This document shows, piece by piece, positions 1-64,000 of a stretch of DNA of 64,000 nt. Under the pieces are notes generated by a model, which worked only from the letters and a program-made list of their open reading frames with translations, searched no databases and had not been told where the DNA came from. The position numbers and the translations under genes were made by a program. How positions within the stretch are numbered: the stretch's first letter is position 1; the number at the start of each line of letters is the position of its first letter. Source of the DNA: Aquabacterium sp. (lineage in GTDB: Bacteria; Pseudomonadota; Gammaproteobacteria; Burkholderiales; Burkholderiaceae_C); contig NZ_JAUSAR010000073.1 in assembly GCF_030652515.1 (NCBI RefSeq), positions 1 to 64,000 of the forward strand. The letters are read 5' to 3'.

Positions 1-460
1 CCCAGCCGAAGAACAGCTGCAGCAGGTTGTTGCTCATCACCAGCATCAGCATGGAGAAAGTGAACAGCGAGATGTAGGCGAAGAAGCGGTTGTATCCGGC
101 GTCTTCTTCCATGTAGCCGATGGTGTAGATGTGCACCATCAACGACACGAAGGTCACCACGCACATCATCATGGCGGTGAGGCCATCGACCATGAAGCCG
201 ATCTCCATCTTCATGCCGCCGATCACCATCCATTCGTAGATGGTTTCATTGAATCGCGCGCCGTCCACGGCCACGCTCTTGAGCGTCATGGCCGAAAGGA
301 TGAAGGCGATCAGCACGCCCAGGATGGTCAGTGTGTGCGAGGTGCGGCGCCCGATGACGTTGCCGCCAAAGGTGGTGCCCAGGATGCCGGCCAGCGCCGC
401 GCCCACAAGGGGCGCCAGCGGAACCGCCAGGAGTGTGCTTGCAGAAAGGGTGGTGCTCAT
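1..460 (-). CDS. nuoL: NADH-quinone oxidoreductase subunit L, N-terminal part
   Basis: This is the start of the large antiporter-like membrane subunit of complex I, which helps couple quinone reduction to proton pumping. Only the first 153 or so codons lie in the window; the gene runs off the left edge. The N terminus begins MSTTLSAS and is hydrophobic. The start is the ATG 25 bases downstream of the nuoK stop, matching the usual nuoK-nuoL order. It is the last visible gene of the nuo operon. A His-rich ORF on the opposite strand here is a shadow. Confidence 0.9.
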   Translation of the reverse strand, partial: MSTTLSASTLLAVPLAPLVGAALAGILGTTFGGNVIGRRTSHTLTILGVLIAFILSAMTLKSVAVDGARFNETIYEWMVIGGMKMEIGFMVDGLTAMMMCVVTFVSLMVHIYTIGYMEEDAGYNRFFAYISLFTFSMLMLVMSNNLLQLFFGW

Positions 461-485
461 TTTTGTGCCTGTTCTTTCCCTGTCT

Positions 486-794
486 TCACCCCTTGAGGGT
501 GTTGAGTTCTTCGACGCCGATGGACGACTTGGCCCGGAACAGCAACACCAGAATGGCCAGACCGATGGCCGATTCGGCCGCCGCCACCGTCAGGATGAAG
601 AACACGAACACCTGCCCATGCATGTCACCCAGGAAATGGGAGAACGCCACAAAGTTCATGTTGACCGCCAGCAGCATGAGCTCAATGGCCATCAGCAGCA
701 CGATCAGGTTCTTGCGGTTGAGGAAGATGCCGATGACCGACAGGGCAAACAGGATCGCCCCCACGGATAGGAAATGTCCCAGTGTGAGGCTCAT
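486..794 (-). CDS. nuoK: NADH-quinone oxidoreductase subunit K
   Basis: A 102-residue membrane subunit of complex I, the usual family length, with three hydrophobic segments. Conserved intramembrane glutamates are visible in the stretches LMAIELML and AAAESAIGL, which take part in proton transfer. The start ATG overlaps the end of nuoJ by four bases, which favours it over longer upstream readings of this frame. It is cotranscribed with nuoJ and nuoL. Confidence 0.95.
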
Positions 795-1429
795 GCCTGG
801 CCCTCCTCGTTGCTCAATGCCACCGGAGCGGCCTTCTGTGTGGCGGTCATGGGCAACACAACCAGGCGATCGCTGGCGCGCACCTTGACCTGCAGGCCCG
901 GATCGATGGCTTTGCTGTCCTTGCGCTGGCGCAGCGTGAGCGCGATCGCGGCGAACATGGCCACCAGCAGGATCACGGCAGCCACTTCGATGGGGTACAG
1001 GTACTCGGTGTACAGCAGCTTGCCCAGCTCTTTGGTGTTCGAGTAGTTGGCCGGAACGGCAGCGATGCCCTCCCCCGTGACCGTCGGGAAACCGACCCAC
1101 AACACCGCGATGATCTCAACCGCCACCAGGGTGCCCAGTGCCGCAGCCAGCGGGAAGTTCTGCCAGAAGCCCCAGCGGTCATCGTCGAGCTTGATGTCGA
1201 GCATCATCACCACGAACAGGAACAGCACCATCACCGCGCCCAGGTACACCAGCACCAGGGTCAGGCCCAGGAACTCCGCCTTGAGCAACAGCCACAGGGC
1301 AGCCGCCTGGGAGAAGGACAGCATCAGGTACAACACCGCGTGCACGGGGTTGTGCGCGGTCACCACGCGGTAGGCGGCGAACAGCAGCACCGCAGAGAAC
1401 AGGTAGAAAAAGCCGGTCTGGTAATCCAT
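791..1429 (-). CDS. nuoJ: NADH-quinone oxidoreductase subunit J
   Basis: A 212-residue membrane subunit of complex I starting [11 protein letters not shown], with about five transmembrane segments and the conserved region [19 protein letters not shown]. The C-terminal tail is hydrophilic and longer than in short homologues, common in betaproteobacteria. It lies 21 bases after nuoI and overlaps nuoK by four bases. Confidence 0.95.
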
Positions 1430-1450
1430 GGTTCTTGTCTTTCGCCAGCT

Positions 1451-1987
1451 TCAGCGGTACTTCGCGTCGGCCGCCTTGGCCGCTGCGATCTCGGGTTCGT
1501 AGCGGTCACCCACCGCCAGCAGCATGTCTTTGGTGAAGTAGAGGTCGCCGCGCTTCTCGCCGTGGTATTCGAGGATGTGGGTTTCGACAATGGCGTCCAC
1601 CGGGCAGGCCTCTTCACAGAAGCCGCAGAAGATGCATTTGGTCAGGTCGATGTCGTAGCGGGTGGTGCGGCGCGTGCCGTCGGATGCGCGCTCACCGGCT
1701 TCGATGGTGATGGCCAGGGCTGGGCACACGGCCTCGCACAGCTTGCAGGCAATGCAGCGCTCTTCACCGTTTTCATACCGGCGCTGGGCGTGCAGACCGC
1801 GGAAACGCGGAGACAATGGCGTCTTCTCTTCCGGGAACTGCACCGTCACTTTGCGACGGAAGGCGTAACGACCGGTCAGGGCCAGTCCTTTGACCAGCTC
1901 GACCAGCAGGAAGCTCTTGAAAAAGTCGCCGATGGAAAACGGCGCGACGACCGAAGGTGATGCGGAAGGGGATACGGTGGTGGACAT
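1451..1987 (-). CDS. nuoI: NADH-quinone oxidoreductase subunit I, 2x[4Fe-4S] ferredoxin-like
   Basis: A peripheral-arm subunit that passes electrons through clusters N6a and N6b toward cluster N2. Two classic ferredoxin motifs are visible, [12 protein letters not shown] and [12 protein letters not shown], each with four cysteines. The N-terminal part has a membrane-associating segment ([16 protein letters not shown]). The 178-residue length is normal. It sits between nuoH and nuoJ in the operon. Confidence 0.97.
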
Positions 1988-2002
1988 GGTCGTTCGCCCT
2001 GC

Positions 2003-3085
2003 TTATTTCCAGATGTTCCACGAGGTCTGCATCAGACCGCCGACGAGCAGCAGCCAGACCAATGTCACAGGAATGAAAATCTTCCAGCCCAGACGCATGA
2101 TCTGGTCGTAGCGGAAGCGCGGGAAGGTGGCGCGAATCCAGATGAACATGGACACCACGACGAAGGTCTTGATGCCCAGCCAGATCCAGCCGGGAATCCA
2201 GTTGAAGAGCGCGCTGTCGATGGGGGGCAACCAGCCGCCCAGGAACATCAGCACCGCCAGGATGGACACCAGCCACATGCTGGCGTACTCGGCCAGGAAG
2301 AAGATCGCGAAGCCCATGCCCGAGTACTCGACCATGTGACCGGCCACGATCTCGGCTTCACCTTCCACCACGTCAAACGGGTGGCGGTTGGTTTCGGCCA
2401 CACCGGAAATCAGGTACACCATGAAAATGGGGAACAGGGGCAGCCAGTTCCAGGACAGGAAGCTCAGACCCATGTCCGCGCCCATGCCACGCGCCTGCGA
2501 AGCCACGATTTCACCCAGGTGCAGGCTGCCAGCGGTCATGACGACCACCAGGAAACAGAATCCGATGGCAATCTCGTAACTCACCATCTGGGCCGAGGCA
2601 CGCAGCGCACCCAGGAAGGCGTACTTCGAGTTGGAGGCCCAGCCCGCGATGATCACGCCATAGACCTCGATCGAGGTGATCGCCAGGATCACCAGCAGAC
2701 CCGCGTTCACGTTGGCGATCACGGCCTCAGGGCCGAAAGGAACGACCACCCACGCGGCCAGGGCCGGCATGATGGCCATGATGGGGCCAAGGCGGAACAG
2801 GCCCGGCGCCGCGGCGCTGGGGCTGATGATTTCCTTGGTCAGCAGCTTGATGGCATCGGCAATGGGCTGCAGCAGGCCAAACGGACCCACGCGGTTCGGA
2901 CCCAGGCGCACCTGCATGAAGCCCAGCAGCTTGCGCTCCCACAGCGTGAGGTAGGCCACCGCGCCCATCAGGGGCGCCAGCACGGCGACGATCTTGACCA
3001 TGCCCCAGATCACCGGCCAGGCGGCCGTGGTCCACCAGGGAGCCGCGATCAGGCCCAGGCCACCGTTGTACATCGCGTCGATCAT
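2003..3085 (-). CDS. nuoH: NADH-quinone oxidoreductase subunit H
   Basis: The 360-residue membrane subunit that forms part of the quinone-binding chamber at the junction of the peripheral and membrane arms. Conserved landmarks include [35 protein letters not shown] and the acidic loop near [13 protein letters not shown]. About eight transmembrane helices can be read. The start overlaps the nuoG stop by four bases, indicating translational coupling. Confidence 0.97.
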
Positions 3086-5205
3086 GCGTGTGCTCCTTCT
3101 GCTGCGCGGGCATCGGCCGTGAGCTGCAGCGAGCTGGCGCGCCGCACCAGCGAATCCAGTTGGTAGATGGACGCCACGCAGGGCTGGCTGGCGGCAGGGT
3201 TCATGTCAATGAAAGCCGCACCGGCGTTGGACAGGCGCGAAGCATCCACCACGCTGCCAGCCGTCAGGCCCGGCAAAGCGGCGGCAAGCACGGCCTGCGA
3301 CGAGTCGGCATCAAACCCCGGCAGGCCAAGCAGGTTGCCCAGCACGCGCAACACCTTCCAGGCCGGGCGGGTATCGCCCAGTGGGCGCACCACGGCGTGG
3401 AAACTCTGCAGCCGGCCTTCGGCGTTGACAAAAGATCCGGAGGTCTCGGTGAATGGGGCGATGGGCAGCAGCACGTCGCTGATGTCCAGGTTGGCCTTGA
3501 ACGGGCTGAGCGTGACCACCATGCCGGCGTTGGCCAGACCCTGGCTGCCCACCGCACAGTCAAAAGCCGGTTCGTTGTTCAGCAGCAGCGCCGCCTTGAG
3601 TCCGCCACCGAGCATCTGACCGGCGTTCAAACCGCCCTGCCCCGGCAGGGCGTTCACCAGTTGGGCGCCCACGGTGTTCGCGGCTTCGCTGAGGTAACCC
3701 ACCACGGCGCCGGTCTGCTGGCCGATCCAGTTGGCCAATGACAGCAGGCTGGCGGCCTGCGCATGGTGCGCAGCCGCATTGCCCAACAGGATGGCTTTGT
3801 GTTCACCACCGAGCAGCGACTTGGCGATGGCGCGAGCCGCATCGTTCACCTCGGCGGCCACCGGAGCCAGCACGCCCGTTTCGGCGCCCACGGCGTTGGC
3901 GATGCCGGCCAGGGCCGACACCCAGTGGGTGCTGTCGGCCAGCACGGTGTTCTTGACCGGCATGGCCCAGTCCTGCGACTGGGCATTGAGCGCGTTCACC
4001 TGCCCCCCCTTGCGAGCCGCCTGGCGGATGCGCTGGGCAAACAGCGGATGATCCTTGCGCAGATTAGATCCGACCACCAGCACGCTCTGCAGACCCGACA
4101 GGGCTGCGATCGGCATGCCCAGCCAGCGGGCCGTGTTCGGGGATGCCGCGTTGAAGAAGTCGGCGTGGCGCAGACGCGTGTCGATGTTCTCGCTGCCCAG
4201 ACCACGCACGAGCGCACCGGCCAGGGCCAGTTCTTCCACCGTGCTGTGCGGGCTGGCCAGCACACCGATGGCGCCAGCGCCGTGGTCCGCCTTGACCTGC
4301 TTCAGGCCGTTGGCCACGTATTCCAATGCGGTCTGCCAGTCCACGGTTTTCCACTCGCCGCCCTGCTTGAGCATGGGCGCGGTGAGGCGGTCTTCGCTGT
4401 TGACAGCTTCGTAGCTGAAGCGGTCGCGGTCGGCAATCCAGCATTCGTTCACCGCATCGTTTTCCAGCGGGACCACGCGCATGACCCTGTGGTTCTTCAC
4501 CTGAACGATCAGGTTGGCGCCGGTGGAGTCGTGCGGGCTCACGCTCTTGCGACGCGAGAGTTCCCAGGTACGCGCGCTGTAACGGAACGGCTTGCTCGTG
4601 AGCGCGCCCACCGGGCAGATGTCGATCATGTTGCCCGACAGCTCGGAATCCACCGACTGCCCGACAAAGGTTTCGATTTCGGCGTGTTCACCACGGTGCG
4701 ACATGCCCAGCTCCATCACGCCGGCCACTTCCTGGCCAAAGCGCACGCAGCGGGTGCAGTGGATGCAACGGCTCATTTCCTCCATGGAAATCAGCGGACC
4801 GACGTCCTTGTGGAACACCACGCGCTTCTCTTCTTCGTAGCGCGAGGCACCGCCGCCGTAGCCCACGGCCAGATCCTGCAGCTGGCATTCACCGCCCTGG
4901 TCACAAATGGGGCAATCCAGCGGGTGGTTGATGAGCAGGAACTCCATTACCGACTGCTGGGCCTTGATGGCCTTGTCGGACTTGGTGCGCACGATCATGC
5001 CCATGGTCACCGGCGTGGCGCAGGCGGGCATGGGCTTGGGGGCCTTTTCCACTTCCACCAGGCACATGCGGCAACTCGCCGCGATGGACAGCTTCTTGTG
5101 GTAGCAGAAATGGGGAATGTAGGTGCCCGCCTTTTCGGCCGCATGCATGATCATGCTGCCCGGTGGCACTTCGACCTTCTGGCCGTCGAGTTCGATTTCA
5201 ACCAT
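3082..5205 (-). CDS. nuoG: NADH-quinone oxidoreductase subunit G, iron-sulfur protein
   Basis: A 707-residue peripheral-arm subunit. The N terminus is a [2Fe-2S] ferredoxin domain (cysteines in [15 protein letters not shown] and PACATPV). It is followed by the His-ligated cluster region [18 protein letters not shown] and a further cluster motif [10 protein letters not shown]. The remaining two thirds is the molybdopterin-oxidoreductase-like fold, without cofactor in complex I. It starts 16 bases after the nuoF stop and overlaps nuoH. A long antisense ORF across it is a GC-rich shadow. Confidence 0.97.
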
Positions 5206-5221
5206 AGTTTCTCGTCTCGTT

Positions 5222-6583
5222 TCAGGCGGTGGCGTCGGCCTTGATCATGGCCGCGAACTCGGGCCGGAAATGCTTGAGCATGGCGCGCACCGGCATCGCC
5301 GCCGCATCGCCCAGGGCGCAGATGGTGCGGCCCATGATGTTTTCAGCCACGTTGTCCAGCAGCGCCATGTCGGAAGCCTTGGCCTCGCCGCGCTGAATCT
5401 TGTCCACCAGACGCCAGAGCCAGCCCGTGCCTTCGCGACACGGCGTGCACTGCCCGCAGGACTCGTGCATGTAAAAGTACGACAGGCGCTTGAGTGACTC
5501 GACCATGCAGCGCGAATCGTCCATCACGATCACGGCACCCGAACCCAGCATCGAGCCGGCCTTGGCGATCGAGTCGTAATCCATGGTGCAGTCCATGATG
5601 ATGGACGCGGGCAACACGGGCGACGACGATCCACCAGGGATCACGGCCTTGAGCTGACGGCCCGTGCGCACACCGCCGGCGAGTTCCAACAGTTTGGCGA
5701 ACGGCGTGCCCATCGGCACTTCGTAATTGCCCGGCAGGTTGACGTCGCCACTGACCGAGAAGATCTTGGTGCCGCCGTTGTTGGGCTTACCGCATTCGAG
5801 GTAGGCCGAACCACCGTTGCGGATGATCCAGGGCACCGCCGCGAAGGTTTCGGTGTTGTTGATCGTGGTTGGCTTGCCATACAGGCCGAAGCTGGCCGGG
5901 AACGGCGGCTTGAATCGAGGCTGGCCCTTCTTACCTTCCAGCGATTCGAGCAGTGCGGTTTCTTCTCCGCAAATGTAGGCACCGAAGCCGTGGAAAGCGT
6001 GCAGCTGGAAGCTGAAGCTGCTGCCCATGATGCTGTTGCCGAGGTACCCCGCGGCACGCGCCTCTTCCAAGGCAGCTTCGAAGCGCTCGTAGACCTCGAA
6101 AATCTCACCGTGGATGTAGTTGTAGCCGACGTTGATGCCCATGGCATACGCCGCGATCGCCATGCCTTCGATGACGATGTGGGGGTTGAACATCAGGATG
6201 TCGCGGTCCTTGCAGGTGCCCGGCTCACCTTCGTCCGAGTTGCACACCAGGTACTTCTGACCCGGGAACTGGCGCGGCATGAAACTCCACTTCAAGCCAC
6301 TCGGGAAGCCCGCGCCGCCACGCCCGCGCAGCGCGGATTCCTTGACGGTCGCGATCACCTGGTCCTGCGTCATGCCGACCACGCCGGTCTCGGGGTTCGG
6401 CGCCGAGCCATCCTGACCCAGGATCTTGCGCAGGGCCTGGTAGCCACCACGCGCTTCGTAGTCCTTGAGCGACCAGTTGCTGCCGTTCAGGTCCTTGTAG
6501 ATCTGCGGTTCGATGTGACGACCATGGAAGCAGGTCTGCACGCCGGTGGCGCTGAACTGGGAAATCACCTGTTCTGCGTTCAT
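5222..6583 (-). CDS. nuoF: NADH-quinone oxidoreductase subunit F, NADH and FMN site
   Basis: The catalytic entry subunit that oxidises NADH at FMN and passes electrons to cluster N3. Visible motifs are [15 protein letters not shown] (FMN site), [15 protein letters not shown] (nucleotide site) and [13 protein letters not shown] (cluster N3 ligands). It has 453 residues from the ATG that overlaps the nuoE stop by four bases; the longer upstream reading is nuoE out of frame. Confidence 0.97.
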
Positions 6584-7116
6584 GCTTTGCCCTCTGCGGC
6601 CTTCAGGCCGTCGATCAGCTGATCGAGCTTCTCGTTGCTCATGAAGCTGCACATGTGGCGGTCATTGACCAGCATCACCGGTGAATCGGCACACGCGCCC
6701 AGACACTCGCTCTGTTGCAGGGTGAAGAGGCCATCGGCCGTCGTTCCACCCATCTGCACGCCGAGCTTGTGCTCCAGATGCGCCAGCGCCTTGCCGCCGT
6801 CGCGCAACAGGCACGGCAGGTTGGTGCAGACGTTGAGCTTGAACTTGCCCACCGGCTGCTGGTTGTACATGTTGTAGAAGGTCGTGACCTCGTGCACAGC
6901 CATGACCGGCATGCCGAGGTAGTCAGCAATCGCCTTCTCGGCTTCGAGGGCGACATAACCCTGCTCTTGCTGCACGATGGACAGACAGGCCATCACGGCC
7001 GACTGCGCCTGCTCGGGCGGGAACTTGGCCACTTCGCGGGCGAAACGCGCCAGCGTGGCTTCGGACAGCTTCATCGCCTGAACGGCGCCGCCGGGGGTTT
7101 TGTGCTCAGAGATCAT
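6580..7116 (-). CDS. nuoE: NADH-quinone oxidoreductase subunit E, [2Fe-2S]
   Basis: A 178-residue peripheral subunit carrying cluster N1a. The thioredoxin-like ligand pattern is visible as CTNLPC and, about 40 residues later, ECLGAC. The start ATG overlaps the nuoD stop by four bases and its stop overlaps the nuoF start, so nuoD-nuoE-nuoF appear translationally coupled. Confidence 0.96.
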
Positions 7117-8366
7117 CGGTCAATCTCTCCAAAAACGATGTCCATGGTGCCGATGATGGCGACGGCGTCGGCCAGCATGTGGCCACTCGCCATTTCGTCC
7201 AGAGTGGACAGGTGGGCGAAGCCGGGGGCGCGAATTTTCAGGCGGTAGGGCTTGTTGGCGCCGTCGCTCACGAGATAGATACCGAACTCACCTTTGGGAT
7301 GTTCGACCGCTGCATAGGCCTCGCCTTCAGGCACGTGGAAGCCTTCGGTGAAGAGCTTGAAGTGGTGGATCAGCTCTTCCATGCTCGACTTCATCGCTTC
7401 GCGAGAAGGCGGCGCCACCTTGTGGTTGTCGGTGATGACCGGGCCGGGGTTGACGCGCAGCCAGTCCACGCACTGCTTGATGATGCGGTTGGACTGCTTC
7501 ATCTCTTCCATGCGGACGAGGTAGCGGTCGTAGGTATCACCGGTCTTGCCGACCGGGATGTCGAAGTCCATGCGGTCGTACACGTCGTACGGCTGCTTCT
7601 TGCGCAGGTCCCAGGCGATGCCCGAACCGCGCAACATGGGGCCGGTCATGCCGAGGTTGAGCGCACGCTCGGGTGTCACCACACCGATGCCGACCGTGCG
7701 CTGTTTCCAGATGCGGTTGTCGGTCAGCAGCGTGTGGTATTCGGCCAGGTAGGTCGGGAAACGCTGGGTGAAGTCGTCGATGAAGTCGAGCAAGGAACCC
7801 TGGCGGTTCGTGTTGAGCTCGGCCATCGCCTTGGCGTTGCGGATCTTGCTGTGCCGGTACTGCGGCATGGTGTCTGGCAGGTCGCGGTAGACACCACCCG
7901 GACGGAAGTAGGCCGCGTGCATGCGCGCACCCGAGACCGCTTCGTACATGTCGAACAGGTCTTCACGCTCGCGGAACGCGTAGATCAGGATGGTCGAGCT
8001 GCCGCAATCGTTGCCGTGCGATCCCAGCCACATCAGGTGGTTGAGCAGGCGGGTGATCTCGCTGAACATCACGCGGATGTACTGCGCGCGGATCGGCACC
8101 TCGATGCCCAGCAACTTCTCGATGGCCAGGCAGTAGGCGTGCTCATTGCACATCATCGACACGTAGTCCAGCCGGTCCATGTAGGGGAGCGACTGGATAT
8201 AGGTCTTGTGCTCGGCCAGCTTTTCGGTGGCGCGGTGCAGCAGGCCGATGTGTGGATCGGCGCGCTGCACGACTTCGCCGTCGAGCTCCAGCACGAGGCG
8301 CAACACGCCGTGTGCGGCCGGGTGCTGCGGCCCGAGGTTCAGGGTGTAGTTCTTGATTTCGGCCAT
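7113..8366 (-). CDS. nuoD: NADH-quinone oxidoreductase subunit D (49-kDa type)
   Basis: The 417-residue quinone-site subunit, homologous to the large subunit of [NiFe] hydrogenases but lacking the metal cysteines. Landmarks are [15 protein letters not shown] near the N terminus (the His loop facing quinone), YLDRVDYVSMM-like [12 protein letters not shown], and the C-terminal [13 protein letters not shown] ending. It is a separate gene here, not fused to nuoC, and starts one base after the nuoC stop. Confidence 0.97.
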
Positions 8367-8367
8367 T

Positions 8368-8988
8368 TCAGTGCAGGCCTCCGTAGTTGTCTTCGCGAAT
8401 CACGCGCGGTGTGACTTCACGCGGTTCAATGGTGACCGGCTCGTAGACCACCCGCGCGCGCTCGGCGTCGTAACGCATCTCCACGTGCCCCGAGAGCGGG
8501 AAGTCCTTGCGAAACGGGTGCCCGATGAAACCGTAGTCGGTCAGGATGCGGCGCAGGTCGTTGTGACCTTCGAACACGATGCCGTAAAGGTCAAACGCCT
8601 CGCGTTCGTACCAGTTCGCCGACGCCCAGAGCGTGCTCACGGAATCAATGACCGGGAAGTCGTCTTCCGGGCAGAACACCCGCACCCGCACCCGCTGGTT
8701 CAGGCTGACCGACAGCAGGTGCACCACCGCAGCAAAACGCGGACCTTCCCAACGACCGTCACCGTAGGTCTGGTAGTCCATGCCACACAGATCGATCATT
8801 TGCTCAAAGCGCGCTACGGGCGCGTCGCGCAAGGTCTGCATCACCGCGAGATAGTCGGGCGCAGCCACCACCAGGGTGAGCTCTTCACGCTCGACATCAA
8901 GGGATACCACGCGCTCACCCAGCAAGGCAGCGAGGGTGTTTTTCAGCGCTTGGGGATTGGAGGCGTAAAGGGTGGCGGTTTCGCTCAT
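8368..8988 (-). CDS. nuoC: NADH-quinone oxidoreductase subunit C (30-kDa type)
   Basis: A 206-residue peripheral subunit that packs against NuoD and NuoI. The family signature [22 protein letters not shown] region is clearly present, followed by the typical [15 protein letters not shown] stretch. It lies between nuoB and nuoD. The 41-base gap to nuoB is the second longest spacing between nuo genes in the window. Confidence 0.96.
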
Positions 8989-9029
8989 GGACCGTCTTTC
9001 TGACAGAAGCCTGTGGGCCGGTGCGGCGC

Positions 9030-9509
9030 TCAGGCGCGCGCGATGGTGTTGGTGCGACGGATCTTCTGCTGCAACTGGATGATCCCGTACAGCAAGGCCT
9101 CGGCAGTTGGCGGGCAGCCGGGCACATACACATCGACCGGCACGATGCGATCACAACCACGCACCACCGAATAGCTGTAGTGGTAATAACCGCCGCCATT
9201 GGCGCAGGATCCCATGGACAGCACCCAGCGCGGCTCAGCCATCTGGTCGTAGACCTTGCGCAGGGCGGGCGCCATCTTGTTGCAGAGCGTGCCGGCCACG
9301 ATCATCAGATCGGACTGGCGCGGACTGGCACGAAACACCTCGGCGCCAAAACGGCCCAGGTCGTAGCGCGCAGTGGCTGCGTGCATCATTTCAACGGCGC
9401 AACAAGCCAGACCAAAGGTCATGGGCCATAGCGATCCCGTCTTGGCCCAGTTCACCACCGAGTCGTAGCTCGTGGTCACGAAACCTTCTTTGAAAACGCC
9501 TTCGATCAT
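9030..9509 (-). CDS. nuoB: NADH-quinone oxidoreductase subunit B, cluster N2
   Basis: A 159-residue subunit that holds cluster N2, the direct electron donor to quinone. The tandem cysteines are visible in [10 protein letters not shown], with the further ligands in [10 protein letters not shown] and YVPGCPP. The length and N terminus are normal for the betaproteobacterial form. It is 49 bases downstream of nuoA. Confidence 0.97.
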
Positions 9510-9558
9510 CTTGCGCTCCGGTGCGTCGGTGTCTTGTCAGTGGTGCGAGGGATGTGCG

Positions 9559-9918
9559 TCATTCCCAGTCCAGCGCGCCTTTTTTCCACGCGTAGACAAA
9601 GCCCACGAGCAGATCCACCAGGAAGATGACGCCGACCCAGAACCCAGTGGAACCAATGTCGGTAAGAGCCACAGCCCAGGGGATGAGAAACGCGATTTCG
9701 AGATCAAACAGAATGAAAAGGATGGCCACCAGGTAGTAGCGCACATCGAACTTCATGCGGGCATCTTCGAAAGCTTCGAAGCCGCACTCGTAAGGCGAAT
9801 TTTTCTCTGCGTCTGGACGGTTGGGGCCGAGGATGTAGCCCAGAACCTGCGGGATGATCCCGACGGCAATACCCACCAAAATGAACAAGAGCACGGGAAG
9901 GTATTGTTCGAGACTCAT
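9559..9918 (-). CDS. nuoA: NADH-quinone oxidoreductase subunit A
   Basis: A 119-residue membrane subunit with three transmembrane helices, first of the nuo operon. Landmarks are [20 protein letters not shown] and [21 protein letters not shown], both highly conserved. The start MSLEQYLP is chosen over an upstream in-frame ATG because it gives the family N terminus. The gene begins 49 bases after the tRNA-Leu, separated from it by a short hairpin but no terminator. Confidence 0.96.
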
Positions 9919-9936
9919 CTTGGGTAAATTCCGCTG

Positions 9937-9956
9937 ACATGGCTCAAGGGCCATGT
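9937..9956 (-). other. hairpin between tRNA-Leu and nuoA
   Basis: A perfect 7-bp inverted repeat (ACATGGC / GCCATGT) with a 6-base loop lies between the tRNA 3' end and the nuoA start. There is no U tract after it, so it does not look like an intrinsic terminator. It may protect or space the mRNA after tRNA processing; this is inference. Confidence 0.5.
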
Positions 9957-9967
9957 TGTCCAAAGAT

Positions 9968-10052
9968 TGGTGCCGACGGCGAGACTCGAACTCGCACAGC
10001 TTTCGCCACTACCCCCTCAAGATAGCGTGTCTACCAATTTCACCACGTCGGC
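9968..10052 (-). tRNA. tRNA-Leu (anticodon GAG)
   Basis: An 85-base class II tRNA with a complete cloverleaf: acceptor stem GCCGACG paired with CGTCGGC, a D arm with GGTAGACACG, an anticodon loop TTGAGGG with stem CTATC/GGTAG, a variable arm, and a T loop GTTCGAGTC. The CCA end is encoded. The anticodon GAG decodes CUC and CUU. It lies immediately upstream of nuoA on the same strand, so tRNA maturation may create the 5' end of the nuo message. Confidence 0.95.
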
Positions 10053-10109
10053 TGGGTCTGCATTGTCTGGCTCACGAGGGACCGTGTGAGCCTTGCTGAC
10101 AACCCATAG

Positions 10110-10138
10110 AGTTTACCCTGAAACCCCCCTGTTTTTCA
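10110..10138 (-). promoter_or_regulatory. putative sigma-70 promoter for tRNA-Leu and nuo operon
   Basis: On the minus strand a -35-like TGAAAA is separated by 17 bases from a -10-like TAAACT. The predicted start is about 50 bases before the tRNA 5' end. The position fits, but the match is only moderate. Confidence 0.4.
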
Positions 10139-10234
10139 GAGGGTGTATCGGATTTTCAAAAGGAAAGGGTTGGATTGCTGCAGCGCAAAAACACAGGCGC
10201 GGTGCGGCTTCCCGGCCTGTTGTACTCCCCCCGG

Positions 10235-10627
10235 TTATTTTCCAGGGATCTGTGCAGCACCTGTCGCCGGGACTGCGGCGGGCGCAGCCGTTGCGGGCGC
10301 TTCGGTGCCCGCGGGAATCTGCTGTGCAGCGGGCTGCTGCGCGGGAACGGCGCTCTCGAGCACACTGCCCGAAGGCGCCGCGGTGCGCAGGTTGCCAAAA
10401 TACGCCAGACCCAGCGTGCAGACCAGGAACACCCCGGCCAGCACAGCCGTTGTGCGCGACAGGAAGTTCGCACCACCCGACGCACCAAACAGACTGGCCG
10501 AGCCTGCGCCACCACCGAAGGCAGCGCCCGCATCGGCACCCTTGCCGTGCTGCATCAGGATCAGGCCGATCATGCCGATGGCAGCCAGGATCTGCACCGC
10601 CTGAAGAATGGTCAACAAAACGTTCAT
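10235..10627 (-). CDS. secG: preprotein translocase subunit SecG
   Basis: A small inner-membrane subunit of the SecYEG channel. It has two hydrophobic segments (residues about 3-22 and 52-72) separated by the conserved loop LMQHGKGADAGAAFGGG. The C-terminal half is a low-complexity Ala/Pro/Gln tail, common in this order and longer than in E. coli (130 versus 110 residues). The tpiA-secG-tRNA-nuo order is frequent in proteobacteria. Confidence 0.95.
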   Translation of the reverse strand: MNVLLTILQAVQILAAIGMIGLILMQHGKGADAGAAFGGGAGSASLFGASGGANFLSRTTAVLAGVFLVCTLGLAYFGNLRTAAPSGSVLESAVPAQQPAAQQIPAGTEAPATAAPAAVPATGAAQIPGK

Positions 10628-10663
10628 GTTTTTCTCCGAAAGGGAAAGGATCGTGGGCGACGC

Positions 10664-11410
10664 TCAGCGAGCCGATGCCACGATTTGAAGGAAGTCGGCC
10701 GCCTTGAGCGATGCACCGCCAATCAGGCCGCCGTCGATATCGGGTTGCGCCAGCAGGCTGGCGGCGTTGGCCGCGTTCATGCTGCCGCCGTAGAGGATGT
10801 GCACCCGCTTGGGGTGGGTGGTCGCTGCTGCAAGCTGGGCCCGCAGCACCGCATGCACCGCCTGCGCCATCTCGGGCGTTGCGGTCTTGCCGGTGCCAAT
10901 GGCCCAGACGGGTTCATAAGCGACAACGATCTCGGTGATGCAGTGCCCCACCGTGTGAATCGCCGCCGCGAGCTGGCGCTTGACCACGGCTTCGGTCTCA
11001 CCGGCCTCGCGTTGCGCCAGGGTTTCACCGACGCACACGATGGGGGTGACGCCGGCGGCCAGTGCGCGCTGCGCCTTGGCCGCAACCATCTCGTCCGTCT
11101 CACCGTGGTACTGGCGGCGCTCTGAATGGCCGACGATGGCGTAGCGACAACCGAATTCCTTCAGCATGGCCACGCTCACTTCGCCGGTGTAGGCACCCTG
11201 CTCGTGCGCTGACACGTCCTGCCCACCCCAGGCAATGGGACTGCCCTGCAAAAGTGACTGCAACTGAGCCAGGTACGGGGCGGGAGCGCACAACGCCATG
11301 TCCGCTGCGGGTTCGGCGCCCTGCAGGCCTTCGAGCATGGCCTTGACCAGCGCTTCGTTGGCGGCCAGCGAGCCGTTCATTTTCCAGTTGCCTGCGATCA
11401 GTTTTTTCAT
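10664..11410 (-). CDS. tpiA: triose-phosphate isomerase
   Basis: This glycolytic enzyme interconverts dihydroxyacetone phosphate and glyceraldehyde 3-phosphate. The substrate-binding lysine motif GNWKMNG, the catalytic histidine in VGHSERR, and the catalytic glutamate in [11 protein letters not shown] are all visible. The 248-residue length is normal. The start [10 protein letters not shown] is preferred over an upstream in-frame ATG because it gives the family N terminus. It lies 17 bases after the quinone oxidoreductase gene. Confidence 0.97.
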
Positions 11411-11427
11411 CTTGGTCTCCATGGGAC

Positions 11428-12417
11428 TCAAGCCCAGGTGAGGACTATTTTTCCGATGTGCTGATTGGTTTCCATCAAGACATGCGCTTGCGCAGCGTTC
11501 GAGGCTTCGAACACGCTGTGGATGACGGGCTTGACCCGACCTTGTTCCAGCAACGGCCACACCTTTTCGCGCAGCGAGGCGGCAATCGCCGCCTTGAAAG
11601 CGACCGGGCGCGGGCGCAGCGTGGAACCGGTGATGACCAGGCGGCGACGCAGCACCAGACCGGCATTGAACTCAGCCTTGACACCACCCTGCACCGCGAT
11701 GATTACGAGCCGGCCGTCTTCGGCCAGGCACTCGACCTCGCGCGCCACGTAGCTGCCAGCGACCATGTCCAGAATGACGTCAACACCCTTCCCGTCCGTG
11801 AGCTCGCGCGCCACGGCCGAAAAGTCTTGCGTCTTGTAGTTGATGGCGTGGTCGGCACCGAGCGCCAGGCAGGCGGCGCACTTCTCGTCGCTGCCGGCCG
11901 TGGCGATCACACGCGCACCCAGGGCTTTCGCCAGCTGGATCGCGGTCACGCCAATGCCACTCGTGCCCCCCTGGATCAACAGGGTTTCGCCCGGCTGCAA
12001 ACGCGCCCGGTCAAACACATTGCTCCACACCGTGAAGAAGGTCTCGGGCAGCGAAGCCGCCTGAACGTCGTCAAAACCCGCCGGGACCGGCAGGCACTGA
12101 CCGACGGGAGCCACACAGTATTCGGCGTAACCGCCGCCAGCGACCAGTGCACACACACTGTCGCCAACCGCGAGGCCGGCTGCCGCCATCGCATCAGCAT
12201 CACCCGACTCGATCACGCCCGCCACTTCCAGGCCGGGCAGGTCGGAAGCGCCAGGCGGTGGCGGGTAGGCACCGCTGCGTTGCAACACGTCGGGACGGTT
12301 CACGCCCGAAGCACGCACGCGGATCAACACCTCGCCCGCACCCGCGGCCGGCATCGGACGCTGGGCCAGACGCAGAACCTCAGGTGCGCCAAAAGCGCTG
12401 ATCTCAACCGCTTGCAT
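11428..12417 (-). CDS. NAD(P)H quinone oxidoreductase, zinc-independent MDR family
   Basis: A 329-residue medium-chain dehydrogenase/reductase of the quinone oxidoreductase (QOR/PIG3-like) group. The N-terminal GroES-like fold carries [14 protein letters not shown]. The Rossmann domain has the nucleotide motif [17 protein letters not shown] and [10 protein letters not shown]. The catalytic and structural zinc cysteines of alcohol dehydrogenases are absent. It is spaced 11 bases after pnp, so probably cotranscribed. The physiological substrate cannot be told from sequence. Confidence 0.88.
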
Positions 12418-12428
12418 GGCTCGGCCGC

Positions 12429-14561
12429 TTATTGCTGCTGTTGCTGAGCTTGCTCGGCAGGCGCAGCGTTGCGGTCGATCAGCGCCTTCATGGACAGCTT
12501 GACGCGACCCTTTTCGTCCGTCTCCAGGACCTTGACCTTGACGATCTGGCCTTCGGTCAGGTAGTCGGTCACGCGCTCGACGCGCTCGTGGGCGATCTGG
12601 CTGATGTGCAGCAGACCGTCTTTGCCGGGCAGCAGGTTGATCAGCGCACCGAAGTCCAGGATCTTGGTGACCGGGCCTTCGTAGACCTTGCCGATTTCGA
12701 CTTCGGCCGTGATCTCGGCGATGCGCTTCTTGGCCAGTTCGGCCTTTTCAGCATCGGTCGAGGCGATGGTGATCGTGCCGTCTTCGCTGATGTTGATCTG
12801 GCAGCCGGTCTCTTCGGTCAGCGCACGGATGGTGGCGCCGCCCTTGCCGATCACGTCACGGATCTTCTCGGCGTTGATCTTCATGGTGTACAGGCGAGGC
12901 GCGAATTCCGAGACTTCGGTGTTGGCGCCCGACATGGCTTCGACCATCTTGCCCAGGATGTGCAGGCGAGCTTCCTTGGCCTGCGCCAATGCCACTTGCA
13001 TGATTTCCTTGGTGATGCCCTGGATCTTGATGTCCATCTGCAGGGCCGTCACGCCACCGGTGGTGCCGGCGACCTTGAAGTCCATGTCGCCCAGGTGATC
13101 TTCATCGCCCAGGATGTCGGTCAGCACGGCGAAGCGGTTGTCTTCCTTGATCAGGCCCATGGCGATGCCCGCCACGTGCGCCTTCATGGGGACGCCAGCG
13201 TCCATCATGGCCAGGCAGCCGCCGCAGACCGAAGCCATCGACGACGAGCCATTGGACTCGGTGATCTCAGACACCACGCGCACGGTGTAGCCGAACTCGT
13301 CCTTCGGGGGCAGCAACGGCACCAGGGCGCGTTTGGCCAGGCGGCCGTGGCCGATTTCGCGGCGCTTGGGCGTGCCCACGCGGCCGGTTTCGCCCGTGGC
13401 GAAGGGAGGCATGTTGTAGTGGAACAAGAAGCTGTCGCGGAAGTCGCCAGCCAGCGCGTCGATGCGCTGCGCGTCTTGCTCGGTGCCCAGCGTGGCGATC
13501 ACCAGGGCCTGGGTTTCACCACGGGTGAACAGGGCCGAACCGTGAACGCGGGGCAGCACGCCCGTGCGGATCTCGATGGGGCGCACGGTGCGGGTGTCGC
13601 GGCCGTCGATGCGGGGCTCACCAGCCAGGATCTGGCTGCGCACGATCTTGGCTTCGATGTCGAACAGCAGGTTGTCGACCTTGACGCCGTCGAACGCAAT
13701 GCCTTCGGCCGTCAGTGCGGCCTTGACATCAGCGTAGGCAGCGCGGGTGGCTTGCGTGCGGGCTTGCTTGGAGCGGATTTGATACGCGGCGCGCAGCTTC
13801 TCGCCAGCCAGGCCATCGATCTTGGCGATGAAGTCGTCGTCCTTAGGCGGCGCGGCCCAATCCCAGACGGGCTTGCCAGCATCACGCACCAGGTCGTGGA
13901 TGGCGTTGATGGCGATGCGGCCTTGCTCGTGGCCGTAGACGATGCCGCCCAGCATGACTTCTTCGGTCAGCTGATCGGCTTCGGACTCGACCATCAGCAC
14001 GGCAGCTTCGGTGCCAGCCACGATCAGGTCCATCTTGGAATTGGCCAGCTCGGACGGGCCGGGGTTCAGCACGTATTCGCCATTGACATAACCAACGCGG
14101 GCCGCACCGATGGGGCCGTTGAAGGGGATACCAGAGATGGCCAAGGCGGCGCTGGACGCGATCAGGGCGACGATGTCGGCCGAGACGTTGGGGTTCAGCG
14201 AAACGACGTGGATGACGATCTGGACTTCGTTGTAGAAGCCTTCGGGGAACAGGGGGCGCAAGGGGCGGTCGATCAGACGCGACGTCAGCGTCTCGAGTTC
14301 GCTGGGCTTGGCTTCGCGCTTGAAGAAGCTGCCAGGGATCTTGCCAGCGGCGTAGGTTTTCTCGATGTAATCGACGGTCAGGGGGAAGAAATCCTGGCCG
14401 GGCTTGGGGTTCTTGGCGGCGACAACGGTGGCCAGCACCACGGTGCCTTCAACGTCGGCGAGCACGGCACCGCTGGATTGACGGGCGATTTCGCCGGTCT
14501 CGAGCGTGACGCTGTGGTTGCCCCATTGGAAGGTCTTAGTGACTTTGTTGAACATGCTCAT
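12429..14561 (-). CDS. pnp: polyribonucleotide nucleotidyltransferase (PNPase)
   Basis: A 3'-5' phosphorolytic exoribonuclease and degradosome component. The 710-residue protein has two RNase PH domains around a helical linker, then a KH domain ([20 protein letters not shown]) and an S1 domain (VGKVYEGPV-like start at [20 protein letters not shown]). It ends in a short poly-Gln tail. The start [14 protein letters not shown] follows the family N terminus. A long structured leader precedes it. An ORF covering the whole gene on the other strand is a codon-bias shadow. Confidence 0.97.
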
Positions 14562-14582
14562 GGGATGAATCTCCGGTTGAGT

Positions 14583-14696
14583 GGCACCCCACATGGGGTG
14601 CTTTTTTATGCGACGCCACAGGCGTCGGGGGCCCAAATCACTCTGGCGCGATGCCATTCCATCAGGGCAGCGGTGGCTGCTTGCCCTCATGGAATG
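14583..14696 (-). promoter_or_regulatory. structured pnp leader with two strong hairpins
   Basis: The 174 bases between the rpsO terminator and the pnp start hold two stems. One (14655-14696) has 15-base arms with a single mismatch. The other (about 14583-14600) pairs GCACCCC with GGGGTGC. In enterobacteria the pnp leader stem is cut by RNase III and PNPase then represses its own synthesis. A similar role here is inferred from position and structure, not shown. Confidence 0.5.
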
Positions 14697-14735
14697 ACAG
14701 AGCGTCGCTGGTCGAGTGCCTGGATTTAAAAAACA

Positions 14736-14770
14736 AAAAGCCTGTGCTGGAAAAAACCAGACAGGCTTCT
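14736..14770 (-). terminator. rpsO terminator
   Basis: On the minus strand, AAGCCTGT-CTGG pairs with CCAG-C-ACAGGCTT (one bulged base) around a T6 loop, followed by TTTTTG and more T. It lies 29 bases after the rpsO stop. Some read-through into pnp is likely, as in the E. coli rpsO-pnp pair. Confidence 0.8.
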
Positions 14771-14798
14771 TGTCATGGTGCCGATCTTATTGGCAAAC

Positions 14799-15068
14799 TT
14801 ACTTGCGCAGACCCAGCTTCTGGATCAGTGCCAGATAACGGTCAGCGTCCTTGGCCTTGAGGTAGTCCAGCAGCTTGCGGCGGCGGCTCACCATGCGCAG
14901 CAGGCCGCGGCGACCGTGGTGGTCTTTCTTGTGGGTCTTGAAATGGGGGGTCAGGTCGTTGATGCGTGCGGTGAGCAGGCCCACTTGCACTTCCGGAGAT
15001 CCGGTGTCGCCCACGCTGCGTGCGTTGGACTTGACGACTTCTGCTCTGCTCTCGAGAGTAATGGTCAT
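14799..15068 (-). CDS. rpsO: 30S ribosomal protein S15
   Basis: An 89-residue 16S rRNA-binding protein needed for assembly of the small-subunit platform. Conserved stretches are [35 protein letters not shown] and LLDYLKAKD. The start MTITLESR is chosen over longer readings because it gives the family length. It has its own promoter at the end of tsaD and a terminator before pnp. Confidence 0.98.
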
Positions 15069-15179
15069 GATGATTCTTTCGGTTTCGAGTTGATCAACTT
15101 GCGGCGCCAGGTGAAACCGACCCAGGCCGTGCTTTGGGAAATCCCCAAATATGCCGCCCGATAAGAGGGCAAGCCCGCG

Positions 15180-15208
15180 ATTATAACGATTTTTGACAGG
15201 GGTGTCAG
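15180..15208 (-). promoter_or_regulatory. sigma-70 promoter of rpsO, overlapping tsaD stop
   Basis: On the minus strand, CTGACA and TATAAT are separated by exactly 17 bases. The TGA inside the -35 box is the tsaD stop codon. The predicted start is near 15173, giving an rpsO leader of about 105 bases. Confidence 0.75.
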
Positions 15209-16287
15209 ATCTTTGAAAGATCCCAGCGCGGCTGGACGTCGAACACCGCATCACGGCGCAAAACGGCCATGCCCGCCTGCAGGCGCATGGCGCCCGCCAG
15301 GGCGATCATGGCACCGTTGTCGGTGCACAAGTGCATTTCCGGGTAGTGAACCCGGACACCGCGCCGCTCGCCCGCCTGGTTGAGTTGCTGGCGCAGCAGG
15401 CGGTTGGCCCCCACGCCGCCAGCCACCACGATCCGCTTCAAACCGGTGGCTTTCAGGGCCGCCAGGGATTTCTTGACCAGCACCTCCACGATGGCGGCCT
15501 GCGTCGAGGCGGCCAAATCGGCCAGCGGCCCGGCGGGCACGTCGGCCAAGGCCTTGGCCAATGCGGCCTCGTCGTCCAGCAGGTTCAGCTTCTGTAATTG
15601 CGTGCGCACCGAGGTTTTCAGTCCCGCGAACGAAAAATCCAGGTTGCCGCTGTGCAGCATGGGCCTGGGCAGCTCGAATGCCTTGGGGTTGCCCAATTCG
15701 GCCAACTTGGACAAATGCGGGCCGCCCGGGTAAGGCAGCCCCATGAGCTTGGCGGATTTGTCGAAGGCTTCACCCGCAGCGTCGTCCAAGGTCTCGCCCA
15801 GCAGTTCGTAGCGCCCTACCCCGTCCACGCGCATCAATTGGGTGTGCCCCCCCGAAACCAACAAAGCGATGAAAGGGAATTCCGGCGGATCAGCGGACAA
15901 GAAGGGCGACAGCAAATGCCCTTCCAGGTGGTGAACGCCGATCATGGGCTTGTCCAGCGCCGTGGCCAAGGCGCATGCCACACCCGCGCCCACCAGCAAG
16001 GCCCCCGCCAAACCAGGCCCACGGGTGTAGGCCACCACATCCACATCGGCCAGCGTGCGGTCAGCCTCCAGCATCACCTGGCGCACCAAAGGCACCACGC
16101 GGCGGATGTGGTCGCGCGAGGCCAGTTCGGGCACGACGCCGCCATAGGCCTGGTGCATGTCGATCTGGCTGTGCAGGGCATGGGACAGCAACTGCACCGG
16201 GCCCTGTGTGGGCGCGCCCACGAGGGCGACACCGGTTTCGTCGCAAGAGGACTCGATGCCAAGGATACAAAGGGGGCGTTCAGACAT
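15205..16287 (-). CDS. tsaD: tRNA N6-threonylcarbamoyladenosine transferase TsaD
   Basis: This ASKHA-fold enzyme, with TsaB and TsaE, transfers threonylcarbamoyl to A37 of ANN-decoding tRNAs. The N terminus [15 protein letters not shown], the metal motif HHLEGH and the nucleotide loop [12 protein letters not shown] are visible. At 360 residues it is slightly longer than E. coli TsaD (337). It is divergent from the nasT gene across a gap of about 100 bases. Confidence 0.97.
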
Positions 16288-16395
16288 CCCTCTAGTTTAG
16301 GCGCCACCCCGAACGGCCCGACGGCTTCGGGCATTTGCCACGATTGCGTGACACGGCAGGCCGATGGTCGGCGCGTTTGTTGCATGATTGCGGAC

Positions 16396-17031
16396 ATGAA
16401 TGTAGCCCGCAGCATGCGCCTGGTGATCGTGGCGCCAGAGAACCTCACCGCCGACCCGGAGGCCGATGAATCGGTGCGGGCCGAGGCCGAGCGTTCGCGG
16501 ATGCTGCGCATCGCCTTGCTGGAATCAGGCTTCAACATCGTGGCCACCCTGCCCGCCGATGTCTTCCTGCCCGATCGCATCGCCCAGATCCAGCCGGACA
16601 TGATCGTGGTGGATGCCGAAAGCCAGGGCCGCGACATCCTGGAGCACGTGGTGATGGCCACGCGCGGTGAGCGCCGCCCCATCGTGCTTTTTTCAGATGA
16701 TGAAGACACATCGCATGTGCGCGCAGCCATCGCCGCTGGCGTGTCGGCCTATGTGGTGGCGGGCCTGCCCTCCGACAGCATCAAGCCCGTGATCGACGTG
16801 GCCATGGCCCGCTTCGAGCACGAAGAAAGCTTGCGGCGCGAACTGGCCGATGTGCGCGGCCAGCTGGAAGACCGCAAGGTGGTCGACCGCGCCAAAAGCG
16901 TGCTCATGAACCAGCATGGTTTGAGCGAGCAAGAAGCCTACTCACGGCTGCGCAAGGCAGCCATGGACAAAGGCCTGAAGCTGGCCGAAGTGGCGCAACG
17001 TCTGCTGGACGTGACCGACATGCTGGGCTGA
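16396..17031 (+). CDS. nasT: ANTAR-domain response regulator, NasT type
   Basis: An RNA-binding antiterminator. The N-terminal half is a receiver-like domain (RLVIVAPENL, DMIVVDAES, PIVLFSDDED). The C-terminal half is an ANTAR domain with DRAKSVLMNQHGLSEQEAYSRLRKAAMDKG. In NasS-NasT systems NasT binds two hexaloop hairpins in the leader of nitrate genes and prevents termination. Just such a leader lies directly downstream, before the transporter operon. No NasS sensor gene is in the window. Alternative ATG starts at 16384 and 16414 cannot be excluded. Confidence 0.88.
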   Translation: MNVARSMRLVIVAPENLTADPEADESVRAEAERSRMLRIALLESGFNIVATLPADVFLPDRIAQIQPDMIVVDAESQGRDILEHVVMATRGERRPIVLFSDDEDTSHVRAAIAAGVSAYVVAGLPSDSIKPVIDVAMARFEHEESLRRELADVRGQLEDRKVVDRAKSVLMNQHGLSEQEAYSRLRKAAMDKGLKLAEVAQRLLDVTDMLG

Positions 17032-17106
17032 GCACAAGCTCCAGCACCCGCGCACCAGTTCAGCGCCAAGCCGCCCCGCATCGGGGCAGGATCTTCAAAA
17101 AACACC

Positions 17107-17122
17107 TGGCACAGCGCTTGCA
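17107..17122 (+). promoter_or_regulatory. sigma-54 promoter of nitrate transporter operon
   Basis: The sequence TGGCACAGCGCTTGCA matches the sigma-54 consensus TGGCACRNNNNTTGCW at every defined position, with the GG and GC elements correctly spaced. The predicted start is about 17134, directly in front of the first leader hairpin. This points to nitrogen control through an NtrC-type activator. No clear NtrC site was seen nearby. Confidence 0.85.
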
Positions 17123-17136
17123 TTCATCACTGGCAA

Positions 17137-17194
17137 GCGAAATCAACGGCGATTTCGCCACCCTACTTGAACACCCAATGAAGGGCTGTTCAAG
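17137..17194 (+). promoter_or_regulatory. tandem hexaloop hairpins, predicted ANTAR/NasT target
   Basis: Hairpin P1 (17137-17158) has a perfect 8-bp stem GCGAAATC/GATTTCGC with the six-base loop AACGGC. Hairpin P2 (17166-17194) has stem CTTGAACA-CCC / GGG-C-TGTTCAAG with the loop AATGAA. Both loops have A at position 1 and G at position 4, the pattern established for NasR/NasT-type ANTAR targets. A terminator follows ten bases after P2. Confidence 0.82.
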
Positions 17195-17203
17195 GCACCC
17201 GAC

Positions 17204-17264
17204 AAAGGCGTCTACCGAGGAGTTCCCGCGTTCACCGCAGGGCTCGACGGCAGGCGCCTTTTTT
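17204..17264 (+). terminator. leader terminator upstream of nrtA
   Basis: AAAGGCGTCT pairs with AGGCGCCTTT (ten pairs, one G-U), and the 3' arm runs into T6 and GTTTGTT. It lies 32 bases before the nrtA ATG, so transcripts from the sigma-54 promoter must pass it. With the two hexaloops it forms an antitermination switch. Confidence 0.8.
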
Positions 17265-17296
17265 GTTTGTTGATAGCCAAGAAAGTTGAAGTGACC

Positions 17297-18541
17297 ATGT
17301 CCACACAGGATTTCAAAATGTCCCGTCGCTCCATCCTCAAAACCGCCGCAGCCGCCAGTGCTGTGGGCGTGGTGCCCGGCCTGCAATCGGCCGTGTGGGC
17401 CGCAGGCTCCGACAAGCCTGAGCTGGAAGAAGTCAAGATCGGCTTCATCCCCCTCACTGACTGTGCATCCGTCGTGATGGCTGCGGTCCTGGGCTTCGAC
17501 AAGAAGTACGGCGTCAAGATCATCCCCACCAAAGAGGCTTCCTGGGCCGGCGTGCGCGACAAGTTGGTGAACGGTGACCTGCACATGGCACACGTCCTTT
17601 ATGGCCTGGTCTATGGCGTGCACATGGGCACGGCCGGCCCCAAGAAAGACATGGCCGTGCTGATGAACCTGAACAACAATGGCCAGGCCATCACACTGTC
17701 GAAGGCCATCGCCGACAAGGGCGCCGTCGACGGTCCCGGCCTCGCTAAGCTGATGGCCAAGGAAAAGCGCGAATACACCTTCGCCGGCACCTTCCCCACT
17801 GGCACCCACGCCATGTGGATGCACTACTGGCTGGCCGCTGCCGGCATCAACCCGCTGTCGGGCGCCAAGCTGATCACAGTTCCGCCACCGCAGATGGTCG
17901 CCAACATGCGCGTGGGCAACATGGACGGCTTCTGCGTGGGTGAGCCCTGGAACCACCGCGCCATCATGGACGGCATCGGGGTGACAGCCAACACCACCCA
18001 GGACATCTGGCAGGACCACCCCGAAAAGGTGCTCGGCTGCACCGCCGAGTTCGTCAAGAAATACCCCAACACCACACGTGCCGTGATGATGGCCGTGATG
18101 GAAGCAGGCCGTTGGATCGACGCCGGTCTGCAGAACAAGATGAAGATGGCCGAGACCGTGGCCGCCAAGGCCTACATCAACACCGGTGTGGACGCCATCA
18201 ACCAGCGCATCCTGGGCCGCTACCAGAACGGCATGGGCAAGACCTGGGACGACCCCAACCACATGAAGTTCTTCAATGACGGCAAGGTCAACTTCCCCTA
18301 CCTGAGTGATGGCATGTGGTTCCTGACCCAGCACAAGCGCTGGGGTTTGATCAAGGAGCATCCGGACTACCTGGGCATCGCCAAGCAGATCAACCAGATC
18401 GACCTGTACAAGCAAGCGGCCAGCGCACTGAAGATCAGCGTGCCTAAAGACGTGATGCGCACCAGCAAGTTGATCGACGGTGTGGTGTGGGACGGCAAAG
18501 ACCCAGCCAAGTACGCCGACGGCTTCAAGATCAAAGCCTGA
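17297..18541 (+). CDS. nrtA: nitrate/nitrite-type ABC transporter substrate-binding protein
   Basis: A 414-residue periplasmic binding protein of the NrtA/CmpA family. The N terminus MSTQDFKMSRRSILK has a twin-arginine motif at residues 9-12 followed by a hydrophobic stretch, so export by Tat is expected. Family landmarks include KIGFIPLTDCASVVMA, KEASWAGVRDKL and FCVGEPWNHRA. The ATG after GTGACC is preferred to an upstream TTG because it gives a proper Tat leader. The cytosolic sensor NasS belongs to the same family, but the Tat leader argues for a transporter component. Nitrate is the likely ligand given the NasT leader. Confidence 0.88.
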   Translation: MSTQDFKMSRRSILKTAAAASAVGVVPGLQSAVWAAGSDKPELEEVKIGFIPLTDCASVVMAAVLGFDKKYGVKIIPTKEASWAGVRDKLVNGDLHMAHVLYGLVYGVHMGTAGPKKDMAVLMNLNNNGQAITLSKAIADKGAVDGPGLAKLMAKEKREYTFAGTFPTGTHAMWMHYWLAAAGINPLSGAKLITVPPPQMVANMRVGNMDGFCVGEPWNHRAIMDGIGVTANTTQDIWQDHPEKVLGCTAEFVKKYPNTTRAVMMAVMEAGRWIDAGLQNKMKMAETVAAKAYINTGVDAINQRILGRYQNGMGKTWDDPNHMKFFNDGKVNFPYLSDGMWFLTQHKRWGLIKEHPDYLGIAKQINQIDLYKQAASALKISVPKDVMRTSKLIDGVVWDGKDPAKYADGFKIKA

Positions 18542-18599
18542 CCCAGGCTCTGATCCAAGCTCCGTTCCCGCCTCAGACACAAGCACCAGGTTTGTGCAC

Positions 18600-18739
18600 C
18601 CTGCCCGATTCGTGCGTTTCGTTTTCTAGAGTGTTCGCGAAGAACGCCACTGAGTCCCGCTGAGACCGGCTCGAAGGGGCATCCACCCAAATGGATGCCC
18701 CCACTGGCCACGATATTGCAGACAAACGAATCGGGCAGG
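18600..18739 (+). other. intercistronic RNA structure between nrtA and nrtB
   Basis: The 243-base gap between nrtA and nrtB contains a 14-base perfect inverted repeat, CCTGCCCGATTCGT at 18600 and its complement at 18726-18739. Inside it is a hairpin with a perfect 10-bp stem (GGGGCATCCA at 18676, loop CCCAAA). There is no U tract. It could stabilise the upstream nrtA message or lower expression of the permease; no promoter is evident. Confidence 0.55.
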
Positions 18740-18784
18740 CCCTGTGCTTCGCTCACGCCTCTCAGACCCTTCAAGGAGTCCAAC

Positions 18785-19714
18785 ATGGTCAGCGCCGTTT
18801 TTCACAGCCCCTCGGATGCCAGCGACGCGATGCGCGCGGAAAAGGCAGCCGGCAAGTTCTCCTCAAATGCCATGACTTCCGCAGTTACCGCTGGCGCCAC
18901 GCCCGCATCTTCCGCCAAACCCGCCGCCGCGCCCAAGACGCCCATCGATTGGGGCGCCCTGGCCATCACGGTGCTCTCACCCATCGCGGGCCTCGCGATT
19001 CTCGTGGGCATCTGGCACCTGCTCACGATGAAGAGCACCACCTTCCCCACACCGGGGCAGACCTGGGATGCCGCCGTCGTGCTGTTCTCAGACCCCTTCT
19101 ACGACAACGGCCCCAATGACCAGGGCATCGGCTGGAACATCTGGTACTCGCTCAAGCGCGTGGCCATGGGCTTCGGGCTGGCGGCGATGGTCGGCATCCC
19201 GATGGGCTTCATCATCGGCCGCTCCAAAGTCATCGGCAGCATGCTCAACCCGATCATCAGCTTGTTGCGCCCCGTGTCGCCACTCGCATGGCTGCCGATT
19301 GGCCTGCTGGTGTTCAAGTCGGCCGACCCGGCTGCCATCTGGACGATCTTCATCTGCTCGATCTGGCCCATGATCATCAACACCGCCGTGGGCGTGCAGC
19401 GCGTGCCTGACGACTACCTGAACGTGGCCAAGGTGCTGAACCTGAGCGAGTGGAAGATCGTCACCAAGATCCTGTTCCCCTCGGTGCTGCCTTACATGCT
19501 GACCGGCGTGCGCCTGTCGGTGGGCACGGCCTGGCTGGTGATCGTCGCGGCCGAAATGCTGACTGGCGGCGTGGGCATCGGCTTCTGGGTCTGGGACGAG
19601 TGGAACAACCTCAACGTGGCCCACATCATCATCGCCATCTTCGTCATCGGCATCGTCGGTCTGCTGCTGGAACAGCTGCTGATGCTGGTCGCCAAGCGCT
19701 TCAGCTACGAATAA
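18785..19714 (+). CDS. nrtB: nitrate-type ABC transporter permease
   Basis: A 309-residue inner-membrane permease of the NrtB/SsuC/TauC family. An N-terminal cytoplasmic tail of about 55 Ala/Ser/Pro-rich residues precedes roughly six transmembrane segments. The EAA-type loop is visible around VPDDYLNVAKVLNLSEWKIVTKILFPSVLPYMLTG. The ATG follows an AAGGAGT ribosome-binding site. It sits between the binding-protein and ATPase genes. Confidence 0.9.
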   Translation: MVSAVFHSPSDASDAMRAEKAAGKFSSNAMTSAVTAGATPASSAKPAAAPKTPIDWGALAITVLSPIAGLAILVGIWHLLTMKSTTFPTPGQTWDAAVVLFSDPFYDNGPNDQGIGWNIWYSLKRVAMGFGLAAMVGIPMGFIIGRSKVIGSMLNPIISLLRPVSPLAWLPIGLLVFKSADPAAIWTIFICSIWPMIINTAVGVQRVPDDYLNVAKVLNLSEWKIVTKILFPSVLPYMLTGVRLSVGTAWLVIVAAEMLTGGVGIGFWVWDEWNNLNVAHIIIAIFVIGIVGLLLEQLLMLVAKRFSYE

Positions 19715-19739
19715 CCCGACACCCTTCAGGAGCCCCAAC

Positions 19740-20540
19740 ATGAGTCAATTCATCGACATCCACGGCGCCGAAATGGTGTTCCACACCAAAAAAGGGCACT
19801 TCCACGCCTTGCGCGACATCAACCTGGGCATCGACAAGGGCGAGTTTGTGACCCTGATCGGCCACTCAGGCTGCGGTAAATCCACCCTGCTGAACCTGAT
19901 CGCCGGGCTGCTCCGGCCCACCGAAGGCGCCCTGGTCTGCGACAACAAGGAGGTCAACGCGCCCGGGCCAGAACGCGCCGTGGTGTTCCAGAACCACTCG
20001 TTGCTGCCCTGGCTGACCTGCTTTCAAAACGTCTACCTGGCGGTGGAACGTGTGTTTGGTGCCAAGGAGACCAAAGACCAACTCAAGAAGCGCACGATCG
20101 ATGCGCTGCAGCTGGTGGGCATGGGCCACGCCATCGCCAAGCGTCCGCACGAAATCTCGGGCGGCATGAAACAGCGCGTGGGCATTGCCCGTGCGCTGGC
20201 CATGGAGCCCAAGGTTTTGCTGATGGACGAGCCCTTTGGCGCTCTGGACGCCCTGACCCGCGCCCACCTGCAAGATGAGTTGCTCAAGATCGTGGCGGGC
20301 ACCAAGAGCACCGTGGTGATGGTGACCCACGATGTGGACGAGGCCGTGCTGCTGTCAGACCGCATCGTGATGATGACCAACGGCCCGGCCGCCACCATCG
20401 GCGAGATCCTGACCGTGCCCATCGAGCGTCCGCGCAACCGGGTGCAACTGGCCGAAGACCCGACCTATGTGCACTGCCGCAAAGAGGTGCTGGACTTTCT
20501 GTACACCCGCCACGGCGTGGCCGACCGAAAAGCCGCCTGA
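19740..20540 (+). CDS. nrtD: nitrate-type ABC transporter ATP-binding protein
   Basis: A 266-residue ATPase that energises the NrtAB transporter. Walker A GHSGCGKST, the Q loop, the ABC signature ISGGMKQRVGIARAL, Walker B VLLMDEPFGALD and the switch His in MVTHDVDEA are intact. It is a stand-alone ATPase, like NrtD, without the fused binding-protein domain of NrtC. It is the last gene of the operon; the terminator lies in the convergent lgt gene. Confidence 0.92.
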   Translation: MSQFIDIHGAEMVFHTKKGHFHALRDINLGIDKGEFVTLIGHSGCGKSTLLNLIAGLLRPTEGALVCDNKEVNAPGPERAVVFQNHSLLPWLTCFQNVYLAVERVFGAKETKDQLKKRTIDALQLVGMGHAIAKRPHEISGGMKQRVGIARALAMEPKVLLMDEPFGALDALTRAHLQDELLKIVAGTKSTVVMVTHDVDEAVLLSDRIVMMTNGPAATIGEILTVPIERPRNRVQLAEDPTYVHCRKEVLDFLYTRHGVADRKAA

Positions 20541-20646
20541 ATCTGGCATGACCCTTGCGTACAGGATTTGTGATCGCCTGATTCGCCAGAGCCAGGTGGT
20601 CTTCCTCAGCGGGGGTCCGTGGGTCCGCGAAAACCTACCGGCCTCT

Positions 20647-21465
20647 TCACGCCTTCCGATCCTTGGGTCGGAAGGCGTCTTTTTTGGCCGCAGCCCAAAT
20701 CAGGGCCCCAGCCACGACCATGGGCACGCACAGCCATTGGCCCATGCTCATGTTCAGGGCCAGCAGGCCCAGGAAGCTGTCAGGCTCGCGGAAGTATTCG
20801 GCCGTGAAACGGAACACGCCATAGCCCATCAGGAACATGCCCGAAACAGCACCCAATTGGCGCGGCTTGCGGCCATAGAACCACAGCAAGGCAAAGAGGG
20901 CCAGCCCCTCCAGCCCGAACTGGTACAGCTGCGACGGATGCCGGGGTTCCATGCTGCCCGAGTCCGGAAAAATCATGGCCCAGGGCAGCGAGGGATCGGC
21001 GAAACGGCCCCACAACTCGCCATTGATGAAGTTGCCGATGCGGCCAGCCGCCAGGCCCACCGGCACACAGGGCGCCACCAGATCGGCCACCTCGAAGAAG
21101 GCCCGCCCGTTCCGCTTGGCATACAGCCACATTGCCGCGATCACACCCAGCAGCCCGCCATGGAACGCCATGCCGCCTTGCCAGACGGCCAGGATCTCGG
21201 CGGGATGGCTCAGGTAATAGCCGGGCTTGTAAAAGAACACATAGCCGAGCCTGCCGCCCAGCACCACGCCCAGCACGCCAAAGAACAACAGGTCTTCCAC
21301 TTGCTGGCGGTTCCAGCCGGCCTGCGCAAACGGCGCTCGTTTGGCCCGCCAGATGGCCAGCAGGTAGAACAGGCTGAAAGCCGCCAGGTAGGTCAGGCCA
21401 TACCAGTGGACCTTGAGCGGCCCCAGTTCCAGGGCGATGGGATCGATGTGCGGATGAACGAGCAT
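20647..21465 (-). CDS. lgt: prolipoprotein diacylglyceryl transferase
   Basis: This inner-membrane enzyme transfers diacylglyceryl from phosphatidylglycerol to the lipobox cysteine of prolipoproteins. The 272-residue protein starts MLVHPHID and has seven hydrophobic segments. The family signature [14 protein letters not shown] is present, as is the N-terminal [11 protein letters not shown]. An upstream in-frame ATG would add 62 unlikely residues. Its 3' end overlaps the terminator of the convergent nrt operon. Confidence 0.95.
20649..20685 (+). terminator. nrt operon terminator, inside lgt coding end
   Basis: ACGCCTTCCGA pairs perfectly with TCGGAAGGCGT around an 8-base loop and is followed by CTTTTTT on the plus strand. 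The same bases encode the last codons and stop of lgt on the minus strand. Confidence 0.85.
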
Positions 21466-21551
21466 GTGGGGGTCAGACAAGCCAATGGCGTGTTCGAAGG
21501 GAAACCGAGGCGAACGATAACCGATGCCCGCACCATTGATAGGATGTGGCC

Positions 21552-22811
21552 ATGAATCCCACCACCCTTCAAATCGTGGCGGCAACGCTGTTTGGCATTG
21601 CGCTGATCCACACCTTCTCGACCAAATTCTTTGAACGCTTGGCCCACACACGCCCAGCCCACGCCGGCCTGTGGCATTTGCTGGGCGAGGTCGAGGTGGT
21701 CTTTGGCTTCTGGGCCATGGTGCTGATGCTGGTGATGTTTGCCATGGAGGGCAAGGATTCAGCCATCACCTACATCGACGGCCGCAACTTCACGGAACCC
21801 ATGTTCGTCTTCGCCATCATGGTGGTGGCGGGCAGCAAACCCATCCTGGAAACCGCCGGCCAGCTGACCCGCCTGCTGGCGCGAGCCCTGCCCTTGCCGG
21901 ATGGCATGTCGTTCGCGCTGGTGACCTTGTCGGTGGTGCCGCTGTTGGGCTCGTTCATCACCGAGCCGGCCGCCATGACCCTGGCCGCCCTGTTGCTGCG
22001 CGAACGCCTGTTCATGGCGCCCGTGTCAGCCCAGCTCAAGTACGCCACCCTGGGCGTGCTGTTCGTCAACGTGTCGATTGGCGGCACGCTCACCCATTTC
22101 GCCGCGCCCCCCGTGCTGATGGTGGCGGGTGTCTGGGGTTGGGACATGAATTTCATGTTCCACACCTTTGGCTGGAAAGCCGCGCTGGCGGTCCTGGTCA
22201 ATGCCATCGGGCTGGTGCTGTTGTTCCGTCAGGATCTGCGCAAAGTGCTGCCCGCCTCCCGCAGCACCACCGGCCCGGCCATCCCCTGGCCGGTCAGTCT
22301 GGTCCATCTGGTCTTTCTGACGGGGGTGGTCGTGTTTGCCCACCACCCTGCTGTGTTCATGGCACTGTTCCTCTTCTTCATGGGATTCACCACGGCCTAC
22401 GCCCAGTACCAAAACCCATTGATCCTGCGCGAAGGCATGTTGGTGGCGTTTTTCCTGGCTGGGCTGGTGGTGCTGGGCGGGCAGCAGCAATGGTGGCTGG
22501 AGCCACTGCTTATGCAGATGGACCACACCAGCGTGTTCTTTGGCGCCACAGCCTTGACCGCCATCACCGACAACGCCGCCCTGACCTACCTGGGCTCACT
22601 GGTGGAAGGGCTCAGCGACGAGTTCAAGGTGGCCCTGGTGGCGGGTGCGGTGTCGGGCGGGGGCCTGACCTTGATCGCCAACGCGCCCAATCCCGCAGGC
22701 GCCGCCATCCTGAAAGACGGCTTTGACGACAAATCCATCCACGCGGGCGGCCTGTTCCTGGCCGCGTTGCTGCCCACCGCCGTCGCAATGGCCGCCTTCG
22801 CCCTGCTTTGA
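21552..22811 (+). CDS. putative Na+/H+ antiporter (DUF1504-like)
   Basis: A 419-residue integral membrane protein with about ten to twelve hydrophobic segments. It resembles the putative Na+/H+ antiporter family PF07399, with stretches such as [50 protein letters not shown] and [15 protein letters not shown]. Transport specificity is not established by sequence. It is divergent from lgt and followed ten bases later by the CLC gene, with which it probably forms an operon. Confidence 0.75.
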
Positions 22812-22821
22812 AGCTTCACTC

Positions 22822-24168
22822 ATGCCAGAAGATCACCAACCCATCCCCGATGCGCTGAAGGCCGAGTTGTCGGATTGGCGTCGTTGGGTATCGCGCGTGG
22901 TCGTGCTGAGTTTTGCCGCCCTGGCCGGCTTGAGCGTGGTGCTCATGACCCGCCTGAGCGAGCATGCCCTGGAGGTGTTTTTCAAGGTGCAGCAGCAGTG
23001 GTTCTGGGCGCCTTTGCTGTGGACTCCGCTGTGCACCGTGGCGGTGGTCTGGTGCACGCGCCGGTGGTTTCCAGGGGCCGCCGGATCGGGGATCCCGCAG
23101 GTCATGGCGGCGCTGGACCCAGAGACACCCCCCGCGCAACGGCGGCAACTGGTGTCCCTGCGCGTGGCGCTGGGCAAGATCGGCTTGACGTCGGCGGGCT
23201 TGATGGCCGGCCTGTCCACCGGACGCGAAGGCCCGTCGGTCCAGGTCGCTGCGGGCGTGATGCACCATGCGCGCCGCTGGCTGCCCACCGGGTCAGGCGT
23301 GAAGGACCATGAATTGCTGGTGGCCGGTGGTGCTGCGGGGATTGCCGCGGCCTTCAACACGCCACTGGGGGGCGTGATGTTCGCCATCGAGGAGCTGTCT
23401 CGCCACCCCGAGCAACGCCGCAGCGGCCTGCTGGTGGCCGCCATCGTGCTGGCGGGGCTGATCGCGGTGTCCATCGATGGCAACGGCACCTACTTTGGCG
23501 TGATCAAGGTGCAGGCCCTGACTTGGGCCTTGCTGTTGCCGGGCTTGCTGGTGGCGCTGTCGGCGGGCTTGCTGGGCGGCCTGTTTTCGCGCCTGCTCAT
23601 CCAGTCTTTCAGCCCCAACGCTGGGCGATTCAGCATGTGGCGTCGGCAATACCCCCTGCGGTTCGCGGCAGGATGTGGCTTCGCCGTGGCATTGATTGGC
23701 GTGGCTGCCGGGGGGCTCACATTTGGCAGTGGCTACGAAACCACCAAGCAATTGCTGGAAGGCCAGGACAGCACCCCGGGTCTTTACGTGGCGCTGCGCT
23801 TTCTGGCCACCTGGCTGTCCGCCTGGAGCGGCGTGCCAGGCGGCATATTTGCGCCTTGCCTGACGATCGGTGCCGGGATTGGCAGCGACATCGCCAACCT
23901 GACCGGCCACCCTTATCAGGCCGCCTTGATCGCCCTGGGCATGACCGGGTTCCTGGCCGCCGTCACTCAGGCGCCCATCACCGCCTTCATCATCGTGATG
24001 GAGATGGTCGATGGGCACAGCATGGTGCTCAGCCTGATGGCCTGCGCCTTGACCGCCAGCGGTGTGGCACGCCTGCTCAGCCCACCCCTGTATGGCGCAC
24101 TCACCAGCACCTGGAAGGTGAACCCGCCTGCCCAAACGTCCCCACCCGCCCCGGACCCCGAACGCTGA
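22822..24168 (+). CDS. clcA: CLC-family chloride channel/antiporter
   Basis: A 448-residue CLC protein. The three anion-selectivity motifs are present: [14 protein letters not shown] and [11 protein letters not shown]. The gating glutamate is in GREGP, and the following FAIEE stretch keeps the internal proton glutamate region, which suggests an H+/Cl- antiporter rather than a channel. No CBS domains follow. The start MPEDHQP comes ten bases after the upstream antiporter gene. Confidence 0.88.
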
Positions 24169-24242
24169 GCGACAATGCTGTTTTCGCCGCCAGCACCTTG
24201 CTGGCCGCTTGCCCCACAGCACCACCTAAAAGCAGACCTGCC

Positions 24243-25925
24243 ATGAGCCTGAACCGCCGCTCGAAGAACATCACCGAAGGCGTCGCCCGCGCGCCCAACC
24301 GCTCCATGTACTACGGCATGGGCTACAAGGAAGGCGACTTCGTCAAACCCATGATCGGCGTGGCCAACGGCCATTCCACCATCACGCCCTGCAACTCCGG
24401 CCTGCAAAAACTGGCCGACGCCGCCGTCGAAGGCATCAAGGAAGCCGGCGGCAACGCCCAGGTCTTCGGCACGCCCACGATTTCGGACGGCATGGCGATG
24501 GGCACCGAAGGGATGAAGTACTCCCTCGTGTCGCGCGAGGTGATCTCGGACTGCGTGGAAACCTGCGTGGGCGGCCAGTGGATGGACGGCGTGATCGTCA
24601 TCGGTGGCTGCGACAAGAACATGCCCGGCGGCCTGATGGGCATGCTGCGCGCCAACGTGCCCGCCATCTACGTGTACGGCGGCACCATCCTGCCCGGCCA
24701 TTACAAGGGCAAGGACCTGAACATCGTCAGCGTGTTCGAGGCCGTGGGCCAGTTCACCGCCGGCAAGATGAGCGAAGAGGATTTCTGCCAGATCGAAAAG
24801 CGTGCCATCCCCGGCACCGGCTCCTGCGGCGGCATGTACACGGCCAACACCATGAGCTCGGCCTTCGAAGCCCTGGGCATCAGCCTGCCTTACAGCAGCA
24901 CCATGGCCAACGTGGAAGACGAAAAAACCGCCAACACCAAGGAAAGCGCCCGCGTGCTGGTCGAGGCCATCCGCCAGGACATCAAGCCGCGCGACATCGT
25001 CACCAAGAAGGCCATTGAAAACGCCGTGGCCGTGATCATGGCCACCGGTGGCTCCACCAACGCCGTGCTGCACTTCCTGGCCATTGCCCACGCGGCCGAG
25101 GTTGACTGGACCATCGACGACTTCGAGCGCATGCGCAAGAAGGTGCCCGTGCTGTGCGACCTCAAGCCCAGCGGCGAGTACCTGGCCATCGACCTGCACC
25201 GCGCTGGCGGCATCCCCCAAGTCATGAAGATCTTGCTGAACGCCGGCCTGCTGCATGGCGACGCATTGACCATCACCGGCCAGACCATGGCCGAAGTGCT
25301 GGCCCATGTGCCGGACGAGCCGCGCGCCGACCAGAAGGTGATCCGCTCGATCGACCAGGCGATTTACGCCGAAGGCCACCTGGCGATCCTGAAAGGCAAT
25401 CTGGCCCCCGAAGGCTGCGTGGCCAAGATCACCGGCTTGAAGAACCCCGTGATGACTGGCCCGGCCCGCGTGTTTGACGACGAGCAATCCGGCTTGGCCG
25501 CCATCATGGCCAAGCAGATCAAGGCAGGCGACGTGATGGTGCTGCGCTACCTGGGCCCCAAGGGCGGCCCCGGCATGCCCGAAATGCTGGCCCCCACGGG
25601 CGCGCTGATCGGCCAGGGCCTGGGCGAAAGCGTGGGCCTGATCACCGACGGCCGCTTCTCGGGCGGCACCTGGGGCATGGTGGTGGGCCACGTGGCGCCC
25701 GAAGCCGCCGCAGGTGGTTTGATCGCCCTGATCCAGGAAGGCGACTCGATCACCATCGACTCTCACCAGCTGCTGCTGCAGCTGAATGTGGACGACGCCG
25801 AAATTGCCCGCCGCCGCGCACTGTGGAAGGCCCCTGCACCACGCTACACTCGTGGCGTGCTGGCCAAATTTGCCCACAACGCGTCAAGCGCCAGCACGGG
25901 TGCCGTGCTCGACAAGTTTGAGTGA
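24243..25925 (+). CDS. ilvD: dihydroxy-acid dehydratase
   Basis: This enzyme of valine, leucine and isoleucine synthesis dehydrates dihydroxy acids to 2-keto acids with an Fe-S cluster. The 560-residue protein shows [48 protein letters not shown] and [11 protein letters not shown] 636-residue ORF on the opposite strand is a shadow. A strong terminator follows. Confidence 0.97.
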
Positions 25926-25945
25926 ACGGCCCTGCCTGAATGAGC

Positions 25946-25969
25946 AAAGCCACCGCGAGGTGGCTTTTT
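25946..25969 (+). terminator. ilvD terminator
   Basis: AAAGCCACC pairs with GGTGGCTTT around a GCGA tetraloop, followed by further T residues. Confidence 0.88.
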
Positions 25970-25994
25970 CAATGGGCTTCAAAGGCAAGCCAGG

Positions 25995-26252
25995 TCAGCG
26001 CTTTTTCTTCTTGGGCCCCAGCCCCAGGGATTCCAGGCTTTTCTGCCGGCGAGCATCACGCCGGGCATCATCTTTGTCCATGGCTTTGCGTTGCGTCATG
26101 CCCGAGGCGTCGGCCCAGGCCCACCAGGCGGCAGCCAGCGCGAAAGGCAACAACATGGCCCACCAGCGATCAGCCCAGGTCCACTCGCCGATGGGGCCAA
26201 TCCCGGCAAAATTCATCAGCAGCATGGCCACACCGATCACGATAAACCACAT
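25995..26252 (-). CDS. small Trp-rich membrane protein (TIGR04438-like)
   Basis: An 85-residue protein with two hydrophobic segments (residues about 1-18 and 29-46) rich in tryptophan, and a basic C-terminal tail ending in PKKKKR. It resembles the small Trp-rich family TIGR04438, which is mainly found in Burkholderiales and has no known function. It is convergent with ilvD and divergent from the cytochrome gene. Confidence 0.75.
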   Translation of the reverse strand: MWFIVIGVAMLLMNFAGIGPIGEWTWADRWWAMLLPFALAAAWWAWADASGMTQRKAMDKDDARRDARRQKSLESLGLGPKKKKR

Positions 26253-26361
26253 GCGAAGCCCCTTTGAAAAATAATCCTGCCGCGGTCAACCGAAACCGGG
26301 CCTGTCCGCGTTACTAGAATAGTGCTTAGACTTTACTTCACAGATTGCCCGAGGACACCCC

Positions 26362-26676
26362 ATGAAATTGCTACCTTCGTTGCTGGCTGGCACCGCGCTC
26401 GCCTTGGCCGCCTTGTCACCCGCCCTGGCCAACCAGGAGCTGGCCCAGAAAAAAGCCTGCATGGCCTGTCATGGCATGGACAAGAAGATCGTCGGCCCGG
26501 CCTACCTGGACGTGGCCAAAAAGTACAAAGGCCAGAAAGACGCTGAAGCCAAGCTGGTGCAAAAGGTGCTCAAGGGCGGTGGTGGCGTTTGGGGCACGAT
26601 GGCCATGCCCGCCAACCCACAACTCAGCGAAGCCGAAGCCAAGCAATTGGTGAAGTGGATCTTGTCGCTCAAATAA
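26362..26676 (+). CDS. periplasmic cytochrome c (class I, c551/c8-like)
   Basis: A 104-residue protein with a Sec signal peptide (cleavage near LSPALA-NQ). The single haem site is CMACH and the distal Met ligand is likely in GTMAMPANPQLSE. The mature size of about 80 residues fits the c551/c8 group, a small soluble electron carrier. It is a monocistronic unit ending in a bidirectional terminator. Confidence 0.88.
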   Translation: MKLLPSLLAGTALALAALSPALANQELAQKKACMACHGMDKKIVGPAYLDVAKKYKGQKDAEAKLVQKVLKGGGGVWGTMAMPANPQLSEAEAKQLVKWILSLK

Positions 26677-26707
26677 GGTCAGCGGCAAAAGCCTTTTCTT
26701 CATAAAA

Positions 26708-26740
26708 AAAGCCCCGCATGGCGACCATGCGGGGCTTTTT
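26708..26740. terminator. bidirectional terminator between cytochrome c and MFS genes
   Basis: AAAGCCCCGCATGG and CCATGCGGGGCTTT form a 14-bp perfect stem with a 3-base loop. An A tract lies to the left and a T tract to the right, so it can serve both converging genes. Confidence 0.9.
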
Positions 26741-26773
26741 GCTGGCGTGTGACCGCCAGCACGACACTCAAAC

Positions 26774-28621
26774 TCAATCGTTGGCGTAGATGTCAATGTC
26801 CTTGGTCTCGCGCACGAACAGCAGGCCGATCACGAACGTCGCACTGGCGACGATGATCGGGTACCAAAGTCCGTTGTAGATGTTGCCCGTTTGCGCCACG
26901 ATCGCAAAGGCCGTGGTGGGCAGCAAGCCGCCAAACCAGCCATTCCCGATGTGGTACGGCAAGCTCATCGAGGTGTAGCGGATGCGAGTGGGGAACATCT
27001 CGACCAGCATGGCGGCGATCGGGCCGTAGACCATGGTCACGTAGATCACCAGCAAGGTCAGGATGGCCACAATCAAAGGCTTGTTCATCCTCTCGGGGTC
27101 GGCCTTCGGTGGGTAACCCGCCGTCTTCAGTGCCCCGCCCACTGCTTTCTTGAACTGGCCGTCGATCACCTTGAGGGCCGCAGCTTTGGGATCCTTGTCA
27201 AACGCGGCCAACGTGGCGCCAGACTCCTTGGCGTCCTTTTCAGCCGCCTTGAGCTTGTCATCAAACTCCTTGCCCATGGCGCCCGTGGCTTTCAGATCGT
27301 CAAGCTTCTTGACAGCGGCCTCCTGGCCTTTGGCCGCCGCTTCCTTGGCCGCAGCAATGTCCGCCTCGGTCACCTTGGTGGGGCTGTAGACCTGGATCAG
27401 CGTTTCGCCCACCTTGATCGCCGCCGGGGTACCGGCCGGGGCGTCCAGGTTCTCATAGTTCACCGAGTTGTTCGCCAGGTACTGCTTGGCGATGTCGCAG
27501 GAACTGGTGAACTTGGCGGTGCCCGTCGGGTTGAACTGGAACGAGCACTCCTTGGGGTCGGCCGTCACCGTCACCGGGGCGGTGGCCAGGGCATGGGCCA
27601 AGGCAGGGTTGGCGGCCTCGGTCAGCGCCTTGAACAGCGGGAAGTAGGTCAAGGCCGCGACGAGGCAGCCCGCCAGGATGATGGGCTTGCGGCCGATCCT
27701 GTCGGACAGCGTACCGAACACGACGAAGAACGGCGTGCCGATCAGCAACGCGATCGCGATCATGATGTTGGCCGTGGCGCCATCCACCTTCAGCGCCTGC
27801 GTCAGGAAGAACAGGGCATAGAACTGCCCGGTATACCAGACCACCGCCTGACCAGCGACCAGGCCAAACAGGGCCAGGATCACGATCTTGAGGTTAGCCC
27901 ACTGGCCAAAGGATTCAGACAATGGCGCCTTGGACGTCTTGCCTTCGGCCTTCATTTTCTGGAAGGCCGGGCTTTCGTTCATGCTCAGGCGGATCCAGAC
28001 GCTGACACCCAGCAAAGCCAGGGACACCAGGAAGGGAATGCGCCAGGCCCAATCGCCAAAAGCTTCTTCGCCAAAGTAGGTGCGCGTGCCCAGGATCACC
28101 AGCAGCGACAGGAACAAGCCCATCGTGGCCGTGGTCTGGATCCAGGCCGTGTAGGCGCCACGTCTGCCATGTGGCGCGTGTTCGGCCACGTAGGTGGCTG
28201 CACCGCCGTATTCACCGCCCAAGGCCAGGCCCTGCAGCAGCCGCAACACGATCAGGATGATGGGGGCCGCCACACCAATCGAGGCGTAGTTGGGCAAGAT
28301 GCCCACGATGAAGGTGGACATCCCCATCAGCAAGATGGTGACCAGGAAGGTGTACTTGCGCCCAATCATGTCGCCCAAACGGCCAAAGACCAGGGCGCCG
28401 AACGGCCGCACGATGAAGCCCGCGGCGAAGGCCAGCAGCGCAAAGATGAAGCCCGAGGTGGGGTCCAGGCCCGCGAAGAACTGTTTGGCGATGATGGCCG
28501 CCAGGGAGCCGTAAAGGTAGAAGTCGTACCACTCGAAGACCGTGCCCAGACTGGAGGCAAAGATGACTTTTCTTTCCTCCTTGGTCATGGGGGCGGTGGA
28601 CGCCACTGTGCTTGAAGCCAT
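26774..28621 (-). CDS. MFS transporter (MHS family) with large periplasmic insert
   Basis: A 615-residue proton-symport-type transporter. The N half has the metabolite:H+ symporter signatures FEWYDFYLYGSL, RPFGALVFGRLGDMIGRK and GLALGGEYGGAATYVAEHAP. Twelve hydrophobic segments can be counted. Residues about 333-512, between segments 9 and 10, are an unusual hydrophilic insert, placed in the periplasm by topology. It has two cysteines (359 and 375) and a Lys/Ala/Glu-rich helical stretch. The gene lies just downstream of acs, so a carboxylate such as acetate is a reasonable but unproven substrate. Confidence 0.82.
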   Translation of the reverse strand: MASSTVASTAPMTKEERKVIFASSLGTVFEWYDFYLYGSLAAIIAKQFFAGLDPTSGFIFALLAFAAGFIVRPFGALVFGRLGDMIGRKYTFLVTILLMGMSTFIVGILPNYASIGVAAPIILIVLRLLQGLALGGEYGGAATYVAEHAPHGRRGAYTAWIQTTATMGLFLSLLVILGTRTYFGEEAFGDWAWRIPFLVSLALLGVSVWIRLSMNESPAFQKMKAEGKTSKAPLSESFGQWANLKIVILALFGLVAGQAVVWYTGQFYALFFLTQALKVDGATANIMIAIALLIGTPFFVVFGTLSDRIGRKPIILAGCLVAALTYFPLFKALTEAANPALAHALATAPVTVTADPKECSFQFNPTGTAKFTSSCDIAKQYLANNSVNYENLDAPAGTPAAIKVGETLIQVYSPTKVTEADIAAAKEAAAKGQEAAVKKLDDLKATGAMGKEFDDKLKAAEKDAKESGATLAAFDKDPKAAALKVIDGQFKKAVGGALKTAGYPPKADPERMNKPLIVAILTLLVIYVTMVYGPIAAMLVEMFPTRIRYTSMSLPYHIGNGWFGGLLPTTAFAIVAQTGNIYNGLWYPIIVASATFVIGLLFVRETKDIDIYAND

Positions 28622-28667
28622 GGTTTTCTCCTCTTCCTTGGAAAATCGCAGCTCATGTGAGCTTTGC

Positions 28668-28687
28668 ACCCCCCAATCTAGGGGGGT
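28668..28687. other. GC hairpin upstream of the MFS gene
   Basis: ACCCCCC and GGGGGGT form a perfect 7-bp stem with the loop AATCTA, 47 bases upstream of the MFS start. There is no U tract on either side. It lies between acs and the transporter gene and may modulate read-through or mRNA stability. Confidence 0.45.
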
Positions 28688-28773
28688 ACGTTTCGATTTG
28701 TAATAAGGGGGAATGCTAGTACCGGCTTTTTAATTCATGCAAAACAACACAGTCAGCGTCGTGGGGCCTGCGC

Positions 28774-30759
28774 TCAGTTGGTCTGGGCCAGTTGATCGAG
28801 GATGGCGGGATTTTCCAGGGTGCTGGTGTCCTGCGTCACTTTTTCACCCTTGGCCACCACGCGCAACAGGCGCCGCATGATCTTGCCCGAGCGGGTCTTG
28901 GGCAAGTTGTCACCAAAGCGAATGTCCTTGGGCTTGGCGATGGCGCCGATCTGCTGGCCCACGTGGGCGCGCAACTCGTTGGCGATCTGCTTGGCCTCGT
29001 CACCCGTGGGCCGCGAGCGTTTGAGGACCACGAAGGCGCAAATGGCCTCACCGGTGAGGTCGTCGGGGCGCCCGACCACCGCCGCCTCGGCCACCAAGGG
29101 GTGGGACACCAGCGCGGATTCGACTTCCATGGTGCCCATGCGGTGGCCGGACACGTTCAACACATCGTCGATGCGGCCGGTGATGGTGAAGTAACCGGTG
29201 TCGACATCGCGGATGGCGCCGTCGCCGGCCAGGTAGAACTCGCTACCGAACTCGGCCGGGTAATAACTGGTCTTGAAGCGTTCCGGGTCGCCCCAGATGG
29301 TGCGGATCATGGACGGCCAGGGTTTGCGCACCACCAGCACGCCGCCCTGCCCCCACGGCACTTCTTTGCCGGTTTCATCGACCACGGCCGCGTCGATGCC
29401 GGGGAAAGGCAGGCTGCAAGAGCCTGGCACGAGCGTGTGGGCGCCGGGCAAGGGCGTGATCATGTGGCCACCGGTTTCGGTCTGCCAGAAGGTGTCGACG
29501 ATGGGGCAGCGGCCGCCACCGATCTCGCGGTGGTACCACTCCCAGGCGGCGGGGTTGATGGGCTCGCCCACCGAACCCAGCAGGCGCAGGCTGCCCAGGT
29601 CAAAGTTGCGAGGGTGCACGGCGGGGGTGGTCTCGGCGGCCTTGATGAGGGCGCGGATGGCCGTGGGGGCGGTGTAGAACACGCTGACCTTGTGCGCCTC
29701 GATCATGCGCCAGAAGCGCGCGGCATCCGGGTAGGTGGGCACGCCTTCGAAGACCACTTGCGTGGCGGCGATGGCCAAGGGGCCGTAGGCAACGTAGGTG
29801 TGGCCGGTGACCCAGCCGATGTCGGCCGTGCACCAGAAGACGTCTTCAGGCTTGAGGTCGAAGGTCCACTTGGTGGTCAGGGCCGCGTGCAGCAAATAGC
29901 CACCGCTGGCGTGCTGCACGCCCTTGGGTTTGCCGGTGGAGCCGGAGGTGTAGAGCAAAAACAAGGGGTGCTCGGCGCCGACCCATTCAGGCTCGCAAGT
30001 GCTGGGTTGCGCGGCCATGACTTCGTGCAACCAAAGGTCGCGCCCTGCCTGGAAAGCCACCGAGCCACCTGTGCGCTGGTAGACGATGACCTGGCGGACG
30101 CTGCCCGCGCCTTCCATGGCCAGGGCTTCGTCAACGATGGCCTTGAGCGGCAGGTTCTTGCCGCCGCGCATTTGCTCGTCGGCGGTGATGACCAGCACGG
30201 CGCCCGCGCCTTCGATGCGGTCACGCAGGCTTTGGGCCGAGAAGCCGCCGAACACCACCGAATGTGTGGCGCCAATGCGCGCGCAGGCCTGCATGGCCAC
30301 CACGCCTTCAACCGACATGGGCAGGTAAATGACGACGCGGTCGCCTTTCTTGACGCCTTGCGCCTTCAGCACATTGGCCAGGCGGCAGACGCGCTCCAGC
30401 AGTTCGCTGTAGGTGACGCGGGCGACCTGTCCACCATCGGATTCGAAAATGATGGCGACCTTGTTGCCCAGGCCAGCCTCAACGTGCCGGTCCAGGCAGT
30501 TGTAGGAGACGTTCAGCAGGCCATCGTCAAACCACTTGTAGAAGGGGGCCTGGCTGTCGTCCAACGCCTGGGTGAAGGGCTTTTTCCAGGAGAGGAACTC
30601 GCGGGCCAATCGGGCCCAGTAGCCCGCGTGGTCGGCATTCGCCTCGGCGCAAAGTTGGTCATACGCCTCGCGGCTGCCAATGTGCGCGCTTTGGGCAAAT
30701 GCGGGCGGCACCGGGTGGTGGCTGGGGGTGGTGGAGGTGTTGTTGGATGCTGTCGTCAT
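28774..30759 (-). CDS. acs: acetyl-CoA synthetase
   Basis: This enzyme activates acetate to acetyl-CoA through acetyl-AMP. The 661-residue protein has the AMP-binding motif [26 protein letters not shown], and a C-terminal domain with the catalytic lysine in [11 protein letters not shown], a known acetylation site in the family. The start MTTASNN is preferred to a longer in-frame reading that overlaps the divergent promoter region. It is followed by the MFS transporter gene. Confidence 0.96.
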
Positions 30760-30875
30760 GGCATTGCTCCGAGAGGGTCCACATGCATACGTGGAGACCT
30801 TACCAGAACAAAACCATGCGCGGACCTCTAGAATTTGGTCCTTCGGACTATCCCGAAGTACTCGCCAAGGCCCCC

Positions 30876-31475
30876 ATGAGTCAGCCGCCAAAACAAAACA
30901 ACATGCGCCACCTGCCCAACTTCATCTTTGCCAGCCGCTGGCTGCAATTGCCGCTGTACCTGGGTTTGATTCTGGCGCAAGGCGTGTACGTGGTGCACTT
31001 CTGGGTAGAGCTGGTGCACCTGGTGCAGGCCGCTTTTGGCAATCAGGAGGCCCTGCAGCTCATTTTTGCCGCCACCGGGCAGCAGGCAAGCGCCACCCCC
31101 ACCCACCTGACCGAAACCACCATCATGCTGGTGGTGCTGGGTTTGATCGACGTGGTGATGATCTCCAACCTGCTGATCATGGTGATCGTGGGCGGGTACG
31201 AAACCTTTGTGTCGCGCATGAACCTGGAAAATCACCCCGACCAGCCGGAGTGGTTGAGCCATGTGAATGCGTCGGTGCTGAAGGTGAAGCTGGCCACGGC
31301 GATCATCGGCATTTCATCGATCCACCTGCTGAAAACCTTCATCAATGCCGAGAACTACTCGGAGAAGGTCCTGATCTCGCAGACCGTGATTCACATCGCG
31401 TTCTTGTTGTCAGCACTGGCCATCGCTTACACAGACCGATTGCTGGGCCAGCCCACTGGCGACAAAGCCCACTGA
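30876..31475 (+). CDS. UPF0114 / TIGR00645 family membrane protein
   Basis: A 199-residue inner-membrane protein with about four hydrophobic segments. The motifs [40 protein letters not shown] and [11 protein letters not shown] match the UPF0114 (YqhA-like) family of unknown function. It is divergent from acs; a TAGAAT -10-like box is near 30828. Confidence 0.85.
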
Positions 31476-31491
31476 GCGGCGAGCTGGCCGC

Positions 31492-32805
31492 TCAGACAGC
31501 AACCGCCACTTCAGCTGGCTTGTCGCGGTTCGTGGCGTGCGAGAGGTACCGCTCCAGGGCCGGCATCTCGGCCGGTGAGGTGTTCTGCACCCGCACGCGC
31601 AACTCGCGCTCCAGCTCCCGCAGCCGCCAGATGATCTCCTGGAGGATCATCGCCACCTCCTGGCCCACATCCTTGTCCTGGAACATCGGCAAATCGGAGA
31701 GCATGTGCGGAGGGTGGGCATCCAACCCGGTGCTGGACCAAGCCCGCAATATGCGCTCAAAGCGGTCGCGCGCCGACAGCAACAATGCTTTGAATGGCGG
31801 GCTGGCGCGTTCAAAGTCGTCCTCGAAATCGGCATGCAGGCTGTCAATGCGGCCCAATTGCTCGGCCACCCGAATCGCTTGCTGCAGCACCTTGCCAGTC
31901 GGAGCGCCCTGGCCCGCCTGATCCTGGCATCGGTGGCTGATCAGGCTGACCAGGTCGATGATGGGGCGGCTGAATTCGCCGGGAATCAGCTTGACGGCCA
32001 CGTCAGCCTGCTTGAATGGCGCGCTGGTCTTGTCGAGCATGCCACCCAGCATTTCCGCCAGCGCGAGGATCTGGCTGCCCACAGCGATGTCCTTGCCCAT
32101 GCGGCCATGCGGATATCCGAAACCATCCATGCGTTCGTGGTGCTCCAGCACCAAGGCGCTGGCGGCACGGCAAGGGCCAGGCAGGTCGCTGATCAGGCGG
32201 TGGGCCACCACGGGGTGCGCGGCCACATGCCGCCATTGCTGCGGATCCAGCCTCACGCCGGGCGCCAGGTAGTCGGGGTTGATGTACAGCTCGCCCACGT
32301 CGTGGCACAAGCCGGCGGTCATCACGATCTGGGCAAAATCGGCGGAGCCTGGCTGAATGCGCTGCGACATCCCCATGCCCAGCAGAGCCACGCCGACGGC
32401 ATGCTGCAGTTTTTGAGGTCGGTGCTCGCAGTAAACCGTCAGCAAGGTTTGCAAGCGGCCTTTGATCGACATCTCGCCCAATGACTTGACGGGATCGAAG
32501 CGGGGCACGGAGCACAGGATCCGCAAAGACTCGTGTTGGTCGAGCAGTTCCTGGGCGGCCCGCACGCAGTCCGCGCCGGTGATGCCGCTGGCCACTTCCA
32601 TGCAGTCTTCCAGCGGCTTGCGCAGCTTGCGCTCCAGCAGGCGATCGCGCATGTCCCGGTTGATCGGACGCCCCTTGGCGATCAGCTTCATGCCATTGTC
32701 GGCATAGATGTCTTCCGTGGCCTGGACCTCTCGGTCATCCGCCACCACCATCACGTTCTCCAGGTAATGCGGATTGACCTTGCCATCCAACTCTGTCACG
32801 ACCAT
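31492..32805 (-). CDS. HD-GYP domain protein, putative c-di-GMP phosphodiesterase
   Basis: A 437-residue cytoplasmic protein. Residues about 130-235 hold an HD-GYP domain with H168-D169 in GLCHDVGELY, a further His in HVAAHP, and the defining EHHERMDGFGYP (GYP at 230-232). Such domains usually hydrolyse cyclic di-GMP. The N-terminal 120 residues and the C-terminal 200 residues match no domain I recognise. The start MVVTELDG is chosen because upstream codons fall in the promoter region shared with the fumarase remnant. Confidence 0.82.
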   Translation of the reverse strand: MVVTELDGKVNPHYLENVMVVADDREVQATEDIYADNGMKLIAKGRPINRDMRDRLLERKLRKPLEDCMEVASGITGADCVRAAQELLDQHESLRILCSVPRFDPVKSLGEMSIKGRLQTLLTVYCEHRPQKLQHAVGVALLGMGMSQRIQPGSADFAQIVMTAGLCHDVGELYINPDYLAPGVRLDPQQWRHVAAHPVVAHRLISDLPGPCRAASALVLEHHERMDGFGYPHGRMGKDIAVGSQILALAEMLGGMLDKTSAPFKQADVAVKLIPGEFSRPIIDLVSLISHRCQDQAGQGAPTGKVLQQAIRVAEQLGRIDSLHADFEDDFERASPPFKALLLSARDRFERILRAWSSTGLDAHPPHMLSDLPMFQDKDVGQEVAMILQEIIWRLRELERELRVRVQNTSPAEMPALERYLSHATNRDKPAEVAVAV

Positions 32806-33022
32806 GCTCCTTTGCACCCGATCTGCGATTCTGAAGCCTTGGGAGGTGCTGCGCCAAAGTCCCGATGGCAAGAGGCTCCACAACTTCACGGCCGGGGCGA
32901 AAATCGTCAGAGGCCTGGCAGAAGATCTGGAAAAAGCCTCTGCATTCGCACCATGAGCGCTTGCCGCTCCAACACGGGGCGACGGTAGAATGAACGACCC
33001 TTTTCGAGCCCCACCACACACC

Positions 33023-33091
33023 ATGTCCACGACCATTCACCACGACGATCTCGTTGAAAGCGTCGCAGCCGCCCTGCAGTACATCAGCTGA
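33023..33091 (+). pseudogene. displaced original 5' end of the fumarase gene
   Basis: The 22 codons read MSTTIHHDDLVESV and on to ...LQYIS, then meet TGA. They match the first 20 residues of the intact fumarase at 43904 (MTTIRHDDLVESV...) except for a few changes. This is the original gene start, cut off by insertion of the element. A TAGAAT box at 32986 probably marks the native promoter, which now drives only this stub. Confidence 0.88.
33071..33089 (+). repeat. attL core, left end of integrated element
   Basis: GCCCTGCAGTACATCAGCT is identical to 43949-43967. Sequence similarity to fumarase stops abruptly after it, as expected at a site-specific integration crossover. Confidence 0.85.
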
Positions 33092-33175
33092 AAGTGACTC
33101 GCTAAGGAACCTGCGCCAACGAGCAACAGCCAGTTAGGGGGCACCTAGGTGCAAGCGGTGTACAGGTGATGATGG

Positions 33176-34138
33176 CTATTCAGCCGGTGCTGTCGCACCT
33201 TCTGCTATGCGTCGTGCAATTTTCTTTGCCCGCTCGGTCTTCGCTTTTGAAGGAAGCGCTTCAAGCAACTTGCTGATTGCGATCCTGTTCCTGTCTGAGC
33301 AAAACCGGTCTGCTTCCTCGCAGAACTGTTCGGCCTCACGCAGCGCCTCACGCATTTCCTTCATCTTGGTGCCCCACTCCTTCAAGGCCACATCAGTGAG
33401 GGTTGGCAATTGCGCTTCGTCTATGCCCTGCAACGGCAAAACGGCTTTGAACTTCAAAGTCGCTTGAATTACCTTAGCTTGTGACACGCAACTGGCACCA
33501 ACGATGGTGCCTATGGTCACAGACACTTCCGCATGTTCCTTCCTACCGTCTTTGCCCATAGCCATCCGCCCGGCATCGCTGACTTTTTGGTAGACGTTGA
33601 TTTGCCCTTTGAGCCTTACCGCTTCACCAAAGGCTTTCTCCATCGGCTTGTCCTTTTGGATTAAGCCGTATAGCTCATTGATGTCGTGTACGTGGAGCGA
33701 GGACTTACGTGTCAACTCATTAGCCTGCCGAAGAAGTACATGCTTTTGCGAAATCAAATCATTGATGTACTGCGTCTTGGCGTTGCGGTCCACTGCGGCT
33801 TTGTAGGTTGATACGAAGTCTTTGAACACTACGTCGAACTGCGTAAGCCCGCAGTCCTGGCCTATGTTCGTTTCGCGACCATCCTTGAACCGGATAACAA
33901 ATCCATGCCAGTGCTTTCTCTTGCATCCATTGAGGCCGCACAACTGCTCTCTCGCCTTGTCGAACTCGTAATTGCCAATAATTTTGTCGAGCTGCTTAAC
34001 GTCGCAGTGAAGATCATCGACGAAGTTTGGCCGAGTGCGAAACTGCTCGGGGCTCTCAAACAAGATCGGGACGAATGGGACCGTCGAATCTTGAACATCC
34101 ACCAGAGGTGCGAATGTGCTGCCTGATAAAGCGATCAT
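33176..34138 (-). CDS. hypothetical protein with Cys/His cluster
   Basis: A 320-residue protein I do not recognise. Residues about 66-97 contain a possible metal-binding cluster, CGLNGC followed by KHWHGF and then IGQDCG. The middle (residues about 100-180) is charged and probably helical. The C-terminal 80 residues are also helical and rich in Glu, Arg and Lys. There is no signal peptide or membrane segment. It is the first cargo gene next to the left end and is transcribed toward attL. Confidence 0.65.
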   Translation of the reverse strand: MIALSGSTFAPLVDVQDSTVPFVPILFESPEQFRTRPNFVDDLHCDVKQLDKIIGNYEFDKAREQLCGLNGCKRKHWHGFVIRFKDGRETNIGQDCGLTQFDVVFKDFVSTYKAAVDRNAKTQYINDLISQKHVLLRQANELTRKSSLHVHDINELYGLIQKDKPMEKAFGEAVRLKGQINVYQKVSDAGRMAMGKDGRKEHAEVSVTIGTIVGASCVSQAKVIQATLKFKAVLPLQGIDEAQLPTLTDVALKEWGTKMKEMREALREAEQFCEEADRFCSDRNRIAISKLLEALPSKAKTERAKKIARRIAEGATAPAE

Positions 34139-34237
34139 GAACTAAACCACTGTTTAAACATCCAGCTTTATAAGGCAAAAGCTCTAAATTATCGTGTGTT
34201 TTACACAACATTTGCATGTTTCCGCCCTTGATCGGTG

Positions 34238-34582
34238 CTAGTGACGGAGCTTGCCTTTTCGATCAAGGCTCATCTTGGCCTTTGTCGCGTCAGTGTGTTT
34301 GGTGCTCGTCTTCCCTTCACGAGCGTTCTGACTTGACAGCTTGATCTCGACATTGCCGATCTCGTAGTGACCAAGATCATTGGGCAGTGACATGCAGAAC
34401 TGGCCTTGCTTCAAGCCCATGTTGTCGATCTGGCCTGAATGCATCCAGACATACAGCCACTCATCAAACGACATCAGGAACTGGATTGGCTCACCCAGCT
34501 TGTCTACCCTGCCCTTCGTGGTTTTCTTCTTGACGTTGTATTTGTTGCGGAGCTTTCGCAGCTCTTCTTGGTGTTCTTTCAT
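34238..34582 (-). CDS. small protein with NUMOD3-like C terminus
   Basis: A 114-residue basic protein. The segment LGHYEIGNVEIKLSSQNAREG resembles the region following HNH nucleases in homing endonucleases. The C-terminal HTDATKAKMSLDRKGK resembles the NUMOD3 DNA-binding motif. The HNH histidines themselves are not evident. It may be a DNA-binding fragment of a homing-type nuclease or a phage-derived regulator. Confidence 0.55.
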   Translation of the reverse strand: MKEHQEELRKLRNKYNVKKKTTKGRVDKLGEPIQFLMSFDEWLYVWMHSGQIDNMGLKQGQFCMSLPNDLGHYEIGNVEIKLSSQNAREGKTSTKHTDATKAKMSLDRKGKLRH

Positions 34583-34663
34583 TGGATTGGCCCCTGTAGA
34601 CCAATCTATTTAGGCAACACAACCAAGTCAAAATAGACAAAAGCAACATGCAAGCGGGGCCTC

Positions 34664-35242
34664 GTGGACATCGATGTAGCTCAGATTGGGAAGTGGGGTG
34701 CCATCGCAGCCACTCTTGGCATCACCGGCATCTTGGGCACCATTTCGCCCAAGCTCTTTGACTTGTGGCTGAAGGCGCGTGAGAAGGCAGACGAGATTCA
34801 AGTTGGGTTCGGCACGATCAGCCCTGAACCCGTGCCTTACCCTGCCTTGCATGTGATCAGCCGCCGTGATCATCAAATGCAGCTGGCTGACTACGGCTTC
34901 ATCACCGTTGACGGGAAGCTGTGCTCAATTGCAGCGACAAATGCCTTTGACTACGACCCAGAGTGGGGCTTTGATTGCCGTGGCACAACGATGCTCGCGA
35001 AACGCAACGACCGCTTCGAGTGCTGGATGAGCCACCATCCAACGCCAATTGGTGCCTATGCCCAGACATCCACCCAAACGAAGCCAACCGTGGCATTCCA
35101 CAAAGACATAGGCTTGCTCAAGCGGACGGTGGTCAAACTTTCAATCAAGTACCGCAAGCGTTGGGATTGGCAAAACCATTGGGATTGGTCACCTTGGCTG
35201 TTGAAGCTGCTGGGCAAGCAGCACAAAGGACCGTTCGACTAG
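34664..35242 (+). CDS. hypothetical membrane-anchored protein
   Basis: A 192-residue protein starting at GTG. One hydrophobic segment lies near the N terminus (GAIAATLGITGILGTI), followed by a soluble domain with several Trp and basic residues and no motif I recognise. The GTG start is the first in the frame; no strong ribosome-binding site is seen, so the start is uncertain. A terminator-like hairpin lies 158 bases downstream. Confidence 0.5.
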   Translation: MDIDVAQIGKWGAIAATLGITGILGTISPKLFDLWLKAREKADEIQVGFGTISPEPVPYPALHVISRRDHQMQLADYGFITVDGKLCSIAATNAFDYDPEWGFDCRGTTMLAKRNDRFECWMSHHPTPIGAYAQTSTQTKPTVAFHKDIGLLKRTVVKLSIKYRKRWDWQNHWDWSPWLLKLLGKQHKGPFD

Positions 35243-35399
35243 CCTCTTGATGAACAGTAAGCGGCGAACATGGATCACTTCGAAGAGCGCAAGCGTGAAG
35301 CCCAATACTGGTTCAACAAAGCCGCTGACCTACGCGCATCCGCAGGTGCGCTTTGGTACTGTGCTCAACCACGTCAACAATCTAAACAGCGAGGTGATG

Positions 35400-35426
35400 A
35401 AAACGCGGGTGCAAAGCCCGCGTTTT
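35400..35426. terminator. bidirectional intrinsic terminator
   Basis: AAAACGCGGG and CCCGCGTTTT form a perfect 10-bp stem with a 7-base loop. On the minus strand it lies 10 bases after the small membrane protein stop. On the plus strand it could end the transcript from 34664. Confidence 0.75.
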
Positions 35427-35436
35427 CATTGGAGCG

Positions 35437-35550
35437 CTATTTCTTCTTAACCTTAGCCTTAGCCTTGACCAAATGTAGCAGGATGATCAAGAAAGCAGCG
35501 CCCATTGGGTTTGCTTGTAGAACACACACGAAAGTGATGATGGGGTCCAT
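35437..35550 (-). CDS. 37-residue single-pass membrane protein, LQ-x-NPMGA motif
   Basis: The ORF reads MDPIITFVCVLQANPMGAAF..., followed by a hydrophobic stretch and a Lys-rich tail (KAKAKVKKK). It has a strong ribosome-binding site, AAAGGAGTAAATTG before the ATG, and a terminator just after the stop, so it looks like a complete gene. It shares the motif LQ-x-NPMGA at the membrane boundary with the 44-residue protein encoded at 35914. The size, single membrane helix and basic tail resemble small toxin-like or membrane-acting peptides, but no function is known to me. Confidence 0.6.
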   Translation of the reverse strand: MDPIITFVCVLQANPMGAAFLIILLHLVKAKAKVKKK

Positions 35551-35913
35551 CAATTTACTCCTTTGATCCCAGAGCATCAGTGCTTGGGATCAAAGTGTAT
35601 CGACATCTCGCAAAACGGCAACGCGCGGGTTGGACGTGACTAAAAATCCAGAAACACTTGATCAAATCGCTTTTTGATACTGCTTGAATTAGTTAAATGC
35701 GAGAAAAAATGCACAATAAGCTGGTCTATAGGTGTACCTCTCAAGAATTGGGTATCTTGAGATATTAGTTAGACCCGATTACCACACCAGACCAGCAAAC
35801 ATGGTGATCATCTGGTTGTTGAAGGTCTTGGCCTACGCCCTCTCTCCATCAGATGTTCCTTGTCTTTGACTTGCAGGTTGTTGATGTTGATCTCGGTGCC
35901 TTCTTTGTCGTCG
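35551..35913. other. 363-base gap with possible decayed coding remnant
   Basis: No intact gene is seen. On the minus strand, just after the 35914 gene, codons read DDDKEGTEININNLQVKDKEHL and are then lost to a frame change; a neighbouring frame gives KTFNNQMITMFAGLVW before a stop. This could be a broken gene. The AT-rich middle (35640-35780) probably holds the promoter of the 35437 gene. Confidence 0.35.
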
Positions 35914-36048
35914 TCAGCGCTTCCAGATAGCCAATGCGAGCACGGCGAAAGCTGCAACGGCCACTAGACAGATAGCACCCATGGGGTTGTTCTGTAGGGC
36001 CGTCAAGACGCTAACCAACGATGAGGAAGCCTCAGGGATCGAGTTCAT
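35914..36048 (-). CDS. 44-residue single-pass membrane protein, LQ-x-NPMGA motif
   Basis: The ORF reads MNSIPEASSSLVSVLTALQNNPMGA..., then a long hydrophobic helix and the end AIWKR. The inner ATG at 36048 has an AGGAAC ribosome-binding site nine bases upstream and is preferred to the 84-codon reading, whose first 40 residues look non-coding. It shares LQ-x-NPMGA with the protein at 35437, arguing that both are real and related. Function unknown. Confidence 0.6.
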   Translation of the reverse strand: MNSIPEASSSLVSVLTALQNNPMGAICLVAVAAFAVLALAIWKR

Positions 36049-36263
36049 TGCAATGTTCCTGTTTGCTCGAATGCAGTCCACATTTCGTGCTGCCGGGCCG
36101 AAGCATGACAGATGCGAAATGCCTTTCAAGGGGCTCATGTCCGAAAATGCAAGCAACAGAGCGGCCATTTGACAGGAAGATTTTTTGATCTGCGAAAGTT
36201 GAGACCTTTTCTCACATGCTGCTATAAATCACCCTTACAACGTCCGCATCATAAGGGAGCGTC

Positions 36264-37031
36264 ATGTTCTGGCAAGTAATCAACACCAACCTTTATTTGC
36301 AAGGTTCAATTCATAACGCTGACGAACCACTAAAGCTCAGTAAAGAAGCGCAAGCCGCCGCTGAACTTTGCGATACGTTTGTCTTTGAAGGCAACTTTCA
36401 TAAACTTCCGAATCTAGATTTCGCGTTCTATTCAAACAATTCAGGCTTGAGCAAGCATATCCCAAAAGCATTATTTGAATCCACCCAAGAACTGTGGAAA
36501 CAAGCAGGCCTGACGGACAATCTGGACACAAATAGGCCATGGTTCGCCACACTTAAGCTTACTCAAGCGCTCTACCGAGAAAAAGGCCTTGTCGATGCAA
36601 ATGGCCTCGACAAGCAGATCTTCAAATGGGCCGAAGACAACAACAAGAAGTTTTACTTCTTAGAGACAATACTTTCCGGCCTGCAAGCGCTTAGCAGCAC
36701 ACCACTTTCCGAGCAACAAGACGTTCTATCTCTGGTTGTTCACAACCCAGAAAAGGTCGTCAGCCAACTGCAAGCCATGCTCGTTGCTTGGAAGGACGGC
36801 AATGCTAACGATCTCTATAAAATAGTTGAAGAAAATCTAAGGTTGACACCGAAGATGACCACCAAGCTGTTTTCCAGCAGAAATCACAAGTGGCTTCCTC
36901 AACTGCTCAATTTTGCAAAGAGTGGAGAAAAAGTTTTTGTCACTGTTGGTGCCCTTCATCTGTCAGGTCCAGCAGATGTGGTCAGCCTGCTAGCGGCAAA
37001 GGGATATCAGTGCAAATATTTCGGAACTTGA
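36264..37031 (+). CDS. TraB/GumN (Tiki-like) family protein
   Basis: A 255-residue protein with the family pattern: GSIH at residues 14-17, a conserved Glu at residue 42 in FVFEGNF, and FVTVGALHLSGPADVVSLLAAKGY near the C terminus. Tiki/TraB/GumN proteins are thought to be metalloproteases built on these His and Glu residues. No signal peptide is visible, so it should be cytoplasmic, unlike many GumN proteins. The next gene starts 46 bases downstream on the same strand and may be cotranscribed. Confidence 0.7.
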   Translation: MFWQVINTNLYLQGSIHNADEPLKLSKEAQAAAELCDTFVFEGNFHKLPNLDFAFYSNNSGLSKHIPKALFESTQELWKQAGLTDNLDTNRPWFATLKLTQALYREKGLVDANGLDKQIFKWAEDNNKKFYFLETILSGLQALSSTPLSEQQDVLSLVVHNPEKVVSQLQAMLVAWKDGNANDLYKIVEENLRLTPKMTTKLFSSRNHKWLPQLLNFAKSGEKVFVTVGALHLSGPADVVSLLAAKGYQCKYFGT

Positions 37032-37077
37032 GCACGTCTAAACGTGCAACGAACATTGGGCCTTTGAGGAGATCTAT

Positions 37078-37962
37078 ATGACAGCGAACACCTTTCCATC
37101 GCCTAAAGAGTTGATTCTTAATACACCTCTTTATAAGAAAATCCCTCTCACCGACGGAACACTGCATGAAGCGGCAACTGATTTCTTGTTTTTTGCCGGA
37201 ACGTATGACAATTTTTGCTTTGAATGCAATGAAATTTCAACGTTCCAAGTGGTGACCAAAACTCGAACTCCTCAGTTTAGTAAAAGTGATGCGAAAGCTA
37301 TCAACATGTCAAAGCTTGCCGAGGTACTAGATAGCCTCACATATGCACCTGCAGGCACTCATCAGATCGAAGGCAGGTGTGCAAGGTCAAAAGGGCATCA
37401 ACAGTTTTTCATTTATTATGTGGATCAACAAGCCACTCTAGAGGGCGAAAAAACCAAGCTATCATCGTCCATCCAAAAGATCGGTCAATATCCTGCTTTT
37501 GGCGACTCTCACAATGAACGCATTAAAAAATTTCAGAAGGTGTTACCCAAAGACCAGATGGGTGAGTTAAAGCGTGCAATACATTTGGCGTCGCATGATG
37601 TTGGAGTCGGATCATACGTTTACTTGCGAAGAATCTTTGAAGGTCTAATTGAAGAGGCTCATCAGATTGCAGCAGGGGAACCCACTTGGGATGAAAGTGC
37701 TTTTAACACTTTAAGAATGGCAGATAAGATCAAAGCACTCAAGAGCAACCTTCCCTCATTTCTAACTGAAAATGCAAGCATGTATTCGCTATTGAGCAAA
37801 GGTATTCATGAGATGAGTGAAAAGGATTGTTTGACTCATTTCGAAGCTCTAAGAATTGCGATTGAGATCATCTTGGAAGAAAAGCTGGAGAAGAAAGAGA
37901 GGGCTCAGTTGCTTATAGATGCAAAAGAAGCAATTAATATGGCTATAAGCTCCACCAAGTAA
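37078..37962 (+). CDS. hypothetical protein with C-terminal helical YSLLSKGIHE domain
   Basis: A 294-residue soluble protein. The N-terminal part has a CFEC pair that could bind zinc with other residues. The C-terminal third is helical, with SYVYLRRIFEGLIEEAH and YSLLSKGIHEMSEKDCL; I recall similar stretches in widespread uncharacterised bacterial proteins, but no function is known to me. It is AT-rich compared with flanking core genes and probably in an operon with the TraB-like gene. Confidence 0.65.
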   Translation: MTANTFPSPKELILNTPLYKKIPLTDGTLHEAATDFLFFAGTYDNFCFECNEISTFQVVTKTRTPQFSKSDAKAINMSKLAEVLDSLTYAPAGTHQIEGRCARSKGHQQFFIYYVDQQATLEGEKTKLSSSIQKIGQYPAFGDSHNERIKKFQKVLPKDQMGELKRAIHLASHDVGVGSYVYLRRIFEGLIEEAHQIAAGEPTWDESAFNTLRMADKIKALKSNLPSFLTENASMYSLLSKGIHEMSEKDCLTHFEALRIAIEIILEEKLEKKERAQLLIDAKEAINMAISSTK

Positions 37963-38098
37963 GCAACGCGACAAGTGTCTCTGCTAAGGCCCTTCTAGAC
38001 CCGTGGTGACGCTGTGCAGGGGTGCAACACGCCCTCCAATGTTGTGGTCTGGTATCTTTGATTCGATGGCATCCGCCATGACGTAACGGGACCAGAAG

Positions 38099-38347
38099 AT
38101 GTCGATTGCTGAAGATAGAGAAGAGTTCAACAACACCGGGCTTCGCGGTCTGCTGCAAAGGCTGGCCAAGACTGGCCAGCCCACCTACGTGCTGGAGTTG
38201 GACGGTGGCCATCGCGGTCAAGTGATCGATGCAAAACCGCATCTTGGTGGTGGCGCCTACATCTTTAGTGAACGGGGCTCTCCACCATTGCGTTACGCCA
38301 ACTTGGTTGAGGGCGAGACTCCCACTGAATACCGGCTGTTTGTCTAA
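38099..38347 (+). CDS. small hypothetical protein (82 residues)
   Basis: A short soluble protein with a helical N terminus and a Gly-rich beta-like centre (LDGGHRGQVI, HLGGGAYIF). I do not recognise the family. Its stop codon overlaps the stop of the convergent nuclease-like gene at 38344. Confidence 0.5.
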   Translation: MSIAEDREEFNNTGLRGLLQRLAKTGQPTYVLELDGGHRGQVIDAKPHLGGGAYIFSERGSPPLRYANLVEGETPTEYRLFV

Positions 38348-38826
38348 ATTTTGTTGAGACGGTCAGCCCCGAAGCGCCAGCTGTCAGGCACCTTGTGATC
38401 GTACTTAGAACGCGGGTGGTTGCGCCGGAAGTCTTCCTGCAATGACCCATGCCCTCGGCCCGCACACTGAGTCTTCATGTGCTCGGCAATCTCAGGTGGA
38501 CGTGCGATGTAGACACGCGGGGCGTCACCAAGCTGTACGTCATGGAACTGGACGAAGACATACATGATGTCCTCTCGTTGGTTTGCCAGCCATTTGTCGA
38601 TAGCCTCGTGATAGTTCACACCAGGCTTCACGTATCGGACAGCAAGCATCCAGCCGCCATCCTGACTCCCCTTCACGGACACAAACAAGGTGCGGTTGTT
38701 CTTCACGCCCACTAAGTCATAGTGCGGTTGATTCGCACCATATTGAACCAGCACGTCGTAACCACATTGCGCCAGCAAGCACGCGGTATAAGACTCGGCA
38801 GCAATCTCACATTGACGAGGGGTCAT
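38344..38826 (-). CDS. PD-(D/E)XK nuclease-like protein
   Basis: A 160-residue protein. The N-terminal half follows the nuclease fold pattern: a helix with E11, then YDVLVQYGANQPHYDLVGV (D37), then TLFVSVKGSQDGGW with K52. The canonical E/D before xK is replaced by Ser, a variation that would make catalysis uncertain. Similar short proteins occur in islands and may act as nucleases or DNA-binding factors. Confidence 0.6.
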   Translation of the reverse strand: MTPRQCEIAAESYTACLLAQCGYDVLVQYGANQPHYDLVGVKNNRTLFVSVKGSQDGGWMLAVRYVKPGVNYHEAIDKWLANQREDIMYVFVQFHDVQLGDAPRVYIARPPEIAEHMKTQCAGRGHGSLQEDFRRNHPRSKYDHKVPDSWRFGADRLNKI

Positions 38827-38883
38827 ATCGAGGTTTTAATAGCGGTGAACACAAAGCGCACATGAAGCAAATTCTATCTTGCT

Positions 38884-39609
38884 ATGGCTGACAAACCCAA
38901 AGACCAGAAGTTCAAATTCCCTATGCCTGAGACTCTTGCGTATCCGGTGCAAAAGGTAATGATCAACTATGAGTATGAAGATCTAGAACTGCATCGATTA
39001 TTTTCAAACGAAGCTCTGGCCAAAAGAGAAAGTATGGTTCAGGCTGACTTAACTCGTCGCTCTGCACATTTGAGCGCAGATGAAGTGTCAGACTTCTATG
39101 CTGATAATGCCGACGTGCATGGTGAAGTCTTTGAGCGACTTCAAGTCAACTCTCAACTTGTTCTAGCTTGCTCACTATTTGAACATCAACTTTATAGTCT
39201 TTGTGATGGCATCAAACGACGTTCAAATCTACCAACGTTTGTTTCTCGCAAAAGCGGTGGCACTTTGGGTGAGGCAAAAAAATATTTAACACACGCTGGC
39301 GTAAAGGGCCTTTTTGACTTAAAGATTTGGAGCGATGTGCAAACGATCTTCAAAGTTCGAAACGCAGTGGTTCACAATAATCTAGAGCTCCGTAATGACG
39401 AGGACTTGGACAAAGATCTCTTGAAGAAACTAATGTCTGATCCAAACCTGAAACACAAGCTTTATCTAGATCTGGACAAAGAGCCTTACCTGTATGAGTT
39501 TTCACTTAGCGACGCATACCTGCAAGACGCCTTCGCAAAGCTCAAGACCATGATTTTTGCAGTTGCGGACTACCGGCTCTACCCAGACGCAGACGCAGAC
39601 AATTCCTAG
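38884..39609 (+). CDS. HEPN-like protein with Rx4H motif
   Basis: A 241-residue soluble, largely helical protein. The helix LVLACSLFEHQLYSLCD and the later FKVRNAVVHNN give the HEPN-type pattern, with R159-N-A-V-V-H164 matching the Rx4-6H catalytic motif of HEPN ribonucleases. Many HEPN proteins are toxins or effectors in anti-phage systems. No antitoxin-like nucleotidyltransferase is seen next to it. The HEPN assignment is inferred from motif and helical pattern only. Confidence 0.6.
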   Translation: MADKPKDQKFKFPMPETLAYPVQKVMINYEYEDLELHRLFSNEALAKRESMVQADLTRRSAHLSADEVSDFYADNADVHGEVFERLQVNSQLVLACSLFEHQLYSLCDGIKRRSNLPTFVSRKSGGTLGEAKKYLTHAGVKGLFDLKIWSDVQTIFKVRNAVVHNNLELRNDEDLDKDLLKKLMSDPNLKHKLYLDLDKEPYLYEFSLSDAYLQDAFAKLKTMIFAVADYRLYPDADADNS

Positions 39610-39661
39610 GCCTCACCGAGTCAAAAATCCCCACCACCAGCCACCACTTTTGAGGATCGAC

Positions 39662-40414
39662 CTACAGGTCCCCAACCTTCATGTGCCTGGCTCGAATATC
39701 GTCAGCTATCCCACTCAAAACGGTAACAAGGGCGTAGGTACTTTGCACGTAGTTGTCTACGGCTTCCTGCGTAGGTTCGAAATCGTTGGAATGAGCGACG
39801 AGGTTCCTCATCTTCTGCAACTGGGTAGTCAAGTGATAGACCTGCTCAGTTAAAGCTATCCCGTCGATCTTCTCGATGATCTTCCAGTAGCTTCGAACAT
39901 CGCTTCGCTTGTCAGGTAGAGGGATACCAGCCGCCTTAATTATTGAGCGCAACGCATCTTCGATTTCCCGCCAGCTATCCAAGATTCGAGCAGACGGACG
40001 TACGGAAAAATCTGGTTGCTTGATGCTTAAAGCAAGGCGTTGCTCCAGTTCCGCAGACTTAGCTCTTTCAATTGCCACTTGCTTTTCCAGCCGCTTCAAT
40101 CCTTCAGCAACTTCGGGCGGCATCTCAGCTGTGACAGTCACTTCGGACTTGACGTTCGCCTCCAAGGGTGTGGCTGCAGGCTTCTCAAGCTCAGGCACGG
40201 GTTTGACTTCGGCCTGTTCCTCTACAACCTCCGCAATCACCCGAACTCTCTTGGAACTGTCCTCGAACTCCGCCTCAAGGGGGCCAGCCTTCAGCTTCTT
40301 CAACAAGGGAATGATCTTCAGCAGTTCGCCTCGGAGAAGCAATACAACCGTGAGCACGGCGATGGGCCAAGCAAGGGCTTCCGCCATCTTGCTTATGAAC
40401 GTCAACCAATCCAT
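39662..40414 (-). CDS. membrane-anchored coiled-coil protein with HEPN-like C terminus
   Basis: A 250-residue protein. The start MDWLTFIS follows a strong GGGGAG site, so it is preferred to the longer reading from 40537. A single transmembrane helix (residues about 13-28) is followed by a Glu/Val-rich linker, a coiled coil (residues about 100-132) and a helical domain. In that domain MRNLVAHSND contains R203-N-L-V-A-H208, a second Rx4H motif. It is divided from the HEPN-like gene at 38884 only by convergent ends. It may be a membrane-tethered effector or sensor; this is inference. Confidence 0.6.
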   Translation of the reverse strand: MDWLTFISKMAEALAWPIAVLTVVLLLRGELLKIIPLLKKLKAGPLEAEFEDSSKRVRVIAEVVEEQAEVKPVPELEKPAATPLEANVKSEVTVTAEMPPEVAEGLKRLEKQVAIERAKSAELEQRLALSIKQPDFSVRPSARILDSWREIEDALRSIIKAAGIPLPDKRSDVRSYWKIIEKIDGIALTEQVYHLTTQLQKMRNLVAHSNDFEPTQEAVDNYVQSTYALVTVLSGIADDIRARHMKVGDL

Positions 40415-40445
40415 AGACTCCCCTTTGCCTGGCAACTGATAGCGA

Positions 40446-40643
40446 CTAGTTGCCGACAATCTTGAATTTGATATTTCGTGAATGCAGCAGCTTGGTCCAC
40501 CGCTCGAAGAGTCTCTCATCACTTGTGGAAATGACACTCAACTCCGTGTTCTGAACGGGTGATGAAGCAAGCACCTCATCACCACTGATTTCGCGAAGCA
40601 ATTTCTCGTCATTGATGTTTAGCTTGACTTGATATCTCAACAT
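40446..40643 (-). CDS. small hypothetical protein (65 residues)
   Basis: A short charged soluble protein (MLRYQVKLNINDEKLLRE...) lying 31 bases upstream of the membrane coiled-coil gene on the same strand, probably the same transcript. It has no recognised motif. Its size and position would suit a small partner or antitoxin, but nothing in the sequence proves this. Confidence 0.5.
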   Translation of the reverse strand: MLRYQVKLNINDEKLLREISGDEVLASSPVQNTELSVISTSDERLFERWTKLLHSRNIKFKIVGN

Positions 40644-40694
40644 GGCGAATCCCTATCGAACTGGATGGATTAAGCGTTTCCGGATAAATCTTAG

Positions 40695-41000
40695 GTGAAC
40701 GCATACAAGATCTATCACCGGCTGATCATCAGGGCTTGGCTCAGACAACAACCCGTAGACATCTATGAGGTGCATCACATCTTGCCGACCGCACTGGGTG
40801 GCACTGATGACAAGACCAACCTAATCAAGCTTACACCACGAGAACATCGGCTTGCCGACATCCTGCTGGCCCGGATGCTGGACAGGAACCAGTGGTGTGC
40901 CGTCCATGCAATCGAGAAGCGCTTTCCCTACTTGAGGAAGCGGGAGACGCATCGAATGTGGCTGCGCACCCTGAACGCTGCACGAAATCGAAGACACTGA
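40695..41000 (+). CDS. HNH endonuclease-like protein
   Basis: A 101-residue protein starting at GTG. The HNH core is YEVHHILPTALGGTDDKTNLIKLTPREH, with paired histidines, the Asn in KTNLI and a downstream His in EHRLAD. It resembles short phage- and homing-type HNH proteins. It is divergent from the 65-residue gene. Confidence 0.75.
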   Translation: MNAYKIYHRLIIRAWLRQQPVDIYEVHHILPTALGGTDDKTNLIKLTPREHRLADILLARMLDRNQWCAVHAIEKRFPYLRKRETHRMWLRTLNAARNRRH

Positions 41001-41030
41001 GCCGGAAGATCGAACGTCACAGGGGAAGAG

Positions 41031-41669
41031 ATGTCACTAGAGAGCGTTATCAGTGCAATTGCTTCGGCGATTGCCATAGGAACCGTTGGTCTTGCGCTCT
41101 TGAAAGAGCGCCAACCTGCTGTCAAGATTACAAGCCTCCGACTATATACAGCAGGTGAATTTCAACAGATTACTCTTGAACTAAAGAATACAAAAGACTA
41201 TGACGTAACCATAAAACAGTCACAGGTCTTCTCAATGTATAGATTCATGACAAATTTAGGACCTTCGAGCAGACCAAGACTCATCCCGGTTCTCGAAACT
41301 GATGATATTGTTTGCATAATACCCGAGACGCCGATCCCATCTAAGGGCTATGTCAGGCTATCCTTAAATGTAAATTTCCCAGCAATCGAATTCAAGAAAT
41401 TCGTTGCATTGATGAATACATCTCATGGCAACTACACGACAAAAGCCAAGGTAGAACACATAAGCGGAATGATTCATATCCGCAGCCATAGAACCGTCTT
41501 TCAGTCAAGAAGAGCCGCTTACCGCTGCTTCGTATGGACTAAGGCAGCAAATTTTTTACACCTATCCCCACTAAAGAATACTGCTTTAGCGGGAAAGTTG
41601 AAAACAAGAGCCGATCAGATATTCGAGGAAGCTTTGGTTCCAAAAAGAGAGCCATTTCGAAACAGATGA
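41031..41669 (+). CDS. hypothetical membrane-anchored protein
   Basis: A 212-residue protein with one N-terminal hydrophobic segment (SVISAIASAIAIGTVGLALL) and a soluble, beta-rich basic domain. I recognise no family. It starts 30 bases after the HNH gene and ends next to the integrase remnant. Confidence 0.5.
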   Translation: MSLESVISAIASAIAIGTVGLALLKERQPAVKITSLRLYTAGEFQQITLELKNTKDYDVTIKQSQVFSMYRFMTNLGPSSRPRLIPVLETDDIVCIIPETPIPSKGYVRLSLNVNFPAIEFKKFVALMNTSHGNYTTKAKVEHISGMIHIRSHRTVFQSRRAAYRCFVWTKAANFLHLSPLKNTALAGKLKTRADQIFEEALVPKREPFRNR

Positions 41670-42155
41670 GCTCAGCCGTTCAAGATGCCAGCCGCCTTTC
41701 GTGAAGACGCTTTGTTGTCCGCATGCAGATAGACGGTCGTGCTTTGTAGGTGACGATGTCCCAACTGCTGTTGGACTTCAAGCACAGACATCCCGCCATC
41801 AAGTAAGCGCGAAGCATGCGAGTGCCGCATGACGTGCAGGGTCACGTTGCCTTGACTGACATCAAGACCCGCTCATTTAACAGCAGCGTTAATCCAGTTG
41901 GTGTTGACCTTGGCCTTCGCTTTGTGCGGGAACACATGAACGGCGTCAGCGCCCACAAGCGCACGACGACGCACAAACATTTCATGCAAGCGATCAGTCA
42001 TCGCGACGTTGCTGTCAACACCGCGCTTTGAGCGGACAACTGTTCCCAAGCGGGATTTAAGGAACGCTTGAATCGCTGCATGAAGGTTAACGTGAAACGG
42101 CCCCCTGATTCACCGGACACGGACTATCGCTTATCTTACGGATAGGAATAGGACT

Positions 42156-42548
42156 GTGAGTATGACTAGGCGTACAGAGACCATAGAGGTCATCACGACC
42201 GATCAGCGCCGCCGGCGTTGGTCCATCGAAGAGAAGTCGGCGCTGGTGCGTCGCACCTATGAGCCGGGCATGTCCGTCTCACTGGTAGCGCGAGAGGCGG
42301 GCGTGTCAGCCGGTCTTCTGTTTCAGTGGCGCAAGCTTGATCGTCAGGGCGCATTGGTGGCTGTCTCGGCCGGCGAAGCCGTGGTGCCAGCGTCCGAACT
42401 GGCCGCAGCCCGGGCAGAGATCGCCAAGCTGCAGCGGGTGCTGGGCAAAAAGACCTTGGAGAACGAGATCCTCAAGGAAGCGGTGGAGTACGCCGCAGAA
42501 AAAAAGTGGATTGCGCGCTCGCCCTTGTTGCCAAAGGACGAACAGTGA
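42156..42548 (+). CDS. IS2-group transposase OrfA
   Basis: A 130-residue helix-turn-helix DNA-binding protein with IS2 OrfA-like segments [35 protein letters not shown] and [18 protein letters not shown]. The frame contains the A7 run at 42499-42505 where ribosomes can slip by -1 into OrfB to make the full transposase. The start may be GTG at 42156 or ATG at 42162. Confidence 0.9.
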
Positions 42549-43429
42549 AAGCTGTTTGTCTGGCCCTTGGGTTAGCGCGCTCTCATGTCCACAACTTGCT
42601 TGCCCGGCCTGATGGCTGGGTCGATGGCCGAACGCAGCGCACACCTGCTGTCGATGAGCAGTTGGTGGGCGAGATCCGTCAGCACATCACCGAACTGCCC
42701 AGCTATGGCTACCGACGCGCCTGCGCATTGGTCAATCGTGCACGCCGTGCCAGCAGCCGGGCCGTGGTCAATCCAAAGAGGGCTTACAGGGTCATGAAGC
42801 AACACGGACTTTTGCTGCCACGGGCGCCCCGCAGAAGGGCTTCAAGCAGACCTCACGAGGGCAAGGTGGCCGTGGCCAGCAGTGACCTGCGCTGGTGCTC
42901 TGATGGCTTCGAGATCAAGTGCGATTCCGGCGAGACGGTCACGGCGACCTTTGCCAAGGATTGCTGCGACCGGGAGATCATGGCTTGGCGAGCGTGGCCA
43001 GGCAAAGGGCTGCTTGGTGAGCCCGTGCGAGAGATGCTCATCGAGGCTGTGGAGAAGCGCTTTGGTTCGGTCGAAGCCGTACCCTCAGGCCACCAGCTTG
43101 AGTTCCTCACGGACAACGGTGGGGCTTATATCGCCATCGAAACCAGGCGCATCGCCAGAGATCTGGGGCTCAAGCCGGTCAACACGCCAGTGTGCAGCCC
43201 ACAGAGCAATGGCATGGCCGAGAGCTTCGTCAATACGTTCAAGCGGGACTACGTCAGCCGCATGGATCTTCAAGATGCCAGGACGGTGCTGGCCCAACTG
43301 CCATCAGCGTTCGAACACTTCAACGAGGTGCACCCGCACTCAAGCTTGAAAATGAGATCGCCTCGGGAGTTCAGGCAACATCAACGGCGCGAAACCCAGC
43401 CCGATGGGCAAGCGCTACATTGCGCATAG
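42506..43429 (+). CDS. IS2-group transposase OrfB (DDE catalytic domain)
   Basis: A 307-residue integrase-fold domain in the -1 frame relative to OrfA, normally made as an OrfAB fusion by frameshifting. The catalytic triad is visible: D133 in WCSDGFE, D203 in LTDNGGAY and E239 in NGMAESF, with 35 residues between the last two. No interruption is seen, so the IS may be active. Confidence 0.9.
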
Positions 43430-43627
43430 ACCGTGTCCGGGGATACGGGGGCAAGATCAAACGGGCTTCACACCAGCAATAAGTATCGACTTAATGTGCT
43501 CAGCTTCCCAACAAGCCGAAATCTGTTCCGCAAGCTTCCTATCTGCGGTTTTCGTTGATCTTGCTATTGCGTGACCGTTGATCGTCTTGCGGGAAAACCA
43601 AAACTCCCCGCGCATTTCCAGCGACAT

Positions 43628-43903
43628 GACTTACTCCTGTTATTGCAGGACCAGTCTGCTTTCTAGGTGGCAGCGGATCAACAGTAGATTTTCTGCATGC
43701 AAGGAATGTACAGATTCAGGTTTTAAAACTGACTTGCCCGGTGCGGCATTCAAGGTCCGGCTTCATAGGAAGAAGGGCCAATTGCGAATGGTTCTTGACC
43801 AGGCCTCGCTTTTGTTGCTGGATGGATCGCACATGACGTACCTCGTACACGATCCAACCATTAAAATGCAGCACCCCTCTGAGCAGCCTACCTAGTCGCC
43901 ACC
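43628..43903. other. element right-end DNA before the rebuilt fumarase
   Basis: No convincing gene is seen. This DNA lies between the integrase start and the fumarase start and must now drive fumarase. A TAAAAT -10-like box is near 43862, without a strong -35 box. It should also contain integrase promoter sequences on the minus strand. Confidence 0.45.
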
Positions 43904-45430
43904 ATGACCACCATTCGCCACGACGATCTCGTCGAATCAGTCGCCGCAGCCCTGCAGTACATCAGCTACTACCACCCTGCCGACTACATCGCCCACCTGG
44001 CCCGCGCCTACGAGCGCGAGGAAAGCCCCGCCGCCAAAGACGCCATCGCCCAGATCCTGACCAACTCCAAGATGTGCGCCGAGGGCCGCCGCCCCATCTG
44101 CCAGGACACCGGCATCGTCAACGTCTTCCTGAAGATCGGGATGGACGTGAAATGGGAAGGCTTCAACGGCAAGGGCATTCAAGAAGCCGTGAACGCGGGC
44201 GTGCGCAAGGGTTACCTCAACCCCGACAACGTGCTGCGCGCCTCGGTGCTGGCCGACCCCATCTTCGAGCGCAAGAACACCAAGGACAACACGCCCGCCG
44301 TGGTCCACATGGAACTGGTGCCCGGCAACACGGTCGACGTGATCGTGGCAGCCAAGGGTGGCGGCTCCGAGAACAAGTCCAAGATGTACATGCTCAACCC
44401 CAGCGACAACATCGTCGACTGGGTGCTCAAGACGGTGCCCACCATGGGCGCGGGCTGGTGCCCTCCGGGCATGCTGGGCATCGGCGTGGGCGGCACGGCC
44501 GAGAAGGCCGTGATGCTGGCCAAAGAGTCGTTGATGGAAGACATCGACATGTACGAATTGCTGGAGCGCGGCCCCAAGGACAAGCTCGAAGAAATGCGCA
44601 TCGAGCTGTACGAGAAGGTCAACGCGCTGGGCATCGGCGCGCAGGGCTTGGGCGGCCTGACCACGGTGCTGGACGTGAAGATCAAGACCTTCCCCACGCA
44701 CGCCGCCTCCAAGCCCATCGCCATGATCCCCAACTGCGCGGCCACCCGCCACGCGCACTTCGTGATGGACGGCAGCGGCCCGGTCTACATGGACCCGCCC
44801 AGCCTCGACCTGTGGCCCGACGTGAAGTGGGCGCCTGATTACAACAAGAGCAAGCGCGTTGACCTGAACACCCTGACCAAGGCTGAAGTGGCCAGCTGGA
44901 AACCCGGCGACACCCTGCTGCTGAACGGCAAGATGTTGACCGGCCGCGACGCCGCACACAAGCGCATCGCCGACATGCTGGGCAAGGGCGAGGCCCTGCC
45001 GGTCGATTTCACCAACCGCGTCATCTATTACGTGGGGCCGGTCGATCCGGTGCGCGACGAAGTGGTCGGCCCCGCCGGCCCCACCACCGCCACCCGCATG
45101 GACAGCTTCACCGAGATGATGCTGGCCCAGACTGGCCTGATCTCGATGGTGGGCAAGGCCGAGCGCGGCCCCGTGGCCATCGAGGCCATCAAGAAGCACA
45201 AGTCGGCCTACCTGATGGCCGTGGGCGGCAGCGCCTACCTCGTGTCCAAGGCCATCAAGGCGGCCAAGGTGGTGGGCTTTGAAGACCTGGGCATGGAAGC
45301 CATCTACGAGTTCGACGTGGTCGACATGCCGGTGACGGTGGCCGTGGATGCAGGCGGCACCAGCGCCCACATCGAAGGGCCCAAGTTGTGGCAGGCCAAG
45401 ATCGGCAAGATCCCGGTCAGCGTGGCCTGA
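43904..45430 (+). CDS. fumA: fumarate hydratase, class I (iron-sulfur)
   Basis: A 508-residue class I fumarase of the TCA cycle, interconverting fumarate and malate with a [4Fe-4S] cluster. Landmarks are CAEGRRPICQDTGIVNVF, GGGSENKSKMYMLNP, the second conserved cysteine in IPNCAATRHAHF, and GPTTATRMDSF. Its first 15 or so codons and its upstream region come from the inserted element; the original start is the stub at 33023. Whether expression is unchanged depends on the element's promoter. A hairpin follows the stop. Confidence 0.95.
   Translation: MTTIRHDDLVESVAAALQYISYYHPADYIAHLARAYEREESPAAKDAIAQILTNSKMCAEGRRPICQDTGIVNVFLKIGMDVKWEGFNGKGIQEAVNAGVRKGYLNPDNVLRASVLADPIFERKNTKDNTPAVVHMELVPGNTVDVIVAAKGGGSENKSKMYMLNPSDNIVDWVLKTVPTMGAGWCPPGMLGIGVGGTAEKAVMLAKESLMEDIDMYELLERGPKDKLEEMRIELYEKVNALGIGAQGLGGLTTVLDVKIKTFPTHAASKPIAMIPNCAATRHAHFVMDGSGPVYMDPPSLDLWPDVKWAPDYNKSKRVDLNTLTKAEVASWKPGDTLLLNGKMLTGRDAAHKRIADMLGKGEALPVDFTNRVIYYVGPVDPVRDEVVGPAGPTTATRMDSFTEMMLAQTGLISMVGKAERGPVAIEAIKKHKSAYLMAVGGSAYLVSKAIKAAKVVGFEDLGMEAIYEFDVVDMPVTVAVDAGGTSAHIEGPKLWQAKIGKIPVSVA
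43949..43967 (+). repeat. attR core, right end of integrated element
   Basis: GCCCTGCAGTACATCAGCT, identical to 33071-33089, lies in codons 16-22 of the intact fumarase. Fumarase homology continues without a break to its right. Confidence 0.85.
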
Positions 45431-45448
45431 ACACTCCGCCGTCAAGAC

Positions 45449-45480
45449 ACGCCAGGCCCAACGCGCCTGGCGTGATCTTT
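45449..45480 (+). terminator. probable fumarase terminator
   Basis: ACGCCAGG pairs with CCTGGCGT around a 9-base loop, followed by GATCTTT. The U tract is weak, so termination may be partial. Confidence 0.55.
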
Positions 45481-45522
45481 GCAGCACCCCCATGGTGATC
45501 CCTGACCTTGCCATTCGTCAGC

Positions 45523-48222
45523 ATGACCATCCCCTCCCCCACCACCGGCTTGTTCGCCCAAACCAAGATCTGCCCGCCCCGGCAGCGGGCAGGACAGGTG
45601 CCACGCCACGCCATCGTCTCGGCCCTGAGCGATGGCATCGGGCACCACCGGCTGGCCTTGTTGACAGCGCCTGCGGGCTTTGGCAAGACCGCAGTGCTGT
45701 CCCAGTTGCTGCAGAAACTGCCCCCGGGCACTGGCTGGTGCTGGATCTCGGCCGATGCCGACGATGACCTGCCCCGCCTGCTGGCCTGCCTGACCGCCGC
45801 ATTGGACCCCTGGGATCTGCCCTGGCGTGTGGCGCCAGACACCCTGGCCGAGCAAGCCCGGCAAGGCTCGAACGGCCCGAGGCAAGTGGCTCGCGAAGTG
45901 GCGCAGGCACTGATCAGCAGCGGCCTGGCGCAGGGCTTGATCATCATCGACGACACCCACCGCATCCAGCAAGCAGCCGTGTTCGAATGGCTGGATGCCC
46001 TGGTGGAATGCCTGCCACCCCACTGGACCTTGCTGCTGAGCAGCCGCGTCGAAGCCCCGCTGGCCATTGCCCGTTGGCGCGCCCAAGGTGATGTGCTGGA
46101 CCTGCGCCAAAGCCACCTGCAATTCACCCCCGACGAGACCTCGCACCTGTTGCAGAACCTGGGGCGCAGCCTGACGCCCGATCAGTTGCAGGCCCTGAGC
46201 CAACGCACCCAGGGCTGGGCCGCTGGGCTGAGCCTGCTGCTGCGCAGTGGCCCATTGGGCATCGGCGCGGCCAAACCGGTGCAAGACCGGCACATGTTCG
46301 ATTTCCTGGCCAGCGAAGTGCTGAATGGCCTGGAGCCCGGCCTGCGCCAGTTCCTGCTGCGCTGTTCGGTTTTGCCCGAGCTGACCGCCGAGCGCTGCGC
46401 CGTGGTGTCGGGCCAAGCCCATGCCCTGCAGCGGCTGGACGACATCGAACGCATGGGCCTGTTCGTCAACGTGCTGGACGAGGCCGAGCTGACCTTGCAA
46501 CTGCACGATTTGTTCAGAGACTTTCTGCAAGACCGTTTGCGCAAGGAGGCCGCCGACGAATGGCCCGCCTTGCTGCAACGTGCGGCCGACACCGAGCCTG
46601 ATCCCGTGCGACAGGTGGGCTTTCTGATCAAGGCCGGGCATTGGGAGGTGGCTGAACGCACCTTGTTCGGGTTGGCCTCCGGGATGCTGGCCCGCGGCCA
46701 CGGCGCGCAAGTGCAGCGCCTGGTCGAGCAGTTCCCCGCCACCTGGCGCGAGCGCTCCGGGCCCCTCACCCATTTGCTGGGCCTGTGCGCGTGGGCCCGC
46801 TGGGACCTGGTGAACATGATCCAGGCTTTGACCCGCGCTGGCGAGCTGTACGACCAGCAGGGCCAGGCCCCCGCCGCGCAAGAGGCGCGCATGCTGCAGG
46901 TGCTGGGCTTGGCCGCCGGAGGGTCGGTGCTGTCCTCGTACGCCCTGCTGGAACAACTCAAATCGCAGCCTTTGAGCCACGGTGCCCAGGTCATCGCGGC
47001 ACAGGCCAGCAGCTGGCACGCGGTGGCCGCCAGCCGTTTCGACCAGGTCCAGGTGCCACTCACGCAGATGGTCGAGTTGCTGCTGGCCGGCGCCAGCCCC
47101 ATGCTGTGGCTGCAAAGCGTGCCGTTGACCACCTTCCTGGGCTTGCCGGGCACGCGCGAGCCGCTGCAGCGCTACATCGATGGCGCCTTGGAGCATTGCC
47201 AGGGCGAAGACCCCACGCCCTTGAGCGTGATGACCCACATCCTCCAGGCCGCGCTGGACCTGTGGGCAGGCGACCTCGCCTCAGCCACCCAGCGCCTGCA
47301 GACCGCCGAGGAGGACTGCCGCTGGCTGAACCAGCCGCCCAACCTCATGGGTTACTGGTCCCTGGTGCAGGCCTTGACCCAGGCCGTGTTGGGGCATGCA
47401 CCGAAAGCCATGGCGGCCATCCAGACCCGGCTGGCCTCGCTGGACGACGAGCGCACCAGCGGGCGCAAAGCCACCTGGCTGAACCATTTCTATTTCACGC
47501 AGGTGCGCGTGGCCTGCATCCTGGAAGACCAGACCGCCTTCGATGAAGCGGTGGCACTGATACAAGCCAACCCCAAGCCCGACGAACACGCGATTTTTCT
47601 GCGCGAGCGCGCCACCCTGCCCGCCCGCACCGCCGAAATGGCCCAGCGCTGGGACGAAGCCGCCTCGCTGTACCAACAAGCACTGACCGACGCCCAAGGC
47701 ATCGACCTGTACGGCCAGGCCCTGGAAACCCGCCTGCGCCTGGCCCATGCCCTGCTGATGAGTGGTCAGACCGAGGCCGCGGCCGAAGCCGCCCAACTGG
47801 GCATGGCCCAGGCCGCCTCCCTGGGCCAGGTGGGTGGCGCCTTGTTCGCGGGGCCCACAGTGCTGAAGGCCCTGGCCGCCCACCATTGGCAGGATCACCT
47901 GACCCCAGCCCAGCAGCAAACCCTGCGGGATTGGGCCCAACGGCTGCCCCAGCAGCCCCGGCATGGCCCGATCCTGCTGAATGTGCCGCAGAACGAAGCG
48001 CTTCCCCTGCGCACAACAACCCCCACCAGCCGACATGACGCACTGACCTCCCGGGAGTTGGAGGTGCTGCGCCACATGAGCGCGGGCCACAGCAACAAGC
48101 TCATCGCCCGCTCGCTGGACCTGAGCCCCCACACCATCAAGCGGCACGTGGCCAACATCCTGGACAAGCTGGGCGTCAGCTCTCGCGGCCAGGCCGTGGC
48201 CCGCCTTGGCGCGCCCCACTGA
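45523..48222 (+). CDS. LuxR-family transcriptional regulator, MalT-like ATPase type
   Basis: An 899-residue regulator of the MalT/LAL type. The N-terminal STAND ATPase has Walker A APAGFGKT (residues about 50-57) and Walker B LIIIDDTHRI. A long middle of TPR-like helices follows. The C-terminal 65 residues are a LuxR helix-turn-helix (LTSRELEVLRHMSAGHSNKLIARSLDLSPHTIKRHV). Such proteins usually activate genes upon binding a small inducer. ATG 45523 is preferred to TTG 45508. The hemerythrin-like and cytochrome genes downstream are candidate targets. Confidence 0.88.
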   Translation: MTIPSPTTGLFAQTKICPPRQRAGQVPRHAIVSALSDGIGHHRLALLTAPAGFGKTAVLSQLLQKLPPGTGWCWISADADDDLPRLLACLTAALDPWDLPWRVAPDTLAEQARQGSNGPRQVAREVAQALISSGLAQGLIIIDDTHRIQQAAVFEWLDALVECLPPHWTLLLSSRVEAPLAIARWRAQGDVLDLRQSHLQFTPDETSHLLQNLGRSLTPDQLQALSQRTQGWAAGLSLLLRSGPLGIGAAKPVQDRHMFDFLASEVLNGLEPGLRQFLLRCSVLPELTAERCAVVSGQAHALQRLDDIERMGLFVNVLDEAELTLQLHDLFRDFLQDRLRKEAADEWPALLQRAADTEPDPVRQVGFLIKAGHWEVAERTLFGLASGMLARGHGAQVQRLVEQFPATWRERSGPLTHLLGLCAWARWDLVNMIQALTRAGELYDQQGQAPAAQEARMLQVLGLAAGGSVLSSYALLEQLKSQPLSHGAQVIAAQASSWHAVAASRFDQVQVPLTQMVELLLAGASPMLWLQSVPLTTFLGLPGTREPLQRYIDGALEHCQGEDPTPLSVMTHILQAALDLWAGDLASATQRLQTAEEDCRWLNQPPNLMGYWSLVQALTQAVLGHAPKAMAAIQTRLASLDDERTSGRKATWLNHFYFTQVRVACILEDQTAFDEAVALIQANPKPDEHAIFLRERATLPARTAEMAQRWDEAASLYQQALTDAQGIDLYGQALETRLRLAHALLMSGQTEAAAEAAQLGMAQAASLGQVGGALFAGPTVLKALAAHHWQDHLTPAQQQTLRDWAQRLPQQPRHGPILLNVPQNEALPLRTTTPTSRHDALTSRELEVLRHMSAGHSNKLIARSLDLSPHTIKRHVANILDKLGVSSRGQAVARLGAPH

Positions 48223-48243
48223 GCCCGGGTTGAGGAGCACCGC

Positions 48244-48293
48244 TGGGGGTGATACCCCCAAAAGCGGGCACCCAAAGGGGTTGGCCCGTTTTT
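48244..48293 (+). terminator. hairpin pair after the MalT-like gene
   Basis: TGGGGGT-GAT-ACCCCCA (48244-48260) is followed by CGGGC-ACCC ... GGGT-T-GGCCCG and a TTTTT tract at 48289-48293. The second stem with its U tract is a good intrinsic terminator for the regulator gene. Confidence 0.6.
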
Positions 48294-48375
48294 GAGCGGG
48301 CCATTGGCTCTTTTGGCCGATGTACCACCCCCACGCATTTCGGACACTGGCGGCACACACACCAGGAGTCCCCCC

Positions 48376-49137
48376 ATGTCCACCACCGCTGTTCTCAACG
48401 CCACCGTCCGCCCCATCACCGCCCGGCCCGCCTCGGCCACCGCGCCCCGCTTCGACATCTACGCCGGCATCCACAAAGCCCTGCGCACCCTGATGACCGA
48501 CACGCTGGGCCGACTGGGCCGCTGCGACCTCGACCATGAGGCCGATCTGCACGACACGCTCGACCGCACCTCGCTCATGCTCACCTTGCTGGCGGGCCAC
48601 ATCGACAGCGAGAACCAGGTCATCCACGCCGCCATCGAGGCGCGCCGCCCCCAAGGCGCACGCAAGACCAGCGATGACCACACCGACCACCTGCAAAGCA
48701 TGGCCGACCTGACCGACGACATCCAGGCCCTGCGCCAGACCCCCATCGCGCAACGCCCCCTGCTGGCGCAGGCCCTGTACCGGCACGTGGCCCTGTTCGT
48801 GGCCGAGAACCTCGAGCACATGCACGTGGAAGAAACCACCAACAACGCCACCTTGTGGTCCCTGTTCACCGACGCCGAGATCGCCCAACTGGAAGGCCAG
48901 ATCGTGGCCCGTCTCAGCCCCGAAAAACTCTCGGCCTACCTGCGCTGGATGGCCGTCAGCCTGTCCACCGCCGAGCTCACCGGCTTCCTGCAGGCCATGC
49001 GCCTGGGCGCGCCAGCCGAAGCCTTCCACGCCACCGTGTCGCTCATCCACGGCGAACTGGACGCCGTGCGCTGGGGCCGCCTGGCCATGGCCCTGGGCAT
49101 GAACAGCCTCGCTGTCGAGACCAGGAGCCAAGCATGA
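48376..49137 (+). CDS. hemerythrin-like (HHE) domain protein
   Basis: A 253-residue helical protein. Histidines and glutamates are placed as in HHE cation-binding proteins: FDIYAGIHKALR, LLAGHIDSENQVIH, HTDHLQSM and RHVALFVAENLEHMHVEE. Diiron HHE proteins bind oxygen, nitric oxide or peroxide, or sense iron and redox state. No signal peptide is clear, so it is probably cytoplasmic. The next gene, a cytochrome c, overlaps its stop by four bases, indicating coupled translation. Confidence 0.75.
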   Translation: MSTTAVLNATVRPITARPASATAPRFDIYAGIHKALRTLMTDTLGRLGRCDLDHEADLHDTLDRTSLMLTLLAGHIDSENQVIHAAIEARRPQGARKTSDDHTDHLQSMADLTDDIQALRQTPIAQRPLLAQALYRHVALFVAENLEHMHVEETTNNATLWSLFTDAEIAQLEGQIVARLSPEKLSAYLRWMAVSLSTAELTGFLQAMRLGAPAEAFHATVSLIHGELDAVRWGRLAMALGMNSLAVETRSQA

Positions 49138-50033
49138 ACCTTTGGATCAAACGCGGCCTGATCGCCACCGGATTGCTGGCCACACTGGCTGGTGCCACGA
49201 TCATGGCCGCCACCCACCAGGCCGACCTGAAGATGCGGCGTCAGCTCGACGTGCCCGCCCGCGGCGTGGCCCTGCGCAGCGACACCGCCAGCATCGAACG
49301 TGGCCGCTACCTGTTCAACTCGCGCGGCTGCACCGATTGCCACGGCGTCAAAGGCGAGGGACGCACCTTCATCAACGATGGCAAAGGCATGCTGGTGGCC
49401 GGGCCCAACATCAGCCCGGGGCCAGGCAGCGTCGTGAAGCATTACGCGCCTGAAGACTGGGACCGGGCCATCCGCCACGGCGTCAAACCCGATGGCCGCC
49501 CTCTGTTGATCATGCCGGCCGAGGACTACAGCCGCCTGACCGACGACGACCTGGCCTCGCTGGTGGCCTACGTCCGACAGTTGGCGCCTGCCACCGGCGC
49601 GGAAGCCGTGATCCAGCTGCCCCTGCCCGTCAAGGCCCTGTATGGCTTGGGCATGATCAAGGATGCCGCCGCCAAGATCGACCACAGCCTGCCCACGCCG
49701 CAACCCGTGCCGGAAGGCGTGACCATCGAGCATGGCCGCTACGTGGCCAACATGTGCATTGGCTGCCATGGTGCCCAACTGGAGGGCGGCAAGATCCCCG
49801 GCACCCCACCGGAGTGGCCCGCCGCCGCCAAGCTCACGCCCGGCGAAGGCAGCGCCATGCCGCGCTACGTGAATGCCGACACCTTCGTGGCCATGTTGCG
49901 ATCCGGCCAGCGTCCCGATGGCAGCGCCGTCAGCCCGGTCATGCCCTTCGAGGCCCTCAAGCACCTGAGCGACACCGACGCCAAGGCGCTCTACACCTAC
50001 CTGCAGGCCATGCCAGCGCCAAGCCCGAGATGA
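49134..50033 (+). CDS. diheme cytochrome c
   Basis: A 299-residue protein with an N-terminal signal or anchor segment (LIATGLLATLAGATIMAA). Two cytochrome c domains follow, with haem sites CTDCH (about residue 64) and CIGCH (about residue 208). It resembles the periplasmic diheme cytochromes that accompany alcohol or sulfur oxidation enzymes, but no such enzyme is adjacent. The ATGA overlap couples it to the hemerythrin-like gene. Confidence 0.85.
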   Translation: MNLWIKRGLIATGLLATLAGATIMAATHQADLKMRRQLDVPARGVALRSDTASIERGRYLFNSRGCTDCHGVKGEGRTFINDGKGMLVAGPNISPGPGSVVKHYAPEDWDRAIRHGVKPDGRPLLIMPAEDYSRLTDDDLASLVAYVRQLAPATGAEAVIQLPLPVKALYGLGMIKDAAAKIDHSLPTPQPVPEGVTIEHGRYVANMCIGCHGAQLEGGKIPGTPPEWPAAAKLTPGEGSAMPRYVNADTFVAMLRSGQRPDGSAVSPVMPFEALKHLSDTDAKALYTYLQAMPAPSPR

Positions 50034-50037
50034 CGGC

Positions 50038-51120
50038 ATGATGGCGGGCATGAAGAAGAACCCCCACTTCAACCCCGCCAAGAAACACCACCGCCCCGGT
50101 GGCTTCCAGAACAACTACATCTCGTTCCGGGGCAAGCGCTGGCATGAACTGCTGCGCTGGAAATGGGGGGCCTGGCGGGCCGGGCATCCCCGCCTGCCCA
50201 CCGAGCCCATCGCCATCGTGGCGCCCGACCTGGCCTTCATCCAGGCCAATGCGCAGGCCGGTCTGGCGATGCAGCCTGCGGCCACCTGGATCGGGCACAT
50301 CACGGTGCTGGTGCAAATGGGTGGGTTGAACATCCTCACCGACCCGGTGTTTTCAGACCGGTGCTCACCCGTGCAATGGAGCGGCCCCAGGCGCCACACG
50401 CCGCCTGGCCTGTCGTTGGCCCAGTTGCCGCGCATTGACGTGGTGCTGCTCTCGCACAACCACTACGACCACATGGACGAGGCCTCGCTGGTGGCGCTGT
50501 CACGGCAATCCGGCGGCTGCCCCTTGTTCATCACGCCACTGGGCCACCAGCACTGGTTTGCCCGGCGCGGCATCCACCGCGTGATCGAGCTGGATTGGTG
50601 GGACACGCATGTGCTGGAGGCCACCACGAAGTCCGCGCGCATCCCCGTGACTTTGACGCCCGCCCAGCACTGGTCGGCCCGCACCGCCACCGATGCCCTG
50701 CGCAGCCTGTGGGGCGGCTTCGCGGTGCGGTCGGCCGACTGCCATTTGTTCTTCGCGGGCGACACGGCTTATTCAAAAGACTTCGTCGACATCCGCCAGC
50801 ACTTTGCGCGCGAGCACACGCCCGAACAAGGTGGCGGCTTCGACCTGGCCCTGCTGCCCATCGGCGCTTACGAGCCGCGCTGGTTCATGAAAGACCAGCA
50901 CGTCAACCCGGCCGAGTCGGTGCAGATCTTCAAGGATCTGGGTTGCAAGCGGGCCATGGCGGTGCATTGGGGCACCTTCACTTTGACCGATGAGCCCCTG
51001 GATGAGCCACCGCGCGAACTGGCGCGTGCATTGCGCGAACAAAAAATCAATGGCCAGGACTTTCAAGTCCTGGCCATTGGTCAAACCTGGCACCTGCCCA
51101 AAAGGCCGACACCAGTTTGA
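50038..51120 (+). CDS. metallo-beta-lactamase fold hydrolase (NAPE-PLD/UlaG-like)
   Basis: A 360-residue hydrolase. The zinc motif is LLSHNHYDHMD, with further ligands in LTPAQHWSAR, FFAGDTAYS and AVHWGTF. The set resembles the N-acyl-phosphatidylethanolamine phospholipase D group, though the substrate is unknown. There is no signal peptide. It starts four bases after the cytochrome stop. Near its 3' end a perfect 14-bp inverted repeat doubles as the clpB terminator. ATGs at 50038, 50041 and 50050 are all possible starts. Confidence 0.8.
   Translation: MMAGMKKNPHFNPAKKHHRPGGFQNNYISFRGKRWHELLRWKWGAWRAGHPRLPTEPIAIVAPDLAFIQANAQAGLAMQPAATWIGHITVLVQMGGLNILTDPVFSDRCSPVQWSGPRRHTPPGLSLAQLPRIDVVLLSHNHYDHMDEASLVALSRQSGGCPLFITPLGHQHWFARRGIHRVIELDWWDTHVLEATTKSARIPVTLTPAQHWSARTATDALRSLWGGFAVRSADCHLFFAGDTAYSKDFVDIRQHFAREHTPEQGGGFDLALLPIGAYEPRWFMKDQHVNPAESVQIFKDLGCKRAMAVHWGTFTLTDEPLDEPPRELARALREQKINGQDFQVLAIGQTWHLPKRPTPV
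51041..51078 (-). terminator. clpB terminator embedded in the metallo-hydrolase gene
   Basis: On the minus strand, AATGGCCAGGACTT and AAGTCCTGGCCATT pair perfectly around two bases, followed by GATTTTTTG. It lies 45 bases after the clpB stop, inside codons of the convergent gene. Confidence 0.85.
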
Positions 51121-51122
51121 GA

Positions 51123-53717
<2,595 letters not shown>

Positions 53718-53821
53718 GGGGCAATCCTTTGGGGCCCGGCATGGGTGGGCCGATTGCTCACGCAGATGGGGCGCCCTGACCCCATTTCAAGGTCTGAACG
53801 CCAGCTCAGCCTTGATGCACA

Positions 53822-54994
53822 TCAACAATCGTTGTCGCCAAAGACCACGCGGTTGCGGCCATTTTGCTTGGCCTCGTACAGGCGCACATCGGCGCGCGAC
53901 AGGTCTTCTTCCAGCGAGCTGTTGGGGCAGTGGAAGCTCACCCCGATGCTGATCGTGACCCGGATCGGCCCCACCCTGGTTTCACAGGGCGTGGACTCGA
54001 TGGCATGGCGCAGGCGCTCGGCCACGCCATGGGCTTCCTGCATGGTGTGCACCGGCAGCAGGATGGTGAACTCTTCGCCGCCATAGCGGGCCAGCAAGGC
54101 ATCTTCGCGCAGGCGCTCGCGCACCACGTGGGTGATGTGCTTCAGCACATCGTCGCCGATCAGGTGCCCATATCGATCGTTCACCGCTTTAAAGTAATCA
54201 ACATCGAGCATCAGTACCGCCACCAGGCTGGGCTGGTGCTCCTGCATGGCCAGCATGCGCTCGCCCAGTTCGCGCAAGCCACGGCGCGACAAGGCCCCCG
54301 TCAACTCGTCAGACAAGGCGCGCGCGCGCAGTTGCTGGTTCAAACGGTCGTTGATGATGGCGAACACCACCGAGGCCACCGCCAGGGGCAGCAATGCAAA
54401 GCTGATGCCGCTGATGGGCAGCAACCAAGTGGGGCTGTGCAACCAATGCGGCGGGTAAGGCCCGGGCACGGTCAGCACATTGGCCAAGAAGAACACCCAG
54501 TGCAGGGCAAAGCCACCGGCCACCACCAGCAAGGTCAACTCACTGCCATTGACTCGGGCGCTGCGCAAAATCAGCCAGCCTTGGTCGATCGCCAGGCCCA
54601 GACTCACCAGGGCGAAGGCAGATGCCAAGGCCAGCTCGTAAGCTTCGTCGCTGCCAAAGGCAAAACCCCACAGGCCCGCGCCCACGGCCACGGTGAGCAA
54701 GGTGCCCAACCAAGGCGGTGTGCGGCGGCCATTCAATTGACGGAAGGCCCAGGCCAGCAAAGTCACGCCCATGCCGGCAAAGCCGATGGCGGCCTTGGTC
54801 ACCCAGGGGAGCAGATCAGGCGGGGCAAAAATGACCCCACCCAAGGCGGCCAGACAGATGAATGCGCAGCGGTACAGGAACAGCGCGTAGGACACGCGCG
54901 GCTGCTCTGTCTGGATGAGTGAGATGAGGCCCAGCCCCACCAGGGAGCCGACACCCGCCACTGCGTAGCAACTGAAGATATCAACAGAGAACAT
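53822..54994 (-). CDS. membrane diguanylate cyclase (GGDEF)
   Basis: A 390-residue protein. About seven hydrophobic segments fill the first 210 residues, followed by a GGDEF domain with LMLDVDYFKAVNDRYGHLIGDDVL and the active site RYGGEEF, which is catalytically competent (GGEEF). The usual RxxD inhibitory site five residues before it reads R-E-D-A at that spacing, so product inhibition may be lost. It should make cyclic di-GMP in response to an unknown membrane signal. Confidence 0.85.
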   Translation of the reverse strand: MFSVDIFSCYAVAGVGSLVGLGLISLIQTEQPRVSYALFLYRCAFICLAALGGVIFAPPDLLPWVTKAAIGFAGMGVTLLAWAFRQLNGRRTPPWLGTLLTVAVGAGLWGFAFGSDEAYELALASAFALVSLGLAIDQGWLILRSARVNGSELTLLVVAGGFALHWVFFLANVLTVPGPYPPHWLHSPTWLLPISGISFALLPLAVASVVFAIINDRLNQQLRARALSDELTGALSRRGLRELGERMLAMQEHQPSLVAVLMLDVDYFKAVNDRYGHLIGDDVLKHITHVVRERLREDALLARYGGEEFTILLPVHTMQEAHGVAERLRHAIESTPCETRVGPIRVTISIGVSFHCPNSSLEEDLSRADVRLYEAKQNGRNRVVFGDNDC

Positions 54995-55105
54995 GCGCCC
55001 AGCTTGAAAGCGGTCAGATCAGACCTTATCGGCAGTTTGGGCGCCTGGCTTCAATGCCAAATGGTGAAAAGAGGTCGAAATACCGACCTGGGCGTTGACT
55101 GCGCG

Positions 55106-55486
55106 TTAAGCGAGGTACCAGCGCATGGCGCGCGCACCGAGGGCGGCACAGGCCAGAGCGCCCAGCACGTGGGCGGTGGTGTGGAATGCCGCCAGGTCAA
55201 AACGGCCTTTTTCCAGCAATGACAGCGATTCGGCCGAAAAAGTCGAGAACGTCGTCAAACCACCCAAAAAACCAGTGACCAACAACAAGCGCAAGGGCTC
55301 GTTGGGGAAACGGCCAAAGGCCACGAAGGCCATGCCCGCCAGCAAGCCGCCAATGGCATTGACCGCCAGCGTCCCGATGGGAAAGCCCGCCCACACCGAA
55401 TTGAGCCACAAACCTGCGCCCCAGCGCAGCAAGGCACCTACCACGGCGCCCATGGCCACTGCAGCACCCAACAACCAATGGCTCAT
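55106..55486 (-). CDS. crcB: fluoride channel CrcB (Fluc)
   Basis: A 126-residue membrane protein with four helices. The signatures GALLRWGAGL, GTLAVNAIGGLLAG and GFLGGLTTFSTFSAE are present; Fluc channels export fluoride as dual-topology dimers. Its start overlaps the moaE stop by four bases, so it is read from the molybdopterin operon. There is no room for a fluoride riboswitch directly upstream. Confidence 0.92.
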   Translation of the reverse strand: MSHWLLGAAVAMGAVVGALLRWGAGLWLNSVWAGFPIGTLAVNAIGGLLAGMAFVAFGRFPNEPLRLLLVTGFLGGLTTFSTFSAESLSLLEKGRFDLAAFHTTAHVLGALACAALGARAMRWYLA

Positions 55487-55974
55487 GGCAAGGCCCCCCA
55501 GCGCGCCAGCGCTTCGTCGTCGCTGGCCTTGGCCTCGACCCAGCGCGAGCCCGTGGCCGAGATTTCTTTTTTCCAGAAGGGTGCCTGCGTCTTGAGCCAA
55601 TCCATCAGGAACTCACAAGCCGAGAAGGCCTGGCCGCGGTGGCTGGAGGCCACCACCACCAGCACGATCTGCTCGCCAACGGCCAGGCGCCCCACCCGGT
55701 GAATGACACGCACGCCGCGCAGGTCAAACCGGCGCCCGGCTTCGTCGATCATGGCTTCGATGGCAGATTCGGTCATGCCGGGGTAGTGCTCAAGCTCAAG
55801 GCAAGCCTGCGGATCCGCAAGGGTGCCATCGGCCGACGCAAGCCACTCGCGCACCGTGCCCACGAAGCTCACCACCGCGCCAATCTGGCCATCCTGGCTG
55901 CGCAGCCGGGCCACTTCGCTCGACAGGTCGAAATCGTCCGCCTGCACCGACACGCGCGCTGCCGTCATGCTCAT
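55483..55974 (-). CDS. moaE: molybdopterin synthase catalytic subunit MoaE
   Basis: About 163 residues. It catalyses sulfur insertion into precursor Z with MoaD. Conserved parts are GAVVSFVGTVRE, ELEHYPGMTESAI, VIHRVGRLAVGE, VVVASSHRGQAFSAC and FWKKEI with the active lysine. The start is MSM at 55974 or M at 55968; the first overlaps the moaD stop. Confidence 0.94.
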   Translation of the reverse strand: MSMTAARVSVQADDFDLSSEVARLRSQDGQIGAVVSFVGTVREWLASADGTLADPQACLELEHYPGMTESAIEAMIDEAGRRFDLRGVRVIHRVGRLAVGEQIVLVVVASSHRGQAFSACEFLMDWLKTQAPFWKKEISATGSRWVEAKASDDEALARWGALP

Positions 55975-56240
55975 CAGCCTCCCGTCACCGGCGGGAAGAA
56001 CGCGATTTCGGCGCCATCCGGCAACGGCTCGTGGGCCGAACACATCAACTGATTGCAGGCCGCGCGCAAGGGCAAGCTGGCGTCCAGCGCCCGAGCATGG
56101 TTGGGCGACCGGCCGATCAGCCATTGCCGCAACTCGCCCACGGTGGCGGGCACGTCTGCCGCGTCTGCAGTCCAATCCAAATCTTCCCCCGGGCCCAGCA
56201 GCTCTCGGACCTGGGCGAAATAGCGCACGGTGATTTTCAT
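55974..56240 (-). CDS. moaD: molybdopterin synthase sulfur carrier subunit MoaD
   Basis: An 88-residue ubiquitin-like protein ending in the required Gly-Gly (PPVTGG), which receives sulfur as a thiocarboxylate. The N terminus MKITVRYFAQVRELLG is typical. It lies 10 bases after moeA and overlaps moaE. Confidence 0.95.
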   Translation of the reverse strand: MKITVRYFAQVRELLGPGEDLDWTADAADVPATVGELRQWLIGRSPNHARALDASLPLRAACNQLMCSAHEPLPDGAEIAFFPPVTGG

Positions 56241-56250
56241 GGTGGCCGCC

Positions 56251-57513
56251 TCAGGCTTGACATTGGACCGCTGCTGGCGCCAGCCATTCGGACAGGGCCA
56301 CGAAAGACACCATGTCGCCGCGCTGCACGGTTTGCCCGGGCGCCAAGTCCACCAGACCATCGGCCCACACGGCCGAGGTCAGCACGCCCGAGCCCTGGTG
56401 GGGGTACAGGCTGACGCCCCCGTCCACATTGCGCCGCACACGCACGAACTCGCGGCGCTTGTCGGCCCTCGGCCAGTCAAAATCGGCACGCAACAAGGTG
56501 GGCGCTGGCCAGCACCAGAGCTCACCCGCCAGCACGCCCAACACCGGCCGCACCAACAACAAAAAGGTGACAAAACTGGCCGCCGGGTTGCCGGGCAGGC
56601 CCATGTAGAGCGCATGCGAACCATCCGGGCGCCTGATGCGCCCGAATACAAACGGCTTGCCGGGCTTGATCGCCAGTTGCCAGAAGTGCAATTCGCCTTC
56701 GGCTTGCACGGCAGCCTTGAGGTGGTCTTCCTCGCCCACCGACACGCCGCCGCTGGTCAGGATCAGGTCGTGCTCTAGCGCGGCCTGGCGCAGCTTGGCA
56801 CGCGTGGAGGCCAGATCGTCGGGGATCAGCCCCAAGTCGCTGCTGCGCGCACCGGTCGCCTGGATCAGGCCGCGCAGCATGTGGCGGTTGGAGTTGTAGA
56901 TGGCCCCCGAGGGCAATGGCTGCCCTGGCATCACCAACTCATTGCCAGTGGTGAGCACCGCCACGCGAGGTTGCTTAAACACCGTCAACTGGGCCGCGCC
57001 CACTGAGGCGGCCACACCCAAAGCAGCCGGCGACAGCCTCAATCCGCGCGACAGCACGGTGGCGCCGCGGGCAATGTCTTCGCCTTGGCGGCGGATGTTC
57101 TGCCCAGGCGCAGGCGCGGTCAGGAAGCGAACGGCATCGGGACCCGCTTCGCATTGCTCCTGCATGACCACGGCATCCGCACCATGCGGCACCGGGGCGC
57201 CCGTGAAAATGCGGGCGCATGTGCCGGGCGTCAGCTCAGCCCCCACCTGCCCAGCCGCCACACGCTGCGATTGCGGCAGCGCCACACCAGCGGTGAGCAC
57301 ATCGGCGCAGCAAACGGCATAGCCATCCATGGCACTGTTGTCCAGCGGTGGCACGTCCACGGGGGACACGACATCCTCAGCCAGCACGCGGCCCAAGGCC
57401 TCGAAGCTGTCGATCACTTCGGTGGATGGCACCGCATGCGTCTGCAGGGCTTCACGCAGCCCCAGCAGCGCCTCGTCCAGCGGCATCAACGGTTTGGGCA
57501 CGTAGACGGCCAT
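56251..57513 (-). CDS. moeA: molybdopterin molybdenumtransferase MoeA
   Basis: A 420-residue enzyme that inserts molybdate into adenylated molybdopterin. It shows the N-terminal MPLDEALL-like start, PPLDNSAMDGYAV, MQEQCE-type loop, and the central LTTGNELVMPGQPLPSGAIYNSN and TSGGVSVGEEDH motifs. It follows thrC by nine bases, part of the alaA-hom-thrC-moeA-moaD-moaE-crcB cluster. Confidence 0.95.
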   Translation of the reverse strand: MAVYVPKPLMPLDEALLGLREALQTHAVPSTEVIDSFEALGRVLAEDVVSPVDVPPLDNSAMDGYAVCCADVLTAGVALPQSQRVAAGQVGAELTPGTCARIFTGAPVPHGADAVVMQEQCEAGPDAVRFLTAPAPGQNIRRQGEDIARGATVLSRGLRLSPAALGVAASVGAAQLTVFKQPRVAVLTTGNELVMPGQPLPSGAIYNSNRHMLRGLIQATGARSSDLGLIPDDLASTRAKLRQAALEHDLILTSGGVSVGEEDHLKAAVQAEGELHFWQLAIKPGKPFVFGRIRRPDGSHALYMGLPGNPAASFVTFLLLVRPVLGVLAGELWCWPAPTLLRADFDWPRADKRREFVRVRRNVDGGVSLYPHQGSGVLTSAVWADGLVDLAPGQTVQRGDMVSFVALSEWLAPAAVQCQA

Positions 57514-57522
57514 GACGCGATC

Positions 57523-58944
57523 TCAGTCCTGACAATGGCGGATGACGTAATCCTTGACCATGTCCACATCGGCGGGCACCACGGTGAAGCGCTTGGGGCG
57601 GTCTTCCAGGCCTTCCAGCCCGGCGATCCAGTGGGGGCGCTCAGGATGGCGGCCGGTGGCCTCAAAAATGGTCTCGGCGAACTTGGCGGGCAAGGCGGTT
57701 TCCAGCACCAGCATGGGCACGCCGGGCGTCAGGTGCTCGCGCGCCACTTTCAGTCCGTCGGCCGTGTGGGTGTCCACCAGCACGTCGAAACGGTCAAAGG
57801 TGTCCTTGATGGTCTTGAGGCGGTCGACGTGCGTGCTCTTGCCCGAGGCAAAGCCGTACTGGGCGACGTTCTTGAACTCGTCGGCACTGACCTGGAAGGA
57901 GCCCTTCACCTCGACATCGTCCTTGAACAATGCCTTGACGCGGGACCCATCGCGGCCAAGCAGATCAAACACGAAGCGCTCGAAATTGGACGCCTTGGAG
58001 ATGTCCATCGACGGGCTGGACGTTTCATACGTCTCCGGGCCCTTGCGCACACGGTAGGTGCCGGTGCGGAAGAACTCGTCCAGCACGTCGTTCTCATTCG
58101 TGGCGGCCACCAACTGGTGAACCGGCAGGCCCATCATGCGGGCCACGTGGCCGGCGCAGATGTTGCCAAAGTTGCCCGAAGGCACCGTGAAGCTGACCTT
58201 CTCAGCGTTGGTCTTGGTGGCCTGGAAGTAGCCAGCAAAGTAATACACCACCTGGGCCAGCAGGCGCGCCCAGTTGATCGAATTGACCGTGCCGATCTTG
58301 TACTTGCGCTTGAATTCCAGGTCGTTGGACACCGCCTTGACGATGTCCTGGCAATCATCGAACACACCTTCGACCGCCAGGTTGTGGATGTTGGGGTCTT
58401 GCAGGCTGAACATCTGCGCCTGCTGGAAAGAACTCATGCGGCCATGCGGCGACAGCATGAACACGCGCACGCCGTGCTTGCCACGCATGGCGTACTCGGC
58501 CGCGCTGCCCGTGTCGCCCGAGGTGGCTCCCAGGATGTTGAGCTGCTCGCCACGGCGTGCCAGCTCGTATTCGAACAGATTGCCCAGCAACTGCATGGCC
58601 ATGTCCTTGAAGGCCAGCGTGGGGCCGTTGGACAGGGCTTCCAGGTAAACGCCGTCTTCCAACTTCTTCAAGGGCACGATCGCGTCAAAGCCATACACCG
58701 CCTTGGTGTAGGTCTTGGCGGCGATGGCCTTCAGGTCGGCGGCAGGGATGTCGTCGATGTACAGCGACAGGATCTCAAAGGCCAGCTCGGCGTAGCTCAG
58801 ACCGCGCCATGTGGTCAGCGTGGCATCGTCGATCTTGGGGTAGGACGTGGGCAGGTACAGGCCGCCATCGGGCGCCAGGCCCTCCAGCAGGATCTCGGAG
58901 AAACCACGCTCAGTCTTGTCGCCGCGGGTGCTGATGTACTTCAT
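57523..58944 (-). CDS. thrC: threonine synthase
   Basis: A 473-residue PLP enzyme of the long (class 2) type that converts O-phosphohomoserine to threonine. The PLP lysine is in LAFKDMAMQLLG, and the phosphate loop region is TSGDTGSAAEYAM. The N terminus MKYISTRGDK is family-typical. Its start overlaps the hom stop by four bases. Confidence 0.96.
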   Translation of the reverse strand: MKYISTRGDKTERGFSEILLEGLAPDGGLYLPTSYPKIDDATLTTWRGLSYAELAFEILSLYIDDIPAADLKAIAAKTYTKAVYGFDAIVPLKKLEDGVYLEALSNGPTLAFKDMAMQLLGNLFEYELARRGEQLNILGATSGDTGSAAEYAMRGKHGVRVFMLSPHGRMSSFQQAQMFSLQDPNIHNLAVEGVFDDCQDIVKAVSNDLEFKRKYKIGTVNSINWARLLAQVVYYFAGYFQATKTNAEKVSFTVPSGNFGNICAGHVARMMGLPVHQLVAATNENDVLDEFFRTGTYRVRKGPETYETSSPSMDISKASNFERFVFDLLGRDGSRVKALFKDDVEVKGSFQVSADEFKNVAQYGFASGKSTHVDRLKTIKDTFDRFDVLVDTHTADGLKVAREHLTPGVPMLVLETALPAKFAETIFEATGRHPERPHWIAGLEGLEDRPKRFTVVPADVDMVKDYVIRHCQD

Positions 58945-60278
58945 GCCAACTCTTCCTTGCGCAGGCGAACGATGGGCGCCAGCACGGTGGGCAAAGCCTG
59001 CACCTGGGCCAGGGCCTGGTTCATGCGGCCCTCCTTGGTGTCGTGCGTCAGGATGATCAGGTCGGTCTGGTTGCCGCCTTCACCGCTCACCTCATCGGCC
59101 TCGCGTTGGATGACCGCGTCGATCGACACTTCCTGCTCGGCCAGGATGCCGGTGATCTTGGCCAGCACACCGGTCTGGTCGGCCACGCGCAAGCGCAGGT
59201 AGAAAGCGGTGACCACTTCTTCGATCGGCAAAATCGGCATGGCCGACAGCTCATCGGGCTGGAAGGCCAGGGACGGCACGCGCGCGGCGGGCGCGGCGTC
59301 CAGCAAGCGGGCGATGTCGACCAGGTCGGCCACCACGGCCGATGCCGTCGGTTCAGCGCCAGCGCCCTTGCCGTAGTACAGCGTGGTGCCCACGGCATCG
59401 CCCTGCACCATCACGGCGTTCATCGCGCCTTCGACGTTGGCGATCAGGCTGCGCATTGGCACCAGCGTAGGGTGCACGCGCAGCTCAATGCCATTGGCCT
59501 GGCGGCGCGCGATGCCCAGCAGCTTGATGCGGTAGCCCATCTGCTCGGCGTACTTGATGTCGGTGGCCGACAGCTTGGTGATGCCTTCAATGTGCGCCTT
59601 GTCGAACTGCACCGGCACGCCAAAGGCAATCGCGCTCATCAGCGTGACCTTGTGTGCGGCGTCCACGCCTTCGATGTCGAAGGTTGGGTCGGCCTCGGCA
59701 TAGCCCAAGCGTTGCGCTTCTTTCAGCACCACGTCAAAGTCCAAACCCTTGTCGCGCATCTCGGACAGGATGAAGTTGGTGGTGCCGTTGATGATGCCGG
59801 CCACCCACTGGATCTGGTTGGCGGTCAGGCCTTCGCGCAGCGACTTGATGATGGGGATGCCCCCGGCCACGGCCGCTTCAAAGGCCACGATCACGCCCTT
59901 GGCACGCGCGGCGGCAAAGATCTCGGTGCCGTGCACGGCCAGCAAAGCCTTGTTGGCCGTGACCACGTGCTTGCCAGCGGCAATCGCTTCCAGCACCAGG
60001 GCCTTGGCCACGCCATAGCCACCAATCAGCTCAACCACCACGTCGATGTCCGGGTTGGCAATGATCTGGCGCGCATCGCTGACCACGGTCACGCCTTCGC
60101 CAGCCACTTCACGGGCGCGCTCGATGTTCAGGTCAGCCACCATCGAAATCTCGATGCCACGGCCGGCACGGCGGCGGATCTCAGCCTGGTTGCGGCGCAG
60201 CACGGCGAAGGTGCCGCCGCCAACGGTGCCGATGCCCAGCAGGCCAACTTGAACGGGTTTTTGCAAAGTGGAGCTCAT
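58941..60278 (-). CDS. hom: homoserine dehydrogenase
   Basis: A 445-residue enzyme reducing aspartate semialdehyde to homoserine. The NAD(P) loop GLLGIGTVGGGTF, the catalytic area VAGGIPIIKSLREGL with GIINGTTNFIL, and a C-terminal ACT domain (threonine feedback control) are visible. The start MSSTLQKPVQ is preferred to an upstream ATG nine codons earlier, giving the usual N terminus. Confidence 0.95.
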   Translation of the reverse strand: MSSTLQKPVQVGLLGIGTVGGGTFAVLRRNQAEIRRRAGRGIEISMVADLNIERAREVAGEGVTVVSDARQIIANPDIDVVVELIGGYGVAKALVLEAIAAGKHVVTANKALLAVHGTEIFAAARAKGVIVAFEAAVAGGIPIIKSLREGLTANQIQWVAGIINGTTNFILSEMRDKGLDFDVVLKEAQRLGYAEADPTFDIEGVDAAHKVTLMSAIAFGVPVQFDKAHIEGITKLSATDIKYAEQMGYRIKLLGIARRQANGIELRVHPTLVPMRSLIANVEGAMNAVMVQGDAVGTTLYYGKGAGAEPTASAVVADLVDIARLLDAAPAARVPSLAFQPDELSAMPILPIEEVVTAFYLRLRVADQTGVLAKITGILAEQEVSIDAVIQREADEVSGEGGNQTDLIILTHDTKEGRMNQALAQVQALPTVLAPIVRLRKEELA

Positions 60279-60326
60279 GGAATCTCTAAGGGTCTTGGTC
60301 GTCATTCGGATCGGGGAAAGCGCGGT

Positions 60327-61550
60327 TCAGGCGTGGCGCTTGCGGTAGTTCTCAAGGAAGCGTGCAATGCGCCCGATGGCCTCGGCCAAGTCATCGCTGT
60401 TGGGCAGGAACACCAGGCGGAAGTGGTCCGGGTGCTCCCAGTTGAAGCCAGTGCCCTGCACGATCAGCACTTTCTCTTCGGCCAGCAACTCGTAGGCAAA
60501 TTGCTGGTCATCGGTGATGGGGTAGATCTTGGCGTCCAGGCGCACGAACATGTACAGCGCCGCCTTGGGTTTGACCACGCTCACGCCCGGGATCTTGGAC
60601 AGCAGCTCGTAGGCCAGATCGCGTTGGCGGCACAGGCGGCCACCCGGCGCCACCAATTCCTTGATGCTCTGGTGGCCACCCAGCGCGGTCTGGATCGCCA
60701 GTTGGCCCGGCGTGTTGGCGCACAGGCGCATCGAGGCCAGCATGTTCAGGCCTTCGATGTAGTCGCCAGCGTGCTTCTTCTCGCCCGACACCACCATCCA
60801 GCCAGCACGGTAGCCGCACGAACGGTAGTTCTTGCTCAGGCCGTTGAAGGTCAAAAAGAACACATCGTCCGCCAGCGAGGCGATGCTGGTGTGCGTGTGG
60901 CCGTCAAACAAGGTCTTGTCGTAGATTTCGTCGGCGAACACCATCAACTCGTGCTCACGCGCGATGTCGACAATGCCTTGCAGGATGTCGTCGGGGTACA
61001 GCGCACCCGTCGGGTTGTTCGGGTTGATGACGACGATGGCCTTGGTGCGCGGCGTGATCTTGGCGCGGATGTCGTCCAGGTCTGGGTACCACTCCTTGGC
61101 CTCGTCGCACAGGTAGTGCACGGGCTTGCCACTGGACAGCGCCACAGCGGCTGTGTACAGCGGGTAGTCGGGCGCGGGGATCAGCACCTCGTCGCCATCG
61201 TTCAGCAAGGCGTTGAAGGCCATCACGATCAGCTCGGAGGCGCCATTGCCCAGGTAGACGTCGTCCACCGCCACGCCAGAGATGTTCTTTTCCTGGCAGT
61301 AGTGCACGATGGCCTTGCGTGGTGCGAACAGGCCCTTGGAATCGGTGTAACCGGCCGCGTTGGGCAGGTTGCGGATCATGTCCTGCACGATCTCGTCGGG
61401 CGGCTCCAGCCCGAACACGGCCAGGTTGCCGATGTTCAGCTTGATGATCTTGTGGCCATCCTCTTCCATCTGCCGGGCCTTTTCCAGGACCGGCCCACGG
61501 ATGTCATAACAGACGCTGGCGAGCTTGCTGGACTTGGTGATCGGCTTCAA
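60327..61550 (-). CDS. alaA: alanine/valine-type aminotransferase (AlaA-like)
   Basis: A PLP aminotransferase of fold type I, class I/II, about 407 residues. The PLP lysine is in FNGLSKNYRSCGYRAGW, with VINPNNPTGALY and FADEIYDK. It is close to E. coli AlaA, which makes alanine from pyruvate. No good ATG fits; TTG at 61550, preceded by GGAG ten bases upstream, gives the usual MKPITKSSKL start, and GTG at 61565 is the alternative. It lies 48 bases upstream of hom. Confidence 0.85.
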   Translation of the reverse strand: MKPITKSSKLASVCYDIRGPVLEKARQMEEDGHKIIKLNIGNLAVFGLEPPDEIVQDMIRNLPNAAGYTDSKGLFAPRKAIVHYCQEKNISGVAVDDVYLGNGASELIVMAFNALLNDGDEVLIPAPDYPLYTAAVALSSGKPVHYLCDEAKEWYPDLDDIRAKITPRTKAIVVINPNNPTGALYPDDILQGIVDIAREHELMVFADEIYDKTLFDGHTHTSIASLADDVFFLTFNGLSKNYRSCGYRAGWMVVSGEKKHAGDYIEGLNMLASMRLCANTPGQLAIQTALGGHQSIKELVAPGGRLCRQRDLAYELLSKIPGVSVVKPKAALYMFVRLDAKIYPITDDQQFAYELLAEEKVLIVQGTGFNWEHPDHFRLVFLPNSDDLAEAIGRIARFLENYRKRHA

Positions 61551-61612
61551 AACGAGGGTCTCCACAGACAAAGAAATAGAATTTAACCACACCCCCCTCA
61601 CTTTGCGCCCCC

Positions 61613-61987
61613 ATGAAACTCCAAGCCGACCGTCCTGAAGGCGTCAATGTCATCAATGCTTACACCCGCCAGTCGGTGTCGATCAATGGCCAGGAACACC
61701 TGGGCAGCGTGCTCGTGCCCCCCAGCGGTGAGCCTGTGCCGTGGCCCGTGACCAGCATCGCCGACCTGACCGAGGCCCATTTCGAGCAAATCCTGCAGAT
61801 GGACCCGGAATTGGTGGTGCTGGGCAGCGGCCCGACCCTGAAATTCACCTCGCCCGCCTTGATGAAGGCGTTGATGCAAAAGCGCATTGGCGTGGAGACC
61901 ATGGACACCCCGGCGGCGTGCCGCACATACAACATCCTGGTCGGTGAGGGGCGTCGCGTGGTCGCCGCCCTGCTGGTTCACCCCTGA
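61613..61987 (+). CDS. Mth938-domain protein (DUF498)
   Basis: A 124-residue soluble protein of the DUF498/Mth938 family, with LVPPSGEPVPWPV, VVLGSGPTLKF and GVETMDTPAACRTYNIL. The mitochondrial relative NDUFAF3 helps assemble complex I; a similar role in bacteria is unproven, though a full nuo operon lies at the other end of the window. It is divergent from the aminotransferase gene. Confidence 0.85.
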   Translation: MKLQADRPEGVNVINAYTRQSVSINGQEHLGSVLVPPSGEPVPWPVTSIADLTEAHFEQILQMDPELVVLGSGPTLKFTSPALMKALMQKRIGVETMDTPAACRTYNILVGEGRRVVAALLVHP

Positions 61988-62043
61988 AAACGCCCTTGAA
62001 AAGCGCATTTGGGACCCCAATTTGGGGGAGATCCCCCCACGCC

Positions 62044-62073
62044 TTGGGGGTAGACCCATAAGCACTTTATAAT
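62044..62073 (+). promoter_or_regulatory. sigma-70 promoter of bcp
   Basis: A perfect TATAAT at 62068-62073 follows TTGGGG by 18 bases. The predicted start is about 30 bases before the bcp ATG. Confidence 0.65.
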
Positions 62074-62109
62074 CTCGGGTTATTCACGCAGGCTGATCAA
62101 TAGTAGAAC

Positions 62110-62589
62110 ATGACACCCGCCCTCAACAAACCTTTGCCAGAATTCGAAGCTGTCGCCACGGGTGGAGTCAAATTCACTCCCCAGGCCTTCGTCGGCCAAA
62201 CCGTGGTGCTGTACTTCTACCCCAAGGATCACACCCCCGGTTGCACCACCGAAGCCATGCAATTCCGCGACAAGCACAAGGAATTCATCAAGGCTGGCGC
62301 CATCGTGTTCGGTGTCTCCCGGGATAACCTCGTTTCGCACGACAAGTTCAAGGAAAACCTTGAATTGCCCTACGAACTCATTGCCGACACTGAAGAAAAG
62401 CTTTGCCACATGTTCGGTGTGGTCAAGAACAAGATCATGTACGGCAAGAAGGTCAAGGGCATCGAGCGCAGCACCTTCCTGATCGATGCCAGCGGCATCC
62501 TCCGCGAAGAATGGCGCGGCATCAAGGTCGCTGACCACGTCGAAGCCGTGCTCAAGGCCGTCAAAGACCTGAACAAAGAAGCGGCCTGA
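62110..62589 (+). CDS. bcp: peroxiredoxin, Bcp/PrxQ type
   Basis: A 159-residue thiol peroxidase. The peroxidatic cysteine is C45 in HTPGCTTEAMQFRD. The resolving cysteine found five residues later in E. coli Bcp is Met here; C99 in EEKLCHMFG is the likely partner, as in PrxQ proteins with the resolving Cys in a later helix. It has its own TATAAT promoter. Confidence 0.92.
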   Translation: MTPALNKPLPEFEAVATGGVKFTPQAFVGQTVVLYFYPKDHTPGCTTEAMQFRDKHKEFIKAGAIVFGVSRDNLVSHDKFKENLELPYELIADTEEKLCHMFGVVKNKIMYGKKVKGIERSTFLIDASGILREEWRGIKVADHVEAVLKAVKDLNKEAA

Positions 62590-62669
62590 TTCACAAAGCG
62601 TGACAAAGGGGCGTGTTGCACGCCTCCGACACGGTCACGCGTTGGGCATGGAGTGTGCATAATCAAGCC

Positions 62670-62762
62670 ATGCTTCTGAGCTTGTACCGACTCAGCCCCC
62701 TTTGTGAACCCCGAATGGCAAGCCATGCTTGCCTGCAAGATCAGCGTGAGGCCGCACATTAA
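62670..62762 (+). ncRNA. short structured transcript or 30-codon leader ORF before phoH
   Basis: A CATAAT box at 62658-62663 places a transcript start at or next to the ATG at 62670. The ORF MLLSLYRLSPLCEPRM... (30 codons) ends inside the loop of a strong terminator. A second hairpin, GGCAAG/CTTGCC, lies at 62717-62733. It could be a small RNA of about 110 bases or a leaderless leader peptide attenuating phoH. Both readings are inference. Confidence 0.4.
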
Positions 62763-62778
62763 CCTGTGCGGCCTTTTT
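62749..62778 (+). terminator. terminator upstream of phoH
   Basis: AGGCCGCACA pairs perfectly with TGTGCGGCCT around a 6-base loop, followed by TTTTG. It lies 31 bases before the phoH ATG. Confidence 0.8.
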
Positions 62779-62808
62779 GTTTGTGCCCACCCGAGGAACG
62801 GAAACACC

Positions 62809-64000
62809 ATGCCCCTGCCCAAGCCGCCTGCCAAACGTGCTGACATGCTGAATGCTGACGACTACTCGTCGCAGCCCAAACCTGCCAAAACCAGTGCCCG
62901 CAGCAGCACACGCGCCACCCCCGCCAAACCAGCCCGCGCGCCGGTGCTGGAACTGGTGGGCAAAGAGCCTTTGAACACGCCGGCTTTCCAGCAAACGGTC
63001 AATGACCTGAACCCGCCTGCCCGCACCGCACCAGCCGCGCCCAAACGCGCCGCCCCCGCGCCTGTCGTGGCTGAGAAGATCAGCGATGGCAGCCCATCCT
63101 TCCCGATGCGCAGCACCCCCGCATCCGCGTCCAACCCTTCGCTGAGCGGCACACGCCGCCGCAAAGGCGCCGCAGGCCCCGCCAAGCTGTTCGTGCTGGA
63201 CACCAACGTGCTGCTGCACGATCCGATGTCGCTGTTCCGCTTTGACGAGCACGATGTCTACCTGCCGATGATCACGCTCGAAGAGCTGGACGGGCACAAG
63301 AAGGGCATGACCGAAGTGGCGCGCAACGCCCGCCAAGTCAGCCGCGACCTGGACGCTCTGGCCGCCGACATGGGCCGGGCCCAGTCCGACCCATCCGCCG
63401 GCATCGAGCTGTCCAAGACCGGCCACAAGGATGCGCGCGGCAAGCTGTACTTCCAGACCATGAACCTGGACGCGCAACTGCCCATCGGCCTGCCGCAGGG
63501 CAAGGCCGACAACCAGATCCTGGGCGTGGTGCAGGCCTTGCGCACGCAGCAGCCTGATCGCGATGTGGCGCTGGTGTCCAAGGACATCAACATGCGCATC
63601 AAGGCGCGCGCCCTGGGCCTGCCTGCTGAAGATTACTTCAACGACAAGACGCTGGAAGACGGCGACCTGCTGTACACCGGCGTGCTGCCCCTCCCCACCG
63701 ATTTCTGGGAGCGCCACGCCAAGGGCATGGAAAGCTGGCAGCAAGGCGGCATCACCTTCTACCGCATCAGCGGACCCATGGTGCCGGTGCTGCTGATCAA
63801 CCAGTTTGTGTACCTTGAAACCCCCGGCGCCACCCCCTGGTACGGCAAGGTCACCGAGATCACGGGCAAGTCGGCCGTGCTCAAAACGGTCAAGGACTTC
63901 AGCCACCAGAAGCACTCGATCTGGGGCGTGGCCGCGCGCAACCGCGAGCAAAACTTCGCCCTGAACCTGCTGATGGACCCCGAATGCGACTTCGTGACGC
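62809..64000 (+). CDS. PhoH-family ATPase with N-terminal PIN domain (partial)
   Basis: The first 397 codons are in the window; the gene runs off the right edge. After a low-complexity Ala/Pro N terminus of about 120 residues, a PIN-like nuclease domain begins (KLFVLDTNVLLHDP, LEELDGHKKG, VALVSKDINMRIKA) with conserved acidic residues. The PhoH2/YlaK architecture puts an RNA helicase-like PhoH ATPase after this; the region from about residue 320 leads into it. A GAGGAA ribosome-binding site precedes the ATG. A terminator 31 bases upstream suggests attenuation or an independent upstream transcript. Confidence 0.88.
   Translation, partial: MPLPKPPAKRADMLNADDYSSQPKPAKTSARSSTRATPAKPARAPVLELVGKEPLNTPAFQQTVNDLNPPARTAPAAPKRAAPAPVVAEKISDGSPSFPMRSTPASASNPSLSGTRRRKGAAGPAKLFVLDTNVLLHDPMSLFRFDEHDVYLPMITLEELDGHKKGMTEVARNARQVSRDLDALAADMGRAQSDPSAGIELSKTGHKDARGKLYFQTMNLDAQLPIGLPQGKADNQILGVVQALRTQQPDRDVALVSKDINMRIKARALGLPAEDYFNDKTLEDGDLLYTGVLPLPTDFWERHAKGMESWQQGGITFYRISGPMVPVLLINQFVYLETPGATPWYGKVTEITGKSAVLKTVKDFSHQKHSIWGVAARNREQNFALNLLMDPECDFVT

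Follow-up and report, generated by a model that had tools for sequence, protein, structure and literature searches.

In the window, the 64,000-nucleotide stretch of Aquabacterium sp. DNA analysed here, phoH is preceded by a leader that is most likely a translation-coupled attenuator, formed by a widely conserved leaderless open reading frame (ORF) laid over a terminator and representing a variant of pyrBI-kind control. The argument is built from sequence comparison and predicted folds. The preliminary description of this site had offered two readings, a small RNA or a leader peptide controlling phoH, and had pointed to ribosome-coupled attenuation; a leader ORF tied to phoH, with such attenuation as its likely use, is supported by the conserved unit and its open frame. 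A literature search on phoH and PhoH2 leaders, attenuation and leaderless starts returned no title or abstract start describing the element, subscription journals being mostly outside that search. The locus is composed of the following features, given in window coordinates.

62110..62589, plus strand: bcp-like peroxiredoxin gene, the upstream neighbour, with a Pfam AhpC-TSA match above cut-off
62654..62663, plus strand: promoter element TGTGCATAAT, whose -10 hexamer CATAAT lies at 62658-62663
62670..62762, plus strand: leader ORF of 30 codons plus TAA, leaderless by its spacing
62676..62695, plus strand: 5' inverted repeat CTGAG...CTCAG, weakly kept
62717..62733, plus strand: second hairpin, in the predicted fold of the window
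62748..62782, plus strand: intrinsic terminator with a T-rich tail, its stem spanning 62748-62775 with 11 pairs
62809..64000, plus strand: phoH of PhoH2 type, with PIN_4 and PhoH domains, running beyond the window to 64569

As read from the sequence, CATAAT (62658-62663) is followed by the six bases CAAGCC and an ATG at 62670-62672, and the stop codon TAA of the leader ORF (62760-62762) is located inside the terminator loop. The hairpin has 11 pairs, 7 of which are G-C, and a loop of 6, followed by TTTGTTTG; 33 nt separate its stem from the phoH start at 62809. The hexamer, the ATG, the 30-codon ORF and the terminator with the stop codon in its loop are thus all at the positions first assigned to them. 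The range proposed for the feature begins at 62642, slightly upstream of the motif, whereas the start and stop of the ORF and the terminator were placed correctly. No recognisable -35 accompanies the TGTGCATAAT promoter element in the window. NCBIfam peroxiredoxin models match the bcp-like gene, but under their cut-offs. By its domain content phoH is of the PhoH2 kind, because both PIN_4 and PhoH domains are present, and its score against the NCBIfam PhoH2 model (229.6 of 680 bits) is under the cut-off. A link to ybeY was ruled out, since this phoH belongs to the PIN-PhoH2 type and is followed by a glutathione transferase gene.

The folding energy of 62620-62800 is lower than that of all 200 dinucleotide shuffles (z -2.76). 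A simple scan of 61800-64000 finds no two-hexamer sigma-70 promoter, where 0.4 are expected, and two terminator-like sites against 3.1 expected. Taken alone, the promoter and terminator pieces of the window are within chance, and such a scan would not single the site out. The feature is real, as its conservation in relatives indicates. Conservation of the ORF or the stems in close relatives had been set in advance as a test that could refute the original claim, and the comparison left the claim standing.

Within the genus, 42 genomes were considered and phoH DNA was matched in 41, the match in G061 being too weak to be phoH; 40 leaders were compared, including that of the window. In all 40, TGCATAAT is followed by ATG 6-8 bases later. 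The leader frame crosses the terminator in 39/40 loci, with its stop codon at -24 to +35 relative to the phoH ATG, and the sole exception is the window copy, which stops in the terminator loop. The overlap of stop codon and terminator had been taken as part of the design, a view that fails because 39 of the 40 frames run through the terminator and the window is the exception. The leader was also considered as an N-terminal extension of phoH and rejected, since in the genus the leader frame either terminates ahead of phoH or is read in a different phase from it. Between the ATG and the terminator, which lie 38-118 nt apart in the genus, the leader frame of 38 loci contains 0 stops in 1060 codons, as against 48 in 1055 and 52 in 1048 codons in the other two frames. 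L016 and L034 were left unscored in this count by the terminator pattern, and their leader frames also stay open.

Over 44 pairs of similar, equal-length genus leaders, changes at the three codon positions number 121:97:104; the positions change about equally, and therefore there is no sign of amino-acid constraint in the leader peptide as judged from these alignments. Six length differences between similar leaders were chosen by eye, and five of them are multiples of three, the exception being L025 versus L035. Chance would put 2.8 stops among the 96 changes counted within six clades, and there are none, a result that is weak by itself.

The terminator core stem is kept in 40/40 genus leaders and is the sole helix in their consensus fold, with a double change in 2 of its 11 pairs. 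This stem is nearly invariant in sequence across the genus, although paired changes could vary it (L002-L056). No conservation of sequence or structure was seen in the middle of the 40 leaders. The 5' inverted repeat (62676..62695) is absent both from the predicted fold of the window and from the consensus fold of the 40 leaders. The second hairpin noted at the outset does appear in the window's predicted fold, but by eye it is confined to the window's own leader and its nearest relatives, five leaders in all (L002-L005 and L053). The suggestion of an independent small gene or small RNA with conserved stems is thus not borne out, the terminator being alone in the consensus fold.

The same unit is found across the family, where phoH is present in 198 of 200 sampled genomes. 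Outside the genus, 108 upstream regions were taken with at most two species per genus; three end at a contig edge, leaving 105 usable loci, 94 of which carry the complete leader unit upstream of phoH. The 11 loci that fail the rule comprise six without a -10, three without a terminator, one without a start codon, and one in which bcp and phoH are just 12 nt apart. Visual inspection shows that at least L112 and L186 carry the unit and were missed by the rule. An earlier locus rule, which gave 72 complete loci and 64 crossing frames, was superseded since it often picked bcp's own terminator. CATAAT is present in 84 of the 94 complete loci. Where a terminator and a -10 are both found, a start codon follows 4-10 nt downstream in 94/95, and it is ATG in 90 of the 94 and GTG in four (L101, L133, L135 and L162). 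The gap between the -10 and the start codon is six bases in 69/94 and seven in 17/94, counts made with a rule that prefers ATG over GTG and the codon nearest six bases after the -10 and so leans towards that spacing.

The family frames also reach the terminator more often than shuffled leaders do. The stop codon starts at most 8 nt upstream of the terminator, or further on, in 94/94 loci versus 80.2 (sd 3.3) in shuffles, and the frame crosses the terminator in 85/94 versus 73.6 (sd 3.4). For genus and family together, the frame reaches the terminator, by the same 8-nt limit, in 134/134 loci and crosses it in 124/134; the ten that do not cross, the window among them, have their stop inside the terminator or start the stop codon within 8 nt before it. 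The joint log10 P is -6.7 for the 94 family loci and -5.0 for 18 genus representatives, values that assume independence and, as the loci are related, are overstated and serve as a guide only. Frame +2 reaches the terminator in 77/94 family loci and frame +1 in 44/94, the latter being a poor control because the NTGA of bases 7-10 gives it an early stop. The motif (C/G/T)TGA(G) at leader bases 7-11 (62676-62680 in the window) recurs across the family, with T at base 8 in 59/94 and G at base 9 in 78/94 loci. It often forms a stop in frame +1, and none arises in frame 0 before the terminator region.

The terminator itself moves relative to the start codon. It begins 27-72 nt from the ATG in the family and occupies all three phases (37, 27 and 30 of 94 loci). 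Its sequence differs among clades, and other clades use a different stem than the genus. Leader ORFs in 72 family loci range from 7 to 94 codons, and their C-termini differ. By these comparisons, the shared features are the start codon, the open frame and the terminator, and the peptide is not the selected product, because the terminator is found in all three phases and the codon positions change equally. The sequence marks of translation in the leader ORF are supported, as is its leaderless character, judged by its spacing.

A leader-motif scan of named genomes gave 21 records, of which 11 are from Aquabacterium and 17 have the motif upstream of a recognised phoH start. Aquabacterium commune strain DSM 11901 is among the carriers of the unit. 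The TGCATAAT-ATG motif was found in none of the 14 loci searched in other families of the order. In five loci of those families (L041, L044, L047, L049 and L050), bcp adjoins phoH with gaps of 3-27 nt and without the leader unit. Since bcp and phoH are adjacent there without it, the unit may be an innovation of, or an insertion inside, a single family.

In part of the genomes at least, transcription of phoH seems to pass through this leader. A terminator-like hairpin separates bcp from the leader promoter in 45 of 119 loci, versus 5.2 in shuffles; the other 15 of the 134 loci fall outside this count, eight with an unknown bcp stop and seven with less than 30 nt. The interval from the terminator to phoH has a median length of 36 nt in the 134 loci, and a -10-like site (at least 5/6) occurs there in 0/134, a count that is weak because just 0.5 are expected and a few interval lengths are misread near 0. 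With bcp set apart by a hairpin and no -10-like site after the leader terminator, expression of phoH in at least those 45 genomes seems to rely on initiation at the leader promoter and on polymerase reading through the terminator downstream of it. A missing Shine-Dalgarno was considered as a sign of coupling between the leader and phoH and was set aside: 98 of 134 phoH starts are without a motif (GGAG/GAGG/AGGA/AAGG/GGAA), but so are 114 of 118 bcp starts.

The reading favoured here, and held to be probable, is a translation-coupled, pyrBI-type transcription attenuator before phoH2, based on a leaderless ORF in which the peptide sequence would be irrelevant. From the spacing, transcription would start at the leader ATG or no more than two bases from it, and a ribosome would bind the nascent 5' AUG without a Shine-Dalgarno. 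A ribosome close behind RNA polymerase would pass over the 5' arm of the terminator, or stop at its foot, and would thereby prevent the hairpin, so that phoH is transcribed. With no ribosome close by, the strong terminator would release a short leader RNA. What is selected would be an open frame up to the hairpin rather than a peptide, and a competing antiterminator would be unneeded. In the accessible text of one study, termination fell from ~90% to <10% when a stop codon was relocated to 5 bp ahead of a terminator, and the ribosome must be near for termination to be suppressed (PMC4824070). According to the same text, a ribosome will probably fail to catch up with RNA polymerase in the first 100 bp unless the polymerase pauses (PMC4824070); the terminator here begins 27-72 nt (family) or 38-118 nt (genus) from the ATG, a point against the coupling model. 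For that reason, the default state may be termination, with some pause or slow-down as the switch. The inducing signal can be guessed at as nucleotide shortage, phosphate starvation or oxidative stress.

The closest known likeness is the pyrBI attenuator of E. coli. Its leader ORF, pyrL, extends across the terminator to a stop shortly ahead of pyrB, and the control responds to UTP. As is proposed for the phoH2 leader, translation is tightly coupled across the leader ORF. Two features of this type are found here: an intrinsic terminator lies between the promoter and the structural gene, by sequence and predicted fold, and the leader ORF runs into or through it (crossing in 39/40 genus and 85/94 family loci). 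In pyrBI, according to the accessible parts of two sources, a coupled ribosome translating the leader peptide keeps the intrinsic terminator from forming (PMC5021804, PMC4824070). The phoH2 leader differs in its downstream gene, in an ORF that by spacing is leaderless, and in the 27-118 nt from the start of that ORF to the terminator. It most likely works like the pyrBI attenuator, which is not to say that it is one. The leaderless polycysteine short ORFs of mycobacteria reportedly attenuate operons and respond to cysteine. They are likewise leaderless and attenuating, but the sequence of the phoH2 leader peptide appears free.

A free-standing small RNA that ends at the terminator, with phoH expressed by leakage and the ORF perhaps translated as a side effect, would be a dual-function RNA comparable to rnTrpL; it is unlikely, though it is the alternative that survives best. 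Promoter and terminator are conserved, the core stem of the terminator varies very little within the genus, and several of the first eleven leader bases are fairly conserved in the family. Moreover, the attenuator RNA rnTrpL of S. meliloti is described, in the part of the source available, as acting in trans (PMC7298713). These points are offset by a leader middle that is unconserved in sequence and structure within the genus, by the 38 to 118 nt variation of the ATG-terminator stretch there, by terminators that differ between clades, and by the lack of an Rfam match at gathering score. Rfam gives five matches at the leader at E up to 10, with 9-16 bits against thresholds of 50-111, and a trans-acting small RNA family was rejected because no hit to this stretch approaches a gathering threshold. 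In the whole window, Rfam reaches gathering score just once, for a tRNA (9971-10052, minus strand). A leader covariance model run against 399 genomes of the order matches 92 genomes at E up to 0.01, and it is insensitive, having missed family genomes that bear the unit (for example G090, G212, G335 and G364). Besides the window, two matches are strong and full-length (E below 1e-7), L058 and L059, both upstream of phoH in the same family; most of the others span the terminator part alone, and some weak ones are full-length.

It is improbable that CATAAT-ATG and the open frame are merely inherited or compositional, with no selection on translation and only a plain promoter and terminator at the locus. 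The loci are related, and shuffled leaders already reach the terminator in about 80 of 94, as this account would have it. The pattern GCATAAT-N(6,7)-ATG occurs four times in the genome of the window versus two for a reversed control pattern, a count that alone is not above chance. Besides the phoH leader, two of the four sites precede long ORFs, a helix-turn-helix regulator (read from its translation) and a 324-aa protein, and the -10/ATG spacing thus also occurs at ordinary genes that may be leaderless. The fourth site (L220, G000:C195) is on an AT-rich, foreign-looking contig and is a chance motif match. Contamination of the window's assembly is given as 8.99. What speaks against an absence of selection is that 94/94 frames reach the terminator, that GTG replaces ATG in 4/94, that stops by frame in the genus are 0 versus 48 and 52, and that five of the six length differences between similar leaders are multiples of three.

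A functional small partner of PhoH2 is a very improbable product of the ORF. Its position upstream of a PIN-PhoH gene resembles mycobacterial phoAT-phoH2, where, in the accessible part of the report, PhoAT is encoded by a short upstream gene co-transcribed with phoH2 and interacts with PhoH2 (PMC7390352). The PIN-PhoH fusion downstream is shared with that unit, but no conserved small protein partner is found here: codon positions show no sign of amino-acid conservation (121:97:104), lengths run from 7 to 94 codons in 72 loci, C-termini differ, and the window leader peptide has no Pfam match.

Classical amino-acid attenuation, in which a ribosome stalled on control codons favours an antiterminator, is the least probable reading of all, since, beyond a leader ORF and terminator preceding a structural gene, its competing antiterminator is missing from the predicted folds. 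The terminator stem is kept in the minimum-energy folds of 132/134 leaders (the terminator call at L141 and L168 is doubtful), and therefore there is no sign of a competing antiterminator. By eye, the leader peptides compared share no codon run for one amino acid. The attenuator RNA of S. meliloti trpL (rnTrpL/peTrpL) begins with the AUG of the leader ORF, as proposed here, but according to the available text it senses Trp through Trp codons and an antiterminator (PMC7298713). Both trp-type features, one-amino-acid control codons by eye and a mutually exclusive antiterminator in minimum-energy folds, are absent from the phoH2 leader.

The favoured attenuator can be extended, tentatively, to a family-wide gate in these betaproteobacteria. 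A leaderless start codon at +1 might recruit the ribosome, and phoH2, encoding an RNA helicase/RNase, might be turned on only if the ribosome keeps pace; the leader would then read leaderless-initiation capacity against polymerase speed, independent of any amino acid. Cues acting on speed could include a shortage of nucleotides during phosphate starvation, or oxidative stress, a peroxiredoxin gene adjoining the locus. Coupling of RNA polymerase at such a short distance is doubted without pausing in the accessible text of PMC4824070, and the leader, conserved in 134 genomes, lends itself as a natural test case of whether initiation on a leaderless start is quick enough for coupling within 30-120 nt. 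Among the matches listed, the PhoH2 literature is mostly mycobacterial. If the proposal is true, a promoter, a start codon, an open frame and a terminator would make up a minimal coupling sensor, and PhoH2 expression would be tied to the state of the ribosome.
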